From: Anseongella ginsenosidimutans
Lineage (GTDB): Bacteria > Bacteroidota > Bacteroidia > Sphingobacteriales > Sphingobacteriaceae
Direction of reading: 5' to 3'
DNA length: 64,000 bases
Assembly (NCBI RefSeq): GCF_008033235.1
Contig: NZ_CP042432.1
Location: 3,224,001 to 3,288,000, forward strand
Part shown: positions 1 to 64,000 of the stretch, piece after piece
How the letters are laid out: each line of letters opens with the position of its first letter
Position numbering within the stretch: position 1 is the first letter of the stretch
Made by a program: the position numbers and the translations under genes
The notes under the pieces: generated by a model
What the model saw: the letters and a program-made list of their open reading frames with translations, nothing else
Told to the model about the DNA's origin: nothing
Database searches by the model: none

Positions 1-1
1 T

Positions 2-85
2 TGCTTTGCACATGTTCAGCACTTTGCGCTTGCATCAGCAGGTGCCGCATTGATTACCCGGCTCCCGGAGTTCAAAGCCGGGTAA
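2..85 (+). CDS. C-terminal tail of a gene cut by the window start (tentative)
   Basis: The frame starting at base 2 is open from the window edge to a TAA at 83-85 and reads as an ordinary protein end (…ALASAGAALITRLPEFKAG). It stops 19 bases before the kinase gene on the same strand, as an upstream operon member would. The other two forward frames are cysteine-rich or stop early, so this one is the most natural. No function can be assigned from 27 residues. Confidence 0.3.
   Translation, partial: CFAHVQHFALASAGAALITRLPEFKAG
55..84 (+). terminator. 9-bp perfect hairpin before the kinase gene
   Basis: TACCCGGCT (55-63) pairs with AGCCGGGTA (76-84) across a 12-base loop. There is no following T-run, and the second arm ends at the stop codon of the putative upstream gene. 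It may be a weak terminator or a leader structure for the kinase gene; the sequence alone does not decide. Confidence 0.4.
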
Positions 86-104
86 AGATGAAAAAACAGC
101 AAAA

Positions 105-1115
105 ATGAGCCTTGTCAGCAATAAATACTTTCATCGCATTTTCATTACCCTGTTTGTTGTCGTCGTGGCATGGGTGACAAGGCACATTATGTCCCCGGAT
201 ACGCCCCTGGTAGGCCATATCTTCAGCTCGGTGATGCTCATCCTGCTGGTACAGGTAGCCTGGGGCATTTATTCCTGGCAACAGCGATTGTTAAATAAAT
301 ATTTGCCGTTTTCCCACAAGTTATACCTGCGCATCGCGGTTCAGATAGGGCTGGGTATCGTGGTCATTATGATCATCTACTATCCTTTTTTCATTGCGCT
401 CCGGCATTTTCAGCCTTTTCCCTTTACCAGCGTGACCAAAGCAATCATGTTATTGTCGCTGGTCGTGCTTTCCATTGCCATTAACATGACCTTTATCAGC
501 GCCCATTTTATTGAACGGTGGAAAGAAGGGATCAGGCGCACGGGAGAGCTGGAAAAAGAAAAATTGCGCATGCAATATCATCACCTGAAAAACCAGGTAG
601 ACCCGCATTTCTTATTCAATACCCTTACTTCACTGGACAGCCTGGTAAAGTCCGATCCCGACCTCGCTTCACGCTTTATCAATCATTTGTCCAGGATATA
701 CCGTTATGTGCTGCAGCATAAGGAAAATGAAGTCGTTAACCTGGAAACCGAACTGGAGTTTATCCATCATTACTGCGCGCTTCAGCAAATCCGCTTTGAC
801 CGTGCTTTCCAGGTGGAATTCCGGATCAGCGATGCAGCGAAAGAAAAAGGAATAGTGATGATCACCCTGCAAATGTTGATCGATAACGCGATCAAGCATA
901 ATGAAGTGCATGAACAGCATCCGCTGCACATCCGGATTTATGACAAAGATGATTTCCTGTATGTCGAAAACAATAAGCAGGCCCGGGAGCTGGTGCAGCA
1001 TTCCAGCAAGCAGGGATTAAAACAATTGGTTCAGTTATATTCCTTTCTCACCGGAAAGCCTGTGGAATTGCAGGAAAGCCCAGGTATTTTCCAGGTAAAA
1101 CTTCCGCTTTTATGA
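105..1115 (+). CDS. LytS-type membrane sensor histidine kinase
   Basis: A 336-residue kinase with four predicted membrane segments (about residues 11-27, 36-56, 77-99, 110-132), a short coiled linker, and a His_kinase (PF06580) domain with motif QVDPHFLFNTL, placing the phospho-acceptor at about H168. The ATP-binding N box (MLIDNAIKHN, near N261) follows. There is no extracellular sensor domain, so the signal is probably sensed in or near the membrane. Its stop overlaps the start of the LytTR regulator by four bases (ATGA), so the two are translationally coupled partners. This is the common Bacteroidota two-component arrangement; the target genes are unknown. Confidence 0.93.
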   Translation: MSLVSNKYFHRIFITLFVVVVAWVTRHIMSPDTPLVGHIFSSVMLILLVQVAWGIYSWQQRLLNKYLPFSHKLYLRIAVQIGLGIVVIMIIYYPFFIALRHFQPFPFTSVTKAIMLLSLVVLSIAINMTFISAHFIERWKEGIRRTGELEKEKLRMQYHHLKNQVDPHFLFNTLTSLDSLVKSDPDLASRFINHLSRIYRYVLQHKENEVVNLETELEFIHHYCALQQIRFDRAFQVEFRISDAAKEKGIVMITLQMLIDNAIKHNEVHEQHPLHIRIYDKDDFLYVENNKQARELVQHSSKQGLKQLVQLYSFLTGKPVELQESPGIFQVKLPLL

Positions 1116-1873
1116 AAGTTTTAGTTATTGAAGACGAGCGGCTTGTAGCCGATCATTTAATCAGGTTGTTGAAATACCTGGAGCCAGGCTGGGAAATTTC
1201 CGGGCCCCTGGCCAGCCTGCGGGAAGCGCGGAAATGGCTGAGCCAATACCCGCTGCCTGACCTTATACTGGCCGACATACAATTATCCGATGGGATAAGC
1301 CTTGACCTTTTTACGTTTATGCAGCCTGCCTGTCCCGTTATCTTTACAACCGCGTTTGATGAATATGCTATCCGCGCGTTCAAGATCAACAGCATCGATT
1401 ACCTGCTTAAACCTGTGGATGCGAAGGAGCTGGAAGCCGCGCTTCGGAAATTCAGCCTGCTGCAGGAAAAATACCGGAATAACGCATACCTGGAAAAACT
1501 AATGGATTTTATAGGCAGGGATAAGCAGGAGCCGGCCTGCAAAGAAAATTTTGTGGTACAGCAAGGCCGCGCGGTTTATATGATCCCTGTTAAGCAGATC
1601 GCTTTTTTTACCAGGGAAGAACTGATTTACCTGGCAGAAGGAGAGGGGCACCGCTGGATCACTGACTTTCGTTCCCTGGACGAAATAGAAGAATTGACCA
1701 GCCCCGGGCATTTTTTCCGCGCCAACAGGCAATTCCTTGTACACCGTAAATTTATTAAAGGCTTTAAATCGGATGACACAGGAAAGCTCCACCTGGTCCT
1801 GAACATGAATAGATGCCCGGAAATCACGATCAGCAAAGAAAAAGCCGCAGCGTTCCGCCAATGGTTCGTGTGA
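1112..1873 (+). CDS. LytTR-family response regulator
   Basis: A 253-residue regulator with an N-terminal receiver domain (acidic pocket from IEDE, phospho-acceptor D55 in LILADIQLSDG, conserved K100 in LLKPVD) and a C-terminal LytTR DNA-binding domain from about residue 150 (FRANRQFLVHRKFIKGF). It is coupled to the preceding kinase by a 4-base overlap and is its obvious partner. Such pairs often control envelope or polysaccharide genes, but nothing here shows which genes this one controls. Confidence 0.93.
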   Translation: MKVLVIEDERLVADHLIRLLKYLEPGWEISGPLASLREARKWLSQYPLPDLILADIQLSDGISLDLFTFMQPACPVIFTTAFDEYAIRAFKINSIDYLLKPVDAKELEAALRKFSLLQEKYRNNAYLEKLMDFIGRDKQEPACKENFVVQQGRAVYMIPVKQIAFFTREELIYLAEGEGHRWITDFRSLDEIEELTSPGHFFRANRQFLVHRKFIKGFKSDDTGKLHLVLNMNRCPEITISKEKAAAFRQWFV

Positions 1874-1914
1874 TTGGCAGGGTTTTTATTAACTTTAATA
1901 TAAATGATCCAGAA

Positions 1915-2064
1915 ATGAAAACAGCTATTAAAAACATCCTGTTCCCTGTACTTAGCGCCGTATTGCTGATCGTAGTAGAAAAAGTAGTTGAAAAACTGCT
2001 GGAAGACACCGGAAAGGGGAAAGCGGAACCTCCCGGACCGGGAGCAAGCGCCGTTAACCCTTAG
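1915..2064 (+). CDS. Small single-pass membrane protein, unknown
   Basis: A 49-residue reading frame begins at the ATG at 1915, 41 bases after the response regulator. It has one hydrophobic stretch (KNILFPVLSAVLLIVVEKVV), then a charged and proline-rich tail. The frame stays open further upstream (from 1813) but there it runs through the regulator gene, so the downstream ATG is preferred. It could be a third member of the kinase/regulator operon or a chance frame; no family is recognised. Confidence 0.4.
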   Translation: MKTAIKNILFPVLSAVLLIVVEKVVEKLLEDTGKGKAEPPGPGASAVNP

Positions 2065-2093
2065 AATCCGGGGTGATTGCAAAGGAATTATGC

Positions 2094-2101
2094 TACCTTT
2101 G
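2094..2101 (+). promoter_or_regulatory. Bacteroidota -7 element for the ABC-F gene
   Basis: TACCTTTG matches the Bacteroidota sigma-factor -7 consensus TAnnTTTG exactly and lies 19 bases before the ATG at 2121. It falls inside the longer upstream open frame beginning at 2073, which argues for the later start. No clean -33 TTTG is visible at the expected spacing. Confidence 0.55.
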
Positions 2102-2120
2102 CAGGTCAAAAGGGCAATTT

Positions 2121-4061
2121 ATGAGCATTTATCTCTCGGCGGAGCAACTTTCCAAATCTTACCATGACCATTGGCTATTCAAAGACCTGAGCCTGGGTAT
2201 TTCGCAAGGCGATAAACTGGCGCTGGTAGGAGAGAACGGAGCCGGGAAATCTACCTTATTAAAAATATTATGCGGCCAGGAAAGTCCTGATAACGGAAGC
2301 GTGAGCATACGGGAGGGGATAAGGATCGGGTACCTTCGCCAACAGCCGCATGTCGACGAAAATACGACCCTGGACGCTATACTTTTCCCCACCGACAACG
2401 AAGTGGCCACCGTTGTAAAGGAATATGAAAAAGCCGTAAAAGATCCGCATGTTTCTGCCGGACGAATGCAGGCTCTTCAGGATAAAATGGAGGAATTCCA
2501 CGCCTGGGATTATGAAGCCAGGGTAGAAGAGATCACCCGGCGGCTGGGTATCCCTGATCTTGGTCAAGCCTTCGGTACCTTATCCGGCGGAGAACGGAAG
2601 CGCATATTCCTGGCGCAGATGCTGCTGACCGATCCGGACCTCATTCTGCTCGACGAACCTACCAACCACCTGGACCTGCAAGCCATTGAATGGCTGGAAA
2701 ATTACCTGTCTGGGAAACAGATCACGCTGATCATGGTAACGCATGACCGTTATTTCCTGGACAAGGTCGCTACGGAGATCCTGGAACTGGACCGGGGTAA
2801 ATTGTACCGGTATAAAGGCAATTACGCTTATTTCCTGGAAAAGAAAAGCGCCAGGGAAGAAATACAACAAACAGAAGTAGACCGCGCCCGCAACCTCCTG
2901 CGAAAGGAGCTGGAATGGATGCGGAGACAGCCCAAAGCCAGGGGTACCAAATCCAAAAGCAGGATCGAAGCGTTCCACGAGCTGAAAGAAAAGGCTTCCC
3001 AGTCCTTTAAAAAAGATAAATTAGCGCTGGACATGCGGGAAACCCGCCAGGGCGGAAAAATCCTGGAATGCAGGCAGATTTCAAAGAGTTTCGGCAGCCG
3101 GCCGATAGTCAGCGATTTTTCGTACATATTTAAAAAGCAGGACCGCATTGGGATCGTAGGGAAAAACGGGATGGGAAAATCCACTTTCCTGAACCTGCTT
3201 ACAGGCCGATTATCTCCGGACAAGGGGGAAGCAAACCCGGGCCTTACCACTCAGTTCGGATATTTTACCCAGGAAGCCGAGGATCTTAACCTGCAAGGAC
3301 GGGTGATTGAAGAAGTAACCGCAATAGCCGAATTTATCACCTTATCGGACGGCTCCCAGGTATCGGCGTCCAGGTTCCTGGAAATGTTCCTGTTTCCGCG
3401 GGAAAAACAATACACCTTCGTAAACAGGCTCAGCGGGGGCGAACGAAAAAGGCTTCAGCTGCTTAAAGTATTGGTTAAACAGCCTAATTTCCTGATCCTT
3501 GACGAACCCACGAACGACTTTGATATAGCCGCCCTGAATGTGCTGGAAGACTTCCTCGAAAAATTCAACGGCTGCCTGATGCTTGTATCCCACGACCGTT
3601 ATTTTATGGACCACCTGGTAGATCAGCTCTTTGTATTTGAAGGAGAAGGCCATATCCGCGTCTTTAACGGAAATTACAGCGCGTACCGGGCTGAACAGGA
3701 AGAAATCCAGGAAGAAAAGCTAAAACAAATTCAGGAGGAAAAGCGAAAACAAGCGCAGGCCGTGAAAGTGAACCCCAGGCTGGCGGAAGTACAGGCCGGG
3801 AGTTCCGCAGGCCAGCCACCGGCAACACCTCCAAAGAAAGTATCCTACAAGGAAAAAAAGGAGTACGAAGGCCTGCAGGCGATTATCGATCGCCTGGAAG
3901 CGGAAAAGAAAGAATTAATAACCCGGATGGAAGCCGGCAACCTGGATTACGCAGAACTACAGGAATGCGGGGAAAAGATCGCTCAATTAAACGAGGAAAT
4001 CGACGAAAAAACCTTCCGGTGGCTGGAACTGGATGAACTTATCAGCAATTTTCCGGTATAG
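2121..4061 (+). CDS. uup: ABC-F family ATPase, Uup-like
   Basis: A 646-residue soluble protein with two ABC domains and no membrane part. Domain 1 has Walker A GENGAGKST, signature LSGGERKR and Walker B DEPTNHLD; domain 2 has GKNGMGKST, LSGGERKR and DEPTNDFD. The interdomain linker is followed after domain 2 by a charged coiled-coil C-terminal domain, typical of Uup and of DNA- or ribosome-associated ABC-F proteins. These act on ribosomes (translation factors) or in DNA precise excision rather than transport. The start at 2121 was chosen over 2073 because a -7 promoter element lies between them. Nothing specific points to an antibiotic-resistance ABC-F. Confidence 0.88.
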   Translation: MSIYLSAEQLSKSYHDHWLFKDLSLGISQGDKLALVGENGAGKSTLLKILCGQESPDNGSVSIREGIRIGYLRQQPHVDENTTLDAILFPTDNEVATVVKEYEKAVKDPHVSAGRMQALQDKMEEFHAWDYEARVEEITRRLGIPDLGQAFGTLSGGERKRIFLAQMLLTDPDLILLDEPTNHLDLQAIEWLENYLSGKQITLIMVTHDRYFLDKVATEILELDRGKLYRYKGNYAYFLEKKSAREEIQQTEVDRARNLLRKELEWMRRQPKARGTKSKSRIEAFHELKEKASQSFKKDKLALDMRETRQGGKILECRQISKSFGSRPIVSDFSYIFKKQDRIGIVGKNGMGKSTFLNLLTGRLSPDKGEANPGLTTQFGYFTQEAEDLNLQGRVIEEVTAIAEFITLSDGSQVSASRFLEMFLFPREKQYTFVNRLSGGERKRLQLLKVLVKQPNFLILDEPTNDFDIAALNVLEDFLEKFNGCLMLVSHDRYFMDHLVDQLFVFEGEGHIRVFNGNYSAYRAEQEEIQEEKLKQIQEEKRKQAQAVKVNPRLAEVQAGSSAGQPPATPPKKVSYKEKKEYEGLQAIIDRLEAEKKELITRMEAGNLDYAELQECGEKIAQLNEEIDEKTFRWLELDELISNFPV

Positions 4062-4271
4062 GCAGGTGTTACAGCGGGCGATGCATTTTGAACGGACTTC
4101 GGAAGCTTCGAATAAAATGTATTTGCAAAGGAATGTCCTCCAAATCATGGCAATTTCGGTATATAATTAATATTATGTTAAGTACACTATTCCGCCCGGC
4201 GAAAAGAGCCTCCTCTTCGTCCCCCGGAAAGGAAACAGTGATGCTTATGTTCGCGGAATAATTTAAACGCA

Positions 4272-4348
4272 AAATTAGGCGATCATGAATGTTTTATGTA
4301 ATATTAGGCCCTGTAACCTAACGCTGAAGCTGATAACAAACCTAATTT
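4272..4348. promoter_or_regulatory. Candidate operator of the GntR regulator (nested TTAGG/CCTAA sites)
   Basis: Four half-sites of one motif precede the regulator start: AAATTAGG (4272-4279), TTAGG (4304-4308), CCTAA (4317-4321) and CCTAATTT (4341-4348). They form two concentric inverted repeats, the inner with an 8-base gap. The outer right arm ends 9 bases before the ATG at 4358. FadR/GntR proteins bind short palindromes and often repress themselves, so autoregulation is likely but inferred. Confidence 0.45.
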
Positions 4349-4357
4349 AATTATTGC

Positions 4358-5074
4358 ATGAAACTCATTGAGCTTAAGAATTCGATGAAACCTATCGAAA
4401 GCAGCAGCCTTGTTGATAGAGTTGAATCTAACCTTGTCGATTTTTTAATTGAACGAAAATTTAAGATCGGCGACAGTCTGCCTAAGGAAATTGATATTGC
4501 TCAAACGCTTGGCGTAAGCCGTACAGTTGTCCGGGAAGCGCTGCTGCGTCTGAGAATGATCGGCCTTATAGAGTCCAAGAAACATCGCGGGGCCGTCATC
4601 ACTAACCCGGATATTCTTTCCCTGCTTAGCAAGGTGATGAACCCCTCGCTTCTTAGTAAAGAAACGCTGAAAGATCTCTATGAAATAAGGTTGGTGCTGG
4701 AAATGGGAATGGCGGACCTGATCTTCGAGCGGATGAAAGAGAAAGATTTAGAGGAGCTTACCGAAATAGTAGCCGCCGAACCCCTGGTAACAGACGAAAA
4801 TTATTTTGACCGGGATTTCGAATACCGCTTTCACAGTAAGTTATACCAGATCGGTAGTAACAGCACGCTTACACGGCTGCAGCTGATGTTCTTTCCTGTA
4901 TTCTATTATGTGCATTCAAGCGATCTTCTTAAAAAACCCATCAGGGTCAAACGTTATGTATCTCATAAAGGATTGGTGGAGATACTAAAACATGGTAATC
5001 CCGATCTTTTCAGGAATGCCATGAGAAGCCACCTCGAGACACATTTTCAACGGATACTGATGGAAGAGAATTAG
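4358..5074 (+). CDS. GntR family transcriptional regulator, FadR/FCD type
   Basis: A 238-residue regulator with an N-terminal GntR winged helix (about residues 18-82; LGVSRTVVREALLRLRMIGL is the recognition region) and an all-helical FCD effector domain (about 95-230). FCD regulators usually sense small organic or sugar acids. It stands alone: the next gene converges on it, the two stop codons abut with no gap (TAG/CTA at 5072-5077), and no catabolic operon is adjacent, so the ligand cannot be guessed from context. A nested TTAGG/CCTAA array lies directly upstream. Confidence 0.9.
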   Translation: MKLIELKNSMKPIESSSLVDRVESNLVDFLIERKFKIGDSLPKEIDIAQTLGVSRTVVREALLRLRMIGLIESKKHRGAVITNPDILSLLSKVMNPSLLSKETLKDLYEIRLVLEMGMADLIFERMKEKDLEELTEIVAAEPLVTDENYFDRDFEYRFHSKLYQIGSNSTLTRLQLMFFPVFYYVHSSDLLKKPIRVKRYVSHKGLVEILKHGNPDLFRNAMRSHLETHFQRILMEEN

Positions 5075-6208
5075 CTAATCCAGAAGGTATATTTCGGCCC
5101 GGAGCCTTTCAGCCCGGTTCGGCTGTCCTGTCCTGACATACACTTCCCGGAGTGGCATTAAGAGGTTTACATCTTTCGGATTCAAGGCATACGCTTTTTC
5201 GAAGAACTTTTCGGCGACATTCAGTTCCTGCAAATAATCGTTACGGTATACGCTGTACTCTTCTTCCGAAATAAACCGGCTTTGGTCGTTGGCCTTTTTT
5301 ATAAGCTTTGATGCGCTGTTATAGTAGATCAACCCCAGGTTATAAAAAGCGTCGTAATAATCGGGCTTAAGCTCTACTGCTTTTTTAAACGCATCTTCCG
5401 CTTCTCCAATCGTTCCGGCTTTCAGCTGGGCCACACCGAGCGAGAACCATATAGTTGGGTTAGTTGGATCAAATTTAATTACCGACTCCAGCATTTCAAT
5501 CGCGTCAGCCGGGTTGCCATTCTTCAGGTAAAAACCTAGCTCGTCAAAGGCCAGGCCTTCATTTTCAGGATATTCCTCCCTCCCCTCCTGGAAAACCCGG
5601 AATGCATCCGCTGCCTTGCCGGTTTCTTCATAAAGTTTTCCAAGGTTGCGGTAGATCTCCGGCGTTTTATAATTCATTTTAAGCAGCTGTTCGTACGCCT
5701 GAATGGCCTTTTCCTTTTCAAACAGCTTCTGAGCAAGTACGGCCTGGTTAAGGTATAACGAAGTATCCTCCTTATTCAGCTGGCTGGCAAACTCGAAATA
5801 TCTTAAGGCGTCCCGGAGATTGTTTTCGTTGTAAGCCCGCATGCCGCGGTTATAACTTGCGGTAAATATCCGGTTAAAGGCATCATCAACGTCGTCCTGG
5901 CCAATAGAACTGCCCTTATTTTTTCCCGTGATCTGCTTGATCGCATCCAAAGCCACCTGCAGCTCACCGAAAACGGCGGCTTTGTGATTGGTATCCAGGG
6001 CTATGCCTGAGTAAATAAAACTTTTATAAAGAAGGGTCCTGGGCCGGTTTGCTACCTGTTCCTCCTTTGAAGCATTATCTATAGCCTTTTTAGCCGCATC
6101 AAGATTCCCCGTGCTTAAATAACCGTAAGCATTGCGGACCTGGGACCGCTGGGCCTGCACATCCGCAATACTTACGATCATTAAGAAAAGGAAAAGAATT
6201 TTTTTCAT
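5075..6208 (-). CDS. Periplasmic TPR protein (second copy after gyrA)
   Basis: A 377-residue protein with a cleavable signal peptide (MKKILFLFLMIVSIADVQAQ) and tetratricopeptide repeats over most of its length (for example YLNQAVLAQKLFEKEKAIQAY, IWFSLGVAQLKAGTIGEAEDAF, YYDAFYNLGLIYYNSA). TPR proteins act as scaffolds; no enzyme motif is present. It follows a clear paralogue by 14 bases, so the pair probably arose by tandem duplication and is co-transcribed with gyrA. Confidence 0.85.
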   Translation of the reverse strand: MKKILFLFLMIVSIADVQAQRSQVRNAYGYLSTGNLDAAKKAIDNASKEEQVANRPRTLLYKSFIYSGIALDTNHKAAVFGELQVALDAIKQITGKNKGSSIGQDDVDDAFNRIFTASYNRGMRAYNENNLRDALRYFEFASQLNKEDTSLYLNQAVLAQKLFEKEKAIQAYEQLLKMNYKTPEIYRNLGKLYEETGKAADAFRVFQEGREEYPENEGLAFDELGFYLKNGNPADAIEMLESVIKFDPTNPTIWFSLGVAQLKAGTIGEAEDAFKKAVELKPDYYDAFYNLGLIYYNSASKLIKKANDQSRFISEEEYSVYRNDYLQELNVAEKFFEKAYALNPKDVNLLMPLREVYVRTGQPNRAERLRAEIYLLD

Positions 6209-6222
6209 TACCTCTTCTCTCT

Positions 6223-7395
6223 TTATAATGTTTCCAGTTCTTTCGTGAGTTCCTCTGCACGGGCAGTGTCACCCAGCTTTACATATATTTCACGCATTGT
6301 TGAAAGCAGGTTCCTGTCTCTCTGCCCGCTGGAGTACGCCTTCTCAAGGTAAGTAAGCGCCCCTTTCAATGCCTCCTTATATTCTGCAATTTTTGCTTCA
6401 TACTCTTGCGCCTTATCCTGGGGGATCTTATTGGCTTCCTGTACGATCTTATTGGCATTATCAATCGCAATCACACCCATGTTGATATTCGCATCGTAAT
6501 AATTAGGGTCGATTTCAAGCGCCTTTGCATAGGCTTCCTCTGCGGCGGAAGTACTGTCAATTTCGTTGTAAGCCACTCCCAGCGCGAACCATAATGATTT
6601 ATTCCCGGGATCAGCCTGGGCAGAAGCCGCGATCTTGTCAATTACCTTAGCCGCCTCACCGCGCTGCAGGTAATAATTAAGTTCAGTGATCATCAGGTCT
6701 TTGTTGCCGGGGAATAATTCCAGGCCTTTTTGAAGAGCGCCCAATGCTTCTTCTTCCTGCTTTTGGGAAAAATATAAATTGGCAAGTACCGCGTAAATTG
6801 CCGGATCTTTGTATTTAAGTTCTGCAAGCTTTGAGTAGGATGCAATTGCCAATGCCGTATCCCCTACCTTTTCTGCCGTAACTCCGGTGTTCAGGTACAG
6901 GGTGGTATCGGTGGGTTTTACCTCTGTTGCCACCTTGAAAAATTTTAAGGCAGTATCAAAGCTCTGGTTATTATAAGCGTTGATCCCTTTATTATAGCTG
7001 GCCACATAAATATTCTCTTCAGCGATCTTCATATCCTCTTCCTTGACAGAGTTCTCTTTATTGAGTTCTTTCGCTTTAGCAAGAGCGTCATATGCAACCT
7101 GAACCGGCTCGGAAGCCGCGTCCTGCATGGTCGAATCATTGGCGATAGCAGAATATATCAGGCTCTTATAAAGATAAGCTTCGGGCTCATTCATGGTTTT
7201 TTCATGAGCAATTACTTCTTCTATTACCGCCTTGGCCTCATTCAGGGACTTTTGAGCTTCTTCTGTTTGCTTCAGGCTGGTCATTGCATTGTAATTGTCG
7301 TAGCTGCTTTTAGCCTGATTCAGCTTTCCCTTTTGGGCGGTGGCACCGGCAACTATGCCCGCCATTAATAGTGTAGTTAATAATATTCTCTTCAT
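6223..7395 (-). CDS. Periplasmic TPR protein (first copy after gyrA)
   Basis: A 390-residue secreted TPR protein. The ATG at 7395 gives a proper signal peptide (MKRILLTTLLMAGIVAGATAQ); a start 24 bases upstream would overlap the gyrA end and add a polar extension before it. Layout and sequence match the next gene (N-terminal helix region, SYNKGINAYN, TPR units, C-terminal LREIYVKLG-type motif), showing common descent. It lies 20 bases after gyrA. Function unknown beyond scaffolding. Confidence 0.87.
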   Translation of the reverse strand: MKRILLTTLLMAGIVAGATAQKGKLNQAKSSYDNYNAMTSLKQTEEAQKSLNEAKAVIEEVIAHEKTMNEPEAYLYKSLIYSAIANDSTMQDAASEPVQVAYDALAKAKELNKENSVKEEDMKIAEENIYVASYNKGINAYNNQSFDTALKFFKVATEVKPTDTTLYLNTGVTAEKVGDTALAIASYSKLAELKYKDPAIYAVLANLYFSQKQEEEALGALQKGLELFPGNKDLMITELNYYLQRGEAAKVIDKIAASAQADPGNKSLWFALGVAYNEIDSTSAAEEAYAKALEIDPNYYDANINMGVIAIDNANKIVQEANKIPQDKAQEYEAKIAEYKEALKGALTYLEKAYSSGQRDRNLLSTMREIYVKLGDTARAEELTKELETL

Positions 7396-7415
7396 TTTGT
7401 TATAAGTTGTTAAGA

Positions 7416-9959
7416 TCAATCTATTTCAGGCGATCCGCTTTCTTCAGCAGATCCGCTTTCTTCAGGAGATCCGGCTTCTTCTTCTCCCAGTTCCTCCGTT
7501 CCCGTATCCTGTACCCGGGCTACTGAGGCGATCTCGTCTCCTTCCTGCAAACGGATAAGCTTTACTCCCTGCGTGGCCCTGCCCATTACGCGAAGTTCGC
7601 TTACCGCCATCCTGATAATGATGCCCGATTTATTGATGATCATCAGGTCATCCTTATCCGTAACGCCTTTTATGGCAATCAATTGCCCGGTTTTGTCGGT
7701 AATATTCATGGTTTTCACCCCTTTACCGCCCCGGTTAGTCACTCTGTAATCTTCCACGTCTGTACGCTTACCGTATCCCTTCTCAGAAACCACCAAAATA
7801 GTGGTTTCAGGATCGTTTACCGCTACCAGGCCGATTACTTCATCGTTTTCACTAGCAAGAGTTATGCCACGAACGCCTGCAGCTGTGCGGCCCATGGGAC
7901 GGACATGCTTCTCATTGAAGCGGATGGCCCGGCCGGAACGGTTGGCCATGATGATCTCCGAAGAACCGTTCGTCATTTTCGCTTCCAGCAGTTGATCACC
8001 CTCATTAATCGTAATGGCGTTGATCCCGTTCACCCTTGGCCTGGAATAGGCTTCAAGCGCCGTCTTCTTAATGGTTCCCTTGCGGGTACACATAATAATG
8101 TAATTACTGTTGAGGTATTCCTCGTCCTCCAGGTTATTGACGTTGATGAAGGCCTTTACTTTATCGTCCTTTTCAATCTGGATCAGGTTTTGAATGGCCC
8201 GGCCCTTGGACGTACGGCTTCCTTCCGGTATCTCGTAAACCTTCATCCAGTGACAGCGTCCTTTTTCCGTAAAAAACAGCATCCAGTTATGCGTAGAAGC
8301 AATAAAAATACGTTCTATAAAGTCTTCTTCACGGGTGGTGCCTCCCCTGGAACCGCGTCCTCCCCTGCCCTGCACCCGGTATTCGGTCGCCAGCGTGCGT
8401 TTTATATACCCTGCATGCGAAATCGTGATCACGACATCTTCATCGGCGATAATATCTTCCATCCGGATCTCGCCGGCGGCGTGTACTATTTCGGTCCGGC
8501 GTTCATCCCCGTATTTTTCCTTTATTTCAATCAGTTCGTCCGAAATGATCTTCATTCGCAGCGGCTCGCTGGCAAGCACTTCGTTCAGGTACTTGATCAG
8601 CTCCTGCAATTGTGCATATTCTTCCCTGATTTTTTCACGCTCCATGCCGGTCAGACGCTGGAGGCGCATTTCCAGGATGGCTTTTGCCTGCACTTCGGTA
8701 AGCCCGAATTCACGGATAAGGCCTTCCCGGGCTTCATCAGGATTCGCGGATTCACGGATAAGCCGGATAACCTCGTCAAGATGATCAAGGGCAATCAGGT
8801 AACCTTCCAGGATGTGTGCCCTTTTTTCGGCTTCCGCCAGTTCATAACGGGTTCGCCGCACGACGACATCATGACGGTGTTCAACAAAGTGCCTGATAAG
8901 GTCCTTCAGGTTCAGCATCATGGGCCGCCCCTTTACCAGGGCAATATTGTTTACGCTGAAAGAAGTCTGAAGCGCGGTATATTTATACAGATTGTTGAGA
9001 ACTACCCCCGCATTGGCATCCCGGCGAACCTCGTAAACCACCCGCAGTCCCGTTCTGTCCGATTCGTCCCTGATGGCAGTAATGCCGTCGAGCTTCTTGG
9101 CATTGATCAGTTCTGCTGTACGTTCAATCATCTGGGCCTTATTCACCTGGTAGGGGACTTCGCTCACGATGATGCGTTCGCGGTCATTCCCGTAAGGTTC
9201 AATCTCTGCTCTCCCGCGCATGACGATCCTTCCGCGCCCCGTTTCGAAGGCACTCCGCACACCTTCGACGCCGTAAATTATCCCGCCGGTAGGAAAATCA
9301 GGGGCTTTAACGTACTGCATTAATTCCTCAATGGTGATCTCCTTGTTATCGATATAAGCAAGGGTTGCGTCCACCACCTCGTTGAGGTTATGAGGAGGCA
9401 TATTGGTAGCCATCCCTACTGCTATACCTGAAGTGCCGTTTACAAGAAGGTTCGGGATCCGGGCCGGAAGGACCGTAGGCTCTTCCAGGGAATCGTCAAA
9501 GTTAAGCTGAAAATCAATCGTGTCCTTATTAATATCAGCCAGCATGTCTTCCGCCGTTTTCCGCAGCCTTGCTTCCGTGTACCGCATGGCTGCCGGGTTA
9601 TCCCCGTCCATGGAACCAAAGTTCCCCTGTCCGTCTACAAGGGGGTAACGCAGCGACCAGTCCTGCGCCATACGAACCATGGCATCGTAAACCGAACTAT
9701 CTCCGTGGGGATGATATTTACCAAGCACCTCCCCTACGATCCTGGCTGATTTCTTATGCGCCTTGCCGCTGGTAACTCCAAGGTCAAGCATACCGTAGAG
9801 TACACGCCTGTGAACCGGCTTTAAACCGTCGCGCACATCCGGCAAAGCCCTTGAAACGATCACCGACATCGAATAATCGATGTAAGCGGATTTCATTTCT
9901 TCTTCAATATTGATAGGAATAATTTTCGATCCTTTTTCGTCTTTTTCTTCTTCTGCCAT
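7416..9959 (-). CDS. gyrA: DNA gyrase subunit A
   Basis: An 847-residue gyrase A subunit: the breakage-reunion domain with catalytic tyrosine in AMRYTEARL (about Y127), then the C-terminal beta-pinwheel with repeated GRxxxG blades and the GyrA box (QGRGGRG). The quinolone-determining segment reads [10 protein letters not shown], keeping the Ser and Asp (about S88 and D92) at positions equivalent to E. coli S83 and D87, so no classical quinolone-resistance change is seen. The protein ends in an acidic tail encoded by three 18-bp tandem units (7432-7485). Two TPR genes follow on the same strand. Confidence 0.98.
7432..7485 (-). repeat. 18-bp tandem repeat encoding the gyrA acidic tail
   Basis: Three consecutive 18-bp units (7432-7449, 7450-7467, 7468-7485) share GATCCGCTTTCTTCAG; the first two differ by one base and the third is diverged. 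They encode the repeating Glu-Glu-Ser-Gly-Ser-Pro/Ala tail of GyrA. Because 18 is a multiple of three, copy-number change would not alter the frame. Confidence 0.8.
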
Positions 9960-10094
9960 TTTAACAAATCTTAACCCGGCTAAAATACGAAAAATACTGC
10001 GAACGGGGAAGCTACCGGACGGGCTCCGGGCTGGAAATTTAAAATGGCACAGAATGTGCTTCTATCCCCCTGTCTGAACTATTCGTATTTGTAA

Positions 10095-11204
10095 ATGAAG
10101 CCAACTGTACTTTTTAGCGTTCTTTTTCTTTGTTTTTCTTTTTTTCAGCGAACAGTGCGTGCGCAGGAAATTCCACGGCACTCGCTTAGTTTTTCCCCCG
10201 TGCTGGGTACGCATCTCCTCCCGGAAAATGATCATACCTTTAATGACCCCATCCCGGGACTTGATATCGTTTACGGATTCAATCTCAGGGGCAAGGAAGA
10301 TGCCTGGATACAGAAATTAAGAGCGCGGGAGTTTGGCCTGGCCCTGACCTTCAGGGATCTGAACCGGCTGGACGGCCACCTGGATACGTCCGCTAACTCA
10401 TTCGGAAAGGCATACGGGATTTCGGCCAGCCTGGAATTTGAACTGGCAGCGGCCGGCCCGGTACATTTTTACCTGGTTCCGTCGGTCGGGCTTTCCTATA
10501 TTTCCAAAAATTACTTTACCCACCCGGACAACCGCTTTATCGGCAGCCATCTTAACCAGCTGCTAAAGGCCGCGCTGCAAATGGAAGTTCCGCTGGGTGA
10601 AAATTTCAGTGCGCTGGCAAATTTTCATGTATTGCATCTGTCAAACGGAGGATTCAATATCCCTAATTCAGGCATTAATACGGGAAATATTTCAGTAGGC
10701 ATTAAATCCCGTTTCGGACCTGAGCCTTACAGGAAAACCAGGGATAATTTCACTCCCCTTGAGCGGAATACCTTTGAGGTGCTTGCCGGCATAGGCCGCA
10801 GAGGGGTGTACGAAAGCCACGATGGCTTCTTCAAATCAGGGCTGTACGCCGGGTATAATTATCGGCTGAACGAGGTACTTGACCTGAAGGCGGGTTTGAA
10901 CGCGGTTTATTATTATTCCGTATTTGATCCGCAGCGCCATCGGGAAACCTACCAGCACTACGGTACTTCCTATGATCCCTGGAGGCTGGGATTAAGCCTG
11001 GGCGCCGCCGTGAAAATGAGCAGGTTTGAAGTTAAAGGATTATTTGGCCGCTATCTTTATTATAACAGCTTTCACGATATCCATTATTACTGGAATTCAG
11101 GGCTTTCCTACCTCTTCACCCCTCACCTGGGCCTGCAAAGTACCTTGCACATGCACCGGTTCCAGGCGGATTTCGTTGACCTGGGCTTTATTGTGAAGCT
11201 ATAA
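10095..11204 (+). CDS. Acyloxyacyl hydrolase, PagL-like lipid A deacylase
   Basis: A 369-residue outer-membrane protein with a signal peptide (to about residue 23) and alternating beta-strand pattern. The segment FHVLHLSNGGFNIPNSGIN (H181 and S183) matches the catalytic His-x-Ser motif of the PagL/acyloxyacyl hydrolase family, which removes the 3-O-acyl chain of lipid A in the outer membrane. It is about twice as long as classical PagL, as in many Bacteroidota homologues. It is divergent from gyrA and converges on the Ppx/GppA gene. The substrate is inferred from family. Confidence 0.7.
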   Translation: MKPTVLFSVLFLCFSFFQRTVRAQEIPRHSLSFSPVLGTHLLPENDHTFNDPIPGLDIVYGFNLRGKEDAWIQKLRAREFGLALTFRDLNRLDGHLDTSANSFGKAYGISASLEFELAAAGPVHFYLVPSVGLSYISKNYFTHPDNRFIGSHLNQLLKAALQMEVPLGENFSALANFHVLHLSNGGFNIPNSGINTGNISVGIKSRFGPEPYRKTRDNFTPLERNTFEVLAGIGRRGVYESHDGFFKSGLYAGYNYRLNEVLDLKAGLNAVYYYSVFDPQRHRETYQHYGTSYDPWRLGLSLGAAVKMSRFEVKGLFGRYLYYNSFHDIHYYWNSGLSYLFTPHLGLQSTLHMHRFQADFVDLGFIVKL

Positions 11205-11210
11205 ACTCAA

Positions 11211-12095
11211 TCATTGTCCATTCCTGAAATTCTTTTCAATAAGTAGGCTGATGATTCCGTCTGCGAGCCCTTTCCGGGATACGTAGATCTTCCTGATCCC
11301 TCCCCATTCCATCACGGAAAGAAAGATTTCCGACGCGGGAATGATCACATCGGCCCGGTCGGGATTCAGCCCCAGCACTTCGATCCTTTCCTTTAATGAA
11401 AATGACCGGAGGTAATCATAGGTCTTCTTTAGCTGTGAAAATGACAGGTAATCCTTTTTCTTTTCGTCTGATAACTTAATGAGTTTATTAATATTCCCCC
11501 CGGTGCCAATGCCGTAAACTTTTTTAAGATCCCGGGTATTTGTCCGGATAAAGGATTTCATTTCTTTCCATATATCTTCCGAATCCCGTTTATCCATTAA
11601 ACGGATGGTGCCGATATTGAAAGAAGCCGAAGCCTGGATACCACCGCCTGAAAAGACCGAAAGCTCCGTACTGCCGCCGCCCACATCAATGTATAAATAG
11701 TTCTTTTTCTTTTCCAGGGTTGCCTGAAGATGACCGGAAATGATACCGGCTTCGGTTTTCCCGTCTATGATGCGGATCTCCAGGCCGGTTTTATCTTTTA
11801 CTTCTTCAATGATCGCCGGGCCATTGACTGCTTCCCGCATGGCGGACGTGGCGCAGGCCATGTAATCGGACACGTCATACTTATCCATCAAGTGTTTAAA
11901 TTCATGCATGGCCCTTAAAAGGCCTTCTGCTTTCGTTTCAGACAAGCGCTTGTCCCGGAAGGCTTCGTCTCCCAATCGCAGCGGAATGCGGATAAGTGAT
12001 TTCTTCTTATAGCTTACCTTACTTCCCGACCTGGTAATGGCGGCGATCATCAATCGTATTGCGTTGGAACCTATGTCAATAGCGGCGTAGTACAT
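11211..12095 (-). CDS. Ppx/GppA family exopolyphosphatase or pppGpp phosphatase
   Basis: A 294-residue single-module member of the ASKHA-fold Ppx/GppA family: N-terminal DIGSNAIRLMI phosphate-binding loop, IDVGGGSTELSVF second loop, and the conserved IIPASEIFLSVM near the end. It lacks the C-terminal HD-like extension of long Ppx enzymes. It hydrolyses polyphosphate or pppGpp; the sequence alone does not separate the two. A TATTTTTG -7 element (12101-12108, minus strand) sits only five bases before the ATG, so the mRNA may be nearly leaderless. Confidence 0.88.
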   Translation of the reverse strand: MYYAAIDIGSNAIRLMIAAITRSGSKVSYKKKSLIRIPLRLGDEAFRDKRLSETKAEGLLRAMHEFKHLMDKYDVSDYMACATSAMREAVNGPAIIEEVKDKTGLEIRIIDGKTEAGIISGHLQATLEKKKNYLYIDVGGGSTELSVFSGGGIQASASFNIGTIRLMDKRDSEDIWKEMKSFIRTNTRDLKKVYGIGTGGNINKLIKLSDEKKKDYLSFSQLKKTYDYLRSFSLKERIEVLGLNPDRADVIIPASEIFLSVMEWGGIRKIYVSRKGLADGIISLLIEKNFRNGQ

Positions 12096-12100
12096 TATTT

Positions 12101-12108
12101 CAAAAATA
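12101..12108 (-). promoter_or_regulatory. -7 element immediately before the Ppx/GppA start
   Basis: On the minus strand TATTTTTG fits TAnnTTTG exactly and ends five bases before the ATG. With the usual initiation point about six bases downstream, transcription would begin at or next to the start codon. No strong -33 TTTG is seen. Confidence 0.4.
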
Positions 12109-12167
12109 GCGCATTTTTTATTGTCATTCTTATTGTCTATTTTTTGGCCTTATTTGATAATGAACCT

Positions 12168-12656
12168 ATGCCATCATTTGATATTGTGAGTAAAGTAGAC
12201 GGGCAGCTGCTGGATAATGCGGTGAATAATGCCCGGAAAGAAATAGTCAACCGCTACGATTTTCACGGTTCGGATACCAGTCTCGAACTGGATAAAAAAG
12301 CTAACCTGATTACGGTGGTAACGGAAAACGAAATGCGGTTAAAGGCCATACAGGATGTGTTGATTGCGCGTATGCTGAAGCAGCACCTTGATCCTCAAAG
12401 CCTTGATTTCGGAAAGGAGCAATATGCCTCCGGTAATATGGTCAGGAAAGAGATAAAGATAAAAGAGGGTATTGACAAGGAAATGGCCAAAAAGATCAAT
12501 ACCAGGATCAAGGATATGAAGCTGAAAGTGCAGGGATCGATCATGGACGACCAGTTGCGGGTACAGGGTAAGAAGATCGATGACCTCCAGGCAGTGATCA
12601 GCCTGCTGCGGCAGGAAGATTTCGGGCAGCCACTGCAATTTATTAATATGAGATAA
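12168..12656 (+). CDS. yajQ: YajQ family nucleotide-binding protein
   Basis: A 162-residue protein of the YajQ/UPF0234 family, starting at the ATG at 12168 with the family-typical MPSFDIVSKVD; the frame is open from a TTG at 12144 but those residues are not conserved. It contains the hallmark NAxxEIxNRYDF (here NARKEIVNRYDFHGS) and ends with the typical LRQEDFGQPLQFINMR. YajQ proteins bind nucleic acids or nucleotides (cyclic-di-GMP in some species). It is followed five bases later by the transporter gene, suggesting an operon. Confidence 0.95.
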   Translation: MPSFDIVSKVDGQLLDNAVNNARKEIVNRYDFHGSDTSLELDKKANLITVVTENEMRLKAIQDVLIARMLKQHLDPQSLDFGKEQYASGNMVRKEIKIKEGIDKEMAKKINTRIKDMKLKVQGSIMDDQLRVQGKKIDDLQAVISLLRQEDFGQPLQFINMR

Positions 12657-12661
12657 ACCCT

Positions 12662-13867
12662 ATGAAAGCAGGTACCCGCATTCAATTATCGGCCATGATG
12701 TTCCTGGAATTTTTTATCTGGGGCGCATGGTACGTGACCATGAGTACTTATCTGGCCACCGTACTGCATGCCGACCAGGTAGACATCGGCAAAGCATACA
12801 GCGCGTTGGCAATCGCTACTATTTTTTCGCCTTTCTTCGTAGGCATGATCGCCGATCGCTTTTTCCCGGCCCAGAAAGTGCTTGGCATCCTTCACCTTGG
12901 CGGAGCCGTAGTACTATATTTTATCACTTCTGTCAAAGACCCTGATGTATTCTACTGGGTGCTGCTCCTGTATTCGCTGATGTACGCGCCTACGCTGGCC
13001 CTGGTCAATTCCGTTTCATTCGGGCAAATGCAGGATCCCGGAAGGCAATTCGCAGGTGTCCGGGTATTGGGTACCCTGGGCTGGATCGCAACGGGCCTGA
13101 TGATCGATTTCGTTTTCAAGATCAGTCCCGGCGAACTGGCCTTTACCTTTCAGATGGCTGCCGTTGCTTCCCTCCTGCTGGGCATCTGGAGCTTTTTTCT
13201 ACCAGATACCCCGCCTAAGGCAAAGGGAGAAAAGGTTCGGGTGGCCGATATCCTGGGCGTCGAAGCTTTTGTTCTGCTGAAGGATCGCTCGTTCCTGATA
13301 TTCTTTATTTCATCAATACTCATCTGTATTCCCCTTTCGTTCTATTACAGCCTCACCAATCAATTCCTGGTGGAAACAGGCATGAAGAACGTAACCAGTA
13401 ATATGACGCTCGGACAGATCTCGGAAGGGCTTTTCATCCTGCTGATCCCCTTCTTTTTCCGGCGTTTGGGTGTAAAATACATGATCATGCTGGGCATGGT
13501 TGCCTGGGTGCTGCGTTTTGTGCTGTTCGGCTACGGCGATGCGGGGCCTGGTCTCTGGATGCTTTTTGCCGGGATCATCCTGCATGGGGTGTGTTTTGAC
13601 TTTTTCTTCGTTACCGGCCAGATATATACAGATACAAAAGCAGGCGATCGCATTAAAAGTTCCGCTCAGGGAATGATCACCATGGCCACGTATGGCATTG
13701 GTATGTGGATTGGGACTATCCTGTCCGGTTATGTTTCAAAACACTATACGATTGACGGGGTGCATCAGTGGAAAGAAACCTGGATGGTTCCCGCAGTAAT
13801 TGCTTTTGTCGTCCTGCTGCTGTTTACCTTCCTGTTTAAAGACAAAATAAAAAGTACCGCGATATGA
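12662..13867 (+). CDS. Nucleoside:H+ symporter-like MFS transporter
   Basis: A 401-residue membrane protein with about twelve hydrophobic segments and the N-terminal [18 protein letters not shown] typical of the NupG/nucleoside-H+ symporter branch of the major facilitator superfamily. It begins five bases after yajQ and its stop overlaps the start of the Gfo/Idh gene (ATGA), so the three are probably co-transcribed. In Bacteroidota such transporters often sit beside sugar oxidoreductases, so the substrate may be a glycoside rather than a nucleoside; that is inference. Confidence 0.85.
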
Positions 13868-15060
13868 GAAAAATAGCCATGTTAGGGTCCGGCTTTATCG
13901 GACGGTTCTATGCTGATTCCATCCAGGGGCTCAGAAGCAAGGACAAGATCACCAGTATTTATTCCCGGCGGGAAGAAAGCGCAAAGAAGTTCGCCGAAGA
14001 TTATGCCGTCCCTCACTGGTGTACTTCCATGGAAGAAGCTATTCATCACCCGGATACGGATACGGTAGTCATTTCTCTTCCCAATAACCTGCATGAAAAA
14101 GCGGTAATGGAGGCCGTCAGCGCCGGAAAGGCCGTCCTTTGCACCAAACCGCTCGGACGGAATGCCGCGGAAGCGCGGCGCATGCTGGAAGCCGTGGAAA
14201 AGGCCGGCGTTTTCCACGGTTACCTGGAAGACCTTGTATATACTCCCAAAACAATCAAGGCCCTGGAAAGCGTACAGAAAGGCGCCCTGGGAAAGATTCT
14301 CTGGGCTCGTTCGCGGGAAGCGCATCCCGGCCCGCATAGTAACTGGTTCTGGGACAAGGAACAAGCAGGCGGCGGCTGCATTCTTGACCTTGGCTGCCAC
14401 TGTATTGAAATTGCCCGCGGTTATATTGGCAAAGACATCCGGCCGGTAGAAGTCATGTGCTGGTCAGATACCCAGGTGAAGCCTATTGATGCCGAAGACC
14501 ATGCCATAGGGCTTGTTCGCTACGAGAACGGCGCCATTGGCCAGTTCGAGGTAAGCTGGACCTTCCGGGGCGGGCTGGACCTGCGCGATGAAGTGATGGG
14601 TTCCGAAGGCACCATCTGGATCAATAATTTCCTCCGCACTGGCTTTGATATGTTCACCTCCGGGGAAGGCTACGATTATGTTTCCGAAAAAGCCGAAACC
14701 AATAAAGGCTGGATATTCCCGGTGGGCGACGAGATCCATGAACTGGGTTATAACTTCATGTTCGCCGATATGTTCGACGGCATTGAACACGGCCGGCCGG
14801 CCCGGGAAACCTTCTATGACGGCTACGTCGTAAATGCGGTAATGGATGCGGCCTATAAATCCTCTGAAAGCAAACGCTGGGAACCCGTGGAGCTGGATAT
14901 CTGGCGGGGAAAAGACGGGGTCGAAAAAATCTCCGGCGCGAAGGATTACGACGATCAGTATTACCTTATAAAGGAAGAAACCACTCACTATGGAGCAAGC
15001 AAGCTCATCCTGAAAGATAAAAACACCGGCGAGATCGTTGAAAAGATCCTGAAAGGTTGA
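13864..15060 (+). CDS. Gfo/Idh/MocA family NAD(P)-dependent oxidoreductase
   Basis: A 398-residue cytosolic enzyme: N-terminal Rossmann fold ([11 protein letters not shown]), the family CTKPLGR motif with the catalytic-region lysine, and the C-terminal alpha/beta substrate domain with [15 protein letters not shown]. Members oxidise or reduce sugars and inositols. It is translationally coupled (4-base overlap) to the transporter upstream, consistent with import followed by redox conversion of the same compound. A 17-bp direct repeat (TTGAAAAGATCCTGA core) straddles the stop codon. It converges on the outer-membrane protein gene. Confidence 0.9.
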
Positions 15061-15101
15061 AAAGATCCTGACAGAGGGTGAAGGAGCGGCAAGAACCGCG
15101 C

Positions 15102-15659
15102 TTAAAAGTACCTGCTGAAACCGATCCGTATCACCGGATCACGGTAAGGCTTAAAACCGTTATCCAGCACATTGAAAAGCAGAGCCAGGTGCATCCTTGT
15201 CCGCCGCCCGATACTTCCGTAATACCCCGCGCCGAGCAGCAGGCTATTCACATCTATCCGTTCAGTGTCCGGTTCAAGCACAATCGCTTCGGGATCTTCC
15301 GTATTCAGGAATTCATATTCCGCCTGGGCGAAAAAATTACTGATAACCTTTTGACGTACGAAGGCCCTTGCCCCATAACTGGCATAGCCCTTCCGCCGGT
15401 AAGCAGCGTACTGAAAAAACGGCCCTCCGCCAATGTCCGTAGTCGGGGTAATCCCATAGCCGACATAAGGCCCAATCCCGATATTCGTATACGTGCCAAT
15501 GAGCAGCCCCAGGTTCGCCCCCCAAAAAACCTTTTTAGGCGGCCGTTCGCTTTCCCTGGCATAGCGGCTGCCTCCTTCCTGGGCCAGCAGCCTGCCGCTA
15601 AAAGTGCTTGTAAGAATGATAATCAGGCAAAATGCGAGCTTAGTCAGTAAGTTTCTCAT
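15102..15659 (-). CDS. Small outer-membrane beta-barrel protein
   Basis: A 185-residue protein with signal peptide (MRNLLTKLAFCLIIILTSTF, cleaved near LLAQ), then alternating polar/hydrophobic strands with glycine- and tyrosine-rich turns and a terminal aromatic (SRYF), as in small OmpW/OMP-b-barrel proteins. The ATG at 15659 was chosen since the upstream open frame lacks a signal. A TATCTTTA element just upstream resembles a -7 box. Function unknown. Confidence 0.75.
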   Translation of the reverse strand: MRNLLTKLAFCLIIILTSTFSGRLLAQEGGSRYARESERPPKKVFWGANLGLLIGTYTNIGIGPYVGYGITPTTDIGGGPFFQYAAYRRKGYASYGARAFVRQKVISNFFAQAEYEFLNTEDPEAIVLEPDTERIDVNSLLLGAGYYGSIGRRTRMHLALLFNVLDNGFKPYRDPVIRIGFSRYF

Positions 15660-15744
15660 AATTTGTAAAGATAATAAAAGCACTAGCTTCCTTCCGAAAG
15701 AAATTGCAAAGCCCTTTCCAACACTTCGTCCCTTCCCTCCCGGA

Positions 15745-15775
15745 AAAACAAAAAAGCGCCCCGGAGGACGCTTTT
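15745..15775 (-). terminator. Rho-independent terminator of hsp20
   Basis: AAAAGCG (15752-15758) pairs with CGCTTTT (15769-15775) around a 10-base loop. Read on the minus strand the second arm continues into a T-rich tail, placing a canonical terminator 27 bases after the Hsp20 stop codon. Confidence 0.75.
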
Positions 15776-15801
15776 CGATCAACCACACACATCACCTACA
15801 A

Positions 15802-16263
15802 TCAGGAGATATCGATTACACGGTTTTTAGTTTTTTCTTCTTCCTTCTTGGGAAGATCGATCTCAAGGATGCCGTCTTTGTAAACTGCCTTGATGCTTTC
15901 GGTGTTTACCGTTTCGGGAAGGGTAAAAGAACGGCTGAAGTTCGTGTAATTGAACTCACGCCGGGTGTACCCGTTTTCTTTTTCATCCTTCTCTTCTTTC
16001 TTTTCAACAGAAATGCTCAGCAGGTTATCTTCGACGTTCAGTTTGAAGTCTTCTTTTTTAAGACCGGGTGCAGCCAGCTCCACGCGGTAGCTGTCTTTGT
16101 CTTCTGAAACATTTACTGCAGGGGCCTTGCTGGCCAATGCGCCTGAAAGTGATCTTCCGCCGAAAAAGTCGTCAAACAATTCGTTGAAGACTGGGCTTAG
16201 AGAAGTTCCGAATACTCTTGGGTACCTTCCGTTCCTGGATTCATTCCATTTTACTAGTGTCAT
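15802..16263 (-). CDS. Hsp20/alpha-crystallin small heat-shock chaperone
   Basis: A 153-residue small heat-shock protein: N-terminal variable region (FNELFDDFFGGR), alpha-crystallin domain (about 45-140; VNVSEDKDSYRVELAAPGL to the GILEIDLPKKEE strand) and a C-terminal V-I-D-I tail that serves as the oligomerisation I-x-I-like motif. It binds unfolding proteins without ATP. The ATG at 16263 is preceded at proper spacing by GGAGGA, one of the few strong Shine-Dalgarno sites in the window, which decides this start over in-frame ATGs at 16278 and 16293. Confidence 0.95.
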   Translation of the reverse strand: MTLVKWNESRNGRYPRVFGTSLSPVFNELFDDFFGGRSLSGALASKAPAVNVSEDKDSYRVELAAPGLKKEDFKLNVEDNLLSISVEKKEEKDEKENGYTRREFNYTNFSRSFTLPETVNTESIKAVYKDGILEIDLPKKEEEKTKNRVIDIS

Positions 16264-16474
16264 TTTTAAATCCTCCATTTTTGGTTTTGCCACTATAAGA
16301 TCAACTCATATGCCATTGGCGAAAAATCAGCGAAAATGGCGATTAATAATGACAAAAAGGCAGTACACTCAAAATAAATAGGACAAACTGGCAGTTTTCT
16401 TATAAAAATGCGGCAAGGCCTGAAATTGATTTTTATCGGTTCTGTATTTTAAGGGATTATCAAACACCTGACGA

Positions 16475-17875
16475 CTACAGCAAAATCTTTCCAGGGTTAA
16501 GGATATTATTGGGGTCAAAGGCTTTTTTAATAGCCCTGAGGAGTTCAAGGTGTGCCGGCGGATAGATCACATCCATAAATTCGCGCTGCACATAACCAAT
16601 ACCATGTTCGCCGGACAGCGTGCCGCCAAGGCTTGCGGTCAGCTGAAAGATCTCACGAATGCCCAGTCTGAGCTTATTCTTCCAGTCTTCATCATTCATT
16701 CCCGCTTTGATAATATTCACATGCAGGTTTCCGTCGCCGGCATGTCCGTAGCATACCGAACGGAACCCGTACTGGTCGCCAATTGCCTTAATACCTTTTA
16801 TTAAAGCGGGAAGCTCGGCCCGCGGCACTACCGTATCTTCCTCTTTATAAACAGAGTTAGCTTTTATGGAATGCGGCATAGTGTGCCTGATCTTCCAGAG
16901 CGCCTCTTTTTGAGCGGCACTTTCGGCAAGCAAAACATCTCCGCTTCCGAAAGCTTCCAGTACACCGGCTATCTTTTCGCAGTCGGCGAAGAGCTGCTCT
17001 GGCTCCCGCCCGTCAACCTCAATAAGCAAGTAGGCCTGAACGCCTTCCTTTGCCTCGAAATCAAGCGTTTCATACTCCAGCACCCATTCCACTCCGGCCC
17101 TTTCCATAAATTCCAGGGCCGACGGTATTATACCGGCCCTGAAAATAGCTGAAACGGCCTGGCAGGCGGCTTCGTTCGAAAAAAAAGAAGCAAGCATTAC
17201 CAGGGAATGGGTGGGCTTCGGGATCAGCTTCAACACGGCTTTGGTTACTATGCCCAGGGTTCCTTCACTCCCGATCATTAGCTGGGTAAGACTATAGCCG
17301 GAAGCGTTTTTCAGGGTGTTCGCACCTGTTTGAATAATTTCCCCGGAAGGCAATACCACTTCAAGGTTCAGGATATAGTCCCGGATGGTCCCATATTTCA
17401 CAACTCTTGGCCCCCCGGAGCCATGCGCAATATTCCCCCCGATAAAACAGGAACCTCTGCTAGCCGGATCTACTGGATACAGGAAACCTTTTTCCGCCGC
17501 GGCATCCATCAATACCTGGGTAATGACGCCCGGTTCAACGGTTGCCTGAAGGTTCCGTTCATCGATGTCAATAATCCTGTTCATGCGTTCAAGGGACAAA
17601 ACAAGGCCGCCGTGTACCGGCAGGGCTGATCCGCTCAGGCTGGTTCCGGCGCCGCGGGGAGTCACCGGGATCAAGTACTGATTGCAGCATTTCAGAATGG
17701 CGGAAACTTCTGCTGCGGTACCCGGTCTTATTACCGCTTCCGGTAAAAAGGAAAGGTCTTCCGTCTCATCATGAGAATAATTCGTCAGCGTTTCCGGGTC
17801 ATACAGCACATGGGCGGTTCCCACAATTTCCTGCAGCTTATTGATTGTTTCCGGTTGAAGCGGTTGATAGTTCAT
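16475..17875 (-). CDS. GlcD-like FAD-linked 2-hydroxyacid (glycolate/lactate) dehydrogenase
   Basis: A 466-residue flavoenzyme of the vanillyl-alcohol-oxidase fold: FAD_binding_4 domain (about 37-175; PRGAGTSLSGSALP pyrophosphate loop) and FAD-oxidase C domain with CYGHAGDGNLHVNI and SGEHGIGYVQR. Members oxidise glycolate or D-lactate and pass electrons to quinone or a partner. No GlcE/GlcF partner is nearby; its only neighbour is folB, whose stop overlaps its start (ATGA). The substrate cannot be fixed. Confidence 0.88.
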   Translation of the reverse strand: MNYQPLQPETINKLQEIVGTAHVLYDPETLTNYSHDETEDLSFLPEAVIRPGTAAEVSAILKCCNQYLIPVTPRGAGTSLSGSALPVHGGLVLSLERMNRIIDIDERNLQATVEPGVITQVLMDAAAEKGFLYPVDPASRGSCFIGGNIAHGSGGPRVVKYGTIRDYILNLEVVLPSGEIIQTGANTLKNASGYSLTQLMIGSEGTLGIVTKAVLKLIPKPTHSLVMLASFFSNEAACQAVSAIFRAGIIPSALEFMERAGVEWVLEYETLDFEAKEGVQAYLLIEVDGREPEQLFADCEKIAGVLEAFGSGDVLLAESAAQKEALWKIRHTMPHSIKANSVYKEEDTVVPRAELPALIKGIKAIGDQYGFRSVCYGHAGDGNLHVNIIKAGMNDEDWKNKLRLGIREIFQLTASLGGTLSGEHGIGYVQREFMDVIYPPAHLELLRAIKKAFDPNNILNPGKILL

Positions 17876-18246
17876 TTCCGGTATTCCATAATGACAGTAG
17901 CATAAGCCGTTTTCAATTCAAGCGAAGGATGCTGTTTCTTTATCTCCAGCCTGAGATAATGCACCGGCGGCAAAAGCCTGAATAGTTCCTTCCTTATCCT
18001 GTAAGCAACATGTTCGATAAGCTTAGCCGGTTGCGCCATCTCCGTTTTGACCACCTTCACCAGGTCTTCGTAATTCACCGTTTCCTTTATATCATCTTCG
18101 GATTCCGCGCCGGAAAAGTCGGTAGCGATCTCTATATTTACAATAAATTGCGTTCCGGTTTTGTGTTCCTCCGGATAGTAGCCAATGGGAGCGGAAACTT
18201 CAATTCCTTCCAGCTTAATGTAATGTTTTTCAGATGGATTTATCAT
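17872..18246 (-). CDS. folB: Dihydroneopterin aldolase
   Basis: A 124-residue enzyme of folate synthesis, cleaving 7,8-dihydroneopterin to 6-hydroxymethyl-dihydropterin and glycolaldehyde. It shows the compact FolB fold with IKLEGIEVSAPIGYYPEEH, the SxxDDIKETVNYEDLVKVV segment and the catalytic-tunnel lysine region LEIKKQHPSL. The glycolaldehyde by-product makes the 4-base coupling with a glycolate-oxidase-like gene suggestive, but that link is inference. Confidence 0.92.
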   Translation of the reverse strand: MINPSEKHYIKLEGIEVSAPIGYYPEEHKTGTQFIVNIEIATDFSGAESEDDIKETVNYEDLVKVVKTEMAQPAKLIEHVAYRIRKELFRLLPPVHYLRLEIKKQHPSLELKTAYATVIMEYRK

Positions 18247-18303
18247 GATCTTAGCGGTTGCCCCTGAATTGATTATATTAGATTACAAAATTAAACTAAA
18301 TAT

Positions 18304-19521
18304 ATGGGCCAGTCCAATAAGCAAGACCTTTTTGAGGCCCCGGATTATTACCTGCTGGATGAACTGCTCACCGAAGAGCATAAACTGGTAAGGGAATCTG
18401 CCCGGAAATGGGTAAAACGGGAGCTTTCGCCAATTATCGACGAGTATGCACAGAAGTCAGCCTTTCCTATGCCCCTATTGAAAGGGCTTGCAGAGATCGG
18501 GGCCTTCGGTCCAACGGTCCCTTCCGAATACGGAGGGGGCGGCCTGGATTACATTTCTTACGGGTTAATCATGCAGGAACTGGAACGGGGAGATTCGGGC
18601 ATTCGCTCTACCGCCTCCGTACAGGGTTCCCTGGTCATGTACCCTATCCTGGCTTTTGGCTCTGAAGAACAAAAACAAAAATACCTTCCCAGGCTCGCCA
18701 CAGGCGAATTGATGGGATGCTTCGGGCTTACGGAACCTGATCATGGCTCCGACCCGGGCGGCATGACCTGCAGTTTTAAAAATGCCGGAGATCATGTGGT
18801 GCTAAGCGGGAGTAAAATGTGGATATCCAACGCTCCCTTTGCAGACATCGCTGTCGTATGGGCAAAAAATGAAGCGGGAAACATAAAAGGCCTGATCGTT
18901 GAAAGGGGAATGGAGGGTTTTAGCACACCTGAAACACATAACAAGTGGTCATTGCGGGCTTCCGCCACAGGGGAGCTGGTTTTTGACCAGGTAAAAGTTC
19001 CGAAGGAAAATATTCTTCCTGGTGTGGAAGGATTGAAAGGGCCGTTAAACTGCCTGAACCAGGCGAGGTACGGTATCGCCTGGGGCTCGATCGGGGCGGC
19101 GATGGATTGCTACGATACGGCATTGCGATATGCGGGGCAGCGGATGCAGTTTGGCAAACCCATCGCCGCATTTCAGCTGCAGCAAAAAAAGCTGGCCGAA
19201 ATGATCACGGAAATCACCAAGGCGCAATTGCTGGCCTGGCGGTTAGGCACGCTTAAAAATGAGAACAGGGCGAGCCCGGCGCAGGTATCGATGGCCAAAC
19301 GAAACAACGTGGACATGGCCCTTCGAATAGCCCGGGAAGCCAGGCAAGTATTGGGCGGTATGGGCATCACGGGAGAATATTCCATTATGCGCCATATGAT
19401 GAACCTGGAGTCCGTCATTACCTACGAGGGCACGCATGACATTCATCTTTTGATCACCGGCCAGGACATCACGGGGATAAGCGCATTCGGAGGGGATTCG
19501 GCCGGGGATAAGGCACCGTAA
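18304..19521 (+). CDS. gcdH: Acyl-CoA dehydrogenase, glutaryl-CoA type
   Basis: A 405-residue FAD enzyme with three acyl-CoA dehydrogenase domains. Features shared with glutaryl-CoA dehydrogenases are STASVQGSLVMYPI in the substrate pocket and the catalytic glutamate in YEGTHDIH (about E375). It would oxidise and decarboxylate glutaryl-CoA to crotonyl-CoA in lysine/tryptophan breakdown. No other genes of that route are adjacent. Its last 53 bases overlap the 3' end of the gene on the opposite strand. Confidence 0.88.
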   Translation: MGQSNKQDLFEAPDYYLLDELLTEEHKLVRESARKWVKRELSPIIDEYAQKSAFPMPLLKGLAEIGAFGPTVPSEYGGGGLDYISYGLIMQELERGDSGIRSTASVQGSLVMYPILAFGSEEQKQKYLPRLATGELMGCFGLTEPDHGSDPGGMTCSFKNAGDHVVLSGSKMWISNAPFADIAVVWAKNEAGNIKGLIVERGMEGFSTPETHNKWSLRASATGELVFDQVKVPKENILPGVEGLKGPLNCLNQARYGIAWGSIGAAMDCYDTALRYAGQRMQFGKPIAAFQLQQKKLAEMITEITKAQLLAWRLGTLKNENRASPAQVSMAKRNNVDMALRIAREARQVLGGMGITGEYSIMRHMMNLESVITYEGTHDIHLLITGQDITGISAFGGDSAGDKAP

Positions 19522-22027
19522 AGGTGTCTTTCACCCGGGTGGAAACACTAAAATAGGAAACCCAGATAGCGCCTCCCACCAATGCTTTAGCGATATCGCC
19601 GACATCACTGCCTTCCATTGAAAAGGGCAGGCTGGAAAGATAGACTAAGCCGTGATCCAGCGCCAGGAAGACAAAATTTGAAATGTAAAAACCAATTACC
19701 AGCTTTGGAAAGATATCCCGCCGGTTCAACATGGCAATCACACAAAATATCGCATAGCAGCCCACAAACAAGTTCCCGGCCATTTCAAATATCATCAATG
19801 AAATTAATTCCCATTTTTGCCCCGGCAGAGCGTTAAGCATGTTCTGCCATAACTCATAACTGTAATAGTCCGCGGACAGCAACTGTCCCAGTATGGAAAA
19901 CGGAGTCAGGATCAACCCGATCAGCGGAAGTATCATCCAGCCTCCTATCCTCCCCTGCGGCTGATCTTCTCCGGCTTCTTCCCCGGAAAGCGTTCTTCTG
20001 CGGTAAATTGCACGGGCCAGCCATGCATAAAGCCCGGCTAAAACCAGTGAAAATAAGATGGCGTTCCAGGCAAGGCTTGGGTAGCCTTCGGCATAAACCG
20101 GAATGCGGTAGCCCAGTTGCTCATCAGATAACACTTCTACATCGGCAGCAAGCTGGCGCGCCTTTTCAACAGGCACGAATTCCTTCAGGAAAGCAAACTG
20201 GTAGTGAAGGGTCGTGGTATCTTCTACCCTGGAATGATAACTGTGAAAAAAATAAGCATCCCGCTTAATGGAGAATTGATCATCAGGAATCTTCCATCGC
20301 TCTTTGGTGATCAGCCGGATCTTATAGTCCAGGTCATAAGGATGGTTTAGCGAAACAGGATGTTTCCTGCTCGCTGCAATGGAAGGCAGCTGTTCATTTA
20401 TCAGGTTTGCATAGAAATCGATATATCCCGTATTGCTCAAAGAGTCCTTTTCTATAAATCCTTTAATTTCATAATATTCACTGATGACCAGCTTGTTTTC
20501 CTCTTCATCGTCAGCAACGTCAAGGGGAGCAATAGAAATAATATCCGGGTATAGCCGGGCATAGTAATCGAGATAATTTTTCTTCGTTTCCACCTGGCCC
20601 GAATAGGCCAGCATAGAGCGCATATCATCCGCGTGATTATGGGTATAGGTAGTCCTGACCTCCAGCTTTACCGTATCACTACCTTCGGGGATAAAATAAG
20701 TCTCTTCACAGTATATTTTTCCATGCTCGTAATTCGCTCTGATTAGTTCAAGATCGCTGGCGCCCTTCTTTAAAACCAGTGCTTTTCCATAAGAGGGAAA
20801 ATACCGCGTTCTCAGACCACCGCCCTGAAAGGATATGGTAGGGTCAATCCAAACCGCATTTCCTTCTTCGGGGCCGATCCGGACAACGGCATGGTTAAAT
20901 GCCATCGGCGAGGGCAGCAGTTCTCCGGTTTTCTCCCGGTAGTACGTGTTTACCAGGGCCAGCTGAGCCTCTACCCCGCCCGCCTTTAGCAAAGCAACGA
21001 GTAATAATGACTTATCCTTACAATCCCCGTATCCCTGTTCCAGTACTTCAGACGGGCTGTTCGCACGATGGGAATGCTCCCCGGTTTCCACTCCCATATA
21101 GCGAATATCGTTCTGCACCAGCTTAATGGCCGCAAGCTGGTAATCCGCCGGGCTTTCGGAAGTGGCCTTTAGTTCGCTTACTGTTCCGGCAAATATTCCT
21201 CCGTAGTCACTCTTCACGGGATTAACCTCCATTCCCCATTTCGCCACTTCTTCCCAGCCGGCATATTCGCTTACCTGGACATGTGCATAATTATCGAACC
21301 AGGAAGGCTGATAATCCTCGTATTCCGCCGCCTGCACTTGTGAATCCTCCCACACGTATCGTTTGGTTCCATCGTTTTCAGTGATCTTTACTTCAGGAAC
21401 GTCATTGAATGCCCTGAAGGCGAATTCCCTTCCCTGAGGCACAAGCAAGCTGCTGTACACCTGGGCAATGTCAGAAGAAGACTGAAAATAGATATCCTTA
21501 TAGTAGCGGCCCCCGAATACGGGGTTCTGGCCCCTGACCGTGTAGGAATATTCAATCCGGTCTCCCTGGCGTATATCTTCAAGAAGCAGGTAGGCCGTAT
21601 ACGCGCCATTATAGATAAACCGGGTAAGATCGCTTTCCTGTGCCAGTACTTTAAAGGCATCAATATCCAGGCGCTGCTGCGGTTTATTATCTCTCCAAAC
21701 GATAACCTCGTGAACAGTTAGTTGCTGATAATCCGGAAGAAAACTTATATAGATCTCCGAACCGTTCTGCACTCCAGCCCCGGTGACGATTTCCCGGATA
21801 ACGCGGGTATACGCGGCTTGTTTCCCCGCATGCAGTTGTTGCTCCAGTAAGGCAATGAAATACCCTTCTGTAATTGATTCCAAGGGCGGCTTTTCCGTTT
21901 TGAGCAGTATGTCGGTCACCCAGCCGGGCCGGTCGCCCGCTGCTAGGCCGGGAACTTGTGGGAAAGCAGCCAGGCTTGTTATAAAGAGGAACGGTATAAA
22001 TAGAAAAATGCGTAAAAGTTCAGGCAT
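19469..22027 (-). CDS. Secreted/membrane DUF3857-transglutaminase-like protein with C-terminal DUF2569-like region
   Basis: An 852-residue protein. A signal peptide (MPELLRIFLFIPFLFITSLA; start at 22027 chosen for it) precedes a DUF3857 domain, a transglutaminase-like core with YGDCKDKSLLLVALLK (catalytic Cys), AFNHAVVRI (His) and VWIDPT (Asp), a linker, then at least five membrane segments resembling DUF2569 (GGWMILPLIGLILTPFSILG). The catalytic triad is complete, so protease or cross-linking activity in the periplasm is plausible but untested. It ends inside the gcdH 3' end (antiparallel overlap). Confidence 0.8.
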   Translation of the reverse strand: MPELLRIFLFIPFLFITSLAAFPQVPGLAAGDRPGWVTDILLKTEKPPLESITEGYFIALLEQQLHAGKQAAYTRVIREIVTGAGVQNGSEIYISFLPDYQQLTVHEVIVWRDNKPQQRLDIDAFKVLAQESDLTRFIYNGAYTAYLLLEDIRQGDRIEYSYTVRGQNPVFGGRYYKDIYFQSSSDIAQVYSSLLVPQGREFAFRAFNDVPEVKITENDGTKRYVWEDSQVQAAEYEDYQPSWFDNYAHVQVSEYAGWEEVAKWGMEVNPVKSDYGGIFAGTVSELKATSESPADYQLAAIKLVQNDIRYMGVETGEHSHRANSPSEVLEQGYGDCKDKSLLLVALLKAGGVEAQLALVNTYYREKTGELLPSPMAFNHAVVRIGPEEGNAVWIDPTISFQGGGLRTRYFPSYGKALVLKKGASDLELIRANYEHGKIYCEETYFIPEGSDTVKLEVRTTYTHNHADDMRSMLAYSGQVETKKNYLDYYARLYPDIISIAPLDVADDEEENKLVISEYYEIKGFIEKDSLSNTGYIDFYANLINEQLPSIAASRKHPVSLNHPYDLDYKIRLITKERWKIPDDQFSIKRDAYFFHSYHSRVEDTTTLHYQFAFLKEFVPVEKARQLAADVEVLSDEQLGYRIPVYAEGYPSLAWNAILFSLVLAGLYAWLARAIYRRRTLSGEEAGEDQPQGRIGGWMILPLIGLILTPFSILGQLLSADYYSYELWQNMLNALPGQKWELISLMIFEMAGNLFVGCYAIFCVIAMLNRRDIFPKLVIGFYISNFVFLALDHGLVYLSSLPFSMEGSDVGDIAKALVGGAIWVSYFSVSTRVKDTFTVPYPRPNPLRMRLSP

Positions 22028-22195
22028 ATTTTTTATTTGAAGATAGGAATTTGGCTTTAAAGATTTTTTGCCGGGAAAGAATAAAATAGCCAGGTTTGAA
22101 AAAAACATCTATATTATGGCCCTGGAGAAGAAAAAGCTATAGCGCTTATTGGGGACATGGACGAGAAATTTGAAAAAAAATCCTTAATGCAGCTT

Positions 22196-24313
22196 TTAGC
22201 TTTTGAACATTTTCCGCATAGAACGTCCCAGCTTGCTGATGCGCTCAAGATTTTCCTGGATAGGAGATATTTCAAAGCCTTCGCTCTCAAAGCGAGGGTA
22301 ATTAAGATCGCTGTTCTGCTCGGGAAAAATGATGATAATGTTATTCCCGGGGAAGTGCCTGTTAACTTTTGAGGGAATGATATCCATATTCGATTGATAG
22401 GAAATGGTCCCTCTGCGTGCGCATACAACGACCAGCATATCATCTTCCTTCAGATCTTTGGAAACAACCAGGATATCATCAAGATCATCCAGGGATTTAA
22501 AAACAGCGCTGACCGCGGGCTTTTTTTCTACCAGCAAATTTCTCAGGAGGTTATTAAGATCGCCGTGGCAGTAAACGATCATATCGGCCCCGCTTTGCCT
22601 GGAAAGATTTTTTACTTTTTTGATCCACCGGTTAAAACCGGCTTCCAGCTGGGCATTCCTGGGCACCACCAGCACCATTCTTCTCAGCGTATTCAACGGT
22701 TGGTTGAACCTGACTACAGAGACCATTTGCCCGCTGCCGTTCAAAAGATTATCCAATATAGAACCGAAAAAGCGGTCCGTAGCGCTGCGCTCCACCCATC
22801 CCATAATAATATGAGTGATCAGGTGTTCTTTTGCTGCCCTTACAATACCATTGGAAACATTCAGGTCCACCCGGGTTAATAATTCTACCGGCGTTTCTGC
22901 GGCTGAAGCATGCTTCAAGGCCTTCTCCAGCATCTTCCCGCTTTCCAGGAGCTTTTCCCGGGCTTCTTCATCATCGCGCACTACCGCCAGGGGATAAATA
23001 GGTTCCGAAGAAGCTTTATCTGAAATGTATAGTGCATAGTCGATACGCTCTTCCACCGTTGCAGGATTGGCAAGCGGAATAAGTATGCGTTCATGCATTT
23101 CAGGAAGTTCCTGCTTTTTATTGCTTTCCAGGATGACCAGTTTCCGGGCAGCGCTTTCGGTGGCAAAAGTGGCGATCAGACAGGTGACCAGGATCAGGAG
23201 AATGGTACCATTCAGGACGTTTTCATTGACGATGCCCAGGTTGTAGCCGATGAGGATCACGGCCAGCGTGGCGGCCACACGCGAACTGGTAAGGCCAAAG
23301 ATCAAATTTCTCTGTACTCCGCTGTATTTAAAAACTACCTGGGTAACCCAGGCGGCAAGCCACTTGCTGAAAATAGCGACCACGGTAAGCACCCCTGCCA
23401 CCACCAGGGCACGCTGGCCGGAAAAGATCACGGTCATATCCACCATCATTCCTACATTGATGAGGAAGAAGGGAATAAATAAAGCGCTTCCCACAAACTC
23501 AATGCGGTTCATGAGGGTTGAGGTATGCGGGATCAGGCGGTTCAGGGCAAGACCGGCCATAAATGCCCCGATAATCGGCTCTACGCCGGCCAGCTCCGCC
23601 AGGAATCCGGCCAGGAACACCATGGCCAGCACGAAAATATACTGGGACGTTTTCTCTCCTTCGATCTTTTTAAAGAACCAGCGCCCGATGATCGGGAAAC
23701 CAATAAAGACAATCGCAATGAATATGGCCAGGGAAATAATTAACCTGATCCAGAATTGCGTATTGAGTGTTCCTTCCGTCGTGCCGGTGATCACTGCCAG
23801 GATAAGCAAGACCAGGGTATCGGCGACAATGGTACCTCCCACGGAAATGGTCACGGCCTCGTTCTTCGTAATCCCAAACCGGCTGGCAATGGGATAAGCA
23901 ACCATTGTATGAGTAGCAAACATGCTGGAGATAAGCACCGAAGCTACCGGGTCAAAGTCAAGAAGGAAATAACAAACCGGAAGCCCGACAAGCATTGGAA
24001 TGGCAAAAGTCAGCAACCCGAAGATCACGCTCCGGTGCCGGCTTTTCTTGAATTCATTCATATCCAGCTCCAGCCCGGCAAGGAACATAATATACAGCAG
24101 CCCTACTGTTCCGAAAAGCACAATGCTGCTGTCAAGCATGAGTATATTAAACCCGTTAGGCCCCACCAGGATCCCGGCCAGGATCAGGCCCAGTAAGCTC
24201 GGGATCCGCAGCCTCTTGAGAATAATCGGCGAAAATAAGATGATGAACAAGACCAGTGAAAATACCAGTACCGGATCGGTCAGTGGAAGGCTGAAGTCGA
24301 ATAGTAACAGCAT
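22196..24313 (-). CDS. CPA2 family cation:proton antiporter with C-terminal USP-like region
   Basis: A 705-residue protein: a Na+/H+ exchanger domain of about twelve to thirteen membrane segments (residues about 10-400, with LAGLELDMNEF and the acidic GVEPIIGAFMAGLALNR helix) followed by about 300 soluble residues resembling two universal-stress-protein-like modules (ERILIPLANPATVEERI… and RMVLVVPRNAQLEAGF…). It exchanges Na+ or K+ for protons at the inner membrane, the soluble part probably regulating it. It lies 17 bases after lysA and may be read with lysC-lysA. Confidence 0.87.
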   Translation of the reverse strand: MLLLFDFSLPLTDPVLVFSLVLFIILFSPIILKRLRIPSLLGLILAGILVGPNGFNILMLDSSIVLFGTVGLLYIMFLAGLELDMNEFKKSRHRSVIFGLLTFAIPMLVGLPVCYFLLDFDPVASVLISSMFATHTMVAYPIASRFGITKNEAVTISVGGTIVADTLVLLILAVITGTTEGTLNTQFWIRLIISLAIFIAIVFIGFPIIGRWFFKKIEGEKTSQYIFVLAMVFLAGFLAELAGVEPIIGAFMAGLALNRLIPHTSTLMNRIEFVGSALFIPFFLINVGMMVDMTVIFSGQRALVVAGVLTVVAIFSKWLAAWVTQVVFKYSGVQRNLIFGLTSSRVAATLAVILIGYNLGIVNENVLNGTILLILVTCLIATFATESAARKLVILESNKKQELPEMHERILIPLANPATVEERIDYALYISDKASSEPIYPLAVVRDDEEAREKLLESGKMLEKALKHASAAETPVELLTRVDLNVSNGIVRAAKEHLITHIIMGWVERSATDRFFGSILDNLLNGSGQMVSVVRFNQPLNTLRRMVLVVPRNAQLEAGFNRWIKKVKNLSRQSGADMIVYCHGDLNNLLRNLLVEKKPAVSAVFKSLDDLDDILVVSKDLKEDDMLVVVCARRGTISYQSNMDIIPSKVNRHFPGNNIIIIFPEQNSDLNYPRFESEGFEISPIQENLERISKLGRSMRKMFKS

Positions 24314-24330
24314 TTGTCAAAGGTAAAAAA

Positions 24331-25479
24331 CTATAGAAATAAGGGACGGATTTTAGGACGTAAATTGTAGGAAGAAGTCATTACCTCGCCATATGCCCCT
24401 GCCGTACGAATGGCCATAAGATCTCCCCGGCTGGTTTCAGGCAGTTCCACCTCTTTTCCAAAGCAGTCGGAGGATTCACAAATGGGCCCTACAACATCGT
24501 ATTTAACGCTTTCCGCGGAGCTGGCCGAAATATTCTCGATCTTGTGATAGGCATGGTACAAGGCGGGGCGGATAAGCTCGGTCATGCCGGCGTCTACCAC
24601 GGCGAAATTCGTATTGATCCCTTTTTTTATATACAACACTTTTGTAATAAGGCTGCCGCACTGGGCCACCAGCGCACGGCCCAGCTCAAAATGCACTTCC
24701 TGGCCGGCGTCCAGTTCCAGGAACTGTTCAAATATGGCGAAATGCCTTTCAAAATCAACAATAGGCTGCACGTCGGGCGCATGGTAGTCTACTCCCAGGC
24801 CTCCACCAACGTTCAGTAATTTAAAATAAACCCCTCGTTCGGCAAACCATTCTTTGAATTCATTTACCTTAACGCAAAGGCTTTTAAATACATTCTCATC
24901 CGTTACCTGGGAACCAATGTGAAAATGAAGCCCGGCGCAATCAATATTTTCAAGGCTTCGCAGTTTTTCAACCACGGTATCAAACTCCCAGGAATTGATG
25001 CCGAATTTATTTTCCTCCAGCCCGGTTGTGATATAATGATGCGTATTCGCGTTTACATTGGGATTTATCCGGAGCGCAATCCGGGCCCTTTTATTCCTGG
25101 CCCGAGCCAGCTCGTTGATCACTTCCAGTTCCTGAACCGACTCTACATTAAAGCAAAAAATATCCTGGTCAAGCGCATAATTAATTTCCCGGTCGGACTT
25201 ACCGACGCCCGCAAATACAATCTGATCCTTCCGGAAGCCGTTTTCCAGGGCCTTTTCCACTTCTCCGCCGCTAACGCAGTCGGCTCCAAAGCCAGCTTCC
25301 CTGATAATTCCGAGCAGTTCATTATTTACGTTTGCTTTCAGCGCATAATGAACATGGAAATTGCGCTTTTCCGATGCCGTCCTGCAGGCCGCCACCGTTT
25401 GCCGCAGCAGATCCATGTCATAAAAATAGAACGGAGTTTCTTCTTGTTGAAAACGTGCTAACCGGGCTGCTGTGAACAT
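24331..25479 (-). CDS. lysA: Diaminopimelate decarboxylase
   Basis: A 382-residue fold-III PLP enzyme making L-lysine from meso-diaminopimelate. The PLP lysine is in HYALKANVN, the phosphate-binding glycines in NVGGGLGVDYH, and the barrel-partner active-site motif is GPICESSDCFGKE. It starts five bases after lysC, so aspartokinase and the last lysine step are made together. Confidence 0.95.
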   Translation of the reverse strand: MFTAARLARFQQEETPFYFYDMDLLRQTVAACRTASEKRNFHVHYALKANVNNELLGIIREAGFGADCVSGGEVEKALENGFRKDQIVFAGVGKSDREINYALDQDIFCFNVESVQELEVINELARARNKRARIALRINPNVNANTHHYITTGLEENKFGINSWEFDTVVEKLRSLENIDCAGLHFHIGSQVTDENVFKSLCVKVNEFKEWFAERGVYFKLLNVGGGLGVDYHAPDVQPIVDFERHFAIFEQFLELDAGQEVHFELGRALVAQCGSLITKVLYIKKGINTNFAVVDAGMTELIRPALYHAYHKIENISASSAESVKYDVVGPICESSDCFGKEVELPETSRGDLMAIRTAGAYGEVMTSSYNLRPKIRPLFL

Positions 25480-25484
25480 GGATA

Positions 25485-26789
25485 TTAGTTAAATAAACGC
25501 TGTAATGATTGCAGGGCCTCGTTCTTGTAGGCCGTATCGAGCAAGATTGAAATATTATTGCGGCTCCCTCCGTAGGAGATCATCCTGAGCGGAATATGCT
25601 TGAGCGTATCCAGCACACGGGCGGCGATGCCTGCCTTGGACGCCACGAAATCACCCACCACGCAGATGATCGTCTGCTCCCGGTCAACCGTAATCTGGCC
25701 GTAAGCTTCTAACTCTTCCGTTATCTCACTCAAATACTTAGTGTTATCTATGGTAAGGGAAACTGCTACTTCGGATGTGGTAACCATATCGATAGGTGTT
25801 TTGTAGCGTTCGAACACTTCAAAGACCTTTCGCAGGAACCCGTAAACAAGCAGCATGCGGCTGCTTTGTATCTTGATCGCATAAATGCCTTCCTTCGCAG
25901 CTACCGCCTTGATTTCTCCTTCGCTTCGCTGATCGCTGATAATAGTCCCGGGCGCATCCGGCTGCATCGTATTCAGCAACCGTACCGGCACTTTATACTT
26001 TTGCGCGGGGAAAACACTTTGCGGATGAAGGATCTTTGCGCCAAAATAAGCCAGTTCCGCAGCCTCTTCGAAGGATAGCTGCGCAATTGGACGGGTATTT
26101 TTCACGACACGGGGATCATTATTATGCATTCCGTCAATATCCGTCCATATCTGGATCTCCTCAGCAAGCAGGGCGGCCCCGATTAGAGAGGCGGTATAAT
26201 CGCTTCCTCCCCTTTTCAGGTTGTCAATTTCGCCAAATGAATTGCGGCAGATATAGCCCTGCGTTATAAAAATATTGTTCGCCGGATGTTTGGCCAGGAG
26301 TTCTTTAAGCTTTTCGGAAATGGAAGGCATCACCGGTTCAGACTCCTCGTTGATCTTCATAAAGTCCAGCGCGGGCAGCAGCACCGACGGGATTCCCAAT
26401 TCCTGGAGATGATAATGAAAAAGGTGGGTAGAAAGCAGTTCGCCCTGTGCCAGAATCACCCGTTCATGGATGGGTGTAAACACTCCGGCCGAGAAAGACG
26501 AAATGGTGGCGAAATGCGCGTCAATCAGTTCTTTTGCCTTTACCCGGAATTCATTACTGACAAATAAGTCCCCGATAAAATCCTCGTATTTTCCGTTCAG
26601 GGAATCAATCAGAGCGGCCGGGTTTCTTCCTTCCGCGTATTCCCTGCAGATGCTTACCAGGTCATTGGTGGTCCCGGCCACCGCCGACAATACTACGATT
26701 TGCCGTTCATCCCTGTTGATGAGGGACATCAGGTTCCGGATCCTTTCCGGGTTTCCAACCGACGTTCCGCCGAACTTTAGTACTTTCAT
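25485..26789 (-). CDS. lysC: Aspartate kinase
   Basis: A 434-residue monofunctional aspartokinase: N-terminal amino-acid kinase domain (KFGGTSVGNPERI; GGSDYTASLIGAALLA; IWTDIDGMHNNDPR) and two ACT domains from about residue 300 (feedback-binding). It begins the aspartate pathway to diaminopimelate/lysine, and lysA follows five bases later. No lysine riboswitch fold was recognised in the 120-base upstream gap. Confidence 0.95.
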   Translation of the reverse strand: MKVLKFGGTSVGNPERIRNLMSLINRDERQIVVLSAVAGTTNDLVSICREYAEGRNPAALIDSLNGKYEDFIGDLFVSNEFRVKAKELIDAHFATISSFSAGVFTPIHERVILAQGELLSTHLFHYHLQELGIPSVLLPALDFMKINEESEPVMPSISEKLKELLAKHPANNIFITQGYICRNSFGEIDNLKRGGSDYTASLIGAALLAEEIQIWTDIDGMHNNDPRVVKNTRPIAQLSFEEAAELAYFGAKILHPQSVFPAQKYKVPVRLLNTMQPDAPGTIISDQRSEGEIKAVAAKEGIYAIKIQSSRMLLVYGFLRKVFEVFERYKTPIDMVTTSEVAVSLTIDNTKYLSEITEELEAYGQITVDREQTIICVVGDFVASKAGIAARVLDTLKHIPLRMISYGGSRNNISILLDTAYKNEALQSLQRLFN

Positions 26790-26909
26790 GAAGTTTATAA
26801 TCTCTTATAAACCGCAAAGAAAGCAATAAGTTCGGAATAAAATCCAGACTGGCACGTTTTTCCGCTAGCCTCCGCTATTTTTTCCGCGAAGCATTTCCGT
26901 AAAGCATTA

Positions 26910-27395
26910 TTACTGGCGTGAAAAGGTATAAACCAGGTAAAGCGGCTGGCCGTTTACGGTCACCTCATCACGGAGCTGCATTCCGGAAGCATCCAGGCTC
27001 AGGATATCAAGGCGATAGCCCACATTATTATCCATGGGGTCCCCTTCCGCATCAAGCCGCTTGAACTGGAATTGCTGTTCCCCGGTACCGGTTTTATAAA
27101 TGGTCCAGCGGATCTCCCTTTGCAGGCCTGCCTGGCAATCCACTCCTTCATTCAAAACATAGGTGCCCAGGCTGTTAGGCCGGGTCAGCGTCCAGGCGCT
27201 TCCTGAAAAGCATTCGAGCGGCGCTTCATTGAATAAGGTCACCTTAAAACTTCCTTCCTGTCCCTCTACGCTGATGTCATCAAGCATCCAGTTTCCGACC
27301 ATCATCTTCCGGTAATCGGGCGCTTTATTCTGAAGAGCTGCGCAGCCCGAAAGCGTAGCAGCAAGCGCCAGTAGTGGTATAATTTTTTTCATCAT
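26910..27395 (-). CDS. Lipocalin-like lipoprotein
   Basis: A 161-residue lipoprotein: lipobox LSGC (Cys at about 18) after a short signal peptide, then a beta-rich domain starting with VGNWMLDDISV and ending with YLVYTFSRQ, the pattern of Bacteroidota lipocalin-like domains. It would sit lipid-anchored facing the periplasm; the ligand is unknown. A second ATG one codon in is equally possible as start. Confidence 0.75.
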   Translation of the reverse strand: MMKKIIPLLALAATLSGCAALQNKAPDYRKMMVGNWMLDDISVEGQEGSFKVTLFNEAPLECFSGSAWTLTRPNSLGTYVLNEGVDCQAGLQREIRWTIYKTGTGEQQFQFKRLDAEGDPMDNNVGYRLDILSLDASGMQLRDEVTVNGQPLYLVYTFSRQ

Positions 27396-27466
27396 GTTTT
27401 CCTTTTAGCCAAAGCCATGCCATATTTCCCGCATATTTATACATTCTTATACAGAATGTTCCTAAA

Positions 27467-27498
27467 TTTGGCAGGTGTACCAATAGGTAATATCTTTG
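27467..27498 (+). promoter_or_regulatory. Promoter of the phosphohexomutase operon
   Basis: TTTG (27467-27470), a 20-base spacer and TATCTTTG (27491-27498) match the Bacteroidota primary promoter TTTG-N19/20-TAnnTTTG completely. It ends 22 bases before the ATG, giving a leader of about 15 bases. Confidence 0.78.
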
Positions 27499-27520
27499 GC
27501 TTCCTCATTAACCCTTTTAT

Positions 27521-28930
27521 ATGACTAAAATCAAATTTGGTACCGATGGATGGCGTGCAATCATCGCTGACGAATTCACGGTAGAAAACGTTCAGCGGGT
27601 TGCCTATGCAACTGCCTTATGGTTAAAAGACAATGCTTCCGCGCCTGCTGCCGTGGTGGGCAACGATTGCCGGTTTGCCGGGAAGCTTTTTTCCGCAACC
27701 GTGGCCCGGGTCTTTGCCAGCCAGGGAATTAAAGTTTTCCTGGCGGGAAATGAATTTGTTTCCACTCCCATGGTTTCCCTTGGAACGGTAAAACTGGAAA
27801 CGGATCTTGGAATTATTATTACTGCAAGCCATAACCCTCCCTCCTACAACGGATTTAAGATCAAGGCGAATTACGGCGGGCCCGCAACCCCGGATATTAT
27901 CGACTCGGTGGAAAGCAGGATACCCGAAAGCGTCTCACTGGAATTAAATTCGCTTGAGGAATACCAACAGGAAGGATTAATAGAAGAAGTTGACCTGGAA
28001 ACGCTTTATTGTGACCATATCCAAAGCAGTTTTGACCTGGAAGCGATCCGTGGATCAGGCCTTAAGCTCGCCTACGATGCCATGTACGGAGCCGGGCAAA
28101 ATGTGATGCGGCGGCTGTTCCCGGAAATAACTTTTCTGCATGCAGAGAACAATCCCGGGTTTGACGGACAGGCACCTGAGCCGATTCACAAAAATCTTTC
28201 GGAACTCTCTGAAATGATCAAACTGAGCGGCAATATTGATTCGGCCCTTGCTACAGACGGGGATGCCGACCGCATCGGGTTTTACAACGGAAAGGGCGAA
28301 TTCGTCGATTCCCACCATATCATCCTGCTCCTTATTCAATACCTTCATAAATATCAGGGGCTTAGCGGCGAGGTAGTCACTACTTTTTCCTGTACCGGTA
28401 AAATCGCGGCCCTTTGCAGCAAGTATAATCTGCCCCATACCATCACCAAGATAGGCTTCAAATATATTTGTGACCTCATGGTAAATTCGGGGAAATCCTA
28501 CCTCGTAGGCGGGGAAGAATCCGGAGGCATTGCCGTTTCAGGATACCTTCCGGAAAGGGACGGAATATGGATTGGCCTGACCTTATGGGAATACATGGCT
28601 AAAACGGGCCGCTCCCTGGACGACCTGATTGACGACCTGTATGCGGAAGTGGGATCGTTTGCCGTGGAACGTTATGATCTTCACGTGAGCGAAGCACTAA
28701 AGCAGCAGATCATTGAAAACTGCCGTTCGGGGAAATACACCGCTTTCGGAAAATACGGCGTCATTCGTACCGAAGACATGGATGGGTATAAATTCCATTT
28801 CAGTGACGACAGCTGGGTCATGATCCGCCCGTCGGGCACCGAACCTGTTTTGCGCGTTTACGCCGAAGCCGCCAGCTCAGATGAAGCCTTTTCCGTCCTG
28901 GATGCAACAAAAGCAGTACTATTGGGTTAA
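27521..28930 (+). CDS. Phosphoglucomutase/phosphomannomutase family protein
   Basis: A 469-residue alpha-D-phosphohexomutase with all four family signatures: phosphoserine loop TASHNPPSYNGFK, metal loop DGDADRIGF, sugar-binding GGEESGGIAV, and phosphate-binding RPSGTEPVLRVY. It moves phosphate between C1 and C6 of hexose or hexosamine. Glucose, mannose or glucosamine specificity is not evident; a mannose-1-phosphate guanylyltransferase lies 13 kb away. It leads a run of four same-strand genes with gaps of 12 bases or overlaps. Confidence 0.93.
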   Translation: MTKIKFGTDGWRAIIADEFTVENVQRVAYATALWLKDNASAPAAVVGNDCRFAGKLFSATVARVFASQGIKVFLAGNEFVSTPMVSLGTVKLETDLGIIITASHNPPSYNGFKIKANYGGPATPDIIDSVESRIPESVSLELNSLEEYQQEGLIEEVDLETLYCDHIQSSFDLEAIRGSGLKLAYDAMYGAGQNVMRRLFPEITFLHAENNPGFDGQAPEPIHKNLSELSEMIKLSGNIDSALATDGDADRIGFYNGKGEFVDSHHIILLLIQYLHKYQGLSGEVVTTFSCTGKIAALCSKYNLPHTITKIGFKYICDLMVNSGKSYLVGGEESGGIAVSGYLPERDGIWIGLTLWEYMAKTGRSLDDLIDDLYAEVGSFAVERYDLHVSEALKQQIIENCRSGKYTAFGKYGVIRTEDMDGYKFHFSDDSWVMIRPSGTEPVLRVYAEAASSDEAFSVLDATKAVLLG

Positions 28931-28942
28931 TAAATTGAAATA

Positions 28943-29389
28943 ATGAAGATACTCTATAAGGCCCTACTTTTAGCAGCCGTGGCTTTCCTGGCAGGCTGCC
29001 AGCCCGGCACGAACGAAGCAGATGCGCTGAAAAGCGAAGTGATCAAGGTGCATGACCGGATCATGCCCCGTAACTCGGAACTGCTGGCAGCAAAAAGAGA
29101 TCTTATTAAAGTTATTTCTTCCCTGGACAGCTTAAAACAGGCAAAACCGGAAACGGATACGGCCTCTATTCATCAGCAAGCCGATTCCCTCCTGCAATCC
29201 CTCGACGCCGCCGACAAGGCTATGTCTGACTGGATGTATGCGTTTAAAACCGATTATTCGGAAATGGGCCAGCAGCAGGTGATGGATTACTTAGAAGCGG
29301 AAAAGACCCGGATCACCGGCATAGAAGAAGCTTACGAAGCAAGTATCGGCGGAGCCCGGTCCTTGCTGGATAGTATCGACAAGAAATGA
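28943..29389 (+). CDS. Helical lipoprotein of unknown function
   Basis: A 148-residue lipoprotein (lipobox LAGC, Cys about 19) followed by helix-forming, charged sequence with no enzyme motif (DALKSEVIKVHDRIMPRNSEL). Its stop overlaps the Sco start (ATGA), tying it to the Sco/cytochrome c pair; it may help periplasmic metal or electron-transfer assembly, which is inferred only from position. Confidence 0.72.
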   Translation: MKILYKALLLAAVAFLAGCQPGTNEADALKSEVIKVHDRIMPRNSELLAAKRDLIKVISSLDSLKQAKPETDTASIHQQADSLLQSLDAADKAMSDWMYAFKTDYSEMGQQQVMDYLEAEKTRITGIEEAYEASIGGARSLLDSIDKK

Positions 29390-30003
29390 GAATATTCGTC
29401 ATTTTGGCAGGAATCGCCCTTTTGTGCGGTTGTTCCTCCGGAAAAGATAAAAAGCTGCCTATCCTGGGGAGACAGGAGATCAGCGGAAACGATACACTGT
29501 ATCAGCGCATCGCGGATTTCCGGTTTATGAACCAGGACAGCGCCTGGATCAGCAACGAAACGTTTGCCGGCAAAGCTTATGTGGCGGATTTCTTCTTCAC
29601 CTCCTGTCCCAGCATTTGCCCGATCATGAAAAAACAAATGCTGCGGGTATATAAAACCTTCAAGGGGAATTCCGGCATCAGCTTTCTCTCCCATACTATT
29701 GATCCCCGCCATGATTCGGTTCCGGTATTACATGAATATGCGGCTGATCTGGGGGTTAGCAGCGATCAATGGCACTTTGTAACCGGCACGCGGGATAGTG
29801 TTTATTCCCTGGCAGAAAAAAGCTACATGGTTGCCACCCTGGAAGACGAAACCGCCCCGGGCGGATTCATTCACGGCGGTCATTTTATCCTGGTAGACAA
29901 AAACCGTCATATTCGCGGCATTTATGACGGCACTTCCGAAGAGTCCGTTGATCAGCTTATTAAAGATATTCCCCTGCTTTTAAATGAAGGAACGGCTGAA
30001 TGA
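29386..30003 (+). CDS. Sco family copper/thiol-redox lipoprotein
   Basis: A 205-residue thioredoxin-fold protein with a lipobox (LLCGCSS), the copper-binding CPSIC motif (FFTSCPSICPIMKK) and the distal histidine in FIHGGHFILVDK, so all three Sco copper ligands are present. Sco proteins deliver copper to the CuA site of cytochrome oxidase or act as thiol reductants. It is coupled by 4-base overlaps to the lipoprotein before it and the cytochrome after it; no oxidase genes are in this window. Confidence 0.92.
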   Translation: MRIFVILAGIALLCGCSSGKDKKLPILGRQEISGNDTLYQRIADFRFMNQDSAWISNETFAGKAYVADFFFTSCPSICPIMKKQMLRVYKTFKGNSGISFLSHTIDPRHDSVPVLHEYAADLGVSSDQWHFVTGTRDSVYSLAEKSYMVATLEDETAPGGFIHGGHFILVDKNRHIRGIYDGTSEESVDQLIKDIPLLLNEGTAE

Positions 30004-30467
30004 TGCGAAGCCTGCTCATACTGGCAGCAATTCTTTGCCTGTTTGGCGCCTGCGATAATAAGCAGGAACTTAAAAAAAAGAAATATATCGCCGAAGGAAT
30101 GGTGCTGTACCGGAATCATTGCCAGAACTGCCACCAGACAAATGGAACAGGCTTTGAAAAGCTTATTCCTCCCCTTACCGACACGCTGTACCTGCGCCTG
30201 AACAGGGACAGGCTCGCCTGTATTATCCGTTACGGTATGGATGAGGCCATTACCATTAACGGCCAGGTTTACAATCAGCCAATGGTGCCCAATGAAAAGC
30301 TGACCGACATGGAAATCGCCGAAATACTCACCTATATCACCAATGCTTTCGGCAACAGCCAGGAGATGTTCACCATCCGGGAAGTCCGTCTGGCGTTGCA
30401 ATCCTGCGGCGAAGCCGGTGTAGAGAGCGAAGCCGGTATAGAGAGCAACGCTGGTATCCAGCCTTAA
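30000..30467 (+). CDS. Mono-haem cytochrome c, lipoprotein-like
   Basis: A 155-residue class I cytochrome c: signal with a Cys (LFGACDN, lipobox-like), haem site CQNCH (about residues 41-45) and a likely axial methionine in YNQPMVPNEKL. It would carry electrons in the periplasm. The last 18 residues come from three 18-bp tandem units (30411-30464). It overlaps the Sco gene by four bases. Confidence 0.9.
   Translation: MMRSLLILAAILCLFGACDNKQELKKKKYIAEGMVLYRNHCQNCHQTNGTGFEKLIPPLTDTLYLRLNRDRLACIIRYGMDEAITINGQVYNQPMVPNEKLTDMEIAEILTYITNAFGNSQEMFTIREVRLALQSCGEAGVESEAGIESNAGIQP
30411..30464 (+). repeat. 18-bp tandem repeat encoding the cytochrome c tail
   Basis: Units at 30411-30428 and 30429-30446 (GAAGCCGGTGTAGAGAGC and a one-base variant) plus a diverged third unit encode the EAGVESEAGIESNAGIQP tail. 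As in gyrA, the period is 18 and frame-neutral. Confidence 0.75.
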
Positions 30468-30499
30468 CCCCGCACAAGAAATCCGCACAAGGTCAGTTG

Positions 30500-30531
30500 C
30501 TTGGGCGTACGCCTGAATATGCGTATCTTTG
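30500..30531 (+). promoter_or_regulatory. Promoter of rnpB
   Basis: CTTG (30500-30503), 20 bases, then TATCTTTG (30524-30531), close to the Bacteroidota consensus. The predicted start of transcription, about six bases downstream, falls just before the RNase P RNA. Confidence 0.68.
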
Positions 30532-30552
30532 TAGTTCGTGCTGTTAATACGA

Positions 30553-30965
30553 AACTAGCAAAAAGGCTTGTCGCTCCCGTTTTCGCGGGGGAGGAAAGTC
30601 CGGGCAACACAGAGCATCCTGCTTCCTAACGGGAAGGGTCCCTGTACCGAAGCTCCGGTTCATCCCGGCTTCAGCAGGGATACAGCAAGTGCCACAGAAA
30701 ACAGGTAGCCTTGCCTGACGTCGCTTGCGGCGCCGGCGGGTCATAGTGAAAACGCGGGGTAAGAGCCCACGGCTTCCTGCAGCAATGCAGGATGCAGGTA
30801 AACCTCAGGAGTTGAAAGGCCAAATAAACCGGGGCTAGAGGGCTGCTCGCCCGATCCCTGTGGGTAGGCTGATGGACCGTTCCAGCGATGGAACGGCTAG
30901 ATAAATGACAAGCAGTTCCCCGCCTCTGGCATGGGAATGAACAGAACCCGGCTTACTCTTTTGCT
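30553..30965 (+). ncRNA. rnpB: RNase P RNA (bacterial type A)
   Basis: The catalytic RNA that trims tRNA 5' leaders. The invariant block GAGGAAAGTCCGGGC (from 30591) follows at the usual distance from the 5' end, with CACAGAGCA after it; the ATAGTGAAAACGCGGGGTAA-type region and the 3' half ACAGAACCCGGCTTA are present. The 5' end AGCAAAAAG (30557) pairs with CTTTTGCT (30958-30965) as helix P1. The T-run after P1 serves as terminator. Length about 410 bases fits the family; exact ends are estimated. Confidence 0.93.
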
Positions 30966-30969
30966 TTTT

Positions 30970-32025
30970 TTATTTTTCCAGGTTTCGCGGGTTTATTAAT
31001 TCAATGAATCTGTCTTTGACCGCGACGGCCTGCCGGCTGTTCATCAGCAGATAGCGGTGCTTCCCATCCGGATCTTCCCTGAAATGGGTAAAACTGTTTT
31101 CATCTACTGAAACGGTGCCCGGAGGGCTCAGGTCAAAATAACCTTCGCTGCCTTCTACGGCATATAATACCGACGTAAGATCCCAGGTGGGGCGGTCATA
31201 AGGCATTTCAAGATAGCTTTCATAAGCAAGCACCAGCGGGTGCGGAGGCTCCGCAGGAAAGTCATTCTCTATACTGGAAGCAGGGTAAAGTACTTGTTCT
31301 CCCACTTCAAAAGGACTTACAATAATTTTCCCGGGCCAGGAGGCGAAAACTTCCCGTGCGGCTGCAGGGTCCTTCACGACATTGTATTCCACCTGCTTTT
31401 CCTTCCGGAAATTCCCCGCCATTATGCTCAGCAGTTTCACTTTCCGGGCAACCAGCTCGCGCCCGTTCAGCGTAGAATACTTATCGGGCGGCGAAGCCAG
31501 CAGACGGTCCAGGTTAGTGGAAAAACCAACAGAAATAATGGTGACCGAACTATCCGGCTGTTCTGACAGGATCTTACGGTACAGTTCTACCGAACCCGGC
31601 ACTTTTGCATAATTCTCCACGCTTCGTTTAAAAACAGGTTTTCCATCAACCGCGTATTCGCTGACAACCTGCGTATAATTCTTTGCATCGCCTTCGGAAT
31701 CCGCTCCCCCGATCACGTTTCCCAGGGGGATACGCGGGTAACCATACCAGGTGTTCATCAGGTCCAGGAACTGCACAGAATAAGGGCTGTTCTTATTGGT
31801 GCTTATTCCCAGTAATTCTATTTTGCCCCGATCCGCATATTTATAGAGCATGTCCAGCGCCAGGGCATCGTCGATGTCATTACCCATATCTGTTTCGAAA
31901 ATAACCTTGAGCGGAAGATCTTTCATTGCATTCCTGCTTTGTTGCTGCTGTTTGTAATTTGCGCAGCTATTCAACAACCCTATTATTACCGGGAGGCAGA
32001 AGGCTGCCATTCGTGTCATTTTCAT
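30970..32025 (-). CDS. Secreted nucleoside hydrolase-like lipoprotein
   Basis: A 351-residue protein. The ATG at 32025 gives a signal and lipobox (LLNSCAN); the frame is open to 32325 but those residues are unlike a protein start. The mature part opens with VIFETDMGNDIDDALALDML, the Asp-rich calcium-binding motif of inosine-uridine-preferring nucleoside hydrolases in its longer Bacteroidota form, and has the C-terminal DRPTWDLTSVLYA segment. It would split nucleosides or related N-glycosides outside the inner membrane. Its stop lies five bases after rnpB, on the opposite strand. Confidence 0.87.
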   Translation of the reverse strand: MKMTRMAAFCLPVIIGLLNSCANYKQQQQSRNAMKDLPLKVIFETDMGNDIDDALALDMLYKYADRGKIELLGISTNKNSPYSVQFLDLMNTWYGYPRIPLGNVIGGADSEGDAKNYTQVVSEYAVDGKPVFKRSVENYAKVPGSVELYRKILSEQPDSSVTIISVGFSTNLDRLLASPPDKYSTLNGRELVARKVKLLSIMAGNFRKEKQVEYNVVKDPAAAREVFASWPGKIIVSPFEVGEQVLYPASSIENDFPAEPPHPLVLAYESYLEMPYDRPTWDLTSVLYAVEGSEGYFDLSPPGTVSVDENSFTHFREDPDGKHRYLLMNSRQAVAVKDRFIELINPRNLEK

Positions 32026-32101
32026 ATTTATCAGCCAGTTCAATTCATGCGCCGGAGCCCGCCGGGACTTGTGCATGCGGTATTTTTCAAAAATAGACGA
32101 T

Positions 32102-32135
32102 TTTGAAACAAATCCGCATAAAAACTGTATTTTTG
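32102..32135 (+). promoter_or_regulatory. Promoter of lepA
   Basis: TTTG (32102-32105), a 22-base spacer, then TATTTTTG (32128-32135), which fits TAnnTTTG. The ATG at 32155 is 19 bases further on, a leader of about a dozen bases. Confidence 0.65.
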
Positions 32136-32154
32136 CACCTATTTTGCAACGTGC

Positions 32155-33942
32155 ATGAAGAATATTCGCAATTTTTGTATCATCGCCCATATAGATCATG
32201 GGAAAAGTACGCTCGCCGACCGCCTGCTGCAGATCACCCATACCATCAGCGAAAGGGAAAGGCAGGAACAGCAGCTGGATGACATGGATCTGGAACGGGA
32301 ACGCGGGATCACCATAAAGAGCCACGCTATCCAGATGAAATACCAGCTAGATGGAGAGGACTATACCCTTAACCTGATCGATACTCCCGGCCATGTGGAC
32401 TTTTCCTACGAGGTATCCCGCTCTATTGCGGCCTGTGAAGGCGCGCTGCTTATCGTAGACGCAACCCAGGGCATACAGGCACAAACAATTTCCAACCTTT
32501 ACCTGGCGCTGGAACATGACCTGGAGATCATTCCTATTCTGAATAAAATGGATCTGCCTGGCGCCATGCCGGAAGAAGTAAAAGACCAGATCATTGACCT
32601 TATAGGCTGTAAGGCGGAAGATATTATTCCTGCCAGCGGGAAAACGGGAATGGGCGTCCCCGAGATCCTGAAAGCCATTATTGATCGCATCCCCCCTCCC
32701 GAAGGCAATCCGAAAGCACCTCTGCAGGCGATGATCTTCGATTCCATTTTCAATTCCTTCCGCGGTATTATTGCGTATTACAAAGTTGCGAACGGGGAGA
32801 TCAGAAAAGGCGACCGCGTGAAATTCGTAAATACGGGGCGGGAGTATATTGCCGAAGAAGTGGGTGTCCTTCGTTTGCAGCGACAGCCTAAAGACGTGCT
32901 GGCAGCCGGAGAAGTGGGCTATATAATTTCAGGGATAAAAGACGCGCGGGAAGTCAAGGTAGGTGATACGATTACACAGGTATTGAATCCCTGCTCGGAA
33001 GCCATTAAAGGGTTTGAAGTCGTTAAGCCAATGGTGTTTGCCGGTATCTACCCGGTGGATACCGAAGACTACGAAGAACTCAGGGACGCAATGGATAAGC
33101 TTCAGCTAAACGACGCTTCCCTGGTATTTGAACCGGAATCCTCTGCCGCGCTCGGCTTTGGTTTCCGCTGCGGTTTTCTGGGTATGCTGCATATGGACAT
33201 AGTCCAGGAAAGGCTTGAACGTGAGTTCGACATGACCGTGATCACTACGGTTCCCAACGTTTCTTACAAGGCATATTCCACGCGGGGCGACCTAACGGTG
33301 GTAAACAATCCCGCGGACCTTCCCGATGTGAACAAACTCGACTTCGTGGAAGAGCCTTTTATTAAGGCCAGCGTAATCACCAAATCGGAGTACATTGGCC
33401 CCATCATGACACTTTGCATTGCCAAAAGGGGCATTGTGGTGAATCAGCATTACCTGACCGCCGATCGCGTCGAGCTGATCTTTGAAATGCCGCTGGCTGA
33501 AATCGTATTTGATTTCTATGATAAACTGAAAACAATTTCCAAGGGATATGCGTCCTTTGACTATCACCCTATTGGCTACCGGCAGTCGAGCCTGGTAAAG
33601 CTGGACATCCGGCTGAACGGGGAACCGGTAGACGCACTCTCGTCCCTGATCCATCGCGACAGGGCTTATGATTTTGGCAAGAAGATCTGCGAAAAGCTAA
33701 AGGAGCTGCTGCCCCGCCAGCAATTCGAAATTGTGATACAGGCTTCCATCGGCGCCAAAGTAATCGCAAGGGAAACAGTAAGAGCCCTGCGGAAAGATGT
33801 CACCGCAAAGTGTTACGGCGGCGATATTTCCCGTAAACGTAAATTGCTGGAGAAACAGAAAAAAGGCAAAAAGCGCATGCGGCAGGTAGGCAACGTAGAG
33901 ATCCCTCAATCAGCCTTCATGGCCGTATTGAAACTGGATTAA
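32155..33942 (+). CDS. lepA: Translation elongation factor 4 (LepA)
   Basis: A 595-residue ribosomal GTPase: G1 loop AHIDHGKST (about 11-19), [12 protein letters not shown], then EF-G-like domains and the LepA-specific C-terminal domain ([26 protein letters not shown], ending [23 protein letters not shown] split over two motifs). EF4 acts on stalled ribosomes and in 30S assembly. Length is normal. A repeat array begins about 15 bases after its stop. Confidence 0.98.
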
Positions 33943-33956
33943 GAAAGGCGATCGAA

Positions 33957-34167
33957 AAGCAACGTTAAACTTTGAACCGTTGCGAAGCAACGTTAAACTT
34001 GAAACTTGAAACTTAAAACTTTAAACCGTTGCGAAGCAACCTTAAACTTTAAACTTTGAACCATTGCGAAGCAACGTTAAACTTGAAACTTTAAACTTTA
34101 AACTTTAAACTTTAAACTTTAAACTTTAAACTTTAAACTTTAAACCGTTGCGAAGCAACGTTAAACC
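33957..34167 (+). repeat. ACTTTAA heptamer array with GTTGC hairpins (lepA-folD)
   Basis: The whole lepA-folD gap consists of variants of a 7-bp unit (ACTTTAA), including eight perfect copies at 34088-34143, interrupted by the palindrome GTTGCGAAGCAAC at 33979-33991, 34028-34040, 34147-34159 and, as a one-base variant, 34063-34075. The hairpin has a 5-bp stem (6 with the flanking C/G) and a 3-base loop. The array ends seven bases before the folD ATG. Confidence 0.92.
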
Positions 34168-34174
34168 GGAAAAA

Positions 34175-35059
34175 ATGGGAATCCTCGACGGAAAAAAGGC
34201 GGCTGAATATTACAAGGAAGAAATTGCCCGGGAAGCCGCGGAATTTACGCGGCGAACCGGGAAAAAGCCTTACCTGGTCACTATACTGGTAGGCAATAAC
34301 GGAGCAAGCGAAACCTATGTGGCCAGCAAGCTTCGGAATAGCGAAAAAGTAGGATTCAACGCTTCCCTGGTTCGCTTCGAGGATACAGTAACGGAGGAAG
34401 CCCTCCTCGGGAAAATTGATGAGCTGAATGCCAGCGAAGAAGTGGATGGCATTCTGGTACAGCTTCCCCTGCCGGCGCATATTGAAGAAAAAAAAGTGAT
34501 CATGCGCATCAGCCCCCTTAAGGACGTGGACGGTTTTCATCCCGAAAGCCTTGGCAAAATGCTGATTGGCCTGCCCACCTTCCTTCCGGCTACGCCTTAC
34601 GGCATCATGGAACTACTGGACTATTATAAAGTGGAAACTGAAGGCAAGCATTGTGTGGTAATGGGACGGAGCAATATCGTGGGAACGCCAATCAGCCTGC
34701 TGCTTTCAAGGCAGGGAAATCCCGGGAACTGTACCGTGACAATCACACATAGCCGCACTAAAGACCTGGAAACGATCACCCGCCAGGCGGATATACTCAT
34801 CGTAGCGGTCGGAAGGCCGGAATTCGTGACAGCGGATATGGTAACGGAAGGCGCCGTGGTCATAGACGTGGGAATCCACCGCATCGCAGATAAAAACCGT
34901 AAAAGCGGTTACCGGCTCGTGGGAGATGTTAAATTTGATGAAGTTGCCCCCAAATGCGGCGGCATATCTCCCGTTCCCGGGGGCGTGGGCCTGATGACCA
35001 TCGTAGGATTGCTAAAAAACACCCTTGAAGCAGCAAAGCGAAGAACCCTTCCCTCCTGA
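34175..35059 (+). CDS. folD: Bifunctional methylenetetrahydrofolate dehydrogenase/cyclohydrolase
   Basis: A 294-residue enzyme interconverting 5,10-methylene- and 10-formyl-tetrahydrofolate. It has the catalytic YVASKLRNSEKVGF (Tyr and Lys), VQLPLPAHI, PLKDVDGFHP and the NADP-binding GRSNIVGTPISLLL motifs. The ATG at 34175 was chosen because the earlier TTG (34148) lies inside the repeat array. The array therefore forms most or all of any folD leader. Confidence 0.97.
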   Translation: MGILDGKKAAEYYKEEIAREAAEFTRRTGKKPYLVTILVGNNGASETYVASKLRNSEKVGFNASLVRFEDTVTEEALLGKIDELNASEEVDGILVQLPLPAHIEEKKVIMRISPLKDVDGFHPESLGKMLIGLPTFLPATPYGIMELLDYYKVETEGKHCVVMGRSNIVGTPISLLLSRQGNPGNCTVTITHSRTKDLETITRQADILIVAVGRPEFVTADMVTEGAVVIDVGIHRIADKNRKSGYRLVGDVKFDEVAPKCGGISPVPGGVGLMTIVGLLKNTLEAAKRRTLPS

Positions 35060-35105
35060 ATTTGTTAACTCTTAAAGCTTTGGCAGCAATTGCAGAAGCA
35101 CTTAA

Positions 35106-35780
35106 ATGCTGAACGTGGATCTTGAACGGACTTCCATAAATCAACAAGTTACAGCTCCCCCTAAGGAGGTTCCTGCAGACGGCTCTTTCCTGCCGCTGAT
35201 GGAAGAATTCTATACCATCCAGGGAGAAGGCTATAATACAGGGAAAGCGGCCTATTTCATCCGCCTCGGAGGCTGCGACGTAGGCTGCCACTGGTGTGAC
35301 GTGAAAGAATCCTGGGATGCTGCCCTTCACCCCCTGACCGCGGCTGATACGATCGTTGCCAACGCCGCCCGGCACCCGGCCCGGGCCGTTGTGATAACCG
35401 GCGGCGAACCGCTGCTGTACAACCTTGATTATCTTTGTAATGAACTCCGGAAAAAAGGCATAAAGACCTTTATTGAAACTTCCGGCGCCTACCCGCTGAG
35501 CGGAAGCTGGGATTGGATCTGCCTTTCCCCTAAGAAATTCAAAAAACCCGTGCCGGAGATACTGAGCCTGGCCAACGAATTGAAAGTGATCGTATTCAAT
35601 AAAAGCGATTTCGGATGGGCCGAAGAACATGCTTCACATGTTTCGTCACTCTGCAAGTTATACCTTCAGCCCGAATGGAGTAAAGCTGAAGAAACAACCC
35701 CGCTTATCATTGATTATGTGAAGGAAAATCCCCGCTGGCAAATTTCCCTCCAGACCCATAAATTCATGAACATTCCCTAG
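35106..35780 (+). CDS. queE: 7-carboxy-7-deazaguanine synthase (radical SAM)
   Basis: A 224-residue radical-SAM enzyme making 7-carboxy-7-deazaguanine in queuosine synthesis. The iron-sulfur motif is CDVGCHWC (CxxxCxxC) after FIRLGG, followed by the SAM-binding TGGEPLLYN, and the family-typical end SLQTHKFMNIP. Its TAG stop (35778-35780) is the first three bases of the palindromic element that follows. No other queuosine genes are nearby. Confidence 0.93.
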   Translation: MLNVDLERTSINQQVTAPPKEVPADGSFLPLMEEFYTIQGEGYNTGKAAYFIRLGGCDVGCHWCDVKESWDAALHPLTAADTIVANAARHPARAVVITGGEPLLYNLDYLCNELRKKGIKTFIETSGAYPLSGSWDWICLSPKKFKKPVPEILSLANELKVIVFNKSDFGWAEEHASHVSSLCKLYLQPEWSKAEETTPLIIDYVKENPRWQISLQTHKFMNIP

Positions 35781-35940
35781 TGCTGCGATCACTAAATTGG
35801 TATACTTAAGCCGCCCTTATTTTTGTTCATGGCAATGCAAAAAAATGTGCGCATAGTGGTGCTATGTAAACATTTTTTTGCGCAGGCAGGGGCAAAAATA
35901 AGCAGGTTTGGAGTGTACGAATTTAGTGACCGCAGCACTA
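35778..35940. mobile_element. MITE-like 163-bp palindromic element
   Basis: The ends are 28-base inverted repeats (35778-35805 and 35913-35940) matching at 25 positions, each ending in TA. Inside, nested pairs CTTATTTTTG/CAAAAATAAG (35816-35825, 35893-35902), GCAAAAAAATGT/ACATTTTTTTGC (35837-35848, 35870-35881) and CATAG/CTATG (35852-35856, 35862-35866) make nearly the whole element one hairpin. It encodes no plausible protein. TA at both ends would fit a Tc1/mariner-IS630-type insertion, though TA is also part of the palindrome. Confidence 0.7.
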
Positions 35941-35979
35941 TTTACCGGCTGGCTTTCCGAAAAACACTATCTTTAGGCT

Positions 35980-37869
35980 ATGAAGCGCCTTCTTCTTCTA
36001 TTTTGCGTAAGTTTTACTTTTTTTCATACCCTGGCTCAATCCACTAACAGCAAAAAAGCGCTGCAGGCCTATGAAACAGCGCAGCAGCATATCGGAGGCA
36101 AGGAGTATACGCAGGCGCTTAACGAGCTTTATAAAGCTATCCAGGAAGACCCGGGGTTCATAGAAGCTTACCAGGTTTTAGGAGATATTTTTCGTATACA
36201 GGAGAATCATGTCAATGCGGTTACCAATTACCGGAAAGTGCTTGAGATCAAGCCGGATTTTTCCGCCCGGACCAGGTACGGCCTGGGGGTTTCCCTTTTC
36301 CACCTGGAAAAGTACGCCGAAGCCAAAGAACAATTGAAAAAATTCCTTCAGGACGGCAATCCCGGCAGCCAGGAACTAGCCCGGGTAAAAAAATATATTG
36401 CTAACTGCGGTTTCGCTGAAACAGCCATAAAGTCGCCGGTGGCCTTTGAACCTGTCAACCTGGGCGAAACCGTCAATTCAATCCATGACGAATATCTTCC
36501 CGCCATTACCGTAGATGGCAGCACCCTGGTATTTACGCGAAAAACTCAGCAGGGAGAAGACTTTTATACCAGCTCCCGGTCAGACAGTACCTGGTCCCGG
36601 GCCGTTTTCCTGAGCGAGGTGATCAATACCCCGGTGTACAACGAAGGCGCTGAAGCCCTCTCAGCCGATGGCCGGACCATTTATTTCACCATATGCGCCA
36701 AACCCGGAGGAATGGGAAGCTGCGATATTTATTACTCCCGTTTCAACGGCAGTCAATGGTCGGCACCGCTCAATCTTGGCCATCCTGTAAATTCACCCGC
36801 CTGGGAGTCCCAGCCTTCCCTCTCCCCAGACGGGAGAACGCTGTATTTTGCCAGCAACCGTGCCGGCACGCTCGGCGGCATTGACCTCTGGAAAAGCGTC
36901 CTCCAGGAAGACGGTAGCTGGAGTAAACCGGTTAATCTTGGCCCTCATATAAATACTCCCTGGGAGGAACAATCGCCCTTTATTCATCCCGACAACAAAA
37001 CCCTGTACTTTACTTCCGAAGGCTGGCCGGGCATGGGCGGAAAAGATATTTTCTTCAGCCGGAAAAAGGACGGCGAATGGCAAAAGGCCGAAAACATCGG
37101 CTATCCTATTAACACCGTAAAAGACGAAAGCAGCCTGATCATCAGCGCCGGCGGCAAAACTGCTTATTTTGCCTCCAACAGCCTTAAAGGGCTTGGAGCT
37201 TATGATCTTTACACCTTTGAAATGCCTCCGGAGGCGCGCCCGGGTTTCGTATCCTATGTAAAAGGCCTGATCTATGATGAAGCAACGAATGCGAAACTTT
37301 CGGCGCGCGTGCAGCTCATTAATACCGCGAATAAGGAGATTGTGTTTGAATCCGGCAGCAACGAACTCACTGGAGAATTCCTGGCGAGCCTCCCGGCCGG
37401 CAATAATTACGCTTTTAACGTCTCCAAGCCGGGTTACCTTTTTTACTCAGGGAGCTTTTTCCTCGAAGACCTGAGCGCTTCGGACCCTTTCCGGCTCGAT
37501 GTACCGCTGAAAAAAATCGCCAAAGGCGAAAAGATCGTCCTTCAGAACGTTTTTTTTGAAACGGATTCTTATAAGCTGAAGCCAGAATCTTATGCCGAAC
37601 TTGACAAGATCATCGAATTCATGAAGCAGAATCCCCGCGTAGTTATAGAGCTGTCAGGCCATACAGATGATGTGGGAACCGGTGAGCATAACCAGCAACT
37701 CTCCGAAAACAGGGCCAAAGCGGCCTATGCATACCTTGTCCGGGGCATTCTCCAGCCTGAACGTTTTGTCTACAAAGGTTACGGGGAAAGCCAGCCGCTG
37801 GCCGAAAACACGACTGAAGAAGGCCGGGCCAAAAACCGGCGGACGGAACTAAAGATCGTTTCTGAGTAA
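35980..37869 (+). CDS. PorE-like TPR/beta-propeller/OmpA-domain protein
   Basis: A 629-residue secreted protein: signal peptide (to LAQS, about 20), TPR repeats (about 25-140), a PD40/WD40-like propeller (about 165-415; repeated LSPDGRTLYFASNRAGTLGG units), a carboxypeptidase-regulatory-like domain (about 420-510), and an OmpA peptidoglycan-binding domain (about 520-629; ELSGHTDDVGTGEHNQQLS). This is the order found in PorE of the type IX secretion system, but the Cys lipobox of PorE is absent. It probably links peptidoglycan to an outer-membrane complex. A TATCTTTA box ends four bases before the ATG. Confidence 0.85.
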   Translation: MKRLLLLFCVSFTFFHTLAQSTNSKKALQAYETAQQHIGGKEYTQALNELYKAIQEDPGFIEAYQVLGDIFRIQENHVNAVTNYRKVLEIKPDFSARTRYGLGVSLFHLEKYAEAKEQLKKFLQDGNPGSQELARVKKYIANCGFAETAIKSPVAFEPVNLGETVNSIHDEYLPAITVDGSTLVFTRKTQQGEDFYTSSRSDSTWSRAVFLSEVINTPVYNEGAEALSADGRTIYFTICAKPGGMGSCDIYYSRFNGSQWSAPLNLGHPVNSPAWESQPSLSPDGRTLYFASNRAGTLGGIDLWKSVLQEDGSWSKPVNLGPHINTPWEEQSPFIHPDNKTLYFTSEGWPGMGGKDIFFSRKKDGEWQKAENIGYPINTVKDESSLIISAGGKTAYFASNSLKGLGAYDLYTFEMPPEARPGFVSYVKGLIYDEATNAKLSARVQLINTANKEIVFESGSNELTGEFLASLPAGNNYAFNVSKPGYLFYSGSFFLEDLSASDPFRLDVPLKKIAKGEKIVLQNVFFETDSYKLKPESYAELDKIIEFMKQNPRVVIELSGHTDDVGTGEHNQQLSENRAKAAYAYLVRGILQPERFVYKGYGESQPLAENTTEEGRAKNRRTELKIVSE

Positions 37870-37886
37870 TTCGTGCGTTCGGCAGG

Positions 37887-38708
37887 TTAATCCCTCGCCT
37901 GCAGAGCCCTGCGAATACGTACCAGTTTTTCCAGTAAGCCTTCCAGGAGATCTAGGTGAAGCATATTGGCACCATCAGATTTTGCATTTGCAGGGTCGAA
38001 ATGAGTCTCTATAAAAAGCCCGTCCGCCCCTACGGCGATCGCTGCGCTGGCAATCGTGTCTATCAAAGCAGGGCGCCCGCCGGTTACGCCGCTCTCCTGA
38101 TTGGGCTGCTGCAAAGAATGCGTGCAATCCATTACGACAGGCACGTTAAAACCTTTCATTTCAACCAGCCCGCGGTAATCCACGATCAGATCCTGGTAGC
38201 CGAACATCGTACCGCGATCAGTAAGGATCACATTCGGGTTGCCTGATTCCGTAACTTTGGTAACCGCATGCTTCATGGCCCCGGCGGAAAGGAACTGGCC
38301 TTTTTTTATATTCACAAATTTGCCGGTCTCCGCGGCAGCAACAAGAAGATTGGTTTGCCTGCAAAGGAAAGCCGGTATCTGAAGTACATCCACATATTCG
38401 GCCGCCATCGCCGCTTCTCCCGGCTCGTGAATATCAGTAAGGGTCGGCAGATCGAATTCCGCAGATACTTTCCCTAACACCTTCAATGCCTTTTCATCAC
38501 CAATGCCGGCGAAAGAATCCAGCCTCGAGCGATTGGCCTTACGGTAAGAACCTTTGAAAATATAAGGAATATTCAGCCGGTCAGTAATCGTAGTTATCCG
38601 TTCGGCAATCCGGAGAGCCATTTCCTCCCCCTCTATGGCGCAAGGCCCCGCTATCAGGAAAAAATTATTGGAATCACTAAACTTTATATGCGGAAGCTGA
38701 CTAATCAT
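37887..38708 (-). CDS. kdsA: 3-deoxy-8-phosphooctulonate (KDO-8-P) synthase
   Basis: A 273-residue aldolase joining phosphoenolpyruvate and arabinose-5-phosphate for the KDO of lipopolysaccharide. It starts FFLIAGPCAIEGEEMALRIA and has the YIFKGSYRKANRSR phosphate/PEP-binding segment, DRGTMFGYQDLIVD, and the GGRPALIDTIASAAIAVGAD motif. Length is normal. The isomerase supplying its substrate (kdsD) lies 2.5 kb away beyond recQ. Confidence 0.96.
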   Translation of the reverse strand: MISQLPHIKFSDSNNFFLIAGPCAIEGEEMALRIAERITTITDRLNIPYIFKGSYRKANRSRLDSFAGIGDEKALKVLGKVSAEFDLPTLTDIHEPGEAAMAAEYVDVLQIPAFLCRQTNLLVAAAETGKFVNIKKGQFLSAGAMKHAVTKVTESGNPNVILTDRGTMFGYQDLIVDYRGLVEMKGFNVPVVMDCTHSLQQPNQESGVTGGRPALIDTIASAAIAVGADGLFIETHFDPANAKSDGANMLHLDLLEGLLEKLVRIRRALQARD

Positions 38709-38896
38709 AAACCTCTTTAAACCATGAACTTCAAACCAAAAACTTTAAACAGTTGCGAAGCAACAAACCCGTTGCAAAGCCTTTTCTAAAAACTATAAAC
38801 CAAAAACCAAAAACTATAAACCAAAAACTATAAACTTTAAACCTTAAACCTTAAACCTTAAACAGTTGCGAAGCAACAAAACCGTTGCGAAGCAAC
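38709..38896 (-). repeat. Heptamer/hairpin array at the recQ 3' end
   Basis: The recQ-kdsA gap is entirely repeat: AAACTTTAAAC, CCTTAAA and AAACCAAAA variants with GTTGCGAAGCAAC at 38752-38764, 38865-38877 and 38884-38896, plus a decayed copy near 38770. The last hairpin shares its final base with the recQ TAG stop. Read along recQ the array has the GTTTAAAG orientation, as after katA and rlmB. Confidence 0.9.
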
Positions 38897-41088
38897 TAAT
38901 TTCCAAATTCAGAAAGAAACTTTATCCGGAGCAATTGAAGTTCCTCGCGGGAATAGTCTGTTTCCCCCAACTCGTTCAGCGCGGCTTCGATAGAGTCGGC
39001 TTCCGCAGAACGGAAATAATCGTAAACCTCATCCTGCCGATCCTCCTCGATTATGTCGTCAATATAATAATCAAGGTTCAGCCTTGTCCCGGATGAAACG
39101 ATCGTTTCTATTTCATGAAGGATCTCCTGGTAGCTAAGCCCTTTGGAATCGGCGATATCTTCAAGCGGGATCTTGCGGTCAATATTCTGAATGATAAATA
39201 TCTTATTACCTGATTTATTGGCTGTTGAGCGTACCGTCAGGTCCTGGGCGCGGTCTATTTCATTTTCTTCGACATAATTCTTTATCAGCTCAATAAAAGG
39301 TCCGCCGTAGCGCATGGCCTTCCCCGCGCCAACTCCGGAAATATGTTTCATTTCCTCCATTGATACCGGGTAATGTGTGGCCATATCTTCCAGTGACGGG
39401 TCCTGGAAAATAACAAAGGGAGGAAGATTACGCTGCCTGGCTATTTTTTTCCGGAGTTCCTTTAACGCCCCCAGCAATACCTCATCCAAAGCGCCGCCCG
39501 GTCCGTTATGATCGCTGCTGTCTCGGGCCTGGTCAATATCCATGTCCTTATTCATTACGAATTTAATAGAATAAGGCGCACCAATATAAGACGTACCGAA
39601 TTTTGACAGTTTAAGCAGCCCGTAATTGTCCACATCGCGGATCAGGAAATTATTCAGCACCGCCTGCCTCAGCACGGATTTCCAGGTCAATTCCCCTTGT
39701 TCCCTGCCTTTTCCAAATTCCGGAAGCTTGTTATGCTGGTATTTTATGGTCTGGGGCGTATCTACTCCCACCAATATTTTTACAAGATGGTCTTCGTCGA
39801 AATTTTCTTCCAGCTTCTTGATCAGCTTAAGTACGGTCAGTAATTCTTGTTCGGCCTCGAATTTTTCACCCGGATGACGGCAGTTGTCACACATATTATT
39901 GCATGCCGCTTCGTTATAGCTTTCGCCGAAATAGTGTAAGATCTGCTTGCGCCGGCAAACCGCCGATTCGGCATAATTCACTACTTCTTTTAGTATCTGG
40001 GTGCCGATCTCCCGTTCGGAAACCGGCTTATCCTTCATGAATTTCGCCAGTTTATCAATGTCCTTCTCGTCGTAAAAGGCAATACAATGGCCTTCTCCCC
40101 CATCGCGTCCCGCACGCCCTGTTTCCTGGTAATAGCCCTCCATACTTTTGGGCATATCATAATGGATCACGAAACGAACGTCCGGCTTATCTATCCCCAT
40201 CCCAAAGGCAATGGTAGCGACGATAACCTCCACTTCTTCCATAAGGAATTTATCCTGGGTGGCGGCCCGCATCTTTGCGTCCAGCCCAGCGTGGTATGGC
40301 AAGGCCCTGATCCCGTTCACATTCAGGGTTTCGGCCACCTCTTCCACCTTTTTCCGGCTAAGGCAATATATAATGCCGGACTTGCCCTGCATGCCCTTGA
40401 TATATTTAATGATCTCTTTGTTCGGGTTTTTCTTTGGCCGGACCTCGTAATAAAGGTTATTGCGATTGAAAGAAGACTTAAAAATAGTGGCGTCCTGCAT
40501 TTGCAGGTTCTTCAGAATGTCCTGCTGTACTTTTGGCGTAGCCGTAGCGGTCAACGCAATAATGGGCGTATTTTCTCCCAGTTGCGAGATCACACTTCTG
40601 ATCTTCCGGTATTCCGGGCGGAAGTCATGCCCCCATTCCGAGATACAGTGCGCTTCGTCCACCGCGACGAAAGAAATTCCCGCCTTGTTCAGGAAATCAA
40701 TATTTTCCGGCTTGGACAGGGACTCGGGAGCCACATACAGCAGCTTGGTCTTCCCTTCCACCACATCTTTTTTCACCTGGAGGATCTCGCCCTTATTAAG
40801 CGAGGAATTCAGAAAATGGGCAATGCTGTCATCGCTTCCATAGGCTCTAACCTGGTCTACCTGGTTTTTCATCAGCGCGATCAGCGGGGAGATCACGATA
40901 GCCGTCCCGTCGCTCATCAAAGCAGGAAGCTGGTAACACATGGACTTTCCACCTCCCGTGGGCATGATCACGAACGTATCATTCCCGGATAATATATTGG
41001 TGATGATTGCTTCCTGATCGCCTTTAAATTTATCAAATCCAAAAAAACTATTCAGGTTGTCGAATAACGACCTTTTTACCTCTGACAT
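38896..41088 (-). CDS. recQ: ATP-dependent DNA helicase RecQ
   Basis: A 730-residue helicase: Walker A MPTGGGKSMCYQLPA, DEAHCISEWGHDFRPEY (DExH box plus aromatic-rich loop), helicase-C with QETGRAGRDG, the zinc-binding cysteines in CRRKQILHYFGE and CNNMCDNCRHP, a winged-helix RQC domain and an HRDC domain around 520-600. About 100 further C-terminal residues resemble the Bacteroidota extension. It unwinds DNA in recombination repair. A TAGATTTG -7 box (41144-41151, minus) lies 55 bases upstream, face to face with the kdsD promoter. Confidence 0.96.
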   Translation of the reverse strand: MSEVKRSLFDNLNSFFGFDKFKGDQEAIITNILSGNDTFVIMPTGGGKSMCYQLPALMSDGTAIVISPLIALMKNQVDQVRAYGSDDSIAHFLNSSLNKGEILQVKKDVVEGKTKLLYVAPESLSKPENIDFLNKAGISFVAVDEAHCISEWGHDFRPEYRKIRSVISQLGENTPIIALTATATPKVQQDILKNLQMQDATIFKSSFNRNNLYYEVRPKKNPNKEIIKYIKGMQGKSGIIYCLSRKKVEEVAETLNVNGIRALPYHAGLDAKMRAATQDKFLMEEVEVIVATIAFGMGIDKPDVRFVIHYDMPKSMEGYYQETGRAGRDGGEGHCIAFYDEKDIDKLAKFMKDKPVSEREIGTQILKEVVNYAESAVCRRKQILHYFGESYNEAACNNMCDNCRHPGEKFEAEQELLTVLKLIKKLEENFDEDHLVKILVGVDTPQTIKYQHNKLPEFGKGREQGELTWKSVLRQAVLNNFLIRDVDNYGLLKLSKFGTSYIGAPYSIKFVMNKDMDIDQARDSSDHNGPGGALDEVLLGALKELRKKIARQRNLPPFVIFQDPSLEDMATHYPVSMEEMKHISGVGAGKAMRYGGPFIELIKNYVEENEIDRAQDLTVRSTANKSGNKIFIIQNIDRKIPLEDIADSKGLSYQEILHEIETIVSSGTRLNLDYYIDDIIEEDRQDEVYDYFRSAEADSIEAALNELGETDYSREELQLLRIKFLSEFGN

Positions 41089-41165
41089 TCCTACAAGAAA
41101 TTAAAAAAAACAGAAAACTGACGCGCGGATTGGAAAAATCGCACAAATCTATATTAAAATTAACA

Positions 41166-41173
41166 TATTTTTG
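41166..41173 (+). promoter_or_regulatory. -7 element for kdsD-manC
   Basis: TATTTTTG fits TAnnTTTG and ends 20 bases before the TTG start codon, the same distance seen for other genes here. This spacing supports the TTG start. It lies beside the opposed recQ -7 box at 41144-41151. Confidence 0.58.
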
Positions 41174-41193
41174 TAAAAAAACAATATTGACCA

Positions 41194-42147
41194 TTGCATA
41201 TCCTTGAATCAGCCAGGCGCACCCTACAGATAGAATCGGAAGCGATCCTGAAACTCAGCCAACTCCTAAACAATGATTTCGAAAAAATTGTTTCCCTGCT
41301 TCTTCATTTGAAGGGAAGGGTAATCGTTACCGGGGTCGGAAAAAGCGCCATCATTGCTCAAAAGATCGTCGCTACGTTTAATTCTACCGGCACGCCTGCC
41401 ATCTTCATGCATGCCGCGGACGCTATACACGGCGACCTTGGCATTATCCAGGAGGCCGATGCCGTACTCTGTATATCCAAAAGCGGTAACACCCCTGAAA
41501 TAAAAGTACTGGTACCTTTGCTAAAACGAGGTGGCAACCTGCTTATTGCCATGGTAGGCGAACTGAATTCCTTTCTTGCCAGGGAGGCGGACTACATCTT
41601 AAACACATCGGTTGACCAGGAGGCCTGTCCACATAACCTGGCCCCTACTACCAGTACTACCGCACAGCTTGCGATGGGCGACGCGCTGGCTATCTGCCTG
41701 TTGGAACAGCGTAACTTTGGCCCGGGGGATTTTGCCCATTACCATCCCGGGGGCGCGCTTGGAAAAAAACTTTACCTCAAAGTAGGCGACATTGCAAAAA
41801 ACAATGAAAAGCCCAGCGTAGCTGCTTCCGGCAGTATCAGGGAAGTGATTATGGAGATATCTTCTAAAAGGCTGGGTATGGTGGCGGTAATGGAAAACGG
41901 CGAACTGGCCGGGATCATTACGGACGGAGATCTGCGGCGCATGATGGAAAAAACCACCGACCTTTCCGTCCTGAAAGCAAGGGACATTATGAGCCTGCAC
42001 CCTAAAACCATTGATTGGAACGAAATGGCCGTAAAAGCCGTTGAAATAATAAAAAAACACAGCATCTCGGCATTGCTTGTAACCAAAGAAGGAAAGTATG
42101 CCGGGGTGGTTCATTTTCATGACTTAATTAAAGAGGGAATTATATGA
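41194..42147 (+). CDS. kdsD: Arabinose-5-phosphate isomerase (KpsF/GutQ family)
   Basis: A 317-residue enzyme turning ribulose-5-phosphate into arabinose-5-phosphate, the KDO precursor. It has a SIS domain (GVGKSAIIAQKIVATFNSTG, SKSGNTPEIKVLVPL) and two CBS domains (about 200-317). The start is TTG at 41194: an in-frame TGA lies six bases upstream and the family N-terminus (ILESARRTLQIE) begins straight after. The stop overlaps manC by four bases, forming a KDO/mannose-nucleotide operon. Confidence 0.93.
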   Translation: MHILESARRTLQIESEAILKLSQLLNNDFEKIVSLLLHLKGRVIVTGVGKSAIIAQKIVATFNSTGTPAIFMHAADAIHGDLGIIQEADAVLCISKSGNTPEIKVLVPLLKRGGNLLIAMVGELNSFLAREADYILNTSVDQEACPHNLAPTTSTTAQLAMGDALAICLLEQRNFGPGDFAHYHPGGALGKKLYLKVGDIAKNNEKPSVAASGSIREVIMEISSKRLGMVAVMENGELAGIITDGDLRRMMEKTTDLSVLKARDIMSLHPKTIDWNEMAVKAVEIIKKHSISALLVTKEGKYAGVVHFHDLIKEGII

Positions 42148-43229
42148 TGAATAAAAACTTTTATGCCGTGATCATGGCCGGCGGGATAGGAAGCAGATTC
42201 TGGCCGGTTAGCCGGCAAAACCGGCCAAAACAGTTTATTGACATCCTTGGCGCGGGAAAAACGCTTATCCAACTTACGTATGAGCGCTTCTCAAAGATAT
42301 GCCCTCCTGAAAACATTTATATCGTTACCAACGAATCCTACCGGGATACCGTCCGGGAACAACTTCCGGACATACAAGACGAACAGGTATTATGCGAACC
42401 GATTATGCGGAATACAGCGCCCTGCATCGCCTTTGCCTGCTATAAAATAGCCCGTTTGAACCCCGATGCCGTCACAGTGATCGCCCCTTCAGATCATCTC
42501 ATCCTGAAAGAAGATCTCTTTGGTGACTCCATAGAAAAAGCCATGACCACCGCCTTAGGGCAAAACGTACTTTTAACGCTGGGTATCGTACCCTCCCGGC
42601 CGGACACGGGATACGGCTATGTGCAGTATACCGAAAAGAAGCTGAATGAGCATTTTCATAAGGTAAAAACGTTTACTGAAAAACCTAACCTGGAACTGGC
42701 CCAAACATTTATCCGGAGCGGAGATTTCCTTTGGAACGCGGGCATCTTTATCTGGAATGTAAAAGCGTTGAAAGGCGCTTTTGAACGTTTCCTTCCGGAA
42801 ATGCATGAGATATTCCAGGAAGGCGCACCTTATTTCAATACAAAAAAGGAAGCCGACTTCATTCGCACTGCCTATGCGCAATGTACCAATATTTCTATTG
42901 ATTATGCGATCATGGAACGAGCCGACAATGTGTACGTAATGCCTGGTAATTTCGGCTGGAGCGACCTGGGCACCTGGGGCTCTCTCCACAGCGTAAAGGA
43001 AAAAGATGAACGCAGCAATGCCATTAACGGAAAACAGGTAATGACTTATGAAACTTCCGACTGCATGGTACACGTTCCTGAAAACAAACTGGTCATCCTC
43101 CAGGGAATGGAAAACTTTATTGTCGTTGATACCGGCGACGTCCTCATGATCTGTAAAAAATCAGCGGAACAACAGATCAAACAAATCGCCGGCGATGTCA
43201 GGCAAAAAGAAGGCGATAAGTTTAGCTAG
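42144..43229 (+). CDS. manC: Mannose-1-phosphate guanylyltransferase
   Basis: A 361-residue nucleotidyltransferase making GDP-mannose, with the signature VIMAGGIGSRFWPVSR…RPKQF near the N-terminus and FTEKPNLELA / FLWNAGIFIW in the core. It is the short form without a phosphomannose-isomerase domain. It is coupled to kdsD by an ATGA overlap. GDP-mannose would feed surface glycans; no glycosyltransferases are in this window. Confidence 0.93.
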   Translation: MMNKNFYAVIMAGGIGSRFWPVSRQNRPKQFIDILGAGKTLIQLTYERFSKICPPENIYIVTNESYRDTVREQLPDIQDEQVLCEPIMRNTAPCIAFACYKIARLNPDAVTVIAPSDHLILKEDLFGDSIEKAMTTALGQNVLLTLGIVPSRPDTGYGYVQYTEKKLNEHFHKVKTFTEKPNLELAQTFIRSGDFLWNAGIFIWNVKALKGAFERFLPEMHEIFQEGAPYFNTKKEADFIRTAYAQCTNISIDYAIMERADNVYVMPGNFGWSDLGTWGSLHSVKEKDERSNAINGKQVMTYETSDCMVHVPENKLVILQGMENFIVVDTGDVLMICKKSAEQQIKQIAGDVRQKEGDKFS

Positions 43230-43237
43230 GGCCCTTG

Positions 43238-44176
43238 CTATTTCCATTCGATCCGCTCGGAGCCGGCAGCTTCTTTCAGCGCGGGCGGTATATGGCTAAG
43301 GATTGATTGCCTCAGCAGGTCTATGATATATCGCTTAGCATGATTACGCTGGATAATCATGCTTATCTCTCTTACCGGGGAGCGGCCTTCCATGGGCCTG
43401 ATAGCCCGTTTTCTCTCTTCGGGCCAGCCGTAAGTGGCCATTTCAGGCAGGAGCGTTATTTTCCCGGTCATGTCAGCTAGACGCGCCAGGAACTCCATAG
43501 AGCCATTCTGGTATTCCAGGCTGCCGGCCTCGTTTTTTGCGGGGCTTTTCCGGCAAAGATTCACTACCTGGCTGCGAAAACAGTGTCCTTCACCCAGCGT
43601 CCACAGATCCTGGGTTTCGAGTTCCGAAGACGAAATCCATTCGCGTTCGTACAAGGGGTGCGCAGCGGAAACATAGGCGACCACAGGTTCATAGTATAAA
43701 GGTATTTCCTGGACGACCGGCTCCTGAAGCGGCGTGGAAGCAATACCAGCATCGATAGAATCATTTGCCAGCCTTTTCAGGATCTCACCGGTGACAAGCT
43801 CCTCGATCACCAGGCTGACTTTCGGGTACTTTTCCAGGAAATCCGTGATAAACAGGGGTAAAAGGTAAGGAGCTACCGTGGGAATAATTCCTAATCGAAG
43901 TTCCCCGGAGACCTCTCCCCTGCTTTCTTTAATGATCTCCGGTATTTTTTGGAATTCGCGCAATACATTCCTAGCCTGTTCAATCACTTTCAGGCCTCTT
44001 TCCGTGGGGATCACAGGTTGTTTACTGCGATCAAACAGCTTTTCTCCCAGCTCTTCCTCCAGCTTTTGCAATTGCATACTAAGCGTAGGCTGGGACACGA
44101 AACACTTTTCCGCCGCTCTGGCGAAATTTCGATAGGTATCCACCGCAAGGATATATTCTAATTGGACGATTGTCAT
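43238..44176 (-). CDS. oxyR: OxyR-type peroxide-sensing LysR regulator
   Basis: A 312-residue LysR regulator: N-terminal winged helix (FARAAEKCFVSQPTLSMQLQKLEEELG) and a periplasmic-binding-like sensor domain. The sensor holds GEGHCFRSQVVNLC: two cysteines eight residues apart in the same context as C199/C208 of E. coli OxyR, so peroxide sensing by disulfide formation is expected. The ATG at 44176 was preferred to an in-frame TTG at 44194. It is divergent from katA with an OxyR-like operator between them. Confidence 0.93.
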   Translation of the reverse strand: MTIVQLEYILAVDTYRNFARAAEKCFVSQPTLSMQLQKLEEELGEKLFDRSKQPVIPTERGLKVIEQARNVLREFQKIPEIIKESRGEVSGELRLGIIPTVAPYLLPLFITDFLEKYPKVSLVIEELVTGEILKRLANDSIDAGIASTPLQEPVVQEIPLYYEPVVAYVSAAHPLYEREWISSSELETQDLWTLGEGHCFRSQVVNLCRKSPAKNEAGSLEYQNGSMEFLARLADMTGKITLLPEMATYGWPEERKRAIRPMEGRSPVREISMIIQRNHAKRYIIDLLRQSILSHIPPALKEAAGSERIEWK

Positions 44177-44196
44177 AGCTATAAAGCGATACAAAC

Positions 44197-44232
44197 ATAG
44201 ACAAAATCTATCGAATCATAAATATTATCGAT
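44197..44232. promoter_or_regulatory. OxyR-type operator between oxyR and katA
   Basis: ATAG (44197-44200), seven bases, CTAT (44208-44211), six bases, ATAA (44218-44221), seven bases, CGAT (44229-44232). This is the four-half-site OxyR pattern, with the first pair perfect and one mismatch in each half of the second; the centre-to-centre gap is one base short of the E. coli consensus. It abuts the katA -33 box and lies 21 bases before the oxyR ATG, fitting activation of katA and autoregulation. Confidence 0.65.
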
Positions 44233-44263
44233 TTGATTTATTATGTGCTGCCGGCTAGATTTG
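44232..44263 (+). promoter_or_regulatory. Promoter of katA
   Basis: TTTG (44232-44235), 20 bases, TAGATTTG (44256-44263): a full match to the Bacteroidota consensus, ending 16 bases before the ATG. The -33 box overlaps the last base of the OxyR-like site, the usual geometry for a class-II type activator contact. Confidence 0.78.
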
Positions 44264-44279
44264 GAAAAAATTCAAATTT

Positions 44280-45764
44280 ATGACCGACAAGAAATTAACT
44301 ACTGCATCCGGACGGCCGGTTGCCGATGATCAAAACTCGTTAACCGCAGGACCGCGAGGCCCCGTATTGATCGAGGACTATATTCTTCATGAAAAAATGG
44401 CCCATTTCAACCGGGAACGGATCCCGGAACGCATCGTACATGCCAAGGGCAGCGGCGCTTTCGGAAAATTCACCGTCACTCATGACCTGACTGCTTTTAC
44501 GAAGGCAAAGCTTTTTTCGGAAGTCGGAAAGGAAACCAAAGTAATGGTCAGGTTTTCAACCGTCGGCGGAGAAAAAGGTTCGGCAGATACAGAACGCGAC
44601 CCAAGGGGCTTTGCCGTTAAATTCTATACCGAAGACGGCAACTGGGACCTGGTGGGCAATAATACGCCTGTGTTCTTTATAAAGGATGCTTACAAATTCA
44701 GCGACTTTATTCATACACAGAAGCGGGATCCTAAAACCAATTGCAAAAACGCAGCGATGATGTGGGATTTCTGGTCACTTAACCCGGAAAGCCTGCACCA
44801 GGTGCTGATCGTGATGACCAACCGGGGAACTCCCTATAGCTACCGTCATATGCACGGTTTCAGCAGCCATACCCTTTCGTTTATTAACAGCAAAAATGAG
44901 CGCTTCTGGGTAAAATTCCACTTTATAACCCAGCAGGGGATCAAGAACTTTACCGATGATGAAGCGGCTGAAATGCGGGGAAAGGATCCGGATTTCGCTC
45001 AGCGCGACCTGGTAGAAGCCATCGAAAAAGGCGACTTCCCCCGCTGGGCGCTGAAAGTGCAGGTCATGCCGGAAAAAGACGCGGACACCTATGAAATAAA
45101 CCCCTTTGATTTGACAAAGGTCTGGCCGCATGCCGATTACCCGCTGCAAGACCTGGGAATCATGGAACTTAACCAGGTACCTTCCAATTACTTTGCCTTC
45201 GTAGAACAAGCTGCCTTTGCTCCTGCCCATATCGTGGACGGAATCGGCTTTTCACCTGACAAAATGCTGCAGGGAAGAATACTGTCGTACCCCGATGCCC
45301 AGCGCTATCGCCTGGGTGTAAACTATGAACAGTTGCCGGTAAACCGTTGTCCTTACGCGGTAAACAACTATCAGCGGGATGGCTCCATGGCCCTCGGAGA
45401 TAACGGAGGAGATGCTCCGAATTACTTTCCGAACAGCTTTGACAGCCCGGCCCCGGATCCATCCTATGCAGAACCTCCCCGCAAGCTTAGCGAATCAATG
45501 ATAGATCGTTACGATCGCAATGCGCCGGGCGAAAACGATCACTACACGCAGCCTGGCAATTTATTCCGCCTGCTGAGCGAAGAAGAAAAACGCCATACCA
45601 TTCACAATATCGTTGCTTCCATGAAGGGTATCACCGGCCCCAGGCGCGAAGAGATCATTAACCGTCAGCTTTGCCATTTCTTCCGCGCCGACTTAACGCT
45701 TGGAACCGGCGTCGCACGGGGCCTCGAAATTTCGATTGATTTGGGTCGGTTTGCTACCGTTTGA
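44280..45764 (+). CDS. katA: Haem catalase, small-subunit clade
   Basis: A 494-residue catalase breaking down hydrogen peroxide. The catalytic His is in RIVHAKGSGAFGKF, the Asn in LVGNNTPVFF, and the proximal haem Tyr in RILSYPDAQRYRLG. Length and lack of a C-terminal flavodoxin-like domain place it in the small-subunit class. No signal peptide, so cytoplasmic. Its neighbour OxyR is the expected regulator. A repeat array begins at its stop codon. Confidence 0.97.
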   Translation: MTDKKLTTASGRPVADDQNSLTAGPRGPVLIEDYILHEKMAHFNRERIPERIVHAKGSGAFGKFTVTHDLTAFTKAKLFSEVGKETKVMVRFSTVGGEKGSADTERDPRGFAVKFYTEDGNWDLVGNNTPVFFIKDAYKFSDFIHTQKRDPKTNCKNAAMMWDFWSLNPESLHQVLIVMTNRGTPYSYRHMHGFSSHTLSFINSKNERFWVKFHFITQQGIKNFTDDEAAEMRGKDPDFAQRDLVEAIEKGDFPRWALKVQVMPEKDADTYEINPFDLTKVWPHADYPLQDLGIMELNQVPSNYFAFVEQAAFAPAHIVDGIGFSPDKMLQGRILSYPDAQRYRLGVNYEQLPVNRCPYAVNNYQRDGSMALGDNGGDAPNYFPNSFDSPAPDPSYAEPPRKLSESMIDRYDRNAPGENDHYTQPGNLFRLLSEEEKRHTIHNIVASMKGITGPRREEIINRQLCHFFRADLTLGTGVARGLEISIDLGRFATV

Positions 45765-45935
45765 AGTTTTTAGTTTTTAGTTCAAGGTTTAATGTTCAAA
45801 GTTCAAGGTTTAATGTCCCTTTGCAACGGTTTATAGTTTGTAGTTGCAGTTTATAGTTTAAAGTTCAAGGTTCAAAGTTGTTATAGGTTGCCTTGCAACG
45901 GTATTATAGTTTAAGGTTTAAGGTTCAAGGTTTCG
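45762..45935 (+). repeat. Heptamer/hairpin array at the katA 3' end
   Basis: From the katA TGA onward the sequence is GTTTAAAG/GTTCAAGG-type repeats, the reverse complement of the arrays at 34.0 and 46.2 kb, with a hairpin variant GTTGCCTTGCAAC (45887-45899) whose stem is kept while the loop differs. It is oriented along katA exactly as the rlmB and recQ arrays are along their genes. Confidence 0.85.
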
Positions 45936-46123
45936 TTGTAAATCGGCCGCTAACCATATGATTGATTTATAACACTTTACGGTTAATAATATAAAGTTAT
46001 GGTGCAGATGTTTAATATCCGGGCTCAGAGGTTCGGGAAACTGCTTGAGGCCTACTAACGAAGCTTTGAATTTAAGCTTTCTTTAATGCTAAGATCAAAG
46101 AATACTGCGATTTTTAACCTATT
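45936..46123. other. Non-coding unique spacer between two repeat arrays
   Basis: About 190 AT-rich bases between the inward-facing katA and rlmB arrays. No open frame, tRNA or recognisable RNA motif was found; a weak inverted repeat (ATAAC-CTTTA / TAAAGTTAT around 45970-46015) is the only structure noted. Confidence 0.5.
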
Positions 46124-46302
46124 TCAGCCTAAAAAACTAAAAACTTCAAACAACAAACTGTAAACGTTACGCTCCCGCCTAAAAGTTTGAACTTTGAAAC
46201 TTTAAATACGTTCCGGCCTAAAAACTTTAAACCTTGAACTTTAAACCTTGAACTTTAAACGTTGAACAATAAACGTTGAACTTTGAAACTTCAAACACGT
46301 TC
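46124..46302 (-). repeat. Outer part of the rlmB-side repeat array, left of the IS
   Basis: AAACTTTAAAC/AACCTTGAAC repeats with the marker TTCCGGCCTAAAAAC at 46211. The distance from this marker to the TTC at the IS edge (46300) is 89 bases, one of the higher-order periods found on the other side of the IS, so the insertion split a single array. Confidence 0.88.
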
Positions 46303-46376
46303 TATAATTCCCCCCGATGTTTAGACAGTATTTTGTAAAAATAAATAAGCTTCTTTGTTGTAGTTGTGGTGTGGGC

Positions 46377-46406
46377 TTGTGGTAAACTCAGTTGAGTTTT
46401 CCACAA
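46377..46406 (-). terminator. Hairpin at the 3' end of the IS transposase genes
   Basis: TTGTGG-T-AAACTCA (46377-46390) faces TGAGTTT-T-CCACAA (46393-46406): a 13-bp stem with one T-T mismatch, 73 bases past the orfB stop. It may terminate transposase transcription or block read-through from the host side. Confidence 0.5.
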
Positions 46407-46479
46407 ATCCACGCCCTTTTTCTCTTTGCTTCTTTCTCTTTTTAATTTCCACCTTCTTGCTGTTGATAACCCTACCGGA

Positions 46480-47346
46480 CTATGCCACTTGTTTTAGTGC
46501 TTGCCCGTAGACGGTCAACGGGACTTGGTCATCCAGGCTCTGATGTCGTCTCTGGGTATTATAATACTCAAAATAGACCTGTAGGCCTCGGTAGCATTCC
46601 AGTCCGTCGCTGGCCGGGAACAGGTATACGTGTTTGTACTTGACACTTCTCCACAGGCGTTCTATGAAAATATTGTCAATTGCCCGGCCTTTACCGTCCA
46701 TACTGAGTTTGATTCCCCGTTCAGGATGGGTAACCCAATCACAGAACTCATAAGCGGTGAACTGGCTTCCCTGATCAGTATTGAGAATCTCCGGACAACC
46801 ATGCCGGGCGATGGCTCCTTGTAGGGTCTGTTTACACCAATCCGCGCTCATGGCGTTGCTCAGCGACCAGCCTACCACATAGCGACTGTACAGATCAATA
46901 ATGGCACATAGATACAGGTAGCCGCCCTGCACCGGAATATAGGTGATGTCCATGGCCCACGCCTGATTAGGGCGCACAATTTTGAGCCCCTTCAACAGGT
47001 ATTTGTATACCCTATGTAAGGCCCCTTTTCCTTTTTTGGAGGTATTGGGCTTAGGGCCTGTGGCCGAGAGTCCCATCAGCCGGTAAAGTCGCTCAATGCG
47101 TTTAGGATTGATCTTATAGCCTTTGTCCTTCCTTAGCCAGGTGGTCATGCGAGGAACCCCAAGCCAGGGATGTAACAGGTATTCTTCATCAATCAGGCGC
47201 ATAAGCTCCAGATTCAGCTCGCTTTCTCCCAAGGGCTTATAATAAAAACTGCTGCGAGGAACCTCAAGAAGCTCGCACTGACGGACAATACTCAACATTC
47301 CGGCCTTGTCAATATGTCGCTGACGTTGCTGTTTATCCTGGCTCAT
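46480..47346 (-). CDS. IS3-family transposase OrfB (DDE integrase domain)
   Basis: A 288-residue protein with an N-terminal HTH_21 segment (CELLEVPRSSFYYKP) and a retroviral-integrase-like core with D133 (WAMDITYIP), D191 (LNTDQGSQF) and E229 (FIERLWRSVKYKHVY), the complete DDE triad, then QRRHQSLDDQVPLTVY. Its ATG overlaps the orfA stop in an ATGA, and the frame is -1 relative to orfA. A fused OrfAB can form because the -1 frame is open across the junction (…SLVMSQD). Confidence 0.96.
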   Translation of the reverse strand: MSQDKQQRQRHIDKAGMLSIVRQCELLEVPRSSFYYKPLGESELNLELMRLIDEEYLLHPWLGVPRMTTWLRKDKGYKINPKRIERLYRLMGLSATGPKPNTSKKGKGALHRVYKYLLKGLKIVRPNQAWAMDITYIPVQGGYLYLCAIIDLYSRYVVGWSLSNAMSADWCKQTLQGAIARHGCPEILNTDQGSQFTAYEFCDWVTHPERGIKLSMDGKGRAIDNIFIERLWRSVKYKHVYLFPASDGLECYRGLQVYFEYYNTQRRHQSLDDQVPLTVYGQALKQVA

Positions 47347-47618
47347 GACAAGGCTTTTTTTAAAAAATCAATCTCGACCTTTTGCTGGCCGATCACCTTC
47401 AAATAATGCTCTTCCTTCTCCTGGGCCTCGCTTTTGGCATCCTTTACTGGTTTGTCAAAAACGGCGCTGGCATTTTTCAAAAACTGAGTCTTCCAGGTAG
47501 TGATCTGCGTGGGATGGATCTCGTACTTGCGACCAAGCTCCTGAATCGTGTAACGCTCGCTCAAGGCCTCCATGACCACCTTGACTTTAAACTCCGAAGT
47601 AAACTTTCTCCTACTCAT
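47343..47618 (-). CDS. IS3-family transposase OrfA (helix-turn-helix)
   Basis: A 91-residue DNA-binding protein: HTH_Tnp_1 domain (RKFTSEFKVKVVMEALSE…TIQELGRKYEIHPTQITTWK) followed by a leucine-zipper-like helix. Near its end the codons GAT TTT TTA AAA AAA GCC contain two consecutive slippery heptamers (T-TTT-TTA and A-AAA-AAA) allowing -1 frameshifting into orfB. Confidence 0.95.
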   Translation of the reverse strand: MSRRKFTSEFKVKVVMEALSERYTIQELGRKYEIHPTQITTWKTQFLKNASAVFDKPVKDAKSEAQEKEEHYLKVIGQQKVEIDFLKKALS

Positions 47619-47681
47619 GATACAGTAAATTTAATCAAAATTCTAACTTAACTTACTGTCCGATTTTCGGGGGGAATTATA

Positions 47682-47982
47682 TTCCGGCCTAAAAACTTTA
47701 AACCTTGAACTTTAAACGTTGAACTTTGAAACTTTAAACACGTTCCAGCCTAAAAACTTTAAACTAAAAACTTTAAACCTTGAACTTTAAACTTTGAACT
47801 ATAAACGTTGAACTTTGAAACTTTAAACACGTTCCAGCCTAAAAACTTTAAACTAAAAACTTTAAACCTTGAACTTTAAACTTTGAACTTTGAAACTTTA
47901 AACACGCTTCGGCCTAAAAACTTTAAACTTTGAACTGTTGCGAAGCAACTTTAAGCTGTTGCGAAGCAACGTAAACCTTGAA
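47682..47982 (-). repeat. Inner part of the rlmB-side repeat array with higher-order units
   Basis: Heptamer variants organised into larger units that begin TTCCRGCCTAAAAAC: starts at 47682, 47743, 47832 and 47907 give spacings of 61, 89 and 75 bases, differing by 14 (two heptamers). Hairpins GTTGCGAAGCAAC occur at 47937-47949 and 47958-47970. The array ends at the rlmB TAG stop. Confidence 0.9.
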
Positions 47983-48747
47983 CTAAATTAAGCGCTGCCG
48001 AATGGTTTCATAGAGAATGACGCCGGCCGCTACTGCAACATTCAGGGAGGCAATGGTTCCTTTCATCGGGATTTTTACGGCATCATCGGCGAGCTTAAGG
48101 TATTCGCCTGAGATTCCGTCTTCTTCCGAGCCAAGGATAATTGCGGTTGGCGCCGTAAAATCCATTGCGGACGGATAGTTCTGGGATTTTTCCGTGCAGG
48201 CTACGACCTGGAGGCCGGATTCCCGGAGAAATACGATGCTATTTTTAAGGTTTCGTTCTCTGCATACAGGAATGCTCAGCAATGCACCTGCGGAAGTTTT
48301 AACGGCGTCTGCATTGACCTGGGCGGCCCCTTTGCGGGGGATCACAATGCCGTGTACGCCCAGGCATTCTGCGGACCGGCTGATTGCGCCGAAGTTGCGC
48401 ACGTCTGTGATCCGGTCAAGTATAAGGATAAGGGGTACTTCTCCTCTTTCGTAAATAGCGGGGATCAGTTGTTCCAGCTTATGAAATTCAACAGGAGAGA
48501 TGAAAGCCACTACGCCCTGGTGATTCTTATCTCCCAGGTAACGGAGTTTTTCCGGCGGAACGGTTTGGATTGTGAGGTCGTACTCCGATGCTATTTTCCG
48601 GAGGTCGCGGTAAAGACTTCCCGCGGTGCCCTTTTGTACGTATAAAGAGTCAATCTCTTTTCCCGATTCAATCGCTTCCATCACAGCCCGGATCCCGAAG
48701 ATCCGCAAATTGCTCGTTTTTTTTTCCGTGCCAGAATTTCTTTTCAT
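47983..48747 (-). CDS. rlmB: 23S rRNA (guanosine-2'-O-)-methyltransferase RlmB
   Basis: A 254-residue SpoU/TrmH-fold enzyme: N-terminal substrate-binding domain (IFGIRAVMEAIESG), and the knotted methyltransferase domain with RNFGAISRSAECLG, the SAM-binding LGSEEDGISGEYL and SLNVAVAAGVILYE. It would methylate the peptidyl-transferase-region guanosine of 23S rRNA. A TATTTTTG box (48752-48759, minus) ends only four bases before the ATG, suggesting a near-leaderless mRNA. Confidence 0.93.
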   Translation of the reverse strand: MKRNSGTEKKTSNLRIFGIRAVMEAIESGKEIDSLYVQKGTAGSLYRDLRKIASEYDLTIQTVPPEKLRYLGDKNHQGVVAFISPVEFHKLEQLIPAIYERGEVPLILILDRITDVRNFGAISRSAECLGVHGIVIPRKGAAQVNADAVKTSAGALLSIPVCRERNLKNSIVFLRESGLQVVACTEKSQNYPSAMDFTAPTAIILGSEEDGISGEYLKLADDAVKIPMKGTIASLNVAVAAGVILYETIRQRLI

Positions 48748-49056
48748 TCCGCAAAAATAGGAATTTGGAATTGCTCGATGCTGATTTATAATCAGTTAAA
48801 ATATTAACAATTTAACCACCCTTTCTTTCGTGGATAAATGGTTTATTAACAGGCAGCGAGTTATTAACATCACCCGGGTTGTTAGTAAAATAATGCGTAT
48901 TTTTACCTGCCAAAGCTGGTGTGGGAAAGTTATTAACAATTTATGAACATAGCATGTTGATGCGGGAGAGACCCCAGGTGATTGAGAATCAGCCTGTGTT
49001 TTCTAAAGATTAAATTAATGTTTATAAATATAAAAATTGGGGTTACCCGATTTGGA
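48748..49056. other. AT-rich intergenic region upstream of dnaB
   Basis: No gene fits in this stretch. It carries the divergent rlmB and dnaB promoters and a cluster of DnaA-box-like nonamers described separately. The A/T-rich tract nearest dnaB (from about 49005) could melt easily. Confidence 0.6.
48801..48949. promoter_or_regulatory. Cluster of TTATNAACA nonamers plus one DnaA-box-like site
   Basis: TTATTAACA occurs at 48843-48851, 48861-48869 and 48930-48938, with one-base variants ATATTAACA (48801-48809), TTATGAACA (48941-48949) and TTACTAACA (minus, 48880-48888). A near-perfect DnaA box, TTATCCACG, is on the minus strand at 48829-48837. The nonamers differ from the DnaA box TTATNCACA at one position. 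They may bind DnaA or another factor; this is inference. Confidence 0.4.
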
Positions 49057-49064
49057 TATATTTG
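49057..49064 (+). promoter_or_regulatory. -7 element for dnaB
   Basis: TATATTTG fits TAnnTTTG. It overlaps the in-frame TTG at 49062 that could otherwise be read as a start codon, so translation must begin at the ATG at 49092, 27 bases downstream. Confidence 0.6.
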
Positions 49065-49091
49065 TCCCTCCAAGCTAACAACAACCGAATA

Positions 49092-50648
49092 ATGCAGGGC
49101 AATAAATCATACATGCGGGACGATCAACTTTCTTCCGAAAAACGTTTTTTAAAACCTCAGTCGGCAAGTGCGCAGTTGGGCAAACTTCCGCCTCAGGCCG
49201 TTGACCTGGAAGAAACGGTATTGGGCGCTATTATGATCGAAAAGGACGCGCTCACGAAGGTGATCGAATTCCTTAAGCCGGAAATGTTTTACAAGGACAG
49301 CCATCAAAAGATTTATGAGGCTATCCGTTATTTGTTCGACAAGACTCAGCCAATTGATATTCTGACGGTAACCCAGCGCCTGCGGCAAAGCGGGGAGCTG
49401 GATTTTGTGGGAGGAGCTTTTTATATAACCGAATTGACTAATCGGGTGGCCTCGGCTGCGAATATTGAATATCATGCCCGTATTGTTTCGGAAAAATATA
49501 TTCAGCGTAAGCTCATCAGTATTTCCACGGAGATCATTAACAGCGCTTATGAAGAAACGAGCGATGTGTTTGAATTGCTTGATACGGCAGAAAAAAACCT
49601 CTTTTCAATTGCTGAAACGAACCTGAGGCGGAATTTTGATTCCATGTCGGGCCTGGTAAAACGATCCCTGGAACACCTGGAGGAAATGATGCAGCGGGAA
49701 GACGGCCTTACTGGTGTTCCCACCGGATTCAGCGGCCTTGACCGGATCACTTCCGGCTGGCAGAATTCCGACCTGGTTATTCTTGCTGCCCGCCCCGGTA
49801 TGGGAAAAACTGCCTTTATACTTAGCGCGGTCCGAAACGCGGCGGTAGATTTTAAAAAGCCTGTGGCGGTTTTTTCGCTGGAAATGTCTTCCATCCAGCT
49901 GGTTAACCGTCTTATTTCTGGCGAAGCCGAATTGCCGCAGGATAAACTGCGTAAAGGAAACCTGGCGTCTTATGAATGGGAGCAGCTGCATGCCAAGATC
50001 GGGAAACTGGTAGAAGCGCCCATCTTTATTGACGATACGCCCGCCCTGAGCATTTTTGAACTGCGCGCTAAATGCCGGAGGATGAAAGCGCAGCATAATA
50101 TTGAACTGGTGGTCGTAGATTATCTCCAGCTTATGAAAGGTTCGATGGATAATAACCGTACCGGAAACCGCGAACAGGAGATCAGCTCCATTTCCAGGGG
50201 CCTGAAAGCAATTGCAAAGGAACTGGAGGTACCGGTAATCGCGTTGTCCCAGCTGAGCCGTGAGGTGGAAAAGCGGGGAGGTAACCGGCGCCCCATCCTG
50301 TCCGACCTCCGGGAATCGGGTTCCATTGAGCAGGATGCGGATATGGTGATCTTTATCAATCGCCCGGAATATTACGGGCTTACTGAGAATGAAGAGGGAA
50401 TGCCTACGCAGGGCCTGGCGGAGATCATCATCGCCAAACACCGTAATGGTGAAGTTACTGATGTAAACCTGAGGTATATCAACAAATACGTAAAGTTCAC
50501 CGACTGGGAGGAACATTACGTAACCGACAACAGTTATGGCCCGCTTTCAGGCATCTCGCCTTCAGCTACCTTTGATTCCCAGTCTCCGGGCACCATTATC
50601 CTGCCTTCCAAGATGGACGATATAGATGATGATGAGGTTCCTTTTTAA
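49092..50648 (+). CDS. dnaB: Replicative DNA helicase DnaB
   Basis: A 518-residue hexameric helicase: N-terminal DnaB domain (PPQAVDLEETVLGAIMIEKDAL), linker helix, and RecA-like ATPase with Walker A ARPGMGKTAF, FSLEMSSIQLVNRL, Walker B VVDYLQLM and the arginine-finger region SDLRESGSIEQDADMVIF. No intein interrupts it. It ends with an acidic tip (DDIDDDEVPF). It converges on the DoxX gene four bases after its stop. Confidence 0.97.
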   Translation: MQGNKSYMRDDQLSSEKRFLKPQSASAQLGKLPPQAVDLEETVLGAIMIEKDALTKVIEFLKPEMFYKDSHQKIYEAIRYLFDKTQPIDILTVTQRLRQSGELDFVGGAFYITELTNRVASAANIEYHARIVSEKYIQRKLISISTEIINSAYEETSDVFELLDTAEKNLFSIAETNLRRNFDSMSGLVKRSLEHLEEMMQREDGLTGVPTGFSGLDRITSGWQNSDLVILAARPGMGKTAFILSAVRNAAVDFKKPVAVFSLEMSSIQLVNRLISGEAELPQDKLRKGNLASYEWEQLHAKIGKLVEAPIFIDDTPALSIFELRAKCRRMKAQHNIELVVVDYLQLMKGSMDNNRTGNREQEISSISRGLKAIAKELEVPVIALSQLSREVEKRGGNRRPILSDLRESGSIEQDADMVIFINRPEYYGLTENEEGMPTQGLAEIIIAKHRNGEVTDVNLRYINKYVKFTDWEEHYVTDNSYGPLSGISPSATFDSQSPGTIILPSKMDDIDDDEVPF

Positions 50649-50652
50649 TATC

Positions 50653-51087
50653 TTACCTGTCTTTGTGCGTCTTGAACCATTGGTCCAGGGAAAGCGGGCC
50701 GGAGCCTGCTACCAGGAACAGGATCAGTAGCAGTAACACCAGGATAGAAAGCCATAATTCCGAATTAACGGCAGAAAGGCCCCGTGTTATATTTACAAAA
50801 AATACGGCCCCGATTAAAATAGGGATCTGGACCGCCGCGGCCAGTCGGGTAAGCAAGCCAAAAAATATAAGCACCCCTCCTACCAAATGGGCAAACGCCA
50901 CGTAATGAATGCTCATCCAGCCCATGAATCCAAACCTGCTTTCCATCACCGCTTGAACAGCATCACTGTTGTTAAGAAAGTAAATGCCTTTCATCAGGAT
51001 AATGACTCCAAGAAAAATACGTACAAAGTCCAGCCAAACGGGATGATGAGTATCGCCCCATAGCTCCAGTTTATGGATCATGTTCAT
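50653..51087 (-). CDS. DoxX family membrane protein
   Basis: A 144-residue protein with four membrane segments (about 22-38, 62-80, 85-102, 108-128) and the DoxX pattern FVRIFLGVIILMKGIYFL … AFAHLVGGVLIFFGLLTRLAA. DoxX proteins are linked with oxidative-stress membrane complexes in some bacteria. It lies 83 bases after bshB1 on the same strand, so a redox role is possible. An AAGGAG sequence precedes the ATG. Confidence 0.85.
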   Translation of the reverse strand: MNMIHKLELWGDTHHPVWLDFVRIFLGVIILMKGIYFLNNSDAVQAVMESRFGFMGWMSIHYVAFAHLVGGVLIFFGLLTRLAAAVQIPILIGAVFFVNITRGLSAVNSELWLSILVLLLLILFLVAGSGPLSLDQWFKTHKDR

Positions 51088-51170
51088 GGGAACTCCTTTC
51101 TGATTTTACCTTTTTCAGGCACAAATTCTCTGCCAGTTTCAGGAACCAGGCAATGCAGCTACCCGCCGGG

Positions 51171-51893
51171 TTACAACAGCGAGAACAGGTCTTTTACCCC
51201 CAGCAGACGAGGGCTCACAAAACCTTCGGCATATGCAGTGCCCAGGGTTTTGCCCCATTCGGCAGACCGGCCCATGATGGCTTCCATAAAGGCAGGCCTG
51301 GATATATAAGTTTCCGGTTCATTGCTTGCATAGTCCGGGCTATGGAACTGGGACTTAAATGCCCGGATTGCCGCTTCTTTCACCTGGATCACTTCTGAAA
51401 TATCCACCAGGATATCGGGCCGGAGCATCCTGTCCTGGATATAATGGAGGAACAATCCCGGCCGCCAGGCTTCCTGCGGTTTTCCTTCCAGCTCCGTTTC
51501 AATTTTACGGAGGCCCGAAAGAAAATATGCGTCATAAGCCAAACTGCCACCTCTCCCATGGTCGGGATGGCGGTCGTGGGGCGCATTGGCAAGAATAATG
51601 TCCGGCTGGTACTGGCGGATCTTTTTAATGAGAGCCAGCTGATTTTCACGGTTATTTTCAAAGAAGCCATCGGGAAAATCCATGTTTTCGCGCACGGAAA
51701 GACCCAGGATCTCTGCAGCGGCGGCCGCTTCTTCCGTTCTGAGTCCGGCCGTACCGCGCGTTCCCAGCTCACCCCTGGTCAGGTCAATAACCCCCGCTTT
51801 TTTTCCCATGCGGGTATATTTTGCAATAGTGCCGGCGCAGCCCAGTTCTGCATCATCCGGGTGTGCGGCCAGGATAAGTATATCCAATTTCAT
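51171..51893 (-). CDS. bshB1: Bacillithiol biosynthesis deacetylase BshB1
   Basis: A 240-residue LmbE-like zinc deacetylase that removes acetate from GlcNAc-malate to give GlcN-malate in bacillithiol synthesis. Zinc ligands are in ILAAHPDDAELGCAG (H11, D14) and the HDRHPDHGRGG loop; GELGTRGT is a BshB1 hallmark. Bacillithiol is the low-molecular-weight thiol of many Bacteroidota. Its start overlaps the peroxidase stop by one base (TAATG), joining thiol synthesis with a thiol peroxidase. Confidence 0.94.
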   Translation of the reverse strand: MKLDILILAAHPDDAELGCAGTIAKYTRMGKKAGVIDLTRGELGTRGTAGLRTEEAAAAAEILGLSVRENMDFPDGFFENNRENQLALIKKIRQYQPDIILANAPHDRHPDHGRGGSLAYDAYFLSGLRKIETELEGKPQEAWRPGLFLHYIQDRMLRPDILVDISEVIQVKEAAIRAFKSQFHSPDYASNEPETYISRPAFMEAIMGRSAEWGKTLGTAYAEGFVSPRLLGVKDLFSLL

Positions 51894-52426
51894 TACTTAG
51901 ATCGTTTTGATTTTGCTTTTTCGCCGGGTTCTTCGATTGAAAGCAGGCGGTTAATTTTCTTCCGGACTCGGAGAGACGTGGGCTTGGTGAAAGGATAAAA
52001 GAAATCCGTCACCTGTCCGTTCCTGTCCACCAGGTATTTATGAAAGTTCCAAAGAGGAGAAGCTTTTATTTTGCCATTTTGCTTTTTATCGCTCAGGAAT
52101 TTATAGAGTGGATGAGCGTAGGGGCCCCGGACAATCGTTTTGGAAAAAATGGGAAAGGTAACACCATAATTCTCGCGGCAGAATTTCGTGATCTCTTCTC
52201 CCTGGCGGGGTTCCTGCCGGCCAAAATCATTGGACGGTATGCCAATGATCTCAAAATCCTGCCCGCGGTATTTCCGGTATAATTCTTCGAGTTCTTTCAG
52301 CTGCGGAGTCAGCCCACATTCAGTTGCAGTATTTACGATCAGGAGTACTTTCCCTTCATATTCCGAAAGGCTAATCTTTTGTCCGTTGATCTTTTCTATG
52401 CTGAACCTGAAGATAGTTTTGTCCAT
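51893..52426 (-). CDS. Glutathione-peroxidase-family thiol peroxidase
   Basis: A 177-residue thioredoxin-fold peroxidase: NTATECGLTPQ carries the peroxidatic Cys (C37, not selenocysteine), GIPSNDFGRQEP the second motif, and PLWNFHKYLVD the Trp-Asn of the active site. The reductant is more likely thioredoxin or bacillithiol than glutathione. The ATG at 52426 is inside the 3' end of the preceding DUF4294 gene, a 56-base overlap in another frame; no later ATG would preserve the fold. bshB1 follows directly. Confidence 0.93.
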   Translation of the reverse strand: MDKTIFRFSIEKINGQKISLSEYEGKVLLIVNTATECGLTPQLKELEELYRKYRGQDFEIIGIPSNDFGRQEPRQGEEITKFCRENYGVTFPIFSKTIVRGPYAHPLYKFLSDKKQNGKIKASPLWNFHKYLVDRNGQVTDFFYPFTKPTSLRVRKKINRLLSIEEPGEKAKSKRSK

Positions 52427-53033
52427 TATAAAGCTGATAATACCGATCCATTTCAACCGAGCGGATCACCTTTTCTATTTCTTCCTCTTCTTCAGCGTCG
52501 TAACGTTCCTTCAGGTCATGTCCGAAAACCCTTGCCACCGATTGCCAGAAGAAAGCGCTGAACCTACTTTTTAATTCCTGTAATAACACATAACTGGTGC
52601 GTCCGGTTTCACGGTCTATAAGTTTAATCAGGATTTTTCCCTGGGTGATGGTCAGGTTGCGAAGGTCCTTCTCGAAATTATCCTTAATATCCTGCTCTAT
52701 TCTATCGATGATCTTTTTCTGTTCCTTTTCGTTCTTCGCATGCAGGAGTTCATATTCCATTTCCCGGTACCTGGCCCCGGCAAACTTTGCATAGGGCAAC
52801 ACTTTCAGGACGTCGCGTCGTAGCTTGGTATAACGCACCTGTTCGCGGCGACTTTTAAAGACGAGCTTCCCGGTAACGAAAACCGGGCTCAGCATTAAAT
52901 GCGGAATGGTATCACTTCCGGAAGAACCGGCGCCGGTTTTTTCCTGCACCTGCTGCCCAAGGACCGCTTCCGGGGTACAGACTGCCAGCGCCAGGAAGAA
53001 TAAGAAAACAGCTCCAATGTATTTATATACCAC
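52371..53033 (-). CDS. DUF4294 domain protein, exported
   Basis: A 220-residue Bacteroidota-specific protein with GTG start, signal peptide (to LGQQ, about 27), then the DUF4294 core (KSRREQVRYTKLRRDVLKVLPYAKFAGARY, split by family motif RDVLKVYPYA-like) and a highly charged helix. Function is unknown; it is often beside envelope or redox genes. Its last 56 bases overlap the peroxidase start. Confidence 0.85.
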   Translation of the reverse strand: MVYKYIGAVFLFFLALAVCTPEAVLGQQVQEKTGAGSSGSDTIPHLMLSPVFVTGKLVFKSRREQVRYTKLRRDVLKVLPYAKFAGARYREMEYELLHAKNEKEQKKIIDRIEQDIKDNFEKDLRNLTITQGKILIKLIDRETGRTSYVLLQELKSRFSAFFWQSVARVFGHDLKERYDAEEEEEIEKVIRSVEMDRYYQLYNGQNYLQVQHRKDQRTKD

Positions 53034-53107
53034 TTCAACCCCTTATTTATTACAAAAATAATAATTGTTATATTGCTGCTTGCAAAAAAAACGTTTTTTG
53101 TACTTGA

Positions 53108-55354
53108 ATGTTACCAGAACAGGAGACATACGTGATTGAATTTATGCCAGAGTTAGTTATTGATCTGGAGGCGGAGAAGAAAGAGATCATCAAACGCTAC
53201 AGGGCGCTTCTCAGAGCTTGCAAGCCTACTTTACAAAAGGGGGATAAGAAACTGATAAGGAAAGCTTTTGTAAAGTCGATGGAAGCGCATAAGGAAATGC
53301 GCCGCAAATCAGGAGAACCTTATATCTATCATCCCGTGGCCGTAGCGCAGATATGTGCGGAAGAAATAGGATTGGGCACTACATCCATTGTTTGTGCCTT
53401 GCTGCATGATACGGTCGAAGATACCGATCTAACCCTGGAGGATATAGAACAGGAATTCGGACCGAAATGCTCCCATATTATCGACGGCCTCACTAAGATA
53501 TCGGGGGTTTTCGATCAAAGTTCTTCCCTGCAGGCGGAGAATTTCCGGAAAATGCTGCTCACCCTGGCCGATGATGTCAGGGTTATCCTGATCAAACTGG
53601 CCGACCGCCTCCATAATATGCGTACCATGGAGCATATGCCCCGTGAAAAGCAGCTGAAAATTTCTTCGGAAACCATTTATCTCTATGCTCCGTTGGCCCA
53701 CCGGTTGGGACTCTATGCGATTAAATCGGAGCTGGAAGACCTTTCCATGAAATATACCGAAACGGCGACCTATAAATTCATTGCTCAGAAGCTGAAAGAA
53801 ACCAAGGCAGACAGGCGGCGTTTCATAAGAGAATTTATTGAGCCGCTGAAAAAAGCGCTTGCCGATCAGGGCCTGAATGCCCAGGTAATGGGCAGGCCGA
53901 AGTCCATTCATTCCATCTGGACCAAAATGAAGAACAAAGGGGTTCCCTTCGAGGAAGTCTATGATTTGTTCGCCATCCGGGTAATCCTTGATAGTCATCC
54001 TGAAAACGAAAAGTCTGATTGCTGGAAAGCCTATTCCCTTGTCACGGACTTCTATCACCCCAATCCTGACCGGCTGCGCGACTGGATCTCCAGCCCTAAG
54101 GGCAACGGGTATGAATCGCTCCATACAACCGTAATGGGCCCCAAGGGACGATGGGTAGAAGTGCAGATACGTACTAAGAGAATGGACGAAATTGCGGAGA
54201 AAGGTTTCGCCGCCCATTGGAAATACAAAGAATCCAGCAGTGACAGCGGATTGGACAACTGGATCCGGAAGGTTCGAGAAACCCTGAGCAACCCGGAGAC
54301 CAATGCACTTGACTTTATTGACGAGTTCAAGATGAACCTGTTCTCTGACGAGGTCTTCGTGTTTACGCCCAAAGGACAATTGGTGAAACTTCCCAATAAT
54401 GCCACGGCACTGGACTTTGCATTTGAAATACATACCGATATCGGAGCCCGCTGTATTGGCGCGAAAGTAAATCATAAGCTGGTTCCTTTAAGCTACCAGT
54501 TGCAGAACGGCGACCAGCTGGAGATCATTACTTCCGGAAAGCAAAAGCCGAAGGAAGACTGGCTAAGCACCGTGGTGACGGCAAAGGCAAAATCAAAGAT
54601 CAAGGCTTCGCTGAAGGAAGAACGCCGCAGAGTGGCCGAGGAAGGCAAGGAAATGCTGGACAGGAAAATGAATGCCCTCAAGATCCCGGTCAATTCCAAT
54701 AATCTGCATAAGATCGCCTATTTCCTTAAGCTGTCAAGCATCCAGGAACTTTATTACCAGTTCGCTACAGGCAAAGTGGAAGCAAAACACCTGAAGGGCT
54801 ACCTGGAAGCGGAAAAAGCGGTGGAGAACAAGCTTCCGGAAAAGATAGAGAACAATAATATAGACCGGCTGCTCCGCTCGGTGAAGAGCAAGGCAGACGC
54901 CGCTTTGCTGATCGGGGAAGACCTGGGCCGTATTGATTACAAACTGGCTACCTGCTGCAATCCCATACCCGGCGACGATGTATTCGGCTTTGTTACTGTC
55001 AGCGAAGGAATAAAGATCCATCGTACCAGTTGCCCCAATGCGGCGCGCCTGCTGGCGAATTTCGGTTACAGGGTGGTAAAAGCCAAATGGACCGGAACCC
55101 AGGAAATTGCCTTTCTCACCGGCCTCAAGATCACCGGCATTGATGATATAGGAGTGGTAAACAATATAACCAAAGTGATTTCAAATGATCTGAAGGTGAA
55201 CATCCGATCCATAATGATCGATAGCAACGACGGTATTTTCGAGGGCTCTATCATGGTTTATGTCCACGGAACATCCCATTTGGACAACCTTATTAAAACC
55301 CTGAAGCAGGTAAACGGGGTTTTAACAGTTGACCGCTTCGAGGCGGTTCGTTAA
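53108..55354 (+). CDS. rel: Bifunctional (p)ppGpp synthetase/hydrolase
   Basis: A 748-residue Rel/SpoT protein: HD hydrolase domain with H75, H100-D101 and E104-D105 ([10 protein letters not shown]) intact, synthetase domain with [22 protein letters not shown] and [11 protein letters not shown] intact, then TGS ([22 protein letters not shown]), the conserved zinc-finger region ([17 protein letters not shown]) and a C-terminal ACT domain. Both catalytic halves appear functional, so this single enzyme can make and destroy the alarmone. An ATG at codon 13 (53144) is an alternative start. Confidence 0.96.
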
Positions 55355-55382
55355 TAAAATCTATATATTCGCAAAAAAACGG

Positions 55383-55390
55383 TATTTTTG
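55383..55390 (+). promoter_or_regulatory. -7 element for the fur-purA-pabB operon
   Basis: TATTTTTG fits TAnnTTTG and ends 17 bases before the fur ATG, within the narrow spacing shared with other promoters here. It separates the operon from rel, whose stop is 29 bases earlier. Confidence 0.58.
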
Positions 55391-55407
55391 CAAAAATTGG
55401 AGAAATC

Positions 55408-57176
<1,769 letters not shown>

Positions 57177-57187
57177 TCAGCGGAAGC

Positions 57188-58480
57188 ATGTTCCACATGA
57201 ATGCTGCCGAAGAATTCAGCATCGACGATCCGGAACAATTCAAGCTAAAGGCCTTTTACAGGGCCAGCCGTCAGGAACACGTCTGTTGCCTTGATTCCGG
57301 CGGTTACCATGAGGGCCATTCCTCTTTTGACTGGCTTATCGGATCGGGAGCCCGAAGCAGCTTACAGCCAGTCGAAAACTGCTTCGGGGCACTGGAAACT
57401 TTCATAAAGGAAGTTCCCGGCTGGAAGCTCGGCTTCCTGGGATACGATCTTAAAAACGAAGTAGAAAGGCTTTCTTCCGAAAATTCCGATCCGTTGGGAT
57501 TCCCGCCGCTTTATTTCTTTGTTCCCCGCGAACTCATTATGCTGAAAGGAAATTCCGTCCGGATCAGCAGCGAATCCAGCCCTTCCGGGGTATTCCGGGA
57601 AATACTGGATACGCCGCTTCCTGAGGCAGGCGCTCCGCCGCCGCCGCCGCGCATCCGGCAACGCGTCTCCAGGGCGGGCTATCTCGAAACAGTAGCGGCG
57701 ATCCGCCGCCATATTGTGGAAGGCGACGTGTACGAACTGAATTATTGTCTTGATTTTTACGCCGAGAACTATGAATGTGACCCCGCCCGCCTGTTTCTGC
57801 GCCTGAACGAAACCGCCCCTGCTCCCTTTGCATCTTTTCTGAAACTGGGTAAGCAATTTATACTCTGCGCTTCTCCCGAACGTTTCTTAAAGAAAACGGG
57901 AAGCCGGATCATCTCCCAGCCCATCAAAGGTACGATACGGCGCAGCGAGCATCCCGGGGAAGACCAGGCGCTAAAAAAAGCCCTGCGGAACAGCGAAAAG
58001 GAACAAGCGGAAAACGTAATGATCGTTGATCTTGTTCGCAATGACCTTTCCCGCAGTGCCGTGCCCGGAACCGTCCGGGTAAGCGAGCTTTTCGGGATCC
58101 ACACTTTCCGGCACTGGCACCAGATGATCTCCACGGTAGAAGCCGAAGCAAAACCGGGACTTTCCGCCGCCGACATCATCCGCCATGCCTTTCCTATGGG
58201 CTCCATGACGGGAGCGCCAAAGATCATGGCCATGAAGCTGATCGACAAATTTGAAGAAGTAAAAAGGGGCGCGTTCTCAGGGGCCATCGGGTATTTTTCC
58301 CCCGAAGGAGATTTCGATTTCAACGTAGTCATCCGCTCCATACTTTATAACAGCCAAACCGGCTACCTCTCTTTCCCGGTAGGAAGCGCCATCACCTACG
58401 ATTCAGTCGCTGAAAACGAATACGAGGAATGTTTGTTAAAAGCAAAGGCCATCAGGAACCTCTTTAATTCCGCCAGATGA
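57188..58480 (+). CDS. pabB: Aminodeoxychorismate synthase component I
   Basis: A 430-residue chorismate-binding enzyme. The motif SQPIKGTIRR has the lysine that distinguishes PabB from anthranilate synthase TrpE (which has PIAGT), with VMIVDLVRNDLSR, MGSMTGAPKIMAM and VGSAITYDSVAENEYEE completing the family set. It makes 4-amino-4-deoxychorismate for folate. No PabA or PabC is adjacent. Its stop overlaps the DUF3810 start (ATGA). Confidence 0.93.
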   Translation: MFHMNAAEEFSIDDPEQFKLKAFYRASRQEHVCCLDSGGYHEGHSSFDWLIGSGARSSLQPVENCFGALETFIKEVPGWKLGFLGYDLKNEVERLSSENSDPLGFPPLYFFVPRELIMLKGNSVRISSESSPSGVFREILDTPLPEAGAPPPPPRIRQRVSRAGYLETVAAIRRHIVEGDVYELNYCLDFYAENYECDPARLFLRLNETAPAPFASFLKLGKQFILCASPERFLKKTGSRIISQPIKGTIRRSEHPGEDQALKKALRNSEKEQAENVMIVDLVRNDLSRSAVPGTVRVSELFGIHTFRHWHQMISTVEAEAKPGLSAADIIRHAFPMGSMTGAPKIMAMKLIDKFEEVKRGAFSGAIGYFSPEGDFDFNVVIRSILYNSQTGYLSFPVGSAITYDSVAENEYEECLLKAKAIRNLFNSAR

Positions 58481-59562
58481 AGAAGAATGTACGCAGAAAA
58501 GCCCTTACCGCATTTGTACTATTGCTGGTCATCCTGGCGATCAGCTGGCTGAATACGAAGCAGGATTGGATAGAAGCAATTTATGCGCTGAAGATATACC
58601 CGCCGCTGGGAAATGCCCTCCGGGCACTCTTCGGATGGATTCCTTTCAGCCTGGGAGACATCCTTTACTTGCAAGTCGTGGTATTCCTGGTGATTTATCT
58701 TGTCCGGCTATTCCGGCGCCTTTTCACCCGTAAACTTCGCGCCGCGCTTTGCAGCTTCCTCCAACTGCTCATTGTACTGGAAGTAACTGCAATTATTTTT
58801 TACGTCTTCTGGGGCATGAACTACTTTCGCCACAGCACGGCAGAGCGTTTACAGCTTGACCGAAAAAATTACGGACTTGAAGAACTTGTACCCGCCGCCG
58901 GCTATCTTATCGAAAAGGCCAATCATAACCGCGCACTTATCAGCCGCGAGGAACTGGAAGAAACCGGTAACCGGGAAGTTTACCGTATGGCCGAGCAAGC
59001 CTGTCTGGAATTGGGGAAGATAAATCCGGCTTTTTTCATTCGCAATCCCAAAGTAAAACCTGCACTATTTACTCCGCTCATCAACTTCATGGGCGTTGCC
59101 GGCTATTTCAACCCCTTTACCGGCGAAGCCCAGGTAAACTATGCCATGCCCACCCATATAAAGCCTTTTGTCGCCTGCCATGAAATTGCCCACCAGGCGG
59201 GTTTCGGCCCCGAAGATGCCGCCAGCTTTGCCGGTTTCCTTGCCGGCACCCATTCCGAGAGCCCGCTGCTTCAATATTCGGTGTACTATGCAGCCATGAA
59301 GGACGTATTGCGCGAAATCTCCAGGACAGACCGTAAAGCCTATGCCGATTTATACGCCCGCATTTCCCCCGAGATCAGGAAAGACCTGGATACCGAATAT
59401 CGCTACTGGGCCTACTACAGAGGCCCGGTGGACGCCATCAGCGATTTCTTATACGACCATTTCCTGAAAGCCAACAATCAGCCAAAGGGCCTCCGGACCT
59501 ACAACGAAATGATCAGTTTGCTTATCGCGTACTATCAGCAACAGGGAATTTTGCGGGACTGA
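58477..59562 (+). CDS. DUF3810 membrane protein, metallopeptidase-like
   Basis: A 361-residue Bacteroidota protein with three membrane segments in the first 120 residues and a soluble domain carrying FVACHEIAHQAGFG, a HExxH zinc-binding motif, preceded by NFMGVAGYFNPFTGEAQVN. It is probably an inner-membrane metalloprotease of unknown substrate. It is translationally coupled to pabB and ends the operon; a strong palindrome starts 15 bases after its stop. Confidence 0.88.
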   Translation: MKKNVRRKALTAFVLLLVILAISWLNTKQDWIEAIYALKIYPPLGNALRALFGWIPFSLGDILYLQVVVFLVIYLVRLFRRLFTRKLRAALCSFLQLLIVLEVTAIIFYVFWGMNYFRHSTAERLQLDRKNYGLEELVPAAGYLIEKANHNRALISREELEETGNREVYRMAEQACLELGKINPAFFIRNPKVKPALFTPLINFMGVAGYFNPFTGEAQVNYAMPTHIKPFVACHEIAHQAGFGPEDAASFAGFLAGTHSESPLLQYSVYYAAMKDVLREISRTDRKAYADLYARISPEIRKDLDTEYRYWAYYRGPVDAISDFLYDHFLKANNQPKGLRTYNEMISLLIAYYQQQGILRD

Positions 59563-59577
59563 GTTGTGCGAAAGGCG

Positions 59578-59682
59578 CGCCGCGGGCGCGGGATACGTAT
59601 AACGCTCAGGCGGATTTTGGGCTTGCTACGCAAGCTAGCTAAAATCAAACGTCGCTTTTACACGTATCCCGCGCCCGCGGCG
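59578..59682. repeat. 105-bp palindrome with perfect 21-bp arms
   Basis: The arms 59578-59598 and 59662-59682 are exact reverse complements and very GC-rich (CGCCGCGGGCGCGG at the outer edge). The 63 bases between them also pair imperfectly (GATTTTGGGCTTG against CAAGCTAGCTAAAATC), so the whole forms one long hairpin. It may terminate the fur-purA-pabB-DUF3810 operon or be a dispersed repeat element. Confidence 0.8.
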
Positions 59683-60000
59683 AACATCGGCACTTCCATC
59701 CCGGCAAAATCGAAACAAGGAGAAGAAACCCAGAAGGCGGCTTTATTTCCTTTTGCCAACCCGCTGGCTGATTTTCATTCCGAAAATCAAAAAATGGGCG
59801 GCGCTCAGGAAATAAAACCTGGATTAATGGGTAACTGTCAAATTCCCGAACGCTCAGGAAGACAAAGGCCCAGGCGGCCGGTCAAAAGGAAGCGATAGTA
59901 CATTTAAGCTAAAAAAAAAAACATAAATTAGGGTGATCCCGCCCGAAACGCCTGCGAATGACGGATCCGGCGTAGGGCTTCGGAACGATACCGGCAGTTT
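59683..60000. other. Non-coding stretch, possibly decayed repeat material
   Basis: An open frame of 110 codons (59566-59898) spans this region but begins inside the palindrome, is arginine/lysine-rich and resembles no protein, so it is not called. GATTTTC/GAAAATC (around 59771-59789) makes a 7-bp hairpin followed by an A-run. The word GCTCAGG recurs three times from 59605 to about 59857. Nothing else is recognised. Confidence 0.5.
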
Positions 60001-61380
60001 ATGAAAATAAATTTTTTACTGATTATCGTGTTTTTGGGATTCTTGTTCGGATGCTCCAGGCGTATAGAGTATGATTTGGCAATCACCGACGTCATGCTTT
60101 TTGATTCGGAAAGCAAACAGGTCCTGAAAAATAAAACCATCCTCATTAATGCCGATACTATTGCCGCTGTGATAAATAATGGTCGAAAAATCCTTGCAAA
60201 GGAATTAATTGAAGGGAACGGCAGGTTGGCAAGCCCCGGATTTATAGATACACATATCCATCTGACTGATGTCATTGGTGATTATGATCTGGCTCCCGAT
60301 TATCTTTTGGAAAATTCTGTCCGCAGGTACAAGGATGCTTTAGCTAAAACTTATCTTAGCTATGGCATAACGACCGTAGTGGACATGGGACAACCTGAAA
60401 AATGGCTGGCTGAGACAATTAAATGGCAAAACAATCCTGAACCCGGCTATCCAAACATTTTTTTTACGGGAAGCGCACTAATCTCGGATGAGACAAGAAA
60501 GCCATATATAAGCCATGTCGAGATATTGAATAATGAAGAAGCAAAAAAGAAAGTACAAGAATATCACGACAAGGGTCTGAACCAGATCAAGCTATACTGG
60601 CGATTGCAAAAGCCAGAAATCGAAGCAGTTATTGAAAGTGCCAGATCTTTAGATATCAATATGTTCGCACATGTTGACAATAACGTAGTAGGTTTCAACG
60701 AATTGCTGGACCTGGGCGTCCGAAATTTTGAGCATGCCAGCACTGTGTCCAATGACGTTTTCGTGTTCGCCGAAAACGGTGATAGACTAACTGCCATCCT
60801 TCAAAAATATTATCCCGGTATACAAGCTTACATGGCTTTTGCCCTGGAAAAAATCCAGTTAGTTGAGGACATTCCCGAATTGCGAAAGAGAAGAAATTTG
60901 CTGTTGAGTAAAATGATAGAAAAGGATGCCAGCCTGTCCACGACCATCCATCTTTTTGGCTCATTTTGCGGAAGGACCTATTTCAATTCATTCCTGACCG
61001 ACTTTTATCGAAACGAGAATCCGGAATTAAACCCGGATCAACAAAAACGACTAAATAAAGCTTTCGATACCTATATGGCTTACGTCAAAGCCGCGCATGA
61101 GAAAGGTCTTAAACTAAGAATTGGAACCGACTGCAAAGAAGGCGGAAAAGCAGCTCTCTCCGAAATGTTGTTACTCCATGAAGCAGGCATACCCATGGAA
61201 GACATCCTACAAATCGCCAACATCAACGGAGCCCAGGCAATGCAAATCAGCAATAATTTCGGTTCCATCAAACAAGGCAAACAAGCCGACCTGATAATCT
61301 TCCACAAAAACCCCTTCAAAGCCCCAAAAAATCTACTCTCCCCCAAAACAATCATAAAATCCGGCCAAAAATTCAACTAA
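60001..61380 (+). CDS. Amidohydrolase-family lipoprotein
   Basis: A 459-residue secreted metal-dependent hydrolase: lipobox LFGCSR (Cys about 17), metal ligands in SPGFIDTHIHLTD, a carboxylated-lysine candidate in QIKLYWRLQ, FAHVDNN and NFEHAST histidines, and the metal Asp in LRIGTDCKEGG, ending with the composite-domain strand GKQADLIIFHKNP. It resembles imidazolonepropionase/prolidase-type amidohydrolases; the substrate is unknown. Base use is AT-richer than its neighbours, and the last 150 bases are strikingly poor in G. It stands alone between two palindromes, which suggests acquisition from elsewhere. Confidence 0.86.
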   Translation: MKINFLLIIVFLGFLFGCSRRIEYDLAITDVMLFDSESKQVLKNKTILINADTIAAVINNGRKILAKELIEGNGRLASPGFIDTHIHLTDVIGDYDLAPDYLLENSVRRYKDALAKTYLSYGITTVVDMGQPEKWLAETIKWQNNPEPGYPNIFFTGSALISDETRKPYISHVEILNNEEAKKKVQEYHDKGLNQIKLYWRLQKPEIEAVIESARSLDINMFAHVDNNVVGFNELLDLGVRNFEHASTVSNDVFVFAENGDRLTAILQKYYPGIQAYMAFALEKIQLVEDIPELRKRRNLLLSKMIEKDASLSTTIHLFGSFCGRTYFNSFLTDFYRNENPELNPDQQKRLNKAFDTYMAYVKAAHEKGLKLRIGTDCKEGGKAALSEMLLLHEAGIPMEDILQIANINGAQAMQISNNFGSIKQGKQADLIIFHKNPFKAPKNLLSPKTIIKSGQKFN

Positions 61381-61405
61381 CCACCGGGCGAAGTTAACGC
61401 CCGTG
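61381..61405 (+). terminator. Hairpin after the amidohydrolase gene
   Basis: CCACCGGGCG faces CGCCCGTGG across AAGTTAA, a 9-bp stem with one bulged C, starting right at the stop codon. No T-run follows, so termination is plausible but not assured. Confidence 0.5.
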
Positions 61406-61481
61406 GCTGCCAAGCGAAGCGAAGGCAAATAAGTTGAAGTCGCGAAGATATTAGTTTAAAGCTGCCAAGCGAAGCGAAGGC
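61406..61481. repeat. Two 21-bp direct repeats, 55 bp apart
   Basis: 61406-61426 and 61461-61481 are identical (each contains CCAAGCGAAGCGAAGGC). They lie between the amidohydrolase terminator hairpin and the downstream palindrome. Their role is unknown. Confidence 0.75.
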
Positions 61482-61509
61482 GCGCCCCTCCCCCATTGGC
61501 TGGGAAATG

Positions 61510-61639
61510 AAATTATTCCACGTTTGGTGAGGCCGGATGAAGGTGTGCGATGAGCGAACGTCATGCTTTTGGGAATCCAAAAGAATGCCTTGAGCGAACG
61601 CACACCTTCATCCGGCCGCCCCTCCGTATGGAACAATTT
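61510..61639. repeat. 130-bp nested palindrome at the M48 peptidase 3' end
   Basis: The core arms 61531-61549 and 61599-61617 are perfect 19-bp complements; an inner stem CTTTTGG/CCAAAAG (61566-61572, 61577-61583) closes on GAAT; outer arms AAATTATTCCA (61510-61520) and TGGAACAATTT (61629-61639) match at 10 of 11. GAGCGAACG occurs on both sides of the inner stem. The right outer arm contains the peptidase stop codon. Confidence 0.78.
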
Positions 61640-62432
61640 ATTTCCTGTAATACTTCATGGCCTCCGGAATATGCTGCTGTATATCCCTGATCCGCCGCTC
61701 GTCACTAGGGTGCGTACTCAGAAACTCAGGCGGCTTTCCGCCACCGCCGGCCGACATGCGCTGCCAAAACCCGACCGATGCCGACGGATCATAGCCAGCC
61801 ATTGCCATGAAGATCAATCCAAGGCGGTCGGCCTCTGATTCCTGCCGCCGGGAATTGGGAAGAAGGTAACCGACATTGGCTCCCACGCCGTATAAGCTGT
61901 TAAAGGTATTGACTACCTGGGGATCCTTTTCTGATAAGGCTACGTTAGCAGCCAGCTGTACACCCATAGCGGCCAGAGACTGGGACATGCGTTCGCCGCC
62001 GTGATGGGCAATAGCGTGCGCGATTTCGTGGCCCATTACCGTGGCCAGGCCGGCGTCAGTTTTGCAAACCGGAAGTATGCCGGTATAGACGGCCACTTTT
62101 CCGCCGGGCATGCAAAAAGCATTTTTCTGTTCGCTGCTTATCAGGTTGAATTCCCATTGGAAGCCTTCGATATTTTCGCTGTACCCGTTTTGGTTCATAT
62201 AGGTTTCGACAGCCCTGGCAAGTTTGTTGCCGATATTCTTCACCCTGTTTGCATCAGCGGTCCCCTTGATCACTTTATTTTCATCAAGAAACTGGTCGTA
62301 TTGGCTGTTTGCCATTTGCATCAACTCGCCGCTTGACACCAGGCTGAGTTGCTTCCGGCCTGTCAGGGGCACGGTGGAACAGGCTGCCAGTACCAGGCCG
62401 GCAGCAAGTAGAGGTATGGTTTTCCTTTTCAT
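61638..62432 (-). CDS. M48-family metallopeptidase lipoprotein
   Basis: A 264-residue periplasmic protease: lipobox LAAC (Cys about 18), zinc motif VMGHEIAHAIAHHGGER with the third ligand in RRQESEADRLGL, and the substrate-cleft STHPSDERRI. It resembles LoiP/BepA proteases that check outer-membrane proteins, without TPRs. It starts 22 bases after plsY. Its stop codon lies in a palindrome arm. Confidence 0.93.
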   Translation of the reverse strand: MKRKTIPLLAAGLVLAACSTVPLTGRKQLSLVSSGELMQMANSQYDQFLDENKVIKGTADANRVKNIGNKLARAVETYMNQNGYSENIEGFQWEFNLISSEQKNAFCMPGGKVAVYTGILPVCKTDAGLATVMGHEIAHAIAHHGGERMSQSLAAMGVQLAANVALSEKDPQVVNTFNSLYGVGANVGYLLPNSRRQESEADRLGLIFMAMAGYDPSASVGFWQRMSAGGGGKPPEFLSTHPSDERRIRDIQQHIPEAMKYYRK

Positions 62433-62454
62433 AAATTCAATTTTTTCGCTCGCT

Positions 62455-63090
62455 TCAATTCCGTTTAAAAAGATTGGCTTTCCCTTCCTTTCCTTTTAAC
62501 AAGCGTTCAATGTTTTTCTGGTGAGTGATCAGTACCAATACGCAAACGCAGATACCGAAAAGCACTACTGACCTTACCGGTTCCTTTATCACGAAAATGA
62601 TGACAATGGGATAAGCAAAACTTGCCATCATGGAACTCAGCGACACATATTTCGTCAGCAGCAGCATGACCACGAAAACAAGGACACAGTACAGGGCCGC
62701 CTCAGATTGTATCGCTAAAATCATTCCAAATAAAGTAGCAATTCCCTTTCCGCCGCGGAAACCGGCGTAGACGGGGAAAATGTGCCCCATCACAGCCGTA
62801 ATTCCTAATGAAAGCTGGAAGTTGATAAAAGGGATTGTGCCAGGATTATTGACACTAAAGATAAATGCGATATTGGTAGCGGCGAACCCTTTCAGAATAT
62901 CGATTACCATTACCGGGATCCCCGCCTTTTTTCCAAGTACCCGGAACGTATTGGTAGCTCCTGCGTTTCCGCTCCCATATTCGCGGATATCTATGCCGTA
63001 AAACACCTTGCCAAGCCACACAGCCGTGGGAATGGAACCTATCATGTAAGCAAGCAGCAAAGCCGTTAGTGAATGTGCAGGGATCATCAA
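62455..63090 (-). CDS. plsY: Acyl-phosphate glycerol-3-phosphate acyltransferase PlsY
   Basis: A 211-residue membrane enzyme with about five segments that transfers an acyl group from acyl-phosphate to glycerol-3-phosphate, the first step of phospholipid synthesis. Motifs are IREYGSGNAGATNTFRVLG, FPVYAGFRGGKGIAT and the third loop near the C-terminus. It may be read from its own promoter as well as with nadC. Confidence 0.95.
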   Translation of the reverse strand: MMIPAHSLTALLLAYMIGSIPTAVWLGKVFYGIDIREYGSGNAGATNTFRVLGKKAGIPVMVIDILKGFAATNIAFIFSVNNPGTIPFINFQLSLGITAVMGHIFPVYAGFRGGKGIATLFGMILAIQSEAALYCVLVFVVMLLLTKYVSLSSMMASFAYPIVIIFVIKEPVRSVVLFGICVCVLVLITHQKNIERLLKGKEGKANLFKRN

Positions 63091-63138
63091 TCTATCAATG
63101 TTCGATCAGTACGTAAAATACGGATTATTCTTTCATTG

Positions 63139-63146
63139 CAAAGGTA
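63139..63146 (-). promoter_or_regulatory. -7 element for plsY
   Basis: TACCTTTG on the minus strand fits TAnnTTTG and shares TACCTTTGCA with the ABC-F promoter. It lies in the 79-base nadC-plsY gap, 48 bases before the plsY ATG. Confidence 0.5.
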
Positions 63147-63169
63147 AAAATAGAAAATTGCCTGACACT

Positions 63170-64000
63170 TCAGTCAGCAATAACGGCCTTCAGGCTAAGA
63201 TCAAGGCTTTTAACTGAGTGGGTCAGCGCACCCATAGAAATAAAGTCGACCCCTGTCCCTGCATATTCGCGGATATTTCCCGAAGTGATTCCTCCCGATG
63301 CTTCGGTAACGAATCTTCCGTCAATCCGGGCAAGAGCGTCCTTCAGAGCTTCGGGACTGAAATTATCCAGGAGGATCCTGTCCACATTCCCCGTGTCCAG
63401 TACTTCTTCCAGTTCGGCGGCGTTCCTCACTTCGATCTCAACTTCAAGTGATTTGTTTTGTCTCTCCAGGTATTTCCGGCTTGCTTCGATGGCCTGCCGG
63501 ATGCCGCCGGCATAGTCCACGTGATTATCTTTGATCAATATCATATCATACAAGCCAAAGCGGTGGTTCACTCCCCCGCCTATCGTGACGGCCCATTTTT
63601 CCACGAAACGAATACACGGTGTGGTTTTGCGGGTGTCCAGCACTTTTGTACCGGTACCTTCCAGTTCGCGGGTGATCTCCCGGGTGAGGGTAGCAATCCC
63701 GCTCATCCGCTGCATACAGTTAAGCACCAGTCTTTCGGCGGTCAGGATCGCGCGGGCATCTCCTTCAACAGTAAGGACCACGTCGCCGGGATATACCTCA
63801 CTGCCGTCTTCAAGGTTTACCCTGACTTCCAGGCCGGGATGAACTTCACGGAAAATATGCAGCGCGAGTTCCACACCTGCAATCACCCCCTTTTCCTTAG
63901 CCAGCAGGCGGGCCTTTCCCCTCCTGTCTTCCGGTATCGTGGCCAGGGAAGTATGGTCGCCGTCACCCAGGTCTTCGGCCAGGGCTCGTTGTATAAATTG
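63170..64000 (-). CDS. nadC: Nicotinate-nucleotide pyrophosphorylase (5' end outside the window)
   Basis: At least 276 residues of quinolinate phosphoribosyltransferase, converting quinolinate and PRPP to nicotinate mononucleotide for NAD. The frame is open to the window edge and begins FIQRALAEDLGDGDHTS, the family's early conserved motif, so few residues are missing; the GTG at 63886 is internal. DTRKTTPCIRFVEKWAVTIGG, HRFGLYDMILIKDNH and EASGGITSGNIREYA are present. plsY and the M48 peptidase follow. Confidence 0.95.
   Translation of the reverse strand, partial: QFIQRALAEDLGDGDHTSLATIPEDRRGKARLLAKEKGVIAGVELALHIFREVHPGLEVRVNLEDGSEVYPGDVVLTVEGDARAILTAERLVLNCMQRMSGIATLTREITRELEGTGTKVLDTRKTTPCIRFVEKWAVTIGGGVNHRFGLYDMILIKDNHVDYAGGIRQAIEASRKYLERQNKSLEVEIEVRNAAELEEVLDTGNVDRILLDNFSPEALKDALARIDGRFVTEASGGITSGNIREYAGTGVDFISMGALTHSVKSLDLSLKAVIAD

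Follow-up and report, generated by a model that had tools for sequence, protein, structure and literature searches.

Palindromic, non-coding MITEs ended by TA are known from several bacteria, including RUP (linked to IS630-Spn1), ERIC/RU-1 and Correia/NEMIS (PMC2229807, PMC2759123), and for MITEs of this TA type both MITE-derived signal peptides and fusion with coding sequence have been reported (PMC2759123). In this study, we analyzed a palindromic element at the 3' end of queE in a 64-kb stretch of the Anseongella ginsenosidimutans genome (hereafter the window). The family to which it belongs resembles RUP, ERIC/RU-1 and Correia/NEMIS in being about 100-170 bp long and non-coding with terminal inverted repeats, in folding into a stable stem-loop with TA ends, and in being dispersed between genes. 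Unlike TA-type MITEs, it has outer ends that differ by copy and a common inner core nested in different arms, its copies crowd at stop codons, and the genome yielded no parent transposase. REP/REPIN sequences with their RAYT (PMC3733652, PMC3116915) are likewise palindromes that lie outside genes, in many cases close to where a gene ends; in contrast, the queE family is far longer, carries no foot tag and resides in a genome without a Y1 transposase. The Rickettsia palindromic elements (RPE; PMC2229807) are also long palindromic repeats, found between genes as well as in reading frames, whereas only two fragments of the queE family, of its W type (L003 and L005), lie in reading frames, both N-terminal and signal-peptide-like. 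Within the same phylum, MITECca01 of Cardinium (Bacteroidota; PMC9769881) is another lineage-restricted MITE, but, compared by description only, it is IS982-derived, has its parent element present and reaches 169 copies. We consider it likely that the queE element represents one copy of a MITE-like mobile repeat, palindromic, non-coding, non-autonomous and flanked by TA, whose distribution is lineage-restricted. Among MITE-like repeats the family is distinguished by new traits, namely its fusion to stop codons and palindromic arms that can be specific to the site.

The queE gene occupies window positions 35106-35780 on the forward strand, and its stop codon, TAG at 35778-35780, is the start of the element. 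The whole nested palindrome, a W-type copy delimited by inverted repeat, fold energy, self-complementarity and repeat copies, spans 35778-35940 (forward strand) and lies in the gap between queE and a gene on the same strand (35980-37869) encoding TPR, PD40 and OmpA domains. Its left terminal inverted repeat (35778-35805, forward strand), which reads TAGTGCTGCGATCACTAAATTGGTATAC from position 35778, matches the reverse complement of the right one (35913-35940, reverse strand) at 25 of 28 positions. The left repeat starts with TA and the right one has TA at its end. Over the full 163 bp, 118 positions (72%) are self-complementary. The fold energy as DNA is -48.9 kcal/mol (z -9.8, none of 200 shuffles as good), and that of 35770-35950 as RNA is -88.2 kcal/mol (z -10.3); no other inverted repeat in the window comes near the element in length. 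With z-scores of about -10, these values bear out the original prediction of a 163-bp palindrome with 28-bp terminal repeats, and both the sequence and the open reading frame 35106-35780 confirm that its ends are TA and that the left TA falls inside the queE TAG. The element divides into a left W-type outer arm (35778-35817), which is common to L002 and L157 and partly to L003 and L005, a core (TATTTTTGTTC...GGGGCAAAAATA, 35818-35900) common to all other full copies, and a right W-type outer arm (35901-35940), all given on the forward strand. The only open reading frame across it is a 74-codon TTG frame that enters the next gene. Elsewhere in the window, positions 30555-30971 hold an ordinary bacterial class A RNase P RNA (237 bits).

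A BLAST search of the queE element against the 4.32-Mb single-contig genome returned seven places, and a second query with the other arm type returned about a dozen further ones. The covariance model of the common core identified 11 full cores in the genome (E <= 6e-8). Altogether, the genome searches and the sampled stretches brought the family to 11 full cores, with about a dozen fragments besides. Grouped by their arms, the W type comprises the queE copy, L002 and L157, with the fragments L003 and L005, and the O type comprises L004 and L006, with fragments such as L090, L092, L093, L094, L099 and L110. Singles with arms of their own are L007, L097, L108 and L155, and the arms of L154 are very short. 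Ends within the family read TAGTGCTGYG, TATTTTTGTTCC, TAGAGGCTRTCTCAAAA and CCATTTCGCAATA; the dispersed copies are many, but common ends are confined to the members of the W group and of the O group. Recognition of most bacterial MITEs relies on conserved ends. With a conserved inner hairpin and differing ends, much of this family would be missed by end-based repeat finders. A single-copy or chance hairpin is ruled out by the shuffle z-scores together with the genome copies. Counting against the mobile-repeat reading, core-to-core identity is 64-91%, which makes the copies old and diverged, and several copies have TA at one side only. The two W-type arm/core fragments in reading frames (L003:1502-1572 and L005:1501-1535) encode the signal-peptide-like N-terminus of a DUF4249 lipoprotein in the first case and of a SusC/TonB-type receptor in the second.

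Outside this genome, no DNA match to the queE element was found in 59 relatives, and the core model returned nothing in 58 of the 59, related elements being detected only in G044, a GC-rich Bacteroidota genome of another family. Furthermore, no such palindrome follows queE in the relatives with a readable stop, including the same-genus locus L171, in a comparison confined to loci retrieved in the queE orientation. For the same-genus genome, at 92% completeness and about 80% QueE identity, intergenic alignment was impossible. The element is therefore neither single-copy nor conserved at the queE 3' end in relatives, and these two observations support the mobile repeat that had been proposed from the sequence. 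In G044, one element type lies inside another (CTCCT-TA-GAAGCC...GGCTTC-TA-GTGCG), and the unoccupied counterpart of this nested site, CTCCTTAGTGCG, is present in L204 and L205. Judged by sequence, this case would fit either an insertion at TA that duplicates the TA or an element bringing one TA of its own, and the TA ends at queE would be compatible with TA insertion as well. L208 and L210 (G044:C59:2443-2672) represent two palindromic element types of similar architecture with many copies, one placed in the other at TA, and in several G044 copies one end is a TAG near a gene end. L220, L226 and L227 of G044 have the same terminal repeat and other inner sequence; they were rejected as autonomous elements, being flanked by ordinary genes only. 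The related cores in so distant a genome open the family to comparison.

The fusion with a stop codon recurs across copies, which, like the composite build of common core and differing arms, went beyond the original prediction. In 15 of 22 copies, the stop codon of an open reading frame of at least 80 codons lies at -8 to +11 nt of the element edge, a range picked after viewing the copies and with frames called by length only; the expectation is that 8.6% of permitted TA sites in the window are that near a stop (p about 1e-11). Five copies show an exact TAG fusion, with queE, DUF58, LUD, M20 peptidase and gamma-glutamyltranspeptidase genes; given that 6.8% of sites are TAs within stop codons, this number has a p of about 0.014. 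Either target choice or survival could produce the stop-codon pattern. A stop codon supplied by the element would explain how the repeat resides harmlessly at gene ends.

The piece that the copies have in common is the core of ∼81 bp. The cores of L097 and L108 are identical at 74 of 81 positions (91%), whereas their arms agree at 2 of 11 positions per side, which is chance level, and a common arm that diverged by paired changes is ruled out for this pair. In the O pair L004/L006, of equal core divergence, the left arms agree at 10 of 11 positions and the right arms at 5 of 11 when compared ungapped, L006 being off by one base there; the arms of L007 and L108 have 7 of 11 positions in common, possibly by chance. 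The arms of L097 and L108, although unshared, form perfect palindromes, 14-15 bp in length, with the stop codon of the adjacent gene inside them, and at L156 the centre of one core is occupied by an O-like element that has a core itself; for these reasons arms can belong to the site. By sequence, the arms of L097 and L108 can have come from the site in either of two ways, through insertion at the centre of a palindrome or through copying of the flank in inverted orientation. Another long nested palindrome in the window (59578-59682, 25-bp arms, z -7.8) belongs to a second, different family with the ring GCTCAGGC...AACATCGC. This ring was found at about ten places in the stretches read with copy-specific arms, whose own pairs have a mean pairing energy of -41.7 kcal/mol vs -22.8 kcal/mol for mixed pairs. 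A constant arm length of 14 nt as an enzyme signature was dropped, as it held for four copies only and the arms of the second family vary.

If the core inserts at the central TA of a pre-existing palindrome, single-type arms would be the halves of earlier gene-end palindromes and the target would be chosen by its hairpin. L007, L097 and L108 become perfect palindromes with zero loop once the core is removed at its TA, the W and O arms have cores at their centre, and the O-like element of L156, centred with its own core in another core, is of the same kind; however, 464 kb of genome held no intergenic perfect palindrome with arms of at least 13 and a loop of at most 4, and a palindrome around a stop codon would be odd as a pre-existing feature, which leaves centre insertion a possible but somewhat doubtful origin of these arms. 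That same lack of pre-existing palindromes in the 464-kb sample speaks for the arms having been made during or after insertion by inverted copying of the flank, that is, by hairpin-primed template switching. Site-specific arms that are not inherited with the core, their near-perfect Watson-Crick pairing, the adjacent gene's stop codon inside them and the same pattern in the second family point in this direction too. Yet clean cases are few, the core retains asymmetric mismatches that repeated copying would erase, and the nested copies show that centre insertion occurs as well, and we regard inverted copying as evenly balanced between true and false. If the arms were copied from the flank, they would document hairpin-primed inverted duplication as it occurs naturally in bacteria. 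A broader proposal, in which a class of Bacteroidota hairpins conserves only an imperfect core, gains palindromic arms at stop codons by inverted flank copying and comes to be enclosed in site-specific stems, would have two independent cases here, the GCTCAGGC...AACATCGC family and the queE-type core; it seems to us unlikely, though worth stating.

Selection on RNA pairing has to be weighed against the mobile repeat as well. In the alignment of 11 cores, changes on both sides were seen in 16 of 28 pairs, a number reached by none of 500 shuffles and compared with 2-6 in slid controls, in an alignment that was fitted to the model's structure and so favours covariation, with relatedness inflating the shuffle test. 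Such strong covariation would equally suit a selected RNA, and we counted it against the mobile-repeat reading. In the selected outer arms, several of which were picked as near-perfect, there were 198 Watson-Crick pairs, 1 G-U pair and 5 mismatches, and this paucity of G-U pairs suggests a process that symmetrises DNA at least as much as selection on RNA. A consensus scan for intrinsic terminators (G+C stem followed by a T run) gave no match inside the element, and Rfam gave none at the gathering score, the only two hits being microRNA hairpins far below threshold. An RNA role at gene ends is plausible on the sequence, and the element may be the hairpin ending queE transcription that had been suggested. 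An alternative account is that the element is a structured RNA of the 3' UTR (terminator, attenuator or mRNA-end stabiliser) under pairing selection, with copies left by old duplication instead of transposition. The two-sided changes in the core, the strong fold of the transcribed strand and the position at the gene end would agree with it, but the element has no terminator-like site or real Rfam match, it is missing from the same gene in relatives, a single G-U pair beside 198 Watson-Crick pairs is few for an RNA helix, and W fragments also occur within coding sequences (L003, L005), so that we consider this account improbable. Less probable by far is a REP/REPIN element moved by RAYT. A short palindrome near gene ends and the GTAG in several tips recall such elements; however, REPs measure 20-40 bp (PMC3733652), the GTAG here lies within the tip stem and not at one foot, and no Y1_Tnp gene was found in the genome, though control genomes respond to the same search. 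The REP/RAYT candidate was rejected on the absence of Y1_Tnp and would hold only had the enzyme been lost.

As for the mover of a MITE-like repeat, the genome contains no gene for a DDE_3 (IS630-type) transposase, no pair of matching ends was found around any gene that could mark a parent IS, and plasmid and phage collections gave no match to the element. For the DDE_3 and Y1_Tnp types tested, the original prediction that the window has no matching transposase holds genome-wide, and these searches gave no support to the Tc1/mariner-IS630 parentage proposed along with it. Under the mobile-repeat reading, the core would have moved as a unit into TA sites and ended up in the middle of longer palindromes (the W and O arms), which would then have spread with it. 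The present W copy may have inserted at the TA within the stop codon of queE itself, and TAG would have been kept because the element starts with G. Once transcribed, the element would fold into a highly stable hairpin within the queE 3' UTR, a 3'-end structure that is probably tolerated or of mild use. Joint change of the two palindrome halves may come from template-switch correction of hairpin DNA, from selection for pairing or from both, and the enzyme that moved the core may be gone from the genome.

A third long palindrome in the window (61526-61622) has perfect arms of 19 bp (z -7.5), and no full or convincing relative of it, taken as the repeat 61531-61617, was found in the genome. It has GCGATGAGCG in common with a palindrome in L136 that has 17-bp arms and lies 15 nt past a stop codon. 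In addition, GC-containing tandem-like repeat runs (AACTTTGAACTTTAAAC..., CCTCACCTCCGGTGTTGGCGGCTG...) adjoin palindromes at L246:5413-5490 and in the right flank of L007.
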